From Lacrimispora sp. (GTDB taxonomy: Bacteria > Bacillota > Clostridia > Lachnospirales > Lachnospiraceae): 45,550 nucleotides of DNA. Below, piece after piece: positions 1 to 45,550 of the stretch (positions are counted from its first letter, which is position 1; every line of letters starts with the position of its first letter). Under the pieces are notes generated by a model that did not search any database, was not told the origin of the DNA, and saw only the letters and a program-made list of their open reading frames with translations. The position numbers and the translations under genes were made by a program. Location: the NCBI GenBank assembly GCA_029256305.1, contig JAQSYE010000002.1, positions 1-45,550 of the forward strand. The letters run 5' to 3'.

Positions 1-1
1 G

Positions 2-109
2 ATAGGGTTGAATCTGAGATGGCTGATATCATGAAATTCAATGATTCTGTCATCATGACCATTCCAGGTATCGGTTATATAAATGGTGGAATGATACTTT
101 ACCATTGAT
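2..109 (+). pseudogene. IS110-family transposase C-terminal fragment
   Basis: Frame 2 reads RVESEMADIMKFNDSVIMTIPGIGYINGGMILYH*, resembling the conserved 'MTIPGIG...GG.IL' segment of IS110/IS116/IS902 transposases, then stops. Confidence 0.65.
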
Positions 110-174
110 ATGAAAAAGAAATTTCCTGCTAATTTACACTTGACTTTTCATAGCTGGTCTCCTATTGATTCGTT

Positions 175-475
175 CCCTTAGTCTTGGTGATATGTATGGA
201 TTTTTAGCTTATTGTCAAGATACTCTTCATTCTACTCCTGGCACCAGAACAAGAAAAATTGTTTCTATTCAGCAATTCTGGAATTACCTCAAAACCAAAG
301 CACCTCTAATTGAATAAATCCAAAAGTTTTGTGTCTGCACATAAACTTAGACATACCGCGCTACATTAATGTATAAATATTGCCGGGTAGACATCCGTTC
401 TCTTCAACAACTTCTCGAACATGAAAGTATCGCAACAACGGAGATCTACACACATGTTGATGAAAGCCAGTTATT
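175..475 (+). pseudogene. Tyrosine recombinase/integrase remnant (internally deleted and frameshifted)
   Basis: Reads SLGDMYGFLAYCQDTLHSTPGTRTRKIVSIQQFWNYLKTKAPLIE* (core-binding-like), then KSFVSAHKLRHTA / TLMYKYCRVDIRSLQQLLEHESIATTEIYTHVDESQLL (HxxR box and C-terminal Tyr region) across a frameshift near 355-365. The middle catalytic region is missing. Confidence 0.7.
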
Positions 476-977
476 AAAGCAGCCCTTCAATCCAACGTCT
501 CATAAAATTCCAGTCTTTTACACTGCCATCTTCAGTTAAAATTCCAAGGTAAATTCCATCCCCTTTGCCAACCTGCCATATTGCCTGAGCAGAATTGTCT
601 TTATCGCTTATTCCATGATCTTTTATATATTTATAAAATCTTTCTTTTCCTAATCCATAGTTTTCAGCTACATATGCAACCAAATAAATATCAATAACAC
701 TTGCACCAAGATCAACCGGCCTACATGAAAGAATATGACCTCTAATAATATCTTTCCATAATTCTGGTTGAGATAATAGTATCCTATTTTTAATACCATC
801 AGTTAAATACGCTTTATAACTTCTCTTTTCCCATTGTTTTAATTGTGATGTGTCTCCTCCCAAATCAACTAGTCTGTTAATCATATTTTTCAAATTACAT
901 ACAGTAGGTATTACCTTCTTCTCTATACTTCTTCCTCTCAATTCATCCGGTAATTTATTTTTTTCTTTTTGTATCAA
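474..977 (-). CDS. Hypothetical protein, 167 aa, accessory
   Basis: Open frame with TTG start; GGGG-containing Shine-Dalgarno-like sequence (AGAAAGGGGTAAATA) upstream. No family recognised. Confidence 0.6.
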   Translation of the reverse strand: MIQKEKNKLPDELRGRSIEKKVIPTVCNLKNMINRLVDLGGDTSQLKQWEKRSYKAYLTDGIKNRILLSQPELWKDIIRGHILSCRPVDLGASVIDIYLVAYVAENYGLGKERFYKYIKDHGISDKDNSAQAIWQVGKGDGIYLGILTEDGSVKDWNFMRRWIEGLL

Positions 978-1130
978 TATATTTACCCCTTTCTAAATTT
1001 ATTTTTGGAGTTTAATAAATGCAATTATCCAATAATTATAAGTTTTAATACGCACAGCTTTTTATAAATATAATGGGAAATTGGCTTAACCTAACTTCAG
1101 GCTATGCTCATTTCTCAACATAGCATTTAA

Positions 1131-3746
1131 TTAATTTATCTTTTCACGGCACACTTTTGTAATATGATTAATCTGCCATTCTTCTCCCGCTATTTTTCCG
1201 ATAACAGCAGAATAATATACGTCGTCTGTAGACTTCATTATATGTTCACTTGACTCAGAAACATTAATGTCCCATGCATTTAATATTGCATTAATTACCA
1301 TACTTTCTATTGAACTATCGTCCAACTCCTCCCGATTTTTCAACGGCCATAGAGTATAATTCCTACTTTGTAAAATGCTTAAGTATCCCGTACTACACCA
1401 TAATACATTATTGTTGAAATTAACTTTCAAGCCAGTTGGCAAATCATCAATTTTAATTGATATTGAAGCATCTTGAACCAAAATATACTCAGTGTTATCG
1501 CTTTCCCTTACTAAATTATATATATCTTCATATTTCAAATATCCTCTATAGTTTTCTGCAATACACAGTAACTTCGGTTTTATTCCAAATGCACAAAACA
1601 CATCAGCAAAATCTTTTTGTGTTTTCTTATCCAATCCTCTATCGACAAGTTGATTCATCTGATTATCTACCCAACTTATCAACACTTCATTTTGAATAAC
1701 AGGTTCACTAGTTTCTCTTGATGCTTGAACACCTTTTCCTATTAATACACCCAAAACACCTGATAACGGTGTTGTTGAAAAACCACCTAATATGACATAT
1801 CCCCTTGCATCCGTATGAAAATTATATTCACGATATATCATAGCTCTTCCATATACAAATCCATCCTTTTCAATAATCTGCATATTATCTGCCATTTGCT
1901 CAATTAATTCACTTTCATTCTGCTCCATTCTCATATAATTATGCGGCCCCATTAATCTTTTAATAAATTCAATCGGAGCAATTTTCAGCCAGTCATTTGC
2001 CTCTTCAATTAATCTCTTCTCTCCATCATTTATCCATAAATTTCAGTCTAAGCAGGGACATAGTTTTGCAATAGTATTATCAATTGATTCCTCTATCCTA
2101 TTAATCTGCAGTATTTTTCGAAAAATATTTTTTTGAGTTCTAACCTTAATTATCGTTCCTCCATCTTTAATTTGCTCATTTTTTTGAGCCTTTCTTAAAA
2201 TAGGTCTACTATCTGTTCCTTTTTTAAATTCCAATACTAAAGTATCTTCTCTTGCTGCATCATATCTTTTTGAGATAACTGTTACATCATACGACCATAT
2301 AAAAACAGAGTAGAAACCTATTCCATACTGCCCCGTCGATGAAAATCCCTTTGAAGATAATCCAGGTAATTCATCATACATTAATTCAGTATTCCAGAAT
2401 GATTGACCAAAATCCAAAAAAGGTCCCATTAATACTTTTTGTGACATACCTATGCCATTGTCGTCAATTTGTATAATCTTGTAATCTTCTTCATCATAGA
2501 ATGAAACCGTTATATTACCAATATATTCCTCATCATCTTCTAATATTTTTCTAGCTCTAATAGCATCTCCACCATTTTGTATCAGTTCTCTCATTGGAAC
2601 CAAAAAATTATTCCCATATAACTGAGTTCCTCCTAAATTAGAGACTAATTTTCCGACATTTCCCACACGTATGCTGGTATCTAATGGTACCCATTCACTA
2701 ACCAAAACATTATTTGATAACTCTTTTGCATTTGATATCCCCCCAACACCAGTTACAGCAAATTGTTTATGATCTGTTTCTATCAGTAACGTATCTACTG
2801 CCCCCAACTCTCTATTAATCATTTTTAAAGTGTCATAGCATGTCCACCATGCTTCCATTTCATCTATGGAAAATGAAGACTTTGATGTATATAAAATTCT
2901 TCCATTGTTCACCATAGGTTGATATAGCTTATTTTGAAATATCCAGTGTATCTTAGAAACATCCTTCGGCTTTCTTAGTTTCAACAAGAAAATAGGGGCT
3001 CGTCTATCGTCAATTTGTGTTGCATCAGCTATTCTTAAAATACATGCCAATTTTATTACATCTACTGTCCATTCTTTAGGAAATATACTTATAGCCCCTA
3101 AATATTTATTTTGAAATTCTTTTTTTAGTTTATCAATATTCCACCAATGACTATATGCAATTAATCCAACAATTTCACCATAAGCTTCTCTTAAAATTAT
3201 ATTGTCAATTAACCATTCTCTCTTACCCTCAAATTCCCACTCTAATGTCGGTAATTTTACTGCTTGCACTGCATGTAATTTTCGTAACGTATTTTCCTGT
3301 GCTAAACTTTTAATCTCAGGTTCAAGACATTTCCAGTCTTTTTCCTCGATCTTTCTTCCATATCTTTTATTAAATTCTGTAGCAACCGTGTCTTTCCATA
3401 TACTTAGTTGTTTTATTTCCTCTTCACCATTTGTATATGCTACTAATCCCATTCCCAAATCATGAATCAAAAAGGCAACACCAAGGACATATCCCTCTAC
3501 TGGATTTAATTCATACGCCTCGGGCAATATGATATCTGTTGCCTCCCATAATGCATCTATGTGGGTAATATCGTGCACCGTATAATTCGGTAAAAATCTA
3601 GCAATTTCACTTGCTAAATATATCGATTTTTTCCTAATACTCATATATGAATTTTTCAAATGACTTATGTATTCTTGCATGCTAGTATCTTCATTATTTA
3701 GACCAAGCGTTTTTTTCCATGTTACACTATTTATATAGTTGTCCAT
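1131..3746 (-). pseudogene. HD domain + Hsp90-like GHKL ATPase protein, interrupted by an in-frame TGA at about 2043-2045
   Basis: ORF 2043..3812 has HD-like motifs (YTVHDITHID; FLIHDLGMG) and GHKL boxes (ELIQNGGDAIRA, IDDNGIGMS, GQYGIGFYSVF). After the TGA the same frame continues NLWINDGEKRLIEEANDWLKIAPIEFIKRLMGPHNYM... into ORF 1131..1952. Likely start is MDNYINS at 3746, preceded by GGGGGATTAAT. Confidence 0.75.
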
Positions 3747-4268
3747 ATTAATCCCCCGTTCATTATGTATAATATTAAATTTACTTCCTATTATTGCTAT
3801 AATATGAACCATCTTTTTTATTAATTCAGCTTTCTTCTTGCCTAAATACTTATTATTATTTTATGACAAATTGTAGAATAATTCAATCAAATAATCAGAA
3901 TTTATCTTTCGATTTTCTAATTACATTATCTATCTTTAATTAGGTCATCAGGCCTTAATTCTCAAAGTTTCTCTTTCAAATTTTCTAGAAATTTGACTCC
4001 ACACATCGTATTGCAATCTATCCACTGTATCAATAATTTCACTTATAAAACAGCCATGCCAAAAATCTTCCCCCCGCTTCCCCCTTCTAAAAGTAATTAA
4101 TTCTCATTAACTCCCCCCAACCAAAGCTATTTTAAAAACGCCACAAAACAACCTTGACACCTTAACATTTCTTATGTTATAGTTTGTGACAGTTAGCTTC
4201 CACTAACCTTTATATAACACTCTACATCCACCTCCACAACTAACAAGAAAGGTTAAAAGAAATATTAC

Positions 4269-5024
4269 ATGATTTTCTTAATTGCGTTATTAGAAGCTAT
4301 CTTATTTGTATTCTTTTTCAAAAATGCCTGCCGCAAACACCCCGCAGTATTCTACGTACTATCCGTAGCAATCATTGGTTTTATCGTATGTTACACAAAA
4401 TTAAATCTATACGAAGTCTTACCGGAATGGACCTACCTCTATATCATTTCTGTTTTTTACAGAGGTGCCTTCTCTACTGCATTATTCGTCATTGTCATGT
4501 ATATTGGTGCCCTAAATCCAAAGGGAAAAATAGTTCGGGCGCTGATGCCCATCAGAGGGTATCTGTCGATCATTGCCTGCCTGATCACATTAGCACATTC
4601 CTTTGCTTATGGAATCTATTACATAGCCGCTGTTTTCCAAACCCCCGACGAACTGGATTTTCGGCAGATCCTGGCATTAATTCTGACAGTACCGCTCTTT
4701 TTAATTATGATTGTATTAATGGTCACTTCTTTTAAGGCCGTGCGAAAAAAGATGAAGCCCAAGGTTTGGAAAAAAGTTCAGCGTCTTTCCTACCCCTGGT
4801 TTGCCATCCTTTATGTGTACTTGATGGTGCTTTTAGTTCCCAGTATGCTGGAATCCCTGGACCCGGCTTCTGGTGTGGAAATGATTTATCGAGTTAATTA
4901 TGTCTTATCCGTATTGATATACACGATTGTGTTTGGAGTTTATCTGATTCTAAGAATTAGAAAATACAAAAAAGATCAACTTAGGCGAAGACAGAATCTT
5001 CAAAAATCCGCAGCTGCAGTCTGA
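4269..5024 (+). CDS. Multi-pass membrane protein, ferric reductase-like/MsrQ-like transmembrane fold
   Basis: Several hydrophobic helices; 'IRGYLSIIACLITLAHSFAYGIYY' and 'KPKVWKKVQRLSYPWFAILYVYLM' resemble MsrQ/YedZ-type segments. RBS AAGAAAGG upstream. Confidence 0.5.
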   Translation: MIFLIALLEAILFVFFFKNACRKHPAVFYVLSVAIIGFIVCYTKLNLYEVLPEWTYLYIISVFYRGAFSTALFVIVMYIGALNPKGKIVRALMPIRGYLSIIACLITLAHSFAYGIYYIAAVFQTPDELDFRQILALILTVPLFLIMIVLMVTSFKAVRKKMKPKVWKKVQRLSYPWFAILYVYLMVLLVPSMLESLDPASGVEMIYRVNYVLSVLIYTIVFGVYLILRIRKYKKDQLRRRQNLQKSAAAV

Positions 5025-5032
5025 TAAAATTC

Positions 5033-6352
5033 CTAAAATTCCATCCACGCCTTTACCACCTCTTTCTCCAACCGGCTTGCCGTATCTCGGTTTAATGGCA
5101 TGACCCGCCCATGATACTGATAGTAAAGAAGGTTAGACCAGAGGACCTCATACCCGCCCTTGTCGTATTCGGTAGCGGTCGGAAGATAACTGGTGCAGCC
5201 ATTTGTGTAACCATTGAGAAACACCATAGGATTACTGCTTTTCTTCCAGATTTCAACTGCAATATCACACATAACCTCACTGGGGACACCGCAGAGGCAG
5301 CCGTCATTGACTGCAAAAAACTGTATTTCGATTTCGGCCCTCTGCCTCATCTCACCTTTGTTCAATAGTCTCTCCACTTCCATTAACCACCCTGAGCCGT
5401 CAATCCCAGCCAGCTCCCATGCTTCGGTTGCAATTTCCTTCGCCCGTTTCATTCCAGGAACATCTGCATAAAAAAGCGAATTTACCGAAAACATGGATAT
5501 CCTGGAGATTGGCTTTGGAATAATTTGCTCTATGACTAAATGAATGGATTCACAGATAGCATCTGCCATGTCCTTCAGTGCTTTCTGGCTCTGTGCGGCA
5601 TATCTGTCTTTCATCTGATCACTGATGTTCAACAGATGTTCTTCTTCCGGGTGAATTTCCAGATGATCTGCATTTTCCTGGCGGTATCTGGGTCTTACAT
5701 CTCCGGATGCCCCCTGCACCATCATTACCTTACACCCATATCTGCGTTCCAGGGCTTCTCTTACTTCCCCAAAGTAATCCGGGGAAATCATGTAATTATC
5801 CGGCATCAGTACATTGCAGTGGGCAGTTACCCTGACTACCATGACTTTTATTTTATCCTGATTTTCCCCGCATATCTTTAAGATTCCGATTCTGGGATCA
5901 ATTGACTGACTGCTCCCTCTCCGGTTAATTCCAACCGTATTTTCTCCGATTCCCCACCCTGCGCAAACGGGTACCGTGGATTCTCCGGCCTTCTTTACCC
6001 CTGAAAGAATTGACTGGCACACAAATTCATAATATTCTTTTTCCACTGCAGCATTGGGGGCAGCGTGTGTGTGGGAAAAGCAGATCATGACATGCTCCAT
6101 TCTGGCAGGCAAAATCTCCGCTACTCTCTTTCTTAAAGAACTGGCAAGCTCAACAGTAAAACCCAGGCTGTCGATTGTTATTAAGCAGAAATGCTCTTCG
6201 TTTCTTTTACTTACAAGAATCTGGGCCTTTAAATCTTTCATGACTCCCCTTGAACGGTTGTCAATCCGTGCATCATATCCTGCTATCTGTACAGTTTTTT
6301 TTGGTGTTATGATTCGTTCCTCATATCCCATATAAGTCTGATCCATTTTCAT
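5033..6352 (-). CDS. Neutral/alkaline non-lysosomal ceramidase-like hydrolase
   Basis: 439 aa; 'FSHTHAAPNA', 'GASGDVRPRY', 'NGYTNGCTSYLPTATEYDKGGYE' are characteristic of this family. Confidence 0.75.
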   Translation of the reverse strand: MKMDQTYMGYEERIITPKKTVQIAGYDARIDNRSRGVMKDLKAQILVSKRNEEHFCLITIDSLGFTVELASSLRKRVAEILPARMEHVMICFSHTHAAPNAAVEKEYYEFVCQSILSGVKKAGESTVPVCAGWGIGENTVGINRRGSSQSIDPRIGILKICGENQDKIKVMVVRVTAHCNVLMPDNYMISPDYFGEVREALERRYGCKVMMVQGASGDVRPRYRQENADHLEIHPEEEHLLNISDQMKDRYAAQSQKALKDMADAICESIHLVIEQIIPKPISRISMFSVNSLFYADVPGMKRAKEIATEAWELAGIDGSGWLMEVERLLNKGEMRQRAEIEIQFFAVNDGCLCGVPSEVMCDIAVEIWKKSSNPMVFLNGYTNGCTSYLPTATEYDKGGYEVLWSNLLYYQYHGRVMPLNRDTASRLEKEVVKAWMEF

Positions 6353-6443
6353 TTCCTCCCATTACGGCTTTTAAACCTATTGTATCCGTGTTTCCCGGAG
6401 TATTCAATGTACCGTTTGTTTCTGTATTATTTTATATAAAACA

Positions 6444-6467
6444 ACGGAGCTGCATATGCAACTCCGT
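6444..6467 (-). terminator. Putative intrinsic terminator downstream of the 86-aa gene
   Basis: Inverted repeat ACGGAGcTGCATATGCAaCTCCGT, followed on the minus strand by TGTTTTATATAAAA. Confidence 0.5.
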
Positions 6468-6474
6468 CAGTTTA

Positions 6475-6735
6475 TTACTGATATATAATTTTTCTGATAG
6501 CGGAAAGGGAAAGGCAGTATTGTTTCGCCAGAACTTCCATGGATCTCCCCCTATCATACTGGGTCCTTATGTTACTATTTCTCTGTTTTAATTCTTCCCT
6601 GTATCCAGACTTCTCTCCCCATTGTTTTTTCTGCTCACAAAGAGCAGGGATATAGAGATACTCTCCCTGAATATACTGTTGCAACTCCCTGACCAGTTTG
6701 TCGGGGAGAATTGTTTTTGCATTTACATATTTCAT
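6475..6735 (-). CDS. CD3324-like small protein with helix-turn-helix-like C-terminus
   Basis: MKYVNAKTILPDKLVRELQQYIQGEYLYIPALCEQKKQWG...RGRSMEVLAKQYCLSLSAIRKIIY; pattern familiar from Clostridia CD3324-family proteins. Confidence 0.65.
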   Translation of the reverse strand: MKYVNAKTILPDKLVRELQQYIQGEYLYIPALCEQKKQWGEKSGYREELKQRNSNIRTQYDRGRSMEVLAKQYCLSLSAIRKIIYQ

Positions 6736-6954
6736 GCTGGCTTCCTCCTATTTTTTAAGTCAGAAGGCAAAACCGGCATAGATTCAGTGACGGGATTTTC
6801 TCCATGCAATTGTCACTGAAACTGCCGCTTTTGCATGGAGCCACACATCATTTTTTCTTTTCTTATTTATACACATAAATTCTCCTTAAAATTAGATTCA
6901 AATACTTCTTATTCATCAAATTGTAATTAATATGCTTAATTTTTTCACATTTAA

Positions 6955-6995
6955 TTGATATAAAAGAAACATATGTTATAATTAGTACAAACTAA
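6955..6995 (+). promoter_or_regulatory. Promoter of the GntR gene with a candidate autoregulatory operator
   Basis: TTGATA (6955-6960), 16 bp spacer, TATAAT (6977-6982); overlapping palindrome TTAGT-ACAA-ACTAA (6982-6995). Confidence 0.5.
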
Positions 6996-7019
6996 ATGAA
7001 TACGTTAAAAGAAAGGAGG

Positions 7020-7058
7020 AATTACGAAAATCAAAGCTGCTCTATGATTTTCATAATT
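7020..7058 (+). promoter_or_regulatory. Stem-loop between the Shine-Dalgarno and start codon of the GntR gene
   Basis: AATTACGAAAATCA (7020-7033) pairs with TGATTTTCATAATT (7045-7058): 13 of 14 positions pair, 11-nt loop. AAAGGAGG lies just 5' (7012-7019); ATG at 7067. Confidence 0.6.
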
Positions 7059-7066
7059 ACTTTACT

Positions 7067-7783
7067 ATGGGGAAAGTTCCTGCTTATATAGTTGTTCATG
7101 ATTTAATCAAATTGAAGATTAAAGATGGAACCTATCCTGTTTCAGAATTCCTTCCAACAGAACCAGAGCTTGAAAAGATATACAAAGTGAGCCGCACTAC
7201 TATCAGAACCGCCATGGAAATCCTGAAGGATGAAGGTCTTGTTGAAATCAGGCAAGGGAGAGGTACTATCGTACTGGACTCCAGAGCTATTCAATCTTTA
7301 AACAAAGTCACCTCAGTTACTGAATGTCTTCGCAACAGGGGATTTGATGTCCGAACAAAAAGCATGTATATTGACATTATTCACGCTACAGAAAAGCTGG
7401 GGAAAGAGCTTCATCAGCCGCTGGGTACTCCCATAGCCAGAATACAGAGGATACAACTGATTAATGAAAAACCTATCGCCATCATTAGAGATTACATACC
7501 CTATGCTCTAGTTCCCAATATTGAACAGTTTTCAAACAAATTCAACGGTCTCTATGAATTTCTGGAGCAGCAATATCATTTAGAGATCGAATCTTGTGAT
7601 GACAAAATCTTCGCAAAATCTGCAGACTTTGCAGAATCAGAAATGCTGGCGGTCTTGCCGGGAACTGCTCTTTTGTGCATCCAGAGGATCTGCTACAAGA
7701 TGGATGAACCGATCTTTTCTGATGATGTATGCATTTTGGGCGATCAATATGAGCTTTCTATTTCATCCAAAGGTCGAAATTAA
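7067..7783 (+). CDS. GntR-family transcriptional regulator (HutC/UTRA type)
   Basis: N-terminal wHTH 'FLPTEPELEKIYKVSRTTIRTAMEILKDEGLVEIRQGRGTIV' and UTRA-like C-terminus. Confidence 0.9.
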   Translation: MGKVPAYIVVHDLIKLKIKDGTYPVSEFLPTEPELEKIYKVSRTTIRTAMEILKDEGLVEIRQGRGTIVLDSRAIQSLNKVTSVTECLRNRGFDVRTKSMYIDIIHATEKLGKELHQPLGTPIARIQRIQLINEKPIAIIRDYIPYALVPNIEQFSNKFNGLYEFLEQQYHLEIESCDDKIFAKSADFAESEMLAVLPGTALLCIQRICYKMDEPIFSDDVCILGDQYELSISSKGRN

Positions 7784-7846
7784 TAAAATTCCATTCGGTC
7801 CTTTCTGTCTCAATCGTTCTTTGATCTGCAGAAAGGACCATTGCAA

Positions 7847-10495
7847 TTATGATTTTTCACTGCTCACGTCTTTTAACTGTTCTTTTGCTTCATCAGACAG
7901 GGAGTCCACTAGATAATTGCGCTCCCTTGGTGTGGATTCCTTAAATTCTTCCGCCACTCTCCTGTTTTCAGCTTCCATCTCGATCTTTAATTCTCTGGCA
8001 GATAACAGCGCACATCCGGCTCCTCTTACGATCATCTGCTGCAGACCATCGGAGGTGGCAACTGTGATGTGGTATTTTTGATTGTTTTCATGGGCAAATT
8101 TTTCGATATAATGATCGGCTGTCTGCGCCTCTCTGGTATATACCAGATGAATATTATGATAGGCAATGATTTCTTCCCGGTGCTCTTTTACCCGGTATGC
8201 ATCAAATACGGCAACGATATGGCATTTGCGGATCGCCTGATAATTGCACAGCTGATCCAGAAGCTTCATTCTGGCGCCATCCATATTCTCACTTGCCAGC
8301 TCAGCAAGTTCCGGCCAGGCAAATACAATGTTATAACCGTCTACAAGGAGATATTCCTCTCTGTTCTCTGTCTGCCTCATTTCATGATAGACAGGATCCC
8401 GGTGTGCTTCATACACAGGCCTTTTCCTCTTCCATTCTGTGCGTTTTCCTTTGTTGGAATAAAAGGTGCTCTCAATAATCCGATCGATTTCTTCCAGACT
8501 CATGAGGGGGGCTTCCCGGCTGGCAGTACGGCTGTCTCTTATCTCCTCATTCGCAGCTGATTGGGACAGCTTTAGAAAAGGTTCCAGATGCATGTGGTTT
8601 TTTACCTGATCCCAGGGTACTACAAATCCAGCGCCGTGGGAGCAGAATACGGACCCGGTGGGATTGTCCGGATCGGTTTCGGAATTATATCCGGCCTCCT
8701 TTAATACAGCTTCCGGATTATGGCATGGCTCATAGCCTTTTAACGTGCAAAACAGCCTTCCCATTCCTCTGGAGTATGCGGATACCTCTTTCTGGTAATT
8801 TCTCATGGTGAATACCGGTGCACTACCGGTAAGAACCGTGGTCGCTCCGTCTGTATGGGAGATTTCACAGGTTCCGCACATCTTTTCGATGTCTGTCATT
8901 GCTCTCCCAACCAGATTTTCGGGAAGTTCAAGGGTAAAACCATAATAGGGCTCCAGCAATACCGATTGCGCTTCTCTTATACCCTGACGTACCGCCCGGT
9001 ATGTGGCTTCTCTGAAATCTCCGCCTTCTGTGTGCTTTTGATGCGCTTTCCCCGACACGAGGGTGATTCTCATATCTGTAATTGCAGATCCGGTCAGCAC
9101 TCCTTTATGGCTTTTTTCCTCCAGATGAGTCAGCACAAGTTTCTGGTAGTTTTTGGCCAGCAGATCTTCACTGCAGGCTAAACAAAATTCCAGACCACTG
9201 CCTGGCTCCCCTGGTTCTAACAAAAGATGGACCTCTGCATAGTGTCTTAGCGGCTCAAAATGTCCCACGCCTTCTACAGGACTTTCAATGGTCTCTTTGT
9301 ACACAATTCTTCCCGTATCAAAGGATACATCCACTCCAAACCGTTCTAAGATCAGGGTCTTTAATATCTCGATCTGTATCTCCCCCATGATCTGTGCCTG
9401 TATCTCCTGTAAGTGTTCATCCCACACAATATGAAGTTCTGGCTCCTCCTCTTCCAGCTGGCGAAGCTTTGGAAGCATCTGCCTTGGGTCACAGCCTTCC
9501 GGCAAGGCAATCTGATACGACAGGACTGGTTCCAGGACCGGTGATTCATATGCTTCTTCAAATCCTATCCCCTCGCCTGGTCTGGTCTGTGTAAGTCCGG
9601 TTACTGCACAAATACAGCCGGGAGTAACTTCATTCACTGCCTCGTATTTTTCCCCGGAATAGATACGGATCTGGTTGATTTTTTCCTCCCAGATTCCATT
9701 GGTAAGTGTATTCTTTACACTGAGAGTTCCGCCGGTAAGCTTTAAGTGAGTCAGCCGGTTTCCCTGGTCATCTCTTGTTATTTTAAAGATTTTGGAGCCG
9801 AATTCACGGGGGTACTCTGGTATCAGGGCGTATTGGCTGATTCCTGTGAGAAGGGTTTCTATCCCCTGTAATTTCAGTGCAGAACCAAAAAAGCAGGGGA
9901 ATACAGTTCGCTTTTTGATCCCCTGCCGGATCTGGTCCCCGTTTACTAAGCCGGTTTCTAAATATTCATCCATCATGCTTTCGCTGCACATGGCAAGCTG
10001 ATCATAGAAGCGATCTGAACCAGTCAGGGAAAAATCGATGCAATTATCATGAAGCTGCTTTTTAACCTCGCTCATCAATCTGTCCTGATCGGCAGCCTGC
10101 TGATCCATCTTATTAATAAAAAGATAAACAGGGATCTGATACATAGACAAAAGGCGCCATAAGGTTCTGGTATGCCCCTGTACTCCGTCTGCACCGCTGA
10201 TCACCAGTATGGCATAGTCCAGCACGCGAAGGGTCCGTTCCATCTCCGCACTGAAATCCACATGACCCGGAGTATCTAAAAGGGTGATTTTAATCTCTCC
10301 CATATCAAAAACTGCCTGTTTGGAAAATATGGTGATTCCTCTGGCCTTTTCCAGCTCGTAGGTATCTAAAAATGTATTTTTATTATCAACTCTTCCTGGC
10401 TTTCCGATCTTCCCGCTTGCATAAAGAATTCCTTCTGACAGCGTGGTCTTACCTGCATCTACATGAGCCAGTATTCCTATGGTTAATTGCTTCAT
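7847..10495 (-). CDS. TetM/EF-G-like translational GTPase fused to C-terminal NYN (YacP/Rae1-like) nuclease domain
   Basis: GILAHVDAGKTTLSEGILYASGKIG, DTPGHVDFSAEMERTLRVLDYAILVISGADGVQGHT, NKMD; C-terminus 'YLLVDGYNIVFAWPELAELA...IVAVFDAYRV...YTREAQTADHYIEKFA...ITVATSDGLQQMIVRGAGCALLSARELKIEM' is YacP-like. Confidence 0.85.
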   Translation of the reverse strand: MKQLTIGILAHVDAGKTTLSEGILYASGKIGKPGRVDNKNTFLDTYELEKARGITIFSKQAVFDMGEIKITLLDTPGHVDFSAEMERTLRVLDYAILVISGADGVQGHTRTLWRLLSMYQIPVYLFINKMDQQAADQDRLMSEVKKQLHDNCIDFSLTGSDRFYDQLAMCSESMMDEYLETGLVNGDQIRQGIKKRTVFPCFFGSALKLQGIETLLTGISQYALIPEYPREFGSKIFKITRDDQGNRLTHLKLTGGTLSVKNTLTNGIWEEKINQIRIYSGEKYEAVNEVTPGCICAVTGLTQTRPGEGIGFEEAYESPVLEPVLSYQIALPEGCDPRQMLPKLRQLEEEEPELHIVWDEHLQEIQAQIMGEIQIEILKTLILERFGVDVSFDTGRIVYKETIESPVEGVGHFEPLRHYAEVHLLLEPGEPGSGLEFCLACSEDLLAKNYQKLVLTHLEEKSHKGVLTGSAITDMRITLVSGKAHQKHTEGGDFREATYRAVRQGIREAQSVLLEPYYGFTLELPENLVGRAMTDIEKMCGTCEISHTDGATTVLTGSAPVFTMRNYQKEVSAYSRGMGRLFCTLKGYEPCHNPEAVLKEAGYNSETDPDNPTGSVFCSHGAGFVVPWDQVKNHMHLEPFLKLSQSAANEEIRDSRTASREAPLMSLEEIDRIIESTFYSNKGKRTEWKRKRPVYEAHRDPVYHEMRQTENREEYLLVDGYNIVFAWPELAELASENMDGARMKLLDQLCNYQAIRKCHIVAVFDAYRVKEHREEIIAYHNIHLVYTREAQTADHYIEKFAHENNQKYHITVATSDGLQQMIVRGAGCALLSARELKIEMEAENRRVAEEFKESTPRERNYLVDSLSDEAKEQLKDVSSEKS

Positions 10496-10632
10496 AATAT
10501 TGTACGAATCCTTTGTGTCATTTATTTCTTGTCTGATTTGTCATTATAATCATACCAGTTTCCCTTAATTTTGTATACGGTAAGATCATATTTCAAGCTG
10601 TCTCTGACACAATATTTTTTGCTAGAAATTCG

Positions 10633-11127
10633 CTAAACAGCTTCAATTGCTACGCTTCCACCTCTGACAATTTCAATCGGATTATCCAGCCTCTTGTATA
10701 ATAACTGCAGCATAAGGTTATTTTCTTCTTCCGCCTTTATGCTTTCCATCAATACCGAATCTTTGTTAAAATCAAAAATTCTGATTCCGTATACCTCTGA
10801 AAACTGAAAGAGGAACGCGCAGTCATTTTCTGTGCATTTCAATATTTTTAAAAACATAATCTCTTTTCGGTAAATGTCAATATCCGTATAATCGATTACT
10901 TTAATTACTTCTACCATGCGGTTTAACTGTTTTTTAATCTGCTCAAAAAGCTGGTCATCACTGAAAAGGCTGATGGTTACCCTGGACACCGTCTCATCTT
11001 GCGTCGTCCCTACCGTAAGGCTGTTAAGATTGTAAGCTTTCCCAGAAAAAAGTCCTGTAATTCTGGCAAGTACACCAACTTCATTTTCTACAAACAGACA
11101 AAGCCACCTTTTTTTCATATCTTTCAC
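10633..11127 (-). CDS. ilvN: Acetolactate synthase small (regulatory) subunit
   Basis: 'KKRWLCLFVENEVGVLARITGLFSGKAYNLNSLTVGTTQDETVSRVTI' ACT-domain signature; adjacent to ilvB. Confidence 0.9.
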   Translation of the reverse strand: MKDMKKRWLCLFVENEVGVLARITGLFSGKAYNLNSLTVGTTQDETVSRVTISLFSDDQLFEQIKKQLNRMVEVIKVIDYTDIDIYRKEIMFLKILKCTENDCAFLFQFSEVYGIRIFDFNKDSVLMESIKAEEENNLMLQLLYKRLDNPIEIVRGGSVAIEAV

Positions 11128-11136
11128 CTTCCTTAT

Positions 11137-12858
11137 TTAGTATTCCATAATCATTTCACTTAACTGTCTTCCCGGCGGAACAATGGGAAGAACATTTTCT
11201 TCCGGTTCAATGATAAACTCTATCAAAGTCGGGGCAAGGTCATTTTCGATGGCTTGTTTAAATGCTGCCTCGACTTCTTCTTCGCTGGTCACACGGATCC
11301 CAAGCGCTCCGTAACTTTCTGCCAGCTTCACAAAATCAGGAGTATAGACAGGACACATTTTTCCAGGACCTGTGCAGCCCGTTTTGCACCCTTTTCTATA
11401 CTTTAAGCAAGTGGAAGAATACCGGTTATTATAAAACATCTGCTGCCACTGCCTTACATTACCAAGATATCCATTATTGAGAATGCACACAATCACAGGC
11501 AGCTCTTGCACGACTGCTGTTGCCAGCTCCTGAATATTCATCTGAATTCCCCCATCCCCACAGATGGCAACTACATGTTTCTCCGGATTTCCAAGCTTTG
11601 CTCCCAGTGCGGCTGGAAGACCATATCCCATGGTTCCAAGACCTCCTGATGTCAGCATTTGTTTCTCTTCATTTAACTCCAGAAACTGTGTCGTCCAAAG
11701 CTGGTTCTGCCCCACATCCGTCACTACAATGAGTTTGTCAAATATTTCATTGATTTTTTCTATAATAAACTGAGGCGTCAGACCGGTCTGCTTCCTTGCA
11801 AGAGGATACAACTTTTTTAACTCTTCCAGCTGTTTCTTCCATGCTTCACAATCATAGGACTCCGTTTTCTCAAGCAGATGACTGATCGCCTTTTTTGCAT
11901 CGGCAACAATGGGGATATCAACCGCGATATTTCTTGATATGGAAGCTGGATCAATATCAATATGGATCAGAGTTGCTTTGCTGGCAAAGGTACCCGCTTT
12001 CCCGGTAATTCTGTCGTTAAACCTTGTTCCAATGGAACAAAGTACATCGCATTCACTGATTGCTTTATTGGCTGCATAACTGGCATGGATTCCTATGTTT
12101 CCTATGTAAAGCGGATGGCTTGTGGGGATGGCGCCTTTTCCCATTATGGTTGACACCACTGGAATCCCGGTAATATCCACGAGTTTTTCCATTTCTTTTC
12201 CTGCTCCGGCCACAACAACACCTCCCCCTACCAGGAACAAAGGTCTTTCTGCCTGTTTTAACGCTGTCAAAGCTTTTTTAATCTGCCCCTCATGGACTGT
12301 CACACTGGGCTTATATCCTCTGATTTCCACTGTATTGGGATAGGTGTCATCCCCATATTCCTGCTGAATGTCTTTTGGAATGTCTACCACCACCACTCCG
12401 GGTTTTCCGGTGGCAGCAATATAAAAGGCTTTTTTTATAATCGTCCCCAGTTCCTGCCTGTTTCGGACTGTCACCGCATATTTACAGATATTTCTTGTGA
12501 TACCCACGATATCAACTTCCTGAAATGCATCATTACCGATGAGATGGGTGGGCACCTGCCCGGTAAAACATACCAGTGGAACGCTATCATAATTGGCCGT
12601 TGCTATTCCTGTTACCAGATTCGTAGCCCCAGGTCCGCTGGTCACCAGGCAAACCCCGGTCTTCTTCACTGATCGTGCGTATCCATCGGCAGCGTGAATT
12701 AATCCCTGTTCATGGCGGGGCAGAATCACTTCAATATCACTCTGACCATACAGCGCATCAAAAAGGTCAATTGCCTGACCGCCCGGGTATCCAAACAGAA
12801 TATTTACTTCCTCCTTTCTTAAGGCTTTTACAAAAAGCTGTGCACCTGTTATCTCCAT
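11137..12858 (-). CDS. ilvB: Acetolactate synthase large (catalytic) subunit
   Basis: MEITGAQLFVKALRKEEVNILFGYPGGQAIDLFDALY, 'GDGGIQMNIQELATA' ThDP motif; start at 12858 with an upstream purine-rich RBS preferred over the 12939 ATG. Confidence 0.92.
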   Translation of the reverse strand: MEITGAQLFVKALRKEEVNILFGYPGGQAIDLFDALYGQSDIEVILPRHEQGLIHAADGYARSVKKTGVCLVTSGPGATNLVTGIATANYDSVPLVCFTGQVPTHLIGNDAFQEVDIVGITRNICKYAVTVRNRQELGTIIKKAFYIAATGKPGVVVVDIPKDIQQEYGDDTYPNTVEIRGYKPSVTVHEGQIKKALTALKQAERPLFLVGGGVVVAGAGKEMEKLVDITGIPVVSTIMGKGAIPTSHPLYIGNIGIHASYAANKAISECDVLCSIGTRFNDRITGKAGTFASKATLIHIDIDPASISRNIAVDIPIVADAKKAISHLLEKTESYDCEAWKKQLEELKKLYPLARKQTGLTPQFIIEKINEIFDKLIVVTDVGQNQLWTTQFLELNEEKQMLTSGGLGTMGYGLPAALGAKLGNPEKHVVAICGDGGIQMNIQELATAVVQELPVIVCILNNGYLGNVRQWQQMFYNNRYSSTCLKYRKGCKTGCTGPGKMCPVYTPDFVKLAESYGALGIRVTSEEEVEAAFKQAIENDLAPTLIEFIIEPEENVLPIVPPGRQLSEMIMEY

Positions 12859-12876
12859 GACTGTTTCCTCCTTTTT

Positions 12877-12896
12877 ATGCAAGTATTCACTTGCAT
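12877..12896. promoter_or_regulatory. TetR-type operator 1, upstream of ilvB
   Basis: ATGCAAG-TATTCA-CTTGCAT perfect inverted repeat; same arms as operator 2. Confidence 0.75.
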
Positions 12897-12947
12897 TACA
12901 TTTATTAGAAATGGCATCACCAATCAATGATGATACCATCTAATCTG

Positions 12948-13526
12948 TCATTCCTGCTCAATTCCCTTCAAAAACAAAGACACACTGTTTTTGATATATT
13001 CTTCCTGCCTGACCGTTGTAAGCTGGTCATTAAAAGAGGCTTTTAAAAAGGTGAAACCAAATGCAGAGGAGAAAACAGTCATTGCCAGACATTCGTAATC
13101 AAGAAGCGGCATTTTACCCTTTTCACGCATTTTCTCAAAGTACAAGATTAAGGCCTCAAGAAATGCCTTGGGTATTTTTAATATCTGAGGTCTGGTATCC
13201 TCGTAAATCTGGGGTGCCCGCAGGCCAATGGATAATTTAACAAAATCCGGAGTGATCCGGTCCAGATAATTGCGCATAAACATCTCCAGATCCGGTTGAA
13301 GTTCCCACGTAACGTTCTGAAAAATTGCAGGTGATACATTCCCCCGCCACTTCTCCTGCTCCATTCCGGTAAGGACAATCTCTTTTTTCCCTTTAAATTT
13401 ACGAAATATGGTACATTCATTGATATCGGCACGGCCTGCTATATCTTTTGTGGTAGTGGCAACATACCCCTTCTCTTTAATCAGTTCCATCGCTGCATCA
13501 ATGATTTTTTGACTTGTCTCGTCCAA
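12948..13526 (-). CDS. TetR/AcrR-family transcriptional regulator
   Basis: N-terminal HTH 'IIDAAMELIKEKGYVATTTKDIAGRADINECTIFRKFKGKKEIV'. Confidence 0.9.
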   Translation of the reverse strand: MDETSQKIIDAAMELIKEKGYVATTTKDIAGRADINECTIFRKFKGKKEIVLTGMEQEKWRGNVSPAIFQNVTWELQPDLEMFMRNYLDRITPDFVKLSIGLRAPQIYEDTRPQILKIPKAFLEALILYFEKMREKGKMPLLDYECLAMTVFSSAFGFTFLKASFNDQLTTVRQEEYIKNSVSLFLKGIEQE

Positions 13527-13541
13527 TCAGACTTCCTCCAT

Positions 13542-13561
13542 ATGCAAGTATATGCTTGCAT
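13542..13561. promoter_or_regulatory. TetR-type operator 2, upstream of the tetR gene
   Basis: ATGCAAG-TATATG-CTTGCAT perfect inverted repeat immediately upstream of the TetR start. Confidence 0.75.
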
Positions 13562-13584
13562 TCTAGCGTATCAGACTGGTTTTG

Positions 13585-14013
13585 TCAACAGGTCCTGTTC
13601 CAGACCATCTCGTACTCTACTTCCCCTGTTTCCATGTCCTCTTGTTTTTCAGTCACAAGAAATCCTTCTCTTAAATAAAAATCCACAGCACGTTGATTCT
13701 TTTCATACACCTTCAACGTCAATTCATTATGATTTCCTTTTACATAATGAAGCAGCTGACTTCCGATTCCCCTGGACTGGTTTTCTTTGGAAATAAAAAT
13801 TCCGGCAATGTAATTATTCATCAGACCAATAAATCCCGCTATACTTCCTTTGTCTTCATATACATAAACAGAAGCCTTTGGCAAAAGTTCCATTACTGCA
13901 TCAAAGTGATCCTGCCAGTAGCTTTTTCTGATAAAATCATGGGCCTGTATGTTTGTCTCCAGCCATAATTCCATGATTCGGCTTAGGTCATTTGCCTGAA
14001 ATTCTCTTATCAT
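13585..14013 (-). CDS. GNAT-family N-acetyltransferase
   Basis: 'MIREFQANDLSRIMELWLETN', 'GIFISKENQSRGIGSQLLHYVK', 'LKVYEKNQRAVDFYLREGF'. Confidence 0.9.
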   Translation of the reverse strand: MIREFQANDLSRIMELWLETNIQAHDFIRKSYWQDHFDAVMELLPKASVYVYEDKGSIAGFIGLMNNYIAGIFISKENQSRGIGSQLLHYVKGNHNELTLKVYEKNQRAVDFYLREGFLVTEKQEDMETGEVEYEMVWNRTC

Positions 14014-14050
14014 TTTTCTAACTCCTTTGTTCTTTTCTTCTTATCTAATA

Positions 14051-14090
14051 AAAAACAGATAGCTCCTGCACAAAGAGCTATCTGTTTTTC
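14051..14090 (-). terminator. Intrinsic terminator, possibly bidirectional, between the DUF4397 and GNAT genes
   Basis: AAACAGATAGCTC-CTGCACAAA-GAGCTATCTGTTT with flanking A and T runs. Confidence 0.75.
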
Positions 14091-14112
14091 TCTACTTATA
14101 TAAAGTTATACC

Positions 14113-14748
14113 CTAAATTTCATCCGTTGTCAATAGAACCTCCAGCTGAGGATCTCCCTGCAGCAGCCCGACTGCATAAATTGTATTAAAATTATCTTCC
14201 GTTAAAGGGACATTGGGAATTTCCAACACTATGTCTGATGACCCTGCCGGTCTGACCTGCAATGTGAGATCCATTGGATCTGCGGCGATGTAGGGGGTAA
14301 TCTGTTTAAATGCGACATTGGGGAAAATCACAGTTCCGTCCTGGAGTGTGATGTCAACGGCTGGCGCATCTGGAGAAAGATGTATAAAACGTACCATAGC
14401 TCTTCCCTGAATAATATCGCTATCCGCGTCGGTAATAGAAAGCAGCCCAATATTATCCGGAGTTCCCACTGCAGCTACCGTGAGCATCACGCCCGGCTCT
14501 ACAGGAAGCATATTTGCAACAATCGGATTATCCTGAGTTCCCGCCACATAAAGAGAAACTTTATAGGTTCCCTCCTGTACGGATAAGTAATCTGTGAAAT
14601 CTCCATAAGCAAGATTATCGATTATCATCTCATCATCCACGTATATGTCAACATTGGGTGCATTGGGAACTGTGTGCATAACGCGCACATAGCCTACTTG
14701 TACTTCATCTGATGGTCTAGCTGTGTACTGATCCATATTATACCTCAC
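14113..14748 (-). CDS. DUF4397 domain protein
   Basis: 'GYVRVMHTVPNAPNVDIYVDD...ANLAYGDFTDYLSVQEGTYKVSLY' and repeat 'VRFIHLSPDAPAVDITLQDG'. Confidence 0.8.
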   Translation of the reverse strand: MRYNMDQYTARPSDEVQVGYVRVMHTVPNAPNVDIYVDDEMIIDNLAYGDFTDYLSVQEGTYKVSLYVAGTQDNPIVANMLPVEPGVMLTVAAVGTPDNIGLLSITDADSDIIQGRAMVRFIHLSPDAPAVDITLQDGTVIFPNVAFKQITPYIAADPMDLTLQVRPAGSSDIVLEIPNVPLTEDNFNTIYAVGLLQGDPQLEVLLTTDEI

Positions 14749-14807
14749 GATTTTTATATACGGTATAATATATGCTCACAGGAGGGGATGTGACCGGATT
14801 TTCCTTT

Positions 14808-15746
14808 TTAATCCATACGATAAAAATATGTTTCCATTCCCTTTAACTGCTTTGCCATATACATGGCGGCATCTGCTTTTACAAGCAGCTGGTCTATGGT
14901 ATTTGCATCAATTGGATAAAAGCTGATCCCTCCGCTTATGGACAGGGAGATCGTAATATTCTGGATTTTCACCGGTTTCTGGGTCAGCTTTGTGATTCTG
15001 GAAGCAACGATATTATAATTTTCAACCTCTTTCATGTCAGGCAGAAGAATGACGAATTCATCGCCTCCATACCGGCAAACCATATCACTTTCTCTGGCCG
15101 CCTTTTCAAGCAGCCTGGAAATATGAATCAGTACCTTATCTCCAAACTCATGGCCATACGTATCATTGATGGATTTGAATTTATTGACATCGCAAAAAAT
15201 CAGTCCCAGCAGAGTCTTATTCCTTTTGGCTTGAAGAAGTAAGCTGGCCGAGACTTCATAGAATAAACTGCGGTTAGCCGCTCCCGTTAATTTGTCATGA
15301 TACGCCAGCTTTTGGATTATCTTTTCCTTCTCTTTTAGCTCCTTGTTGGTATCCCATAATTTGTTGACGTAGGATTTCAACTGCTTAATCTGATTAAACT
15401 GACTAGTGACATTTATGAATTCCAGTTGTATAAAATTTTTATCATCATTTTCAATTCTGGTCATTTTTAGATTAAACTGATCAGAAATATTTAACATGTG
15501 CTTATGGATTGCACCAGAAAAAAACCGGATGGTTCCCTGTTCTTTCACATCATAAAAGGCATCCAGATAATATTTCATGCTTAAATTGGGCAGAACATCA
15601 ATAACTGACTGATTGAGGATATCATATCGTTTTAAACCTGTGATATCTTCCATATAATTATTCCAGTAGATAACCTCTAAATCATCATTTAAAATGACAA
15701 TCCCTTCATTAAGATTGTCCAGTACCTGATATAATAATTTATTCAT
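14808..15746 (-). CDS. PAS-GGDEF diguanylate cyclase
   Basis: PAS-like N-terminus 'NEGIVILNDDLEVIYWNNYMEDITGL'; intact 'CRYGGDEFVILLPD'. Confidence 0.9.
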   Translation of the reverse strand: MNKLLYQVLDNLNEGIVILNDDLEVIYWNNYMEDITGLKRYDILNQSVIDVLPNLSMKYYLDAFYDVKEQGTIRFFSGAIHKHMLNISDQFNLKMTRIENDDKNFIQLEFINVTSQFNQIKQLKSYVNKLWDTNKELKEKEKIIQKLAYHDKLTGAANRSLFYEVSASLLLQAKRNKTLLGLIFCDVNKFKSINDTYGHEFGDKVLIHISRLLEKAARESDMVCRYGGDEFVILLPDMKEVENYNIVASRITKLTQKPVKIQNITISLSISGGISFYPIDANTIDQLLVKADAAMYMAKQLKGMETYFYRMD

Positions 15747-16371
15747 ATAGTGATTCCTCTAGCCTGCGAATCCTCGCTAATAAATCGTTTAGTGAATGCA
15801 GTGACAAATCAACAATAATTGCCCCATCGATTTCCGTATCGCCAATGACAAATGTGATATATAAAATCAAAACATATAAGTTATCCGTATTCTGGCAGTC
15901 ATACTTAAATTCCATCGCATTAAAAAGTCTGACTTCCGGCAGCGTATATCTAAAACTGATATTTAAGAGATTGCCAGTCTCTCCTAAAATGCAGTTTAAT
16001 ATAATATTGCCAATTTCTCTGATTATATCAAAATCCACATCGCTAAAATCTAAATCATATCTGTCGATCTGTTCTTCCCGCAAACAGAGGCTGATAAATT
16101 TCCTCATTTTTCCCGCTGAAAAGATCAGGCTCGCTTTTCCTGTATAATTCTCTTTAAAAGACAGAGTGGATACCATAAGTGTACCGTTCTTCTTCATGGA
16201 AATATACTCGTCAATTGCGTAGGATTCCGAAGAGGCTTCTAAAATTTTCACATTAGGCACATTTAAATGTATTTTCTCCCCAACAATATCTGATAAAATA
16301 CCTGCTGCACGACCGACACTGATGTTAAACAGTTCCTTCAGTATATCCTGCGTCATATCACTGTTTTCCAT
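15739..16371 (-). CDS. CheC/CheX-like chemotaxis phosphatase
   Basis: 'LKELFNISVGRAAGILSDIVGEKIHLNVP' and 'REIGNIILNCILGETGNLL'; adjacent to a stand-alone response regulator. Confidence 0.75.
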   Translation of the reverse strand: MENSDMTQDILKELFNISVGRAAGILSDIVGEKIHLNVPNVKILEASSESYAIDEYISMKKNGTLMVSTLSFKENYTGKASLIFSAGKMRKFISLCLREEQIDRYDLDFSDVDFDIIREIGNIILNCILGETGNLLNISFRYTLPEVRLFNAMEFKYDCQNTDNLYVLILYITFVIGDTEIDGAIIVDLSLHSLNDLLARIRRLEESLYE

Positions 16372-16777
16372 TGTCCTTCTCCTTCATTATATCACAAATA
16401 ATTTGGGCTTTTTCCTCGGTAAACGGTTTATTAATAAATGTCATGATATGAAGCTTTTCGATTTCTTCCCTGACATGATTCTGAACATCAGCGGTAACCA
16501 CAACGATATTTGCAGACGAATCGACTTCCTTAATCAGTTTGATTAAGCTCTGTCCATCGAGTCCAGGCATCAGAAGATCCACAAAAACATAATCCGGCTT
16601 TAGTTCCTTATATTTTTCAAGTCCGTTCCAGCCGTCTGCAGCAAAATAGATATCTGACTGTTCTACCTGTTTTCTTAAAATATTGGCAATGATTTTCTGC
16701 GAAAAAACAGAGTCATCCACAATTAATATTTTAATCATAAAATTCCTTCTTTCCAGACAAACTGGTTTCATCAGCAT
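16358..16777 (-). CDS. Single-domain response regulator (CheY-like)
   Basis: 'KILIVDDSVFSQKIIANILRK', 'PDYVFVDLLMPGLDG', 'NIVVVTADVQ', 'FINKPFTEEKA'. Confidence 0.88.
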   Translation of the reverse strand: MLMKPVCLERRNFMIKILIVDDSVFSQKIIANILRKQVEQSDIYFAADGWNGLEKYKELKPDYVFVDLLMPGLDGQSLIKLIKEVDSSANIVVVTADVQNHVREEIEKLHIMTFINKPFTEEKAQIICDIMKEKDNGKQ

Positions 16778-16894
16778 GTCCCTTTGATACTTTGTAATTA
16801 AATATAAAATATATCATTCCCCGGTTGTTGTATTATGTACTCAATTCCATTTTTTTCGTTCCCAATACAGAAAAAATCCTAGCGCGAATAAGGC

Positions 16895-17635
16895 CTACTT
16901 TGGTACATGGAGACTAATCCGGCTGATATAATCCGAAAATGCCTGCCTTACCTGCTTTATGTAGGTAACTCCCAGCGGTATCACCGCTCCTGTCTTTAAG
17001 CAGACAGCGTTTTGCTGAAACATTGCAATATAAGACAGATTCACAATATAGGACCGGTGCACGCGAACAAATCCTTTTCCTGTCAGCTGATTTTCAATGT
17101 GCTCCATGGAAGAGTAAAAACTGAATTTTTCTGTGCCGTTGTAATGGACCGTTACAATTCGTTTGGTTATTTCAAAAAAAGAAATGCTACTTACAGACAG
17201 CACATTCTGTACGCCCTGTGATTCACACAAAAACATATCGTTACCTTTTTTTTGAATCCTGGCTATTGCTTGTAGAAATACTCTCTCAAACCGTTCCGGT
17301 GATGTTTCTCTCTTCAATAAATATTGTAAGGGAGTGACATCAAAAGCCTCAAATACATATTCATCGCTGTTAGTCAAAAAAATAATTTCTGCCTGACAAC
17401 CGGAATTTCTTAATTTTTTTGCGGTCTCAATACCGTTTAACTGATTCATAATTATATCCAGATAAATGATATGCGCCTGACCCGGACAGTCAGAAAGATG
17501 AAAAAGGAGCTGTTCTCCCGAGTTGAACGAGGAGATTCTGACTTGTATATGATTTTTTTCTGCAATTGTTTTAATAAGACTGGCATACTCATCAAGGGTT
17601 TCTTGAATATCGTCACACAGGAATATGGTATACAT
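16895..17635 (-). CDS. LytTR-family response regulator
   Basis: Receiver 'MYTIFLCDDIQETLDEYASLIK...IIYLDIIMNQLNGIETAK' and LytTR 'GKGFVRVHRSYIVNLSYIAMFQQNAVCLKTGAVIPLG'. Likely start at 17635. Confidence 0.88.
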   Translation of the reverse strand: MYTIFLCDDIQETLDEYASLIKTIAEKNHIQVRISSFNSGEQLLFHLSDCPGQAHIIYLDIIMNQLNGIETAKKLRNSGCQAEIIFLTNSDEYVFEAFDVTPLQYLLKRETSPERFERVFLQAIARIQKKGNDMFLCESQGVQNVLSVSSISFFEITKRIVTVHYNGTEKFSFYSSMEHIENQLTGKGFVRVHRSYIVNLSYIAMFQQNAVCLKTGAVIPLGVTYIKQVRQAFSDYISRISLHVPK

Positions 17636-17767
17636 AATGATTCCCCTTCTTATGTCTAAAAGTTTTTTGTCCTGACCCAGTTGTTTTTCTCCTTCTATTT
17701 TAATAAATGAATGAGCCAATTACAACTAATTCTTTTAAAAATAAAAATCGTGTAATCCAAAATAGAC

Positions 17768-17796
17768 TTGAAGTATCAGAAAACACTTCGTATACT
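17768..17796 (+). promoter_or_regulatory. Putative promoter of the merR gene with dyad symmetry
   Basis: TTGAAG, 17 bp spacer, TATACT; GAAGT-N10-ACTTC inverted repeat overlaps the spacer. Confidence 0.5.
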
Positions 17797-17816
17797 GATG
17801 GTATGGAGGTAAATCT

Positions 17817-18641
17817 ATGCTTCGAATCGGTGATTTTTCAAAGCTCACCCATGTATCAGTACGTATGCTTCGTTATTATGAGAATCAGGGTTTAATAGAG
17901 CCCTGTTTTAGAGACCCTGTTACGGGATACCGCATGTACTCAGCAAAACAGGTACCTCTTTTGCAGAAAATCGTCATGCTGCGGGAGCTGGGTTTTGGAG
18001 TAGGCGAAACTAAGGAACTGCTGCTTAACTGGGATGAAAACTATCTAACTCGCCGCCTGGGTGAGAAGATACAGGATATGGAAGAAATGATTGAGCTGGA
18101 GAAACGTCGCATTGAAGAAATTCGTCTGGCTGTCACCCAGATACAATCCAATGCACTTAACCAGTATTGTAATATATCTGTTAAATCGGTGCCTTCGTAT
18201 CCGGTTGTTTCCCTTCGTAAGAAGGTGGAGAGCTATTTTGAAGAAGGACACCTTTGGAACGAGTTGATGGACTTTGTCTGTCGTGAGCATATCGAATATG
18301 ATAAAAGCTGCCAAAATGGCATTGCCATTTATCATGATGAGGAATATTCGGATTCTGGGATTGATATGGAAGTCTGCCTGATCGTCAGGCAATCAGGGGA
18401 GAGCAAAGGGGCTTTTACCTTCCGAACACTGGAGCAAATCCCTAAAATGGCAAGTATGATGGTCTATGGGCCATATGAAAATCTGGCGGGAGCCTACCTT
18501 TCCTTTGCGGGATGGCTTGATGAAAACCAGTCCTGTTCCATGGGAAAGACCACGAGGCAGATCACCATCATTGATTATCAGGATACGGATAATCCGGAAG
18601 AATATTTAACTGAGATCCAGATTCCTCTTGTGGAGATTTAG
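17817..18641 (+). CDS. MerR-family transcriptional regulator with GyrI-like effector domain
   Basis: 'MLRIGDFSKLTHVSVRMLRYYENQGLIEPCFRDPVTGYRMYSAKQVPLLQKIVMLRELGFGV' plus a C-terminal GyrI-like region. Confidence 0.88.
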   Translation: MLRIGDFSKLTHVSVRMLRYYENQGLIEPCFRDPVTGYRMYSAKQVPLLQKIVMLRELGFGVGETKELLLNWDENYLTRRLGEKIQDMEEMIELEKRRIEEIRLAVTQIQSNALNQYCNISVKSVPSYPVVSLRKKVESYFEEGHLWNELMDFVCREHIEYDKSCQNGIAIYHDEEYSDSGIDMEVCLIVRQSGESKGAFTFRTLEQIPKMASMMVYGPYENLAGAYLSFAGWLDENQSCSMGKTTRQITIIDYQDTDNPEEYLTEIQIPLVEI

Positions 18642-18648
18642 AAGAAAA

Positions 18649-18680
18649 GGCGGGGCCGCTCGATCAGCAGCCCCGCTTTT
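18649..18680. terminator. Bidirectional intrinsic terminator between merR and the MFS gene
   Basis: GCGGGGC (18650-18656) / GCCCCGC (18670-18676) with T run on the + side and TTTTC on the - side. Confidence 0.75.
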
Positions 18681-18681
18681 A

Positions 18682-19866
18682 CTACATGTTTTTAATAATC
18701 CACATTCCAAGTACAATCAGCAAAGTGCCTGGAACTGCAAAGGAAATTATAATACTGAGTGAAGCTAATGGTCCGAATATGGCCATTCCAAGTGGCATTG
18801 CCAGCGTAGAAAACAAATCCATAAAGGAAAAGGTACGTCCCATATAATTTTCCTGGGTATGCTCCTGAATATAAGTAATCAAAGGAGTATAGTAAAGGGG
18901 GCTTCCTGCACCCATCACACACATGAGAACAGCAAACATGGTGATCCCCCTGGCAGGCAAAAGCAAAAGCATAGTAATTCCAAAAATAACAGAGGACAGT
19001 CCGATCAGTTTGAATGGAAAAGCAGACATCTTACTGTACGCCAGATAAATACTGACTGCCAGCGCTCCCACAGAAAATGCCGTCTCCATAACACTGAGCA
19101 TCCACACCTCCCTGCCTGCATGGTAAGAGGCTAAAAGCGGGGTGAGCTGGGAAGCAGGAACCACCAGAAACTGAAAAGCGGTATAAAGAAACAAACAACG
19201 TTTTAAGGATTTGGATTTCATCAAATAGCAAAATCCCTGGATCAGTCTCTCTTTTGTGTTTTCCATCTCCTGCCCCCGTTTCGATTCAGGCATTTTTAAC
19301 CATAGCAAAAGTAATACGCCCATTGCAGCAGTTCCAACATCTATGAGGAGAACGGCTTGCATTTTCATTGCGTTCATAACAAGCCCGCCAATCCCCGGAG
19401 ACACAAGCTGAATCAGACTCCAGATTCCGGTATTTAAGCTGTTTGCACGGATTAAAGCTTCTTCCGGCACAATCTGAGGGAGAATGCTTTTTGAAGCAGG
19501 AAGCTGAATTCCTGTTCCCAACGAGCGTAGCGTATGAAAGAAGAAAATCCATCCGATGCTGTCTTTTCCAGTTATAAAAATAACAGCCAGTATCAGAGTT
19601 GACAGAGCAATCATCGAATCACTTAAAATCACAATCCATTTTAGCGGATACCGGTCAGCCAGCACTCCTGCGTAAAGCATTACCATTGCCTGGGGAAGAA
19701 ATGTGGTAAGCGTAACGCCTGTCACTGCATATCCCGATTGGGTTTTTAATGTTACATACCAGATGATGGCAAGTGAGACGATGGAGGATCCAAGCAGTGA
19801 AATCCCCTGGCTTATCAGATAGATTGTAAGCCTTTGCTGCCAGTTATCCTTTCCCTGTACTATCAT
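18682..19866 (-). CDS. MFS transporter
   Basis: 12-TM-like MFS pattern: 'GSSIVSLAIIWYVTLKTQSG', 'MLYAGVLADRYPLKWIVILSD'. Start overlaps the stop of the upstream UvrA-like gene. Confidence 0.88.
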   Translation of the reverse strand: MIVQGKDNWQQRLTIYLISQGISLLGSSIVSLAIIWYVTLKTQSGYAVTGVTLTTFLPQAMVMLYAGVLADRYPLKWIVILSDSMIALSTLILAVIFITGKDSIGWIFFFHTLRSLGTGIQLPASKSILPQIVPEEALIRANSLNTGIWSLIQLVSPGIGGLVMNAMKMQAVLLIDVGTAAMGVLLLLWLKMPESKRGQEMENTKERLIQGFCYLMKSKSLKRCLFLYTAFQFLVVPASQLTPLLASYHAGREVWMLSVMETAFSVGALAVSIYLAYSKMSAFPFKLIGLSSVIFGITMLLLLPARGITMFAVLMCVMGAGSPLYYTPLITYIQEHTQENYMGRTFSFMDLFSTLAMPLGMAIFGPLASLSIIISFAVPGTLLIVLGMWIIKNM

Positions 19867-22800
19867 AAGACATCTCCTCCGTCCAAATACCGGCCGGTTA
19901 TACTTTCAGGATTCTCTCTGATCTCTCCTGGTGTGCCTTCTGCAATAATCTGACCTCCTCCTTCTCCTCCGTCCGGTCCCATATCTATAATCCAGTCTGC
20001 AGCCTTTATGATTTCCGTATTATGTTCAATAATAAGGAGAGTGTGTCCGTCTGCAGTCAGTTTTTTGAAAATTTTCAAAAGCCGTTCAATATCCTGAAAA
20101 TGCAGACCTGTGGAAGGTTCATCAAGAATGTAGAGCATGTGTGTTTTTTGTTTCGTACTCAGTTCTTTTGCCAATTTTAAACGTTGGGATTCTCCACCGC
20201 TTAGTGCAGAGGTATTCTGTCCCATTTTGAGATAAGACAGGCCTACTTCATCCATAACAGCCAGCTTCTTTTCAATCTCTGGAATATTGGAGAAAAAGGA
20301 GAGTGCCTGGGATATATCCATATTCAAAACATCTCCTATACTCTTCCCCTGATACATCACCTCCAGTATCTGCTCCCGATACCGGTGACCCCTGCATTCA
20401 CAACAGGTGACGGAATGATCGGCCATATACTGAAAAGCGATTTTTATCTGCCCCAGTCCCTGACAAACCGGACATTGCCCGTCTTTTGAATTAAAACTGA
20501 AATGACTTTCTTCAAATCCATACTCTATGGCTTTTGGCTGCTTTGCATACAGTCCACGAATGAAATCCCAAACACCCATATAAGTGGCGGGAGTTGAACG
20601 GGAGGATTTGCCTATGGGGTTCTGATCCATCATACAAATTCCGTTAATAGTCTCATAGCCAGTGAGCGAAGGGCTGACGGAGAACGCCTCTCTCCCCCAC
20701 TCTAATCCCTTCATTAAAGCTGGAATCAGGGAACCGAAAATTAAAGAACTTTTTCCAGATCCGCTTACTCCTGTCAGACAGCACATTACGTGAAGAGGAA
20801 TACGGGCAGTTACATTCTTTAAATTGTTCTCTGTGCAGTTTTCTATAACCAGCCATTCCCGGGGAATTTGGGGTGATGTTTTGTTTTCGCCGCTGCCTTT
20901 TCTAAGAAACTGGCCGGTTACCGATAAGGGATTCTTCTCTATCTGGTCAAGGGTTCCGGCAGCTACCACCTCTCCGCCGTATACTCCTGCACCAGGCCCC
21001 ATATCAATTAAATAATCCGCATTCAACATGGTATCCCTGTCATGCTCTACCACAATTACTGTATTGCCTTTATCTCTTAAACTTTTTAACATATCAATCA
21101 TCAGATGATGATCTCTTTTGTGGAGACCGATGGATGGCTCATCTAAAATATAGGTAAGACCGGTTAAATCGTTTAAAAGCTGACTGGATAATCGCACCCG
21201 CTGAAGTTCTCCTCCAGAAAGTGTGGGGGCGGTGCGGCAAAGCGTCAGATACGCCAGACCAACCTTAATCAGCTGTAGAAGTTTTATGTGTATTTCGCCC
21301 AGGATCTCTTTGGCCCGTTCTTTTTCCTCTTCTGACAGGCAATTTCCCAAAGTAAAAATCCAGTCGAGAAGTCTTTTGACCGGAAGCTTTGACAGTTCCG
21401 GAAATCGATAACCTGAAATTGTGGTATAACGCGCTTCTATACCTAACAATTCTCCATTGCAGACCGGACACGGAATCTGACGCATATACCCGGCCTGTGG
21501 ATTGTCCTCAGCTTTTGCTTCCCGGAACAACCGGTTTATATGTGCAATGACACCTGCCGCAGGTCTTCTTATTTCTGTATTCCGTCCGCCGGAATTATAC
21601 TGATACTTATAGATCTTCTCCCCTGTTCCGTAAAACAGTGCATGTTTAAAATCTTCCGGCAGATCCCTCCACGGAACCTCTAAATCAATGCCCTGATCCA
21701 CCGCTATGGCAAACAGCTCCCCTGTCATCCAGTTCCCTGTAGGTTTTTTCCCCCTGAGCTTTCCAAAGTAGGACGTTGCACCATCAAGCACGGAACGGTT
21801 TTCATCTAACACGATTCTGTCCGGATCTGTCTGGTATAACACGCCAAGTCCATTGCATTCATGACATGCGCCTGCGTGGGTATTGGCATTAAAGGCAGAT
21901 TCAGTAAGTTTTTCAAACAGATGTCCGCACTCTGGGCAGCGGTTTTTATTTTTGCTGTCTTTTTTCACCGGTATTTTGCAGTAAGGACAATATGGTGTAC
22001 CAATCGATACAAAGAGCATCCGCAGCTGATCGGAAATCCCAGTCAGGGTTCCGACTGTTGAACGGGGATTTAAACTTCCTTTTTTCTGCTCAATGGCAAT
22101 TGTGGGCGTAAGTCCCTGTATGGAGTCAAAGTCCGGCTTATCAATCATCTCCTGCATTTGCGCGGAATTTGACATAGTTCCTAAATAGCGGCGCCTTCCC
22201 TCTGCATATATCGTATCAAATGCCAGGGAAGATTTTCCGCTTCCGCTGACCCCTGTAATAACAGTCAGCTTTTCTCTTGGAATGCAAACATCAATGTTTT
22301 TTAAATTGTTCTGGCGACAGCCTTTCAGCTCCAGGATTGGTTTATTTTCATGAAATGGCAGCGGTGCCTGGTTACCATCTTGAACGGACAATAATGAAAG
22401 CTTTGGTTCCAGAAAATCCGGATCAGAAAGCTCAGATTTTATCCCAATTCCCAATAGCCGAAGCTTTGACTGGATTGCCTCCATGTATTGACCAGGCAAT
22501 CTCCTGCATACAGATGAGAGCTCTTTTCTGGAGCAATCCGCCCTGACTGTAAGCTCCGCCATCTCATCCAGTAAATCCTTTTCTCCTCTGCTCAAATCAC
22601 CATATTTCTTAAGACTTAATTCCGTCCACAAATCCCATGGGAGTAGCTCCATGCCCAGCAGGCTGTTAAAATCGTGAAGCAGATTTCCTTTTACAGAATG
22701 CCAGCCCTTCCAGTTTTTGTTATACCCAAACTCCTCCGGCTGCTTTAGACCCGATCTGCATTGAAACCACGCTTCTCCACCCAGAATATAGCCGCTGTCT

Positions 22801-23312
22801 CCTGGCATATCACTTGTTGGAAATGTGATTCTAAAATGTTCTTTCTGTATTTCATCCAACTGAACATCCACCCTTACCCAACGTTTCTTTTGGGGGTGAT
22901 AATATTCAGCCAGCCAGTGATCCTCATACGGAATTTCACTTTGAAAATAACTGGCAAAACCTGACCTCACTCTGGCAGGATAACCTCTATGCCTTAAAAA
23001 AGACACAAATAGCACAGCGTGGTCCCTGCACAGCCCAACCAGGCGAAGTTTTGGCGGACGAACGAAGGATAATGGTCCACCATCAAGTTCCAGAAGTTTT
23101 TCAAGCATCTGGGGGACTGTGCGCAGCCGCTCTTCCTTTGCCTTAAGTCTGCCAATAGAAATGCCATAAAGCCTGCCCAGATCTCCATGAATGATCAGTC
23201 CTCTGGCGACCTCCAGTAACTGGTCCGGATCCTGGGGCAGTGACTCATATTGAATTTTCAAAATGCCGGGATCAGTGATTATGCTCTGATTTAAGAATGA
23301 TTTATAATTCAT
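19863..23312 (-). CDS. Transglutaminase-like domain fused to UvrA-like ABC ATPase
   Basis: N-terminus 'LCRDHAVLFVSFLRHRGYPARVRSGFA...EDHWLAEYYHPQKKRWVRVDVQLD' has the transglutaminase Cys/His/Asp pattern; C-terminus has two UvrA ATPase halves (GVSGSGKSSLAFDT, GVSGSGKSSLIFGS), CxxC zinc modules and LSGGE signatures. Likely start MNYKSF with GAAAGGAGAG RBS. Confidence 0.88.
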   Translation of the reverse strand: MNYKSFLNQSIITDPGILKIQYESLPQDPDQLLEVARGLIIHGDLGRLYGISIGRLKAKEERLRTVPQMLEKLLELDGGPLSFVRPPKLRLVGLCRDHAVLFVSFLRHRGYPARVRSGFASYFQSEIPYEDHWLAEYYHPQKKRWVRVDVQLDEIQKEHFRITFPTSDMPGDSGYILGGEAWFQCRSGLKQPEEFGYNKNWKGWHSVKGNLLHDFNSLLGMELLPWDLWTELSLKKYGDLSRGEKDLLDEMAELTVRADCSRKELSSVCRRLPGQYMEAIQSKLRLLGIGIKSELSDPDFLEPKLSLLSVQDGNQAPLPFHENKPILELKGCRQNNLKNIDVCIPREKLTVITGVSGSGKSSLAFDTIYAEGRRRYLGTMSNSAQMQEMIDKPDFDSIQGLTPTIAIEQKKGSLNPRSTVGTLTGISDQLRMLFVSIGTPYCPYCKIPVKKDSKNKNRCPECGHLFEKLTESAFNANTHAGACHECNGLGVLYQTDPDRIVLDENRSVLDGATSYFGKLRGKKPTGNWMTGELFAIAVDQGIDLEVPWRDLPEDFKHALFYGTGEKIYKYQYNSGGRNTEIRRPAAGVIAHINRLFREAKAEDNPQAGYMRQIPCPVCNGELLGIEARYTTISGYRFPELSKLPVKRLLDWIFTLGNCLSEEEKERAKEILGEIHIKLLQLIKVGLAYLTLCRTAPTLSGGELQRVRLSSQLLNDLTGLTYILDEPSIGLHKRDHHLMIDMLKSLRDKGNTVIVVEHDRDTMLNADYLIDMGPGAGVYGGEVVAAGTLDQIEKNPLSVTGQFLRKGSGENKTSPQIPREWLVIENCTENNLKNVTARIPLHVMCCLTGVSGSGKSSLIFGSLIPALMKGLEWGREAFSVSPSLTGYETINGICMMDQNPIGKSSRSTPATYMGVWDFIRGLYAKQPKAIEYGFEESHFSFNSKDGQCPVCQGLGQIKIAFQYMADHSVTCCECRGHRYREQILEVMYQGKSIGDVLNMDISQALSFFSNIPEIEKKLAVMDEVGLSYLKMGQNTSALSGGESQRLKLAKELSTKQKTHMLYILDEPSTGLHFQDIERLLKIFKKLTADGHTLLIIEHNTEIIKAADWIIDMGPDGGEGGGQIIAEGTPGEIRENPESITGRYLDGGDVL

Positions 23313-23381
23313 ATTCCACTCTCCTTTCAGACTGACCATAACCCCTGACACCGTGTCAGAGTCAACAGGAAAGCAGCCTTT

Positions 23382-24476
23382 TTATTCCGTCAGCCGTCCC
23401 ACATACCAGGAAGGTTTTGCATTCTCCTTAGATAAAATGATCTGATTTGATACATAGTGAAAGGTTCCATTGGGCAACAGACGTATGGTCACCTGATGCC
23501 GGAATGCTGTCCCCAGATTTTTTTCAGGCCAGACAGCATTCACTGTAAGAACCATCGTACCATCATTCCTGCTTTCGCAGTCAATCACCTCCGGATATGG
23601 TATTTCCAGGCTTGGACAGCTGTCTTCCAATCCGCGGGGACTGTATTGGTACATCTGGTTCTCCTCTATGTACCTGGCCTTTTTCTGGAGCGTCTGGCTG
23701 CTCACCTTAAAATATTTCATAAGCACTCCTTCAAAATCCGTTTTCGGAATCTGCAGCACCTCCATATCATTCGTTACAGCCTGAGGCTGATAAAAACGTT
23801 CAAATACATCGTAAAAATTCAGATCCCGGTAATCCGTTTCACTCCAGTCTGTAATAAATAAGTTATTAGAATAGTAACCTATGGGGTAAATATAGCTTCT
23901 GTTTAGCTGCCGGTACGCATCATCTAAAGGCTTCACCCGGACAGCAACATGACCATAGGGTCCGGAAAAACCGGGCATATAATATTTCTCAAAAAACAGA
24001 TAGCCGTTTTCCGAAACAACCCATGTACTGGCCTCATACTCATCCGTATAGATGGTGTGAAGCTCTCCTTCCTTCCATCCAAAACTGGTTGCTGAAACCT
24101 CTAACCTTCCTTCCTCTGTTTTTAAATGGAACCTTACAAATCCACCATTATTTAAAACCATTATCATCATCAATTCTGCATTCTGCTTATTATCTGCATT
24201 CCTTAAAAAATCTTCCGTCTTGCTTGAATTTTTCATATTGAACTGATTATCCTGATCTACAACAGCATATCCTTTTTCCCCCAGTTTCTCTGTCAGCTTT
24301 CCAACCGTATCAAGGTTTCCCAGTGTGCCGTTTTGTAAGGACTCTGTATAGATCTCTTTACAGGCTTCTGACAATTCTTTACGGATATGTTCCGACTGGT
24401 TTTGCTGTGTGCCCACACAGCCCGTTAACAGCAGTAGGACCGCTATTGTGCTTAAAATTACCTTTAACCCTCTCAA
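23382..24476 (-). CDS. Putative lipoprotein (possibly DUF6070-like)
   Basis: Lipobox 'VLLLLTGC' at N-terminus; 364 aa secreted-type sequence. Confidence 0.65.
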   Translation of the reverse strand: MRGLKVILSTIAVLLLLTGCVGTQQNQSEHIRKELSEACKEIYTESLQNGTLGNLDTVGKLTEKLGEKGYAVVDQDNQFNMKNSSKTEDFLRNADNKQNAELMMIMVLNNGGFVRFHLKTEEGRLEVSATSFGWKEGELHTIYTDEYEASTWVVSENGYLFFEKYYMPGFSGPYGHVAVRVKPLDDAYRQLNRSYIYPIGYYSNNLFITDWSETDYRDLNFYDVFERFYQPQAVTNDMEVLQIPKTDFEGVLMKYFKVSSQTLQKKARYIEENQMYQYSPRGLEDSCPSLEIPYPEVIDCESRNDGTMVLTVNAVWPEKNLGTAFRHQVTIRLLPNGTFHYVSNQIILSKENAKPSWYVGRLTE

Positions 24477-24561
24477 TGCTTTTCCCCCTTTTGCTTAATC
24501 ACTACGAATTTTTAAATGTTTCCTTCTTAACATAATAAACTCGTAATTGATAAATTGCAAT

Positions 24562-25395
24562 TTACCTTAGGAAGAAATAGAGCAGAACTATAATACCAAG
24601 AATAATGCGGTACCATCCAAAAACTTTAAAATCGTGTTTCTTTATATAGCTCATCAGAAATTTTATTACCAGTATTGAGACGGCAAACGCAACAACCATA
24701 CCTGATACCAGAATAAAGAGTTCTTCCCCTGTAAAGGATAACCCAAATTTCACGATCTTTATGGCACTTAAGCCAAACATCACAGGAACCGCCATAAAGA
24801 ATGTAAATTCTGCTGCAGCCATGCGGGATACTCCGATGAGTAAAGCACCGATTATGGTTGCACCGGAACGTGAAGTGCCAGGAACAATGGAAAGCACCTG
24901 GAATACCCCGATGATAAATGCTGTCTGATAATTAATCTCTGCTATTTTTGTTACTGCTGGAGTTCGTTTCTTATTCCAGTTTTCAATTAGTATAAATGCA
25001 ATTCCGTAAAAAATCAGGGCTGCTGCAATCACCTGTGGAGTTTGAAATCGCGCGTCAATATAATCATCAAAAAGAAGGGTTACAATTGCACCCGGCACAC
25101 ATGCAATCACTACCTTAATCCAGATAAGAAACGTTTCTTTTATAAGGAAAGGTTTGTTTTTATTACTCCACTGAAATGGAAACATCTTATTCCAAAACAG
25201 GATCACTACAGCCAGAATTGCGCCCAGCTGAATCACAACAAAAAACATTTCCTTAAACCCCTCACTCCCATTGATCTGTAAAAACTGATCCACAAGGAGC
25301 ATATGTCCGGTACTGCTGATCGGCAGCCATTCCGTAATTCCTTCTACGATTCCCAAAAAGACAACCTTGAAAAATTCTGTTACTATGGAACCCAT
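24562..25395 (-). CDS. uppP: Undecaprenyl-diphosphate phosphatase
   Basis: 'GIVEGITEWLPISSTGHMLLVDQFL' and 'SIVPGTSRSGATIIGALLIGVSR' hallmark motifs. Confidence 0.95.
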   Translation of the reverse strand: MGSIVTEFFKVVFLGIVEGITEWLPISSTGHMLLVDQFLQINGSEGFKEMFFVVIQLGAILAVVILFWNKMFPFQWSNKNKPFLIKETFLIWIKVVIACVPGAIVTLLFDDYIDARFQTPQVIAAALIFYGIAFILIENWNKKRTPAVTKIAEINYQTAFIIGVFQVLSIVPGTSRSGATIIGALLIGVSRMAAAEFTFFMAVPVMFGLSAIKIVKFGLSFTGEELFILVSGMVVAFAVSILVIKFLMSYIKKHDFKVFGWYRIILGIIVLLYFFLR

Positions 25396-25492
25396 GCTTT
25401 AACTTCCTCCTGCTTTTTCTTTTTTTATTTCTATCTCCTATAATCCATTTTTATGCAAAAAAAAGCAAGACACCCGACGTAACAATAAGAAA

Positions 25493-25523
25493 AAGCCTGT
25501 GACACGAATGGTGTCACAGACCT
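25493..25523 (-). terminator. Intrinsic terminator downstream of the XRE gene
   Basis: CTGTGACAC-GAATG-GTGTCACAG preceded on + by AAGAAAAAG (T-rich tail on the minus strand). Confidence 0.7.
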
Positions 25524-25544
25524 AAAACCATGTCTATACTTCTT

Positions 25545-26162
25545 TCATCTGGTGAGGCCTTTTATTAACAGTACTACCTTCCCCATGAGGAAGAGAAACA
25601 GAAAGGCCGCTACATACAGCTGGCGGAATGCGATAAAAAAGAGAATCGCCACAGAGTGAACCAACAGGGAAAACTGGTTAATCCCTTTTCTTAATGACTC
25701 GTTGTCCTTCATCTGTACGATCAGTTCTATTACACCGATCAGTGTCAGGCAGAGAATAAAACCGGCGGACAGCAACATTCCCCATACGGGGGTATCTGTA
25801 AATTTAAAGAATGGCACTGATAGAAAATGCCCCTTTTCTTCCTGAGTAAAAAGAGGAAGAACCAGGAAAGACACTGCAATAAAATCAAAAATCCCATACG
25901 CCAGATTAAAAATCTGCCCCATATTTCTGCGGTTTTCATCTTCGGCAAGAGCAATGAGTTCCTCTCCCATTAGCAGCTCATCGATGGATACGCCAAACAG
26001 CTTTGATATGCATTTAAGGGAGTCAATATTAGGATAGCCCTTGCCGCTTTCCCATTTTGACACCGCAGTCCTTGAAACATACAGCTGGGCTGCAAGCTGT
26101 TCCTGGGTCAGATTGTTCTGTTTTCTCAGTAACTGCAGTTTTTCACTAAACTCCAAAGCCAC
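25545..26162 (-). CDS. XRE-family HTH regulator with C-terminal membrane segments
   Basis: 'LQLLRKQNNLTQEQLAAQLYVSRTAVSKWESGKGYPNIDSLKCISKLFGVSIDELL' followed by hydrophobic helices. Confidence 0.9.
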   Translation of the reverse strand: MALEFSEKLQLLRKQNNLTQEQLAAQLYVSRTAVSKWESGKGYPNIDSLKCISKLFGVSIDELLMGEELIALAEDENRRNMGQIFNLAYGIFDFIAVSFLVLPLFTQEEKGHFLSVPFFKFTDTPVWGMLLSAGFILCLTLIGVIELIVQMKDNESLRKGINQFSLLVHSVAILFFIAFRQLYVAAFLFLFLMGKVVLLIKGLTR

Positions 26163-26176
26163 ACCCCCAGATCATT

Positions 26177-28138
26177 TTATTTATTTCCTTTGTTCAATTC
26201 AAACTTGGAAACCAGTTTTGTCATAATTAAGGATTGCCCAGACAGCTCCTGTGCATACGCCGCACTTTCTTCTGCTGTAGCAGCGTTGGACTGCACCACT
26301 CCGGAAACCTGCTCTATGCCAATTTTTAATTGTGAAACGGCCTCTGACTGTTCTAAGGAACTGTTGGAGATCTGGTTAATTAATGTGGAAACCTCTCTTG
26401 TGCTATTCACAATCTGTTCCAGGGAATATGATGTTTCTATGGCAATTTCATTTCCATTTTTCACAGCCTCTATGGATTTTTGAATCAATGCAGCTGTATC
26501 CCTGGCTGCGTCTGCACTTTTGCCTGCCAGGTTTCGTACTTCGTCTGCCACTACAGCAAATCCTTTTCCGGCCTCTCCAACTCTGGCAGCTTCCACAGCT
26601 GCATTCAGTGCCAGAATATTGGTCTGAAAAGCAATGTCTTCTACAACTTTTATGATCTTTCCAATCTCCGCTGATGTTTCACTGATCCCATTCATTGCTG
26701 TCACCAGTTTATTCATCTCCTGCTGCCCGCTGCTAACCTGATCCACTGCCTGCAGTGACTTTGTTCCGGCCTTCTCCGCATTTTCAGCATTGGAACTGAT
26801 GTGACGTGAAATATCAGAAATCGTTGCCGCTATTTCTTCCACGGAACTTGCCTGCCTTGTGGCTCCCTGGGATAGCTGCTGGGAAGATTCGGCTACCTGT
26901 TCTGAGTTGCTGTTCACCTGTCTGGCTGAAACAATGATTTCTCCAAATGCTTTATTTAACTGATCTGTGATCTGGTTTAATGACGTCTGTATTTCTGTAA
27001 ATTCGCCTTTATATTCTATCTCCGATGACACGCTTAAGTTTCCCACAGATACCTGCTGCAAAATATAAGCAATTTCCTGAATATAGGATTTAAGGGAACT
27101 TATCATATCGGCGATACTTCTTGTCAATATGCCAATCTCATCCTTGCTGTTATGTATATAAACTTCACTTTCCAAATCTCCATCAGCCAGAAGCTCCATA
27201 CGTCCGGTAATTTTCTTTATTGGGTTTGACAGGCCGTTGGCCAGCGTAACGCTTGCAATAATACCAATGATGATTAATACACCAGAGGAAATCAGGAGCA
27301 ATACAATTGTATATATAATTGAGGATGTCATTTCCTTAACAGGCGCCACCACTCCGTAGGACCAGCCATCGGAATTGCTCACAGGGCCATAGGCACATAT
27401 TCTGGCACCTGTCTCATATTCATATTTGTCTACTCCCTTTTCCCCTTTTATCATCTTGCCATAAACCTTTGATGCATTTACCAGGGATGGATCTGTTTTT
27501 GCCTTTTCAATAAAATTCTGTCTTTCTTCCACCAGATTGGCCCGCTTATTGGCTACGAAGGTGCCGGTATTGTCAAGCATAAACACGTTGCCTGTCTTTC
27601 CGATGACAATATTTTCAATAATATGGCTGAAATAAAGACTGTCTAAAACGCCGATTACCACACCGGATTGAGAAGGGAGGGGAGAACAGACATAAAATAC
27701 CATCTGTTTGTCCAACGCTTCCGTAGAGGAGATCGTGGTTTTTCCTTGTAAGCTGTCTGAGAAAAAACTTTTTGATGAAAAATCCTGTCCGTTCAGTGTC
27801 TGATCCGTACTGAACAACTTTCCGTCAGAACCGGCAATTGCCAGGGCTTTAAACTTGGTGCTTTTCATTGCAGTATCCAGAACACTCAGTTTTTTACCCA
27901 TATCACCTGACTGCACTGTCCCCAGCTGACTGGCAAGACTTTGTGTCTGTTCCTTTAGTACACTGATTTCGGCAGCCAATGCAGTGTTGGCGATCTCTCC
28001 CATAGCATTCATGTCACTTTTGGTGTTCTCAATTATACTGTAATAGCTGGCGCTGATACCTGTAATTACATTCACTGCGGAGGTCGCAAATAGCAAAAGA
28101 AATATAACGAAAAACAATTTGCTTTTTATTGTCTTCAT
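26177..28138 (-). CDS. Methyl-accepting chemotaxis protein (Cache/HAMP/MCP signal)
   Basis: HAMP region and '[54 protein letters not shown]' hairpin signature. Confidence 0.95.
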
Positions 28139-28236
28139 ATAAAGATATACCCCTTGTCGTAATATTTAAATCTATTATACATTGGGATAGCTTATTTTAC
28201 AAATATTAGTTTCAAAATATGACTAAATTTTACATT

Positions 28237-29415
28237 TTATTCCATTATAAAACTCATGACGTCTCTTCTCATGGAATTTGGAGCAGATGTTTCCGGTTTT
28301 CCGATCCGCAAAAGCATCTGTACGCTCTGACCCTGGCCGGCATAATCATTTCTGAAATCGTCATAGGGCTGTTTCATCTCCGGATATTCCTCCAGCACCT
28401 GACTTAGGGGCTGCATGGCGAGACCCAGGCTATGTCCCGTAAGAATCATCCTGCTGTAAAGCATGCCGCTGAGTACCTGGTCTGTCCGGGTATTCCCGCT
28501 GGTGGTTATGACAGCATAGGCGGCTGTATGATCAACCGCTGTTTTCGTATAATGAATGAAGTTTTCAGATGCCCCTTTTCCTTCATTTATAGAGGGGAAC
28601 ATGGTGATTAGTCCCTGTAGCAGAACCCGTTTAAATCCTGATGCCCCCTGCCCTTCAACGGAATAACCCCATCGGTATTTATTTTTTTCCTTTTCATTTG
28701 CACGGAATATTGCATTGGATTCGTCCATTACCCTCGTTACTCCGGCTTCGATCTTTGCACTTTCCATGACGTAGTTCCCGATTTTATCCAAATCAGCTTT
28801 TTCTGTATATAGTTTTATGGACAGTCTGTCCTGATCTGGCAATTTTAAAAATCGGGAGATCTGTGAAGAATCAGGAGCCTCCATTGTATAATTCCCCCGG
28901 TTTGTGTCTGCCAGATACATTCCATTATAAAGGGGACTTTCTTCCGGCTTAACAGGTGACAGCGTAACCTTTGCTACCGGTTTTTTAACCATGCTGCTTA
29001 ATATATCGTCTTCTTCATATTCACCTTCTGGAAAGATGTCAATCTCTGCATGAAATCCTTCTTTTTCTCCTGCCACTCTTACATATTCTAAGAATGTCCC
29101 CTGGGTAATCATCATCTGCCGGTAAAGAGGATCCACCTCTTTGGTCGTCCTTAAGCTGTCTGCATATAAGTAAAATACCATGGGATCCTGTTTATCCAGT
29201 TTTACTTTCCACGGCTGCATATTATGGTTGTTTGCCGCGAGCATCCCGGCCGCAGTCAGCCGGACCCGGGGATCTGTATCCTTTGATGCATAATTTTTGT
29301 TCCATGGTTCTAAATATGACCGCTTCATAAATCCTCCACCCAGAATAAATAATACAAGTAAAAGGAGAAAGATGAAACCGGCCGCACCGGAGACGATCTT
29401 TATAAAAATCTTCAT
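28237..29415 (-). CDS. Membrane-anchored nitroreductase/Acg-like FMN protein
   Basis: N-terminal TM 'FIKIVSGAAGFIFLLLLVLFILGG'; 'LTAAGMLAANNHNMQPWKVKL' nitroreductase-like FMN-binding motif. Start MKIFIK at 29415. Confidence 0.7.
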   Translation of the reverse strand: MKIFIKIVSGAAGFIFLLLLVLFILGGGFMKRSYLEPWNKNYASKDTDPRVRLTAAGMLAANNHNMQPWKVKLDKQDPMVFYLYADSLRTTKEVDPLYRQMMITQGTFLEYVRVAGEKEGFHAEIDIFPEGEYEEDDILSSMVKKPVAKVTLSPVKPEESPLYNGMYLADTNRGNYTMEAPDSSQISRFLKLPDQDRLSIKLYTEKADLDKIGNYVMESAKIEAGVTRVMDESNAIFRANEKEKNKYRWGYSVEGQGASGFKRVLLQGLITMFPSINEGKGASENFIHYTKTAVDHTAAYAVITTSGNTRTDQVLSGMLYSRMILTGHSLGLAMQPLSQVLEEYPEMKQPYDDFRNDYAGQGQSVQMLLRIGKPETSAPNSMRRDVMSFIME

Positions 29416-30074
29416 ACGCCAGACTCCTTTGCTACAACCAGCTGAATCATCAGTCGAAAGGACTCTTCTAAGAATTCCTCCACGGTAGTATGATGATAAT
29501 TTTCCAGATATTCTTTTTTCCTGCCACCTGCCTGAAAGACTCCTACTGTAAATGCCCATAAAATCAATGCAGTTTTCTCACAGTCCATGTCTCGTTTAAA
29601 GCTTCCGTCACTCTTTCCTTTTTTTAACGCTTCTATAAGTAAGAAAAGAACTTCTTCACCCAGGCGGTAACACTCTTCTTTGGAGTCTTCTGTCACTCCG
29701 GACTGATCCCCATCAGCCTTTGTCTCATACTCCATAATTGCCTTAAAGTAATCTATATACTTCTCACGAAAGGAAAACAAGGTATAAAAAATGCAGTGAA
29801 GCTCACCCATTGCACTAATCGGTTTTTCTTTTTCAAACCCTTCTTTCATCATTTTAAGAAGCTGTCTGTACCCTCTGATCATAATTTCAAAATAGATCTG
29901 TTCTTTGCTGTTAAAATACACATAAACAGTTCGTTTGCTAAATTCCGCTTTTTGGGCGACCGCATCCATGGAAGACTTCTCATAGCCATTTGCAAAAAAG
30001 ACTTTCTCAGCCGCATCAATGATATCTTGCCTTTTAATTTCCTTTTCGTGTTGCTTTCGTTCCTCCGATCCCAA
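29412..30074 (-). CDS. TetR/AcrR-family transcriptional regulator
   Basis: 'DIIDAAEKVFFANGYEKSSMDAVAQKAEFSKRTVYVYFNSKEQIYFEIM'. Confidence 0.92.
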   Translation of the reverse strand: MGSEERKQHEKEIKRQDIIDAAEKVFFANGYEKSSMDAVAQKAEFSKRTVYVYFNSKEQIYFEIMIRGYRQLLKMMKEGFEKEKPISAMGELHCIFYTLFSFREKYIDYFKAIMEYETKADGDQSGVTEDSKEECYRLGEEVLFLLIEALKKGKSDGSFKRDMDCEKTALILWAFTVGVFQAGGRKKEYLENYHHTTVEEFLEESFRLMIQLVVAKESGV

Positions 30075-30122
30075 TTTCCATCCCTCCTGTAATTCCGTTA
30101 TTCGAAAAAGTAAACTACCAGT

Positions 30123-30932
30123 TTACCTAATTTTATAACAGCTTACAGATTCTGTCAATCCCCACATATGGTTTAGGGGGCCGCTGCCCTTGCCGATATT
30201 TAACTGGTCATTTAAAGCTCCCGTAATATACGCTTTGGCATTTTTTACGCTCTGTTCCAGAGAAAAACCATTCGCCAGGCTGCAGGCAATGGCGGATGAC
30301 AGTGTGCACCCGGTCCCATGTGTATTGGGATTGTCAATGCGTTTTCCTGTTATCCATACCACGTTTTCTTTGGTATAGAGAAGATCGTCAGAAGTCTCCG
30401 TCATGTGACCTCCTTTTACCAAAACTGCGCAGTTTAGCTTTTGAAAGATTGCCTCCGCCGCTTTTTCCATGTCGTCTTTGCTGCTGATTTTTACGCTGCA
30501 AAGTGCCTCTGCTTCCGGGATATTAGGTGTGACAAGAAGTGCCGCTGGCAGCAGTTTGTCAATCAGCGCATCCATGGCCTTTTCAGAAAGCAGCTTGGAA
30601 CCACTGGTTGATATCATAACCGGATCGACAACCAGATTCTTCACTTTATATTCCGTCAGTTTCGTGGCGATAATCTCTATAATCTGGCTGTTTGATACCA
30701 TGCCGATCTTCACCGCATCCGGAATAATATCTGTAAAAATGCAATCCATCTGCTGCCCTACAAATCCAGGCGTCACATCCATAATCGACGTAACACCTGT
30801 GGTATTTTGGGCAGTGAGCGCTGTAATTACGCTCATTCCATATACCTTGTGGGCAGTCATTGTCTTTAGATCTGCCTGAATGCCAGCGCCGCCGCTGCAG
30901 TCAGAGCCTGCAATCGTCAATACCTTTTTCAT
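30123..30932 (-). CDS. thiD: Hydroxymethylpyrimidine (phosphate) kinase
   Basis: 'VLTIAGSDCSGGAGIQADLKTMTAHKVYGMSVITALTAQNTTGV' and 'NTHGTGCTLSSAIACSLANG'. Confidence 0.95.
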   Translation of the reverse strand: MKKVLTIAGSDCSGGAGIQADLKTMTAHKVYGMSVITALTAQNTTGVTSIMDVTPGFVGQQMDCIFTDIIPDAVKIGMVSNSQIIEIIATKLTEYKVKNLVVDPVMISTSGSKLLSEKAMDALIDKLLPAALLVTPNIPEAEALCSVKISSKDDMEKAAEAIFQKLNCAVLVKGGHMTETSDDLLYTKENVVWITGKRIDNPNTHGTGCTLSSAIACSLANGFSLEQSVKNAKAYITGALNDQLNIGKGSGPLNHMWGLTESVSCYKIR

Positions 30933-31576
30933 AAAACCACCTCCTTTGCCAGGGATAAAAGGGTCTTTACTGCCTTTTCCTTATCATTGGCAGCAAATAC
31001 TGCAGAAATTACTGCTACTCCGTCAATATTGCTTCCTTTTAGTCTTAAGATATTATCCTCATTGATTCCGCCTATGGCTATTACCGGAATGGAAACGCAG
31101 CTGCAGATTTCTTTTAAAGTCTCAAAGGAAACAGGTTTTGCATCGGTTTTGGTGGAGGTTTCAAAGACTGCGCCCACTCCGATATAATCTGCACCGTTTT
31201 CTTCCGCCAGGAGCGCCTGCTCTTTTGTCTGGGCCGATACTCCTAGTATCTTGTCTTCTCCGATCAGCTCCCTGCATTTTTTTGCCTCCAGATCTTTCTG
31301 GCCTACGTGAACGCCATCCGCTCCCACAGCAAGAGCCACCTGAATATTATCATTTATCACAAAGGGGATCTTATATTTTTCAGTCACTCTTCTGATCTCT
31401 TTTCCCTCTGCGACAAAGTTGTCAAAATCAAGTTTTTTTTCCCGAAGCTGAATAAACGTAGCACCGGACTTAAGAATTTCCTCCACCTGCTCATGAAGTT
31501 TGTTACCGCCAAGCCAGGTCCGGTCGGTAACCACATATAAGAGCATATTTTCTTTAGAGACATTCATATTTGGCAC
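30929..31576 (-). CDS. thiE: Thiamine-phosphate synthase
   Basis: 'LYVVTDRTWLGG', 'IQLREK', 'VINDNIQVALAVGADGVHVGQKD', 'DYIGVGAVFETSTKTDA'. Confidence 0.95.
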   Translation of the reverse strand: MPNMNVSKENMLLYVVTDRTWLGGNKLHEQVEEILKSGATFIQLREKKLDFDNFVAEGKEIRRVTEKYKIPFVINDNIQVALAVGADGVHVGQKDLEAKKCRELIGEDKILGVSAQTKEQALLAEENGADYIGVGAVFETSTKTDAKPVSFETLKEICSCVSIPVIAIGGINEDNILRLKGSNIDGVAVISAVFAANDKEKAVKTLLSLAKEVVL

Positions 31577-32378
31577 CTTCTTCCAGCATTATTTCATTCA
31601 GTCTGCTCATTTCATCAATCAGCAGCATACGGTATGTACCGGTACCTCCGTGAAGCTCGCAAAGCTTTTTATAAGCCAGTTCCCCGCATAATCCCATCCC
31701 GCATACGGCAGCGGCGGTTGCCTTTAAAACATTATCGGGATTAGCCCCTACATAGCTGCCGGTGACAGCAGAAAGCATGCAGCCGGTTCCAGTTATTTTA
31801 CTCATCATCAAATGACCGTTTCTGACTGCATACACATGATCTTCATCAGCAACAAGATCAATAGCACCGGTAATAGCGATGACGGAACCGGTTCTTTTTG
31901 AGAATGCTTTTGCAAAGTCTGCCACACGTTTTAGATTTTCCTCTGTCACTTTATCCGCTTCACAGGCATCTACTCCCGCGGTTTTTCCCTCTCCTGCAGC
32001 CAGAAATTTAATTTCCGAGATATTGCCTTTTATCACGGAAAATTTTATCTCTTCCAGAAGCTGAAACGCGGTTTTATTTCGAAATGCCGATGCACCGGCC
32101 CCCACAGGATCCAAAACAACAGGCAGACCGCACTGATTTGCCTGTTTTCCTGCTGCAAGCATGGACGCAACCGTACGCTCATTAAGGGTTCCCATATTGA
32201 GCACCAGAGCGGAAGCAATGGAAGTGATATCAGTGACTTCATTGATATCATCTGCCATAATCGGAGATCCTCCGCTTGCCAGAACGATGTTGGCGCAGTC
32301 GTTTACCGTAACATAATTTGTGATTGCATGAACCAGTGGGACGTTGTTTCTTACATTTGTAATTATTTGATCAAACAT
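31554..32378 (-). CDS. thiM: Hydroxyethylthiazole kinase
   Basis: 'VRNNVPLVHAITNYVTVNDCANIVLASGGSPIMADD' and 'ITGTGCMLSAVTGSYVG'; start MFDQIITN at 32378, downstream of the riboswitch. Confidence 0.95.
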   Translation of the reverse strand: MFDQIITNVRNNVPLVHAITNYVTVNDCANIVLASGGSPIMADDINEVTDITSIASALVLNMGTLNERTVASMLAAGKQANQCGLPVVLDPVGAGASAFRNKTAFQLLEEIKFSVIKGNISEIKFLAAGEGKTAGVDACEADKVTEENLKRVADFAKAFSKRTGSVIAITGAIDLVADEDHVYAVRNGHLMMSKITGTGCMLSAVTGSYVGANPDNVLKATAAAVCGMGLCGELAYKKLCELHGGTGTYRMLLIDEMSRLNEIMLEEGAKYECL

Positions 32379-32405
32379 TTTCTTACTCCTTTTCCTTGTT
32401 TTGAG

Positions 32406-32443
32406 AGAAAAAAATGAGATATGCCTATAAAGACATATCTCAT
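32406..32443 (-). terminator. Intrinsic terminator in the TPP riboswitch expression platform
   Basis: Perfect stem ATGAGATATG/CATATCTCAT followed on the minus strand by a run of T. Confidence 0.8.
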
Positions 32444-32458
32444 GAAAGTTAGTAAGAG

Positions 32459-32545
32459 TGGCTGTCCCTACGTTGGCATTACCCAAATCAGGTTATACGG
32501 GTCGAAGTTCTTTACTTCCTCTCAGCCGGGTCACCAGCTCCCCAA
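32459..32545 (-). ncRNA. TPP riboswitch (THI element)
   Basis: Minus strand GGGGAGCTGGTGACCCGGCTGAGAGGAAG...ACCCGTATAACCTGATTTGGGTAATGCCAACGTAGGGACAGCC; thi-box motifs CTGAGA and ACCTGATxTGGGTAATGCCAACGTAGGGA. Confidence 0.96.
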
Positions 32546-32590
32546 AACAATATTAATTTTTCTCGATTTTAACACAGGGGACATTCGCTG

Positions 32591-35197
32591 TCAATTCAAA
32601 CCCATAACATGATTGACAAAAAAGTCAACCAGTTCCGGGTCAAACTGCTTTCCTGCACCACGAATCAGTTCGTCTTTGGCATAAGAAGCAGACAATGCCT
32701 TCCGGTAACTTCTGTCACTTGTCATGGCATCGTAAGCATCGGCTATGGTGATGATTCTTGCAAACAGCGGAATGCTTGTTTTACTTCTTCCCTTGGGATA
32801 CCCCTTCCCATCCCACCGCTCATGATGGCATAAAACGATCTCTGCGATCTCCGACATATTGGGCGAAGTGTTTAATATACGGTATCCGATCTCCGAATGT
32901 TTTCTAATTTCCTGAAATTCATCCTCTGTTAAGATTCCCGGTTTATTAAGCACCTTTTCCTGTATTCCAATTTTCCCAATGTCATGAAGCAGCCCGGCCG
33001 CCTTAATCTTATTAATATCGCTGTCCGGCATTCCCATCTGCCTCGCCATTGTCTCACAGATTTCTGCCACTCTCTGGGAATGCTGTTCCTCTCTGGGATT
33101 CTTTTCATGAAGGGTATTTAATATAATATCCAGGGTTTTGCTTCTTCTGCTGTTTGCCTCATATAATTTATTCTGATACATCTCATCTTCTGCCAGTTTT
33201 ACCGCGTTCTGAATTGACATTCCAGAATCTGTTATTATGTGATATCCGAAAGAAACTGACAACTCGATTCCGTTAATGGTCTCTCCTGCACATTTTTCTT
33301 TTAATTCACGGATATATAGATCTGTCTCCCCTTTCTCAGTCCTTCTTAAAATAATTGCAAATTCATCTCCGCCCACACGGCTGATCAGTTCCCCATTCTT
33401 TCCTGAATCCGCCAGTATCTCTGCAAATCGCTTCAACATATAATCCCCGTATTCGTGTCCGAAAGAATCGTTTACCATCTTTAGTCCATTGAGATCCGAG
33501 AAAATAACACTGATGGGATAATTCTCTGCCCGATTCAATTCTCTGGCTTTCTGGTCAAAATACCTTCTGTTATACAGACCCGTTACGTGGTCATGATAAC
33601 TGATCTCTTCGATTTCCTTGATATAATTGTGAGTGTCTGTAATGTTTCTGGCAATTGCAATGGCTTTGTCATCAAACCATTTTACAATCCGCAGTTCATG
33701 ATATTCTGTGATCCGTGCACTGGTCCACTCATATTCAATTTTCTGGTTCTCTCCTGTGAGAAAAACCTGATTGATAAGCTCCCGCCCCTTTGCAGCAATA
33801 CGGTGGGGCATTACATCGGAAATGCTTTTTCCAATAAACTGCTCCCTCTTAAAAAACAAATGATCCAGATCTCCGATGCAGTCCAGAAATACCCCATCTT
33901 TGGAAATGACGAATACCGTATCAGGAATCGCTTCCATCAGCGAATGGGCATATTTTAGGCTGTGATACATCTGGGTTTCCCGCTCTGTTAGGATCTGATT
34001 CTGCAGGATTAGCTGTTTCTGGGAATCAACGTTCTCTTTGAGAGAATGCTCCAGCTTTTCATTGCTTTGCTTTAACTGCTGCTTCATTTCATCAAGAGAT
34101 TTTCCGATTAATCCAAATTCATCTGATCTTTTTACCAGATCACTGCTTACTTCCTGGTCAAAGCATCGTTCTCCGATATCTCTTATCTCTCTTAAAATTG
34201 CTTTGACCGGACGGTCAATGATCCTGTCTGTGAGAATAAAAACGGTGAGGGACATAAACAACAGGGAAAGTCCGAATATCCATATGAATGTGTTTGACAG
34301 CTGATGTATGGGCTGATTAATGGAGCTCTCCGGTATTTCAAAAACAATTTTCCAACCCAGATCATTGAGTGTCTTATAATACAGACTGATCTCCTTCTTA
34401 TTCCGGATATAAGATGTGCTGCCATCGTCATTGGAGATGATTTCTGAAACAGCCGCAAGATAGGTCTGATTATCGGAATCGTATACACTACCTTTTGCTT
34501 TTACAGTAGCTTCGCTTTCTGCAGCAAGATAAGTTCCTTCCCTATTAATGATATAGGTTGTGCCATCGTGACTGGAGATGTAATCCGAGATAAATTTTTG
34601 CATGGAAGACAGACCTACATCCACAGTTACACAGCCTATAAATTTACCGTTGCCATCGATGACAGGCTGGGAACAGGTAATCATATATAAATTACTGGTC
34701 TGATCATAGTACATATCGGTCCAGACAATCTTATTTGTTTTTTTTGCAAGAGCGTAGTAATCCTGGGAAAAGTAATCATAATCAGAGTTGCTGTACTCAA
34801 ATGTGGGTATAATTTGGTCGCCATCCCTGTACACATAGGGCCCCATATATTTTTGAGACTGATCATATGCATATGGCTCATACCAGATTCCAGCCCCAAG
34901 AATAAACTGATTATCCCTGACAATTGGTTCCAAAATCTGAATGTAATAATCGGATGAATGTTCTTTGTATCCATTCCCCGCAAATACGGCCAGCACTCGT
35001 GATATTTCCGCAGCATAATTCATGTTTTTCTCAATGACATTCTTCTGTATTTCTTTCTCTGCGGATATTCTTTCACTGGTTTCTTGATCAACAAGCCTCT
35101 TTGCTGTTTTTACACTTGCGTTATAGCTCAGCATAATGATTACACACAATACCGGAATAACGATCAGAAGCATTTTCATACGAATATGGCTAAGCAT
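32591..35197 (-). CDS. Cache-HAMP-PAS-GGDEF-HD-GYP signalling protein
   Basis: N-terminal TM and dCache-like region; 'SRVGGDEFAIIL'; 'LLHDIGKIGIQEKVLNKPGILTEDE...HHERWDGKGYPKG' HD-GYP. Confidence 0.93.
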   Translation of the reverse strand: MLSHIRMKMLLIVIPVLCVIIMLSYNASVKTAKRLVDQETSERISAEKEIQKNVIEKNMNYAAEISRVLAVFAGNGYKEHSSDYYIQILEPIVRDNQFILGAGIWYEPYAYDQSQKYMGPYVYRDGDQIIPTFEYSNSDYDYFSQDYYALAKKTNKIVWTDMYYDQTSNLYMITCSQPVIDGNGKFIGCVTVDVGLSSMQKFISDYISSHDGTTYIINREGTYLAAESEATVKAKGSVYDSDNQTYLAAVSEIISNDDGSTSYIRNKKEISLYYKTLNDLGWKIVFEIPESSINQPIHQLSNTFIWIFGLSLLFMSLTVFILTDRIIDRPVKAILREIRDIGERCFDQEVSSDLVKRSDEFGLIGKSLDEMKQQLKQSNEKLEHSLKENVDSQKQLILQNQILTERETQMYHSLKYAHSLMEAIPDTVFVISKDGVFLDCIGDLDHLFFKREQFIGKSISDVMPHRIAAKGRELINQVFLTGENQKIEYEWTSARITEYHELRIVKWFDDKAIAIARNITDTHNYIKEIEEISYHDHVTGLYNRRYFDQKARELNRAENYPISVIFSDLNGLKMVNDSFGHEYGDYMLKRFAEILADSGKNGELISRVGGDEFAIILRRTEKGETDLYIRELKEKCAGETINGIELSVSFGYHIITDSGMSIQNAVKLAEDEMYQNKLYEANSRRSKTLDIILNTLHEKNPREEQHSQRVAEICETMARQMGMPDSDINKIKAAGLLHDIGKIGIQEKVLNKPGILTEDEFQEIRKHSEIGYRILNTSPNMSEIAEIVLCHHERWDGKGYPKGRSKTSIPLFARIITIADAYDAMTSDRSYRKALSASYAKDELIRGAGKQFDPELVDFFVNHVMGLN

Positions 35198-35329
35198 ACC
35201 ATCACCTCTATCATACGTATTCTTGAATCAAACTATTTTCTGTCATTCCATTCCAGCAGTCTTTCAAATAGTTTAAATATATTATCGTCAGGTTGTCAAG
35301 CTGAATTAAAGTTGTCCGTAATAAAAAAA

Positions 35330-35368
35330 AGTAAGCCATAAATGAACATTCTTCATCTATGGCTTACT
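35330..35368 (-). terminator. Intrinsic terminator downstream of the AraC gene
   Basis: AGTAAGCCATA / TATGGCTTACT with an A run on the + left side (T run on minus). Confidence 0.8.
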
Positions 35369-35378
35369 ATAACATAAA

Positions 35379-36308
35379 TCATACGATATGCTGATTTCGA
35401 TAATCCACAGGACTGAGTCCAGTCTGTACTTTAAAGAATTTAGTGAAACTGGAGGGCTGCTCAAATCCGAGCTTCCCGGCGATCCGGTAAATTGGTTCTT
35501 TTGTCCTTAACAGTAATTCCCTGGCAATATCAAGTACCTGTATTTTAATGTACTCCTGAGTTGTTTTCCCGGTTTCTTTTTTCAGCATATCAGAAAGGTA
35601 ATTGGGGGAATAGCCCATCATGCCTGCAAGCCTTTTAACGGTTGGCATTCCCAACTTCTCAATCGCCTCTAACCTGCATTGGTCCTGAAGAACTTCTCTA
35701 AACGTTTCAACCGATTCTTTACAGACAACTGTTCTTGTTATAAACTGTCTTCCGTAAAAGCGCCTGGCATAGTTTAGCAGAACTTCCAGATTTGATACAA
35801 TTAAATCACTGCTGTAGACATCCAGATTCCCGCTGTATTCAGACTGAATATTTGCTGCGATGCTTTCTATGGTTTCCTTCTCATGATCCGATAATTGTAG
35901 GGCTTCATTGGCTTCATATTCAAAAAAACTGTATTCAGTTATCTTGTTAAAAAGAGCAGTTCCCCTGATTAAATCCGGGTGAAAACATAGCATCCAGCCG
36001 TTTGTTTTTCCAATCCCCTGACTTTCTTCTATTGTAAGTACCTGTCCCGGCGCAGTAAAAATCAGGCTGCCTTCATGAAAATCGAAATATTTTCTGCCAT
36101 ATTTTAACTCACAGTCCGGATTGTTTTTCAATGAAATCATGTAATAATTTAAAAGGAATGGTACATTCATATAATCATCACTGAGTTTTATCTTATCCAG
36201 ATCAATGATAGAGATATAAGGGTGTCTGGGTTTATCATATCCCAGCATTTCATGCAAAAGGAAAATGGAATCAATTGTTATCATTATCAGCCTCGTCAAC
36301 CTTTCCAA
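35379..36308 (-). CDS. AraC-family transcriptional regulator
   Basis: C-terminal HTH 'VKRLAGMMGYSPNYLSDMLKKETGKTTQEYIK...YRIAGKLGFEQPSSFTKFFKVQTGLSPVDYRNQ'. Confidence 0.92.
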   Translation of the reverse strand: MERLTRLIMITIDSIFLLHEMLGYDKPRHPYISIIDLDKIKLSDDYMNVPFLLNYYMISLKNNPDCELKYGRKYFDFHEGSLIFTAPGQVLTIEESQGIGKTNGWMLCFHPDLIRGTALFNKITEYSFFEYEANEALQLSDHEKETIESIAANIQSEYSGNLDVYSSDLIVSNLEVLLNYARRFYGRQFITRTVVCKESVETFREVLQDQCRLEAIEKLGMPTVKRLAGMMGYSPNYLSDMLKKETGKTTQEYIKIQVLDIARELLLRTKEPIYRIAGKLGFEQPSSFTKFFKVQTGLSPVDYRNQHIV

Positions 36309-36328
36309 AGCCGGTTTTCTTTGTCATG

Positions 36329-37498
36329 TTATTTATCAAATCTCATTACTTTTTTAATCAGGAACCGCAAGGGTTTATAGTAGACCCCTTCCATGGATTT
36401 TGCCACCTGTGTCATTTCCTCGCTGATCTTAATGTGCTGGGGACAATGGGATTCACACTTTTTGCATTTTACGCAAAGAGATGCATTGCGGGGTTGATTT
36501 TTAATGCTGGTCTGCATGATATATTTACCCCGGGAAGCGAGTTTCCCCTCTATTTCCATATCATTATAACAGGAAAAGCAGGTGGGGATATCCACACCTT
36601 TGGGACATGGCATACAGTAATTGCAGCCGGTACAGGGAACCTTAATTGTCTGATCAAGAATTTCCTTTACCTGTTTAAATAAATTAAAATCAGCATCAGT
36701 AAAGGCGTTAACCTCCGTCTCAGATGCCACTCTGATATTTTCCTTTAACATCTCCATGGAATTCATTCCTGACAGCACAACCGTGACCTCAGGCTGATTC
36801 CAAAGCCATTTAAATGCCCACTCTGCCGGTGATCGCTTCACAGGCGCATTGTCCCAGATTGACTTCACCTCTTTTGGGAGATTTGTCACCAGTTTTCCGC
36901 CTCGCAGCGGTTCCATGACCATTACCGGGAGTCCTTTACTGGAAGCATATCGGATTCCCTCTATGCCAGCCTGTCTGTTCTCATCCAAATAATTATACTG
37001 AAGCAGACAGAATTCCCATGGATAGATGTCCACCAGCCGGATGAATTCATCTCTTCCTCCGTGATAGGAAAAGCCAATGTTTCGGATCTGACCTTTTTTC
37101 TTCTTTTCTTCGATCCATTCATTAATTCCCAGCTTTATCAGCCGGTTCCATACGGTTGTATCAGGCAGCATATGGATTAAGTAATAATCGATATAATCTG
37201 TTTGAAGCCGTTCTAATTCGGTTAAAAAGATCTTGTCAAAGTCCTCATATTTTTTAATGGTGTGGGGCGGCATCTTCGTAGCAATGTTTACCCGGTCTCT
37301 GTATCCCTTTGAAAGTACCCTCCCTAAAATTACTTCGCTGTTTGGGTAGATATAAGCTGTATCAAAATAATTAACGCCATGCTCGATCGCATAAATAATC
37401 TGTTTCTCAACTTCCTTTTCATCCCGGTTAAACCGCATACAGCCAAAACCCAGTGTTGAAAGTTGGTCCTGATTTTTGGGATTGATCCGATACTTCAT
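36329..37498 (-). CDS. Aldo/keto reductase with C-terminal 4Fe-4S domain
   Basis: 'LSTLGFGCMRF', 'GVNYFDTAYIYPNSEVILG', 'IDYYLIHML'; Cys clusters 'CTGCNYCMPCP' and 'CVKCKKCESHCPQ'. Confidence 0.9.
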   Translation of the reverse strand: MKYRINPKNQDQLSTLGFGCMRFNRDEKEVEKQIIYAIEHGVNYFDTAYIYPNSEVILGRVLSKGYRDRVNIATKMPPHTIKKYEDFDKIFLTELERLQTDYIDYYLIHMLPDTTVWNRLIKLGINEWIEEKKKKGQIRNIGFSYHGGRDEFIRLVDIYPWEFCLLQYNYLDENRQAGIEGIRYASSKGLPVMVMEPLRGGKLVTNLPKEVKSIWDNAPVKRSPAEWAFKWLWNQPEVTVVLSGMNSMEMLKENIRVASETEVNAFTDADFNLFKQVKEILDQTIKVPCTGCNYCMPCPKGVDIPTCFSCYNDMEIEGKLASRGKYIMQTSIKNQPRNASLCVKCKKCESHCPQHIKISEEMTQVAKSMEGVYYKPLRFLIKKVMRFDK

Positions 37499-37663
37499 AT
37501 GTCCTCCTCCTGATTTGGGATTTTTATTCTTATTATAACCATTTTTACTGTCATAGCAAATAGTAAATTCATTCATCTGTAATTGTGACAATATTATCAG
37601 TAATCAGAACATTGAATGAATGCTCAAGCGTTGGAATCATTATACTTATAGTTTCTGAACGCA

Positions 37664-37701
37664 AAAAGTGCGGGGTTCTGTTTACCATGCCCCGCACTTT
37701 A
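37664..37701 (-). terminator. Intrinsic terminator downstream of fucU/rbsD-like gene
   Basis: AAAGTGCGGGG / CCCCGCACTTT inverted repeat. Confidence 0.75.
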
Positions 37702-37705
37702 AATG

Positions 37706-38143
37706 CTATTGAATCACTACCCCTTTTTTCAAAATAATATTTGCATACAGTTCCTTTTCTCCAGTCATAATGACAACAGAGGATTGATTTTTTGTTCTGT
37801 CGTAGAAATCCCACTTATCGATTTCTTCAAAGCAGGCAGCTCCCCTCTCGTCATGCTTTGCCACAATTTCCTTATATTTGTCCCAGATCGGCGTCTTAAC
37901 ATCATCTCCCCGAACTACTCCCATTAATGTAACCGGGTGATCCACATACGTATCTAATGGATACAGCTGCAAAATTGCATCCAGAATTTCCGGCACTCCG
38001 TGACCATCCATACGGATCACTTTTTTGCCGTAAGTATGGCCCGGAAAGTTTCCGTCTCCAATGGTAAGCTCATCGGTATGACCCATTTCACATAAAACCT
38101 TTAATAACTCGGGACTGATAATTGATGGAATTCCTTTTAACAT
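37706..38143 (-). CDS. RbsD/FucU-family sugar mutarotase
   Basis: 'MLKGIPSIISPELLKVLCEMGHTDELTIGDGNFPGHTYGKKVIRMDGHGVPEILDAIL' closely resembles FucU. Start at 38143 with AAGGAGA RBS. Confidence 0.9.
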   Translation of the reverse strand: MLKGIPSIISPELLKVLCEMGHTDELTIGDGNFPGHTYGKKVIRMDGHGVPEILDAILQLYPLDTYVDHPVTLMGVVRGDDVKTPIWDKYKEIVAKHDERGAACFEEIDKWDFYDRTKNQSSVVIMTGEKELYANIILKKGVVIQ

Positions 38144-38166
38144 AATCGTTTCTCCTTTTCTCAAAG

Positions 38167-38192
38167 AGCGCTCTCCTTATAAGGAGAGCGCT
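38167..38192. repeat. 26-bp perfect palindrome between the SBP and FucU genes
   Basis: AGCGCTCTCCTTATAAGGAGAGCGCT. Confidence 0.9.
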
Positions 38193-38198
38193 GCATAA

Positions 38199-39335
38199 TT
38201 AATCGTATAAGTTTTGTGATATCTCACTGCTGTCCATATTGTCTTTGTTGTACCACTGGCTTCCTGTATCAGCGTCTGTAACGGCTTCACCCTTTGCAGC
38301 AGCAACTGCCAGCTTAACGGTCTGATAACCGATTTCAACCGGGGCCTGAGTAACAGCGCCTGCCAGTTTTCCTGATTTGATTGCATCTTTAATCATAGTT
38401 CCTGAGTCAAATGCAACTCCGATTACATCTTTCCCCAGTCTTCCTAAATTCTCGTCACCTGTAATCAGACCTTCACCAGTCTTTTGGTTGGAAGCAAAGA
38501 TACAGATGGTATCTTCTTTGTTTAAAATGGTCTGTGCATCGGTAGTCATTAAGGAAGCTTCTACCTTTGATGGAACGGCAACATCCAGTATTACATTTGC
38601 TGAGTTTCCTTTGTCTGTCTTAGAATCCGTTACAAACTTATCATTGCCGGTGATGCATACGGTTTTGCCGTCTGCCTTTATTAACTCTGTTATTTTGTCA
38701 ATAAAGCCAAGGCCACGGCTGATGATGGACTCTGAAGTTGCATCCTGATTCAGCACACCAATGCGGACGCTTGTCGTTGACTTTGCAATTAAGTCTTTAA
38801 TGAGTGGATAGGTGTTTTCTGCTGCAACTTCTCCTGCCTTGTAATTATCTGTGGCTGCATTGGCAACAACAGCTCCCTTTGGCGCATCGGGAACACCGGA
38901 GTCAAATCCGACAATCGGAATTTTTGCATCCTGGGAAGATTTAATGCTGTCGTTAAGGGCGGAAACATCCAGTGCTGCAAGTCCGATGGCCGCCGGCTTC
39001 ATCTGAACTGCATTGTTCATCATCTGAACCTGCTGTGCAATATCTGACTCTGAATCCGGGCCCTGAAATTCCAGATGCACTCCCAGTTCCCCTGCTGCCT
39101 TCTGCGCTCCCTTATATACTGCCTGCCAGTACTGGGACTGAAAGCCCTTTGCTACCATGTAAACCGTCATGTCTTCCTTGCCTTTTGCTGCTGCCTCAGT
39201 AGCTGCCTGCCCGCTTTTGCTTTCTGCGGCGGCTGTACTTTTTGCATCATTGGTTGAAGATTTGCTTGCGCAGCCGGCTGTCAGTGATGCCATCATAGCT
39301 GCTGTGAGTAAAACGCCCCATACATTTTTTTTCAT
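38199..39335 (-). CDS. Sugar ABC transporter substrate-binding lipoprotein (RbsB-like)
   Basis: Lipobox 'AAMMASLTAGC'; 'KGFQSQYWQAVYKGAQKAAGELGVHLEFQGPDSESDIAQQVQMMNNAVQ'. Confidence 0.93.
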   Translation of the reverse strand: MKKNVWGVLLTAAMMASLTAGCASKSSTNDAKSTAAAESKSGQAATEAAAKGKEDMTVYMVAKGFQSQYWQAVYKGAQKAAGELGVHLEFQGPDSESDIAQQVQMMNNAVQMKPAAIGLAALDVSALNDSIKSSQDAKIPIVGFDSGVPDAPKGAVVANAATDNYKAGEVAAENTYPLIKDLIAKSTTSVRIGVLNQDATSESIISRGLGFIDKITELIKADGKTVCITGNDKFVTDSKTDKGNSANVILDVAVPSKVEASLMTTDAQTILNKEDTICIFASNQKTGEGLITGDENLGRLGKDVIGVAFDSGTMIKDAIKSGKLAGAVTQAPVEIGYQTVKLAVAAAKGEAVTDADTGSQWYNKDNMDSSEISQNLYD

Positions 39336-39388
39336 TTTTGCTTCCTCCTGATTTTTTTCTATGTAATTTCTTACGAATTACACTGCGC

Positions 39389-40375
39389 TTAGTTCTTTCT
39401 CCTGTTTCGGTACACATCGGCAAATACAGCAACGATAATGACCAGACCGGTGGCTACCTGCTGGTAATGGGTCTGAAGCCCCACAAAGGGAAGCCCTGTC
39501 TTTAATACGGAAATAATAAATACGCCGATCATGGTTCCTGCTATGGTTCCAATTCCGCCTGACATGGAAGTTCCCCCGATTACAACGCCAGCTATGGCAT
39601 CCATCTCAAATCCGGCTCCGCCTCCCGGCAGCAGCGTGGAATAAATAGTAGAATAGGCAAGACCTGCAATTCCTGCAAATGTGCCGCTGATGATATAGGC
39701 AATGATTAAATACTTATCCACATTTACGCCGGATAATCTGGTTGCTTCTTTGTTGCTTCCAAGAGATAAGATATAGCGTCCGGCTTTGGTTTTGTTCATC
39801 ACAACTGCCATAACAATTGCAGCTGCAATCAAAAATATAAAGCCGGTTGGAATCAGGATTCCGCTCTCTGTTTTTATTTTAAATATGGTACGGTACCAGC
39901 CTTCTGGATCGGTACCTGATTTCCAGGTAACGGACTGGGCTCCTGTGATGATAGAGCCGATTCCTTTTGAAAGCATCATGGTTCCAAGTGTTGCAATAAA
40001 GGGCGGAAGTCCAAGCTTTGCAACTAACAGGCCGTTTACAACACCAAAAGCGGTTCCGATGAGAATACAGATGATAATTACCAGCCATATGGGAAATCCC
40101 ATATTTACGCTTAAGTACCCTGCCACAAGGCCGGACATGGTAAGCACGGTGCCAATAGACAAATCGATTCCGCCGGTTGCAATGACAAAGCAGATTCCGA
40201 TTGCCATGAATCCAATATAATAGGAGGCATCGAAGATGTTTACCATGGTGTTATAGGTTGCGAATCTGGGATTCATGATTCCGAATACCAGGTAGATTAC
40301 GATAAGAGCCAGTAAGGCTACCAGCCTCTGGGTTCCTATTGCTTTAACAAGCGGGTTATTTTTCAGTTTTTCCAT
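39389..40375 (-). CDS. Sugar ABC transporter permease (RbsC-like)
   Basis: 'FVIATGGIDLSIGTVLTMSGLVAGYLSVNMG' and 'SGVNVDKYLIIAYIISGTFAGIAGL'. Confidence 0.95.
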   Translation of the reverse strand: MEKLKNNPLVKAIGTQRLVALLALIVIYLVFGIMNPRFATYNTMVNIFDASYYIGFMAIGICFVIATGGIDLSIGTVLTMSGLVAGYLSVNMGFPIWLVIIICILIGTAFGVVNGLLVAKLGLPPFIATLGTMMLSKGIGSIITGAQSVTWKSGTDPEGWYRTIFKIKTESGILIPTGFIFLIAAAIVMAVVMNKTKAGRYILSLGSNKEATRLSGVNVDKYLIIAYIISGTFAGIAGLAYSTIYSTLLPGGGAGFEMDAIAGVVIGGTSMSGGIGTIAGTMIGVFIISVLKTGLPFVGLQTHYQQVATGLVIIVAVFADVYRNRRKN

Positions 40376-41879
40376 TGCTGACCTCCTGATTTCTCATGGT
40401 AGCCGCAGCCATAATCCGCTCCTGCGACACCTCTTCTATTGGGATTTCATCGGTGATGCGTCCTTCACACATTACGATTACCCTGTCACTCATCCGCAAA
40501 ATTTCAGCCATCTCCGACGAGATCATAATGATGGATTTCCCCTGTTTTACCAGTTCATTCATCAGGTGATAGATCTCGCTTTTTGCTCCAACGTCAATTC
40601 CTCTTGTGGGTTCGTCGAAAATCAGAATATCGCAGTTTTTAATCAGCCATTTGGCAATTACCACCTTCTGCTGATTTCCTCCTGATAAATTCACCACCAG
40701 CTGGTCCACGCCCGGAGTTCTGGTATTTAGAAGATGAACATAATGTTCTGCCTGCTGATGCTCCTTCTTCTTATCGATGAAGACGCCTTTCATGAATGAG
40801 GAAAGGGAAGCCATGGTGGAGTTTTCCGCAACAGACTTAAAAACCACAAGCCCAAAGCGTTTCCGGTCCTCTGATAAATACCCGATTCCCTGATTGACCG
40901 CATCTTCCGTCGTTTTTATGTCTGCTTTTCGGCCATTGATGAAGATTTCTCCTCCATCTTTTTTATCTGCTCCGAAAATAGCTCTGGCCGTTTCTGTTCT
41001 GCCCGCTCCCATTAATCCGGAAAAGCCCAGGATCTCGCCCTTTCTCAGTTCAAAGCTCACATCGTTTACCATCTTCCCGGCACTTAGATGTTCCACCTTT
41101 AAAACTACGGGGGCATCTCCTTTTACACTGCCAGCCTGCTTGGGCTCTTCGTAAATCACCCGGCCTACCATCATATTGATAATGTCATCCTTTGTACAGT
41201 CTTTGGTTGTCAATGTACCCACATAGGTTCCGTCACGCATGACAGTCACCCTGTCTGTAATCACTTTAATTTCATCCATTCGGTGGGATATGTAAATGAT
41301 CCCCATCCCTTTTAAACGCAGATCCTTAATAATCTTAAACAGCTCTTCAATCTCTGTTTCCGTCAGTGCCGCAGAAGGCTCATCAAATACAATCAGCCTG
41401 GCATCTCTGGAAATTGCTTTGGCTATTTCACACATCTGCTGCCGCCCGACGGTTAAATTCCCCATGATCTCCGAAGGATTGATTTCAATATTCAGCCGCC
41501 GAAACAGCTTCTGCGCTTCTTTATTCATCATGGAGTCGCTGATGAATCCACCTTTCATCATTTCCCGGCCGATAAACAGATTCTGGGCCACTGTTAAGTG
41601 ATTCATCATATTCAGCTCCTGATGGACAATCGCAATTCCGGCTTCCTGAGCCTTGGCTGGAGTGATAAAATTCACTTCCTGGCCCTCGAATTCAATGGTA
41701 CCGGAATCCTTGGAATAGATGCCTGTAAGAATTTTCATCAGAGTGGATTTTCCTGCTCCGTTTTCTCCCATCAGCGCATGGACCTCTCCTGCTTCTACCT
41801 CCAGATCTACGTGATCCAAAGCATGTACCCCAGGAAAGGATTTGTCAATTCCCTTCATTCTCAGCATAACCCTGCCCAC
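40356..41879 (-). CDS. Sugar ABC transporter ATP-binding protein (RbsA-like, two ATPase halves)
   Basis: 'GENGAGKSTLMKILTG', 'VGRQQMCEIAKAISRDARLIVFDEPSAALTE', second 'LSGGNQQKVVIAKWL...IFDEPTRGIDVGAKSEIY'. Confidence 0.95.
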   Translation of the reverse strand: MGRVMLRMKGIDKSFPGVHALDHVDLEVEAGEVHALMGENGAGKSTLMKILTGIYSKDSGTIEFEGQEVNFITPAKAQEAGIAIVHQELNMMNHLTVAQNLFIGREMMKGGFISDSMMNKEAQKLFRRLNIEINPSEIMGNLTVGRQQMCEIAKAISRDARLIVFDEPSAALTETEIEELFKIIKDLRLKGMGIIYISHRMDEIKVITDRVTVMRDGTYVGTLTTKDCTKDDIINMMVGRVIYEEPKQAGSVKGDAPVVLKVEHLSAGKMVNDVSFELRKGEILGFSGLMGAGRTETARAIFGADKKDGGEIFINGRKADIKTTEDAVNQGIGYLSEDRKRFGLVVFKSVAENSTMASLSSFMKGVFIDKKKEHQQAEHYVHLLNTRTPGVDQLVVNLSGGNQQKVVIAKWLIKNCDILIFDEPTRGIDVGAKSEIYHLMNELVKQGKSIIMISSEMAEILRMSDRVIVMCEGRITDEIPIEEVSQERIMAAATMRNQEVSNGKTEK

Positions 41880-42001
41880 ATTCTCACTCTCCGCTTCTTT
41901 TTGTTTTGAACACTGTGTTTTGTTCTCATGAGTCCATTATATCGGAATTGAAATTTTCTAATATAGAGGATCTTACAAAAAAAGAAGAAGATTTTACTTT
42001 C

Positions 42002-42976
42002 TTAGAACGGGAAGAGCAACTTCTGATTCTCATCGGTATAAATATTGTCTACAGTGATCACCTCCGTATCGCAATAGATGTTTTTTTCCGGCTTCCTGCC
42101 ACGCACTGCTTCTACCGCAGTCTGTATTCCGATATATCCCATATTAAAGGGCTTTTGCACAATCAGGGTATCAATGATCCCTTCTTCTAAATACTGAATT
42201 CCTTCAATGTCGTTATCAAAGCCTACCACATGCACCTTCCGGCTTAAGTCCAACTCCCGGATGGCCCTGGCCACCCCTACTGTGGAATAGAGATTCAGGC
42301 CCGCAATCAGCGTGATGTCCGGATTTGTCTTCATCAATTCTTTGGTCTTTTCATATGCCTGGTTGTAGTCGGAATTGCTGTACAGGACCATTTTAATCTT
42401 ACTTTCATCCTCTCCCAGCCCCTCTCTAAGCCCTTCTTCCCGTTCTATGGCAGTGGAAGAACCTTTCACATGGGAAACTATGGCGATCTTTGTATCCGGC
42501 CCCACATAATCCCGCATCTTTTGCCCCATTTGAAGGCCTGCATTTCTGTTGTCCGTACCAATGTAGGTTTCCTCTAAGTTCTGATTCAGCTTGGAATCGA
42601 TCAGAATGAGTTTAATTCCTGCATCTGTCACCTGCTTTACGCACTCCGTCATTTCTGAATACCGTATGGGAGCAAGTGCGATGGCATCCGGCTTCATCTT
42701 CACTGCCTCTTCAATGTATTTTTTCTGGGTCTCATAATCATTTTCCTCATCTGGAGCCAGAATCACCAGATTGACCTGATACTCCTTCCCAGCGCTTTTT
42801 GCACCAGATATCATGGACATCCAGAAGTCGTTTGTCTTGTCCTGAACCTTGGGAATAAAGACGATTTTAACCGTTTTCTTTTCACCCAGCTCATCCAGTA
42901 AAAAAACACCTGACAGAAACAGCACAGCCAACGTTAAGAATAGAATTATTAAAAATGCATTTTTATGTTTCTTCAT
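42002..42976 (-). CDS. Periplasmic-binding-protein-like sensory protein, membrane-anchored
   Basis: Uncleaved-type N-terminal TM without obvious lipobox; 'VKIVFIPKVQDKTNDFWMSMISGAKSAGKEYQVNLVILAPDEENDYETQKKYIEEAV'. Confidence 0.85.
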   Translation of the reverse strand: MKKHKNAFLIILFLTLAVLFLSGVFLLDELGEKKTVKIVFIPKVQDKTNDFWMSMISGAKSAGKEYQVNLVILAPDEENDYETQKKYIEEAVKMKPDAIALAPIRYSEMTECVKQVTDAGIKLILIDSKLNQNLEETYIGTDNRNAGLQMGQKMRDYVGPDTKIAIVSHVKGSSTAIEREEGLREGLGEDESKIKMVLYSNSDYNQAYEKTKELMKTNPDITLIAGLNLYSTVGVARAIRELDLSRKVHVVGFDNDIEGIQYLEEGIIDTLIVQKPFNMGYIGIQTAVEAVRGRKPEKNIYCDTEVITVDNIYTDENQKLLFPF

Positions 42977-44729
42977 TCACATCCTCCATCCGCCGGTAAG
43001 GGATTGTGATTGTCACTGTGGTTCCCTCCCCTTCCTTACTGTCCACGCTTAAACCGTATCCAGGTCCGTAATACATATTAAGGCGGTCCTGAATATTCTT
43101 CATTCCCACTCCGTTGTGCTTTTGATCTGTCTTCTTCTGAAAAATGCTGCTAAGAGCTTCCTTCGTCATTCCGGCACCGTCATCCATAACCTTTAATATC
43201 ACGGTTTCTTCCTGCCTGTACCCGTAGATGAGGATATTGCCCTGTTCTGTTTTATACTTTAACCCATGGTACAGGGCGTTTTCCACCAATGGCTGTAAAA
43301 CCAGCTTCACAATGGCACACTCCATTACCTCTGAATCAACCCGGATATCAAAAACCACCTTATCCTTATACCTCATCTGCTGAATCAGCAGATAATTTCT
43401 GGTATATTCAAGCTCCTGCCACACCGTCACATAGATATTGGAATTGCCGATTGCCTGACGAAAAAATCTGGCAAGGACGGAGGTCATCTTGATCGCCTGC
43501 TGGGAGTCTTCGGTTTCGATCAGCCAGATGATGGAATCTAAGGTATTATAGAGGAAATGGGGATTAATCTGAGACTGCAGCGCTTTTAATTCGCTCTTTC
43601 TCTTTTCCGCCTGCTCCTTGCTGTTTTTCTTCATCAACTCGTCAATCCGCTCCGTCATGCGGTTAAAAGAATGAGTCAGACTTGAGATTTCATCGTCCCC
43701 CGCTGTTTCGATACTCACTGGTTGAAATTTACCTTCCTGCACCTCCTTCATGGCTGCCTGAAGCTGTTTGATGGGCTTCGTGATTTTGGCTGACAAAAAA
43801 ACGGCAAACAGGCATGCCAGTAAAATCAACAGGAATGCAGCTCCTGTATACATTGTTCTCATGGCAATTTCATTGCCTGCCAGTTCAGAGGTATAATTCA
43901 CACCGACAATGGTCCAGCCTGTTTTTTTTGAGTGGAAAGGCGTATAAATCTTATTCTCTCCGTTTTCATCAATATGGGTAAGACTGGTTTTGCTGGCTGA
44001 CACTTCTTTTAAAAGTTCTTTCTTTACTCCACTTAAAATCAACTGCTGCTGGGGGTGATAGACGATTTCTCCCTTCCCATCAAGGATATACACATACCCC
44101 TTATTTCCCAGGCTGATGGATTCACATAAATCATTGATTACATCATAATTAAGATCAATGACCAGCAGTCCCTCCACACGTCCCGTCGCCGGGTTTGGAA
44201 TTCCCCGGCTTAGCGTTACCACCCATTTATAATCGTTCTGTACCAGATTCTGTACGTGTGATGAGGAAATAAGGATTTTGCTTTCTGCCATTTTTGCATC
44301 CTGATACCATTCCTTGTCATTAAGACGGGCCCGTAAGTTTAAGCTGTCACTTCCATTGTTGATGAAATATCTCCCATTGTCTCCAAGTACTGCAATGTTA
44401 TAGATATCTGTCCGTGCATGGAGGATTGTCTGAAATGCTTCCTTTAGATCCTCTCCCGTGTTTTTTTCATCATCGAACAGATACCCGGTTATATCCCGGT
44501 TGTTCATAATCACCTGAGAGATGTTTTCCATGTAGTTAATGTAGTTTTCAATGTTGAAATTGACCTGCTCAATCAGCTGTCTGCTGTTTTTTTCCGAATT
44601 GTCCATCAGATTGCTTTTGGTGAAACGTATGGAAAAGAACAGGAACACTGTTACGGTTAAAAGAACAAGAAGGGAAAAATAAATGATCATATTGGTCCGT
44701 ATACTTTTAAACCTGACTTCCATTCTCAT
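42963..44729 (-). CDS. YesM-type sensor histidine kinase (Cache-HAMP-His_kinase)
   Basis: 'ALQSQINPHFLYNTLDSIIWLIE' and HATPase 'VLQPLVENALYHGLKYK...DDGAGM...GVGMKNIQDRLNMYYG'. Confidence 0.93.
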   Translation of the reverse strand: MRMEVRFKSIRTNMIIYFSLLVLLTVTVFLFFSIRFTKSNLMDNSEKNSRQLIEQVNFNIENYINYMENISQVIMNNRDITGYLFDDEKNTGEDLKEAFQTILHARTDIYNIAVLGDNGRYFINNGSDSLNLRARLNDKEWYQDAKMAESKILISSSHVQNLVQNDYKWVVTLSRGIPNPATGRVEGLLVIDLNYDVINDLCESISLGNKGYVYILDGKGEIVYHPQQQLILSGVKKELLKEVSASKTSLTHIDENGENKIYTPFHSKKTGWTIVGVNYTSELAGNEIAMRTMYTGAAFLLILLACLFAVFLSAKITKPIKQLQAAMKEVQEGKFQPVSIETAGDDEISSLTHSFNRMTERIDELMKKNSKEQAEKRKSELKALQSQINPHFLYNTLDSIIWLIETEDSQQAIKMTSVLARFFRQAIGNSNIYVTVWQELEYTRNYLLIQQMRYKDKVVFDIRVDSEVMECAIVKLVLQPLVENALYHGLKYKTEQGNILIYGYRQEETVILKVMDDGAGMTKEALSSIFQKKTDQKHNGVGMKNIQDRLNMYYGPGYGLSVDSKEGEGTTVTITIPYRRMEDVNEET

Positions 44730-45550
44730 AGCTGCCTTTCCGGTTCCGCCTTAATCCTGCATATTCTTTTGGTGTTTTTTCTGTTGCCTTTTTAAAAATG
44801 GCGCTGAAATAATTGGCATCGTTGTATCCGCATTTTTCTGCGACCTCGTAGGTCTTTAAGGAAGTGTTTTCCAAAAGCTCCATGGCTTTCTCCATCCGTT
44901 TTTTTGTCAACGCTTCCACAAAGGTCATGCCGGAATAGTTTTTAAAGGCAGAGCTGAAATAGCTGACGCTGATGGCCAGCTTTTCGCATATATCCTGGAG
45001 CGAAAGACTGCAATCGGAATAATGGCTGTTGATATATTCCAGTGCTGCCACAGCCTGATGATCCCCGTAATTGCCTCTGTTACTGTTCACGAGTTCCTGA
45101 GCCGTATGAAAAAAGTCCAGCACCTTTTCTTCCATCTCTGAAATATAGCAGCAGCCAAAAAGCCCGGATATGATCTCCTGTTCTTTTAAGAAAAATCCAT
45201 CCTCCACAAGATTCAGCCGTTCTAAAAAATTCATGACTGCAAGGATCAGGCTCTGATAGAGCACCACCACCTTATTCTTTGTAACCCAGTTGGTCTGGCA
45301 ATCCTCCCGGATCTGTGCGATCTCCATTTTAATCTCTTCTGCCAGATTACTTCTGATTGCCAGCACAATCCGTTTTTCCTGTTCCCCTTCCCCAAGCAGC
45401 CCCCGGGCGCTGAGCCTGTACTTTTGAAATCTGTCCCATTCATAGATTCCTGGCTCCCGTTCCAGATAAAGATATTCCTTCATTTCCATGGCTTTTTCAT
45501 AAGAAAAGCTTAGCCCGCTTAGATTAAATACACAGGTACCAACCAGACAG
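44707..45550 (-). CDS. YesN/AraC-type response regulator, truncated at the window end
   Basis: C-terminal AraC HTH 'LSLQDICEKLAISVSYFSSAFKNYSGMTFVEALTKKRMEKAMELLENTSLKTYEVAEKCGYNDANYFSAIFKKATEKTPKEYAGLRR'. Frame stays open to the window edge (CLVGTCVFNLSGLSFSYEKA before MEMKEY), so the N-terminal part lies outside. Confidence 0.85.
   Translation of the reverse strand, partial: CLVGTCVFNLSGLSFSYEKAMEMKEYLYLEREPGIYEWDRFQKYRLSARGLLGEGEQEKRIVLAIRSNLAEEIKMEIAQIREDCQTNWVTKNKVVVLYQSLILAVMNFLERLNLVEDGFFLKEQEIISGLFGCCYISEMEEKVLDFFHTAQELVNSNRGNYGDHQAVAALEYINSHYSDCSLSLQDICEKLAISVSYFSSAFKNYSGMTFVEALTKKRMEKAMELLENTSLKTYEVAEKCGYNDANYFSAIFKKATEKTPKEYAGLRRNRKGSYENGSQV

What the first reader, a model, noticed from the sequence alone, without database searches (positions are those of the whole stretch)
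1131..3746. HD-Hsp90 (GHKL) conflict-type gene split by a single in-frame TGA
ORFs 2043-3812 and 1131-1952 lie in exactly the same frame. After the TGA the frame stays open for about 30 codons with protein-like sequence (NLWINDGEKRLIEEANDWLKIAPIEFIKRL) before the second ORF's annotated ATG. That points to one ancestral ~870-aa protein. HD + Hsp90-like ATPase proteins have been proposed as conflict/defence elements, so this may be a recently inactivated defence gene, a programmed readthrough, or an assembly error.
Basis: partly seen in the sequence, partly recalled or inferred. Interest (0 to 1): 0.66.

Follow-up and report, generated by a model that had tools for sequence, protein, structure and literature searches.

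The report
Nonsense-interrupted HD–Hsp90 gene in island
A bacterial gene for a large HD-enzyme/Hsp90-type ATPase protein, found elsewhere as prophage and plasmid cargo and probably a virus-defence gene, has been cut in two here by one premature stop codon; it looks like a young, ordinary loss of function (or a single-base assembly error), not a special decoding trick.

Summary
ORFs 2043-3812 and 1131-1952 (minus strand) share one frame, separated only by TGA 2043-2045. They form one 871-codon gene starting at ATG 3746.

All 23 homologues found (about 28-44% identical, from Lachnospiraceae, Proteobacteria, Actinobacteria, an archaeon and phage contigs) are single uninterrupted ORFs of about 850-920 aa. 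At the TGA column they carry V16, I4, M, S, C. None ends at 'LCPCLD'.

The protein is HD-CE (PF24391) plus an Hsp90-like N+M module. The stop falls at the N/M boundary, before the first strand of the M-like part. The 303 codons after it remain open, with all eight near-invariant residues kept and no excess divergence, so the stop is young.

Selenocysteine is unlikely: no tRNA-Sec or SelB was found, no SECIS-like hairpin follows, and the column is hydrophobic. Separate translation of the C-part is unlikely (weak ribosome binding). About 27 flanking core genes carry no internal stops, so the assembly is locally good, but without reads a single-base error cannot be excluded.

The gene sits at a variable site beside a decayed integrase. 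Homologues are prophage or plasmid cargo near RloB and TIR genes, so a defence role is plausible but unproven. Verdict: recently inactivated member of a known domain family; low interest.

The parts
1131..3746 (-). whole interrupted gene, 871 codons plus stop, HD-CE + Hsp90-like (N+M)
2043..2045 (-). premature TGA (codon 568); homologues have V/I/M/S/C here
2805..3593 (-). HD-CE domain (PF24391), residues 52-314; H58, H95-D96 and D241 invariant among homologues
2127..2639 (-). Hsp90-type GHKL ATPase (N domain), about residues 370-540; N391, D429-x-G-x-G, G472-G477 motifs intact
1134..2042 (-). C-terminal part lost from the truncated product; middle (M)-domain-like fold, fast-evolving in all homologues; 8 of 8 near-invariant positions kept
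3753..3757 (-). GGGGG ribosome-binding site before ATG 3746
3858..3886 (-). promoter-like TTGAAT-17-TAAAAT (consensus match only), inside DNA (3844-3905) that is 80-85% conserved in genus relatives lacking the gene
158..1087 (.). island segment 97.8% identical to another genus genome (G004:C1), where core DNA is only about 84% identical
474..977 (-). 167-aa ORF (TTG start) of unknown function, no Pfam match above cut-off, shared with G004 only; not found near other HD-CE/Hsp90 genes
158..480 (+). decayed tyrosine-recombinase (integrase) remnant with stops and frameshift, stops shared with G004

Best explanation
The locus is a horizontally acquired HD-CE/Hsp90-like gene at a variable chromosomal site, recently interrupted by a nonsense change at codon 568. 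Shown: one ancestral ORF, a stop at the N/M boundary, and an otherwise preserved reading frame. Inferred: the intact protein works as an ATP-driven clamp of the Hsp90 kind. ATP binding by the GHKL domain plus the middle domain (which in Hsp90 completes the ATPase site and holds the client) would switch the N-terminal HD phosphohydrolase, a nucleotide- or phosphoester-cleaving effector, on or off when the fast-evolving C-terminal part senses an invader. With the stop, only the 567-aa HD + ATPase half is made in quantity; it lacks the sensor/middle domain, so the system is most likely off.
For: Same frame and one TGA. Homologues unsplit, 23 of 23, and five more distant HD-CE/GHKL proteins also unsplit. 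Post-stop region open by far more than chance; no excess branch length (window 0.68 before and 1.12 after the stop; L035 0.39 and 0.76; L036 0.36 and 0.48); all 8 conserved post-stop residues kept. AlphaFold pLDDT 86, residue 568 directly before strand 569-573. Foldseek best matches are Hsp90/TRAP1/GRP94 over about 490 columns, E 1.6e-12. TGA is a normal stop here: 8 of 29 window genes end in it. The C-part start has a poor ribosome-binding site. Variable site, mobile and decaying neighbourhood. Homologues beside RloB and TIR-TPR genes and in prophage cargo positions.
Against: Only one sequence of this allele is held; no reads and no second strain. The truncated half keeps all HD and GHKL motifs and could retain some activity. 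Defence function has not been tested for this family; the window's neighbours within the contig are not recognised defence genes.
Confidence: 0.72

Rival explanations
1. Sequencing or assembly error: the strain's gene is intact and the TGA is a consensus mistake in a fragmented draft genome.
For: The genome is a draft of 319 contigs, 82% complete; the post-stop part looks fully alive; the gene lies near a contig end; one of the two nearest homologues has TGT, one base from TGA, here.
Against: About 27 syntenic genes in the rest of the window, compared with two relatives, carry no internal stop. The island DNA 158-1087 agrees at 97.8% with an independent genome. The bound from 30 clean kilobases is weak for a single event.
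Confidence: 0.16
2. Selenocysteine or other programmed UGA recoding: full-length protein is made by reading UGA as an amino acid.
For: 13 of 25 genus genomes have a tRNA-Sec above cut-off; the two nearest homologues have S and C at this column.
Against: In 23 homologues the column is V/I/M in 21, so it is not a redox site. The own genome has no tRNA-Sec or SelB above cut-off, and at the place where G017 carries selB, tRNA-Sec and glycine reductase, the own contig runs on without them. There is no hairpin after the UGA (z +0.55; 150 nt z +1.28). TGA ends 8 of 29 genes. The assembly is incomplete, so machinery in a gap is not strictly excluded.
Confidence: 0.02
3. Functional split or truncation: the stop is kept because a 567-aa HD + GHKL protein, with or without a separately translated C-part, still works.
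For: HD and GHKL motifs are intact upstream; Hsp90-type N domains bind ATP on their own (general knowledge); a modest ribosome-binding site exists at ATG 1934 (-4.7).
Against: No homologue is split at or near this point. The stop removes the M-like domain with eight near-invariant residues including R634 and R677. The C-part's first ATG has almost no ribosome-binding site (-0.9).
Confidence: 0.08

Closest known systems
HD-CE domain family (Pfam PF24391) fused to HATPase_c_3
   Same: HD-CE 1.3e-52 and HATPase_c_3 above cut-off; order HD then GHKL is the same as in distant relatives L002, L027, L032, L034
   Different: Belongs to a subfamily (23 members found here) with a distinct fast-evolving C-terminal part; this copy is interrupted
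Hsp90 / HtpG / TRAP1 / GRP94 (N + M domains)
   Same: GHKL domain matches Hsp90 profiles (HtpG 7.4e-15; PDB profile 2e-20); model aligns to Hsp90 N+M over about 490 residues
   Different: HD enzyme domain in front, score far below the HtpG equivalog cut-off (54 against 371 bits); sequence match beyond the N domain weak
VcSduA, Shedu type with N-terminal GHKL ATPase (PMC12137116)
   Same: A GHKL ATPase is proposed to control a hydrolytic effector domain in an anti-phage protein
   Different: Effector there is a PD-(D/E)xK nuclease (DUF4263); here an HD domain; no sequence match was sought or claimed
Phage RIIA proteins (T4-type)
   Same: Hsp90/GHKL-like fold, prominent among the matches to viral models
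   Different: 10-16% identity; a resemblance of fold only

Membership tests
HD-CE + Hsp90-like (GHKL) protein | HD-CE domain above Pfam cut-off | tested here: met
   179.6 bits, cut-off 27
HD-CE + Hsp90-like (GHKL) protein | HD metal-binding residues conserved | tested here: met
   H58, H95-D96, H158, H200, D241 invariant in 17-19 aligned members and present in the window protein
HD-CE + Hsp90-like (GHKL) protein | GHKL ATPase motifs (N box, G1, G2) | tested here: met
   E387, N391, D394; D429-G431-G433; G472-G475-G477; HATPase_c_3 27.6 bits, cut-off 25
HD-CE + Hsp90-like (GHKL) protein | one continuous polypeptide including the M-like C-terminal part | tested here: not met
   TGA at codon 568; all 23 homologues continuous. 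It is an interrupted member, not an intact one
Hsp90 chaperone (HtpG) | HtpG equivalog score | tested here: not met
   54.4 bits, cut-off 371
Known anti-phage system (PADLOC) | match to a catalogued defence protein | tested here: not met
   only TmtA, 26 residues of the GHKL motif, E 0.0026
Anti-phage defence gene | protects cells from phage | not testable with these tools
   context only
Selenoprotein | Sec machinery, SECIS, and Sec/Cys column | tested here: not met
   own assembly incomplete

The most novel reading that the evidence does not exclude
The subfamily is a single-gene anti-phage system not yet in PADLOC, in which an Hsp90-type ATP clamp gates an HD nucleotide hydrolase, and the TGA allele is an off-state kept in the population because the intact system is costly.
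Probability: 0.15. Interest if true: 0.5.

Novelty: new member of a known kind. Interest (0 to 1): 0.2.

Why it matters
On its own it documents decay of one accessory gene. Its use is indirect: intact relatives at prophage cargo sites (L047-L050, L110, L112, L113), on a plasmid beside a TIR protein (L031) and beside an RloB gene (L036) make the HD-CE/Hsp90 family a good candidate to test for phage defence, and the interrupted copy marks the N/M boundary and the C-terminal part as the piece whose loss should abolish function.

Tried and rejected
First genome and viral scans with the single protein found nothing; a three-sequence alignment gave the homologues. An exact DNA search around the TGA in viral contigs gave no second copy of this allele. 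No second copy in the own genome or in 396 other genomes of the family at E 1e-60, so the age of the stop could not be dated by near relatives. Pfam finds no named domain in the C-part, whether in the window or in L035/L036; the Pox_Rif match at 0.0066 is below cut-off and rejected. The 167-aa neighbour was considered as a partner gene: it has no counterpart near any other HD-CE/Hsp90 gene, and in G004 it stands near OLD- and Schlafen-type genes without one, so it is left out of the system. No paper in the held library that defines HD-CE was found, and the one I tried from memory is not held.

Full report
OBSERVATION. The minus-strand ORFs 2043-3812 and 1131-1952 are in one frame with a single TGA (2043-2045) between them. 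The coding start is most likely ATG 3746: its ribosome-binding site scores -8.6 kcal/mol against -0.3 for ATG 3812, and homologues align from that methionine. After the TGA the frame stays open for 303 codons (chance about 1e-13; the other two frames have 28 and 39 stops), and codon-position GC is alike before and after the stop (0.41/0.33/0.24 and 0.41/0.31/0.26).

WHAT IT IS. The part before the stop has HD-CE (PF24391, 1.3e-52) and a GHKL ATPase (HATPase_c_3 3.2e-6; HtpG model 7.4e-15). The part after it has no named domain. Reading through the TGA, AlphaFold gives a confident model (mean pLDDT 86, pTM 0.76, 17-row alignment). Foldseek aligns the model to Hsp90, TRAP1 and GRP94 N+M structures over about 490 columns (best E 1.6e-12), and a profile search of PDB sequences gives Hsp90-family proteins (2e-20). 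So the gene is HD + Hsp90-like N + M-like domain, and codon 568 lies directly before the first strand of the M-like part (569-573).

HOMOLOGUES ACROSS THE STOP. Alignment-based scans and tblastn brought in 23 relatives covering the site, some of them near-duplicates (L047/L048, L030/L041). All are single open frames of about 850-920 aa. The residue at the TGA column is V in 16, I in 4, and M, S and C once each; the two nearest, L035 and L036 (43-44% identity), have S and C. Five more distant HD-CE/GHKL proteins from relatives are also uninterrupted.

AGE OF THE STOP. The C-part evolves faster than the N-part in every lineage examined, and the window copy shows no excess: branch lengths before/after the stop are 0.68/1.12 for the window, 0.39/0.76 for L035 and 0.36/0.48 for L036. 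All eight positions conserved in at least 90% of members after the stop (W586, G633, R634, G655, G666, R677, W692, W800) are kept in the window copy. The interruption is therefore young, or is not real.

REAL MUTATION OR ERROR. Two genus relatives with the same core neighbourhood were compared gene by gene: about 27 genes in the rest of the window have no internal stop (the only exceptions were differences at the first codons of two genes and spurious antisense frames). This argues for good local sequence but cannot exclude one wrong base. The genome is a fragmented draft, and no reads are held.

RECODING. TGA ends 8 of 29 window genes, so it is an ordinary stop here. The own assembly has no tRNA-Sec or SelB above cut-off. 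Thirteen of 25 genus genomes do have tRNA-Sec, so I examined the place where relative G017 carries selB, tRNA-Sec and glycine reductase genes: the own contig C206 matches one side and runs on without them. No stable hairpin follows the UGA. Selenocysteine is therefore very unlikely. Separate translation of the C-part is also unlikely: ATG 1952 scores -0.9 kcal/mol and ATG 1934 -4.7.

SURROUNDINGS. GC is about 0.29-0.34 over 600-4200 against mostly 0.39-0.49 beyond it. Genus relatives share the core flank to about 3844 at roughly 76-85% identity and carry other genes beyond it. Window 158-1087 is 97.8% identical to a stretch of genome G004 lying elsewhere (C1), beside an OLD-like AAA/TOPRIM gene, a reverse transcriptase and a Schlafen AlbA_2 gene. 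That stretch carries an integrase remnant whose defects are shared by both genomes. The promoter-like site 3858-3886 lies in the DNA conserved in relatives, so the acquired gene may use a resident promoter (inference).

FUNCTION. Homologues sit next to RloB and an AAA_21 ATPase (L036), a TIR-TPR protein on a Zymomonas plasmid (L031), CI repressors (L047-L050, L109, L110), an integrase (L110), and portal or terminase genes (L112, L113). These are typical cargo positions for phage-defence genes (general knowledge), and the fast-evolving C-part fits a sensor. PADLOC has no model for the family. A GHKL ATPase controlling an effector in a defence protein has a published parallel in VcSduA (PMC12137116). 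The proposed mechanism, an Hsp90-type clamp gating an HD hydrolase, is inferred and not shown. Loss of the M-like part should switch it off.

VERDICT. A real, correctly described interruption of one gene. The most likely cause is a recent nonsense mutation in a mobile accessory gene, next an assembly error. It is ordinary for an accessory island.

Noticed in passing
158-480, + strand: Decayed tyrosine recombinase, with stops and a frameshift shared with genome G004, next to the contig end.
   Followed up: yes
1-105, + strand: Reading frame with 'MTIPGIGYINGGMIL', reminiscent of an IS110-type transposase end; Pfam did not confirm it.
   Followed up: partly
474-977, - strand: 167-aa ORF of unknown function, 97% identical to a copy in one other genus genome, in an island with OLD-like and Schlafen AlbA_2 genes.
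   Followed up: partly
L047-L050, L110, L112, L113: Intact HD-CE/Hsp90 genes as prophage cargo beside CI repressor, portal or terminase genes; the family is not in PADLOC and deserves a defence test.
   Followed up: partly
3844-4134 and corresponding positions in L089-L095: Variable insertion site in the genus: conserved core on one side, different accessory genes (acetyltransferases, kinases) on the other.
   Followed up: partly
G000:C206 against G017:C16: The selenocysteine locus (selB, tRNA-Sec, glycine reductase) of G017 is absent at this place in the own genome; tRNA-Sec is present in about half of the genus.
   Followed up: partly
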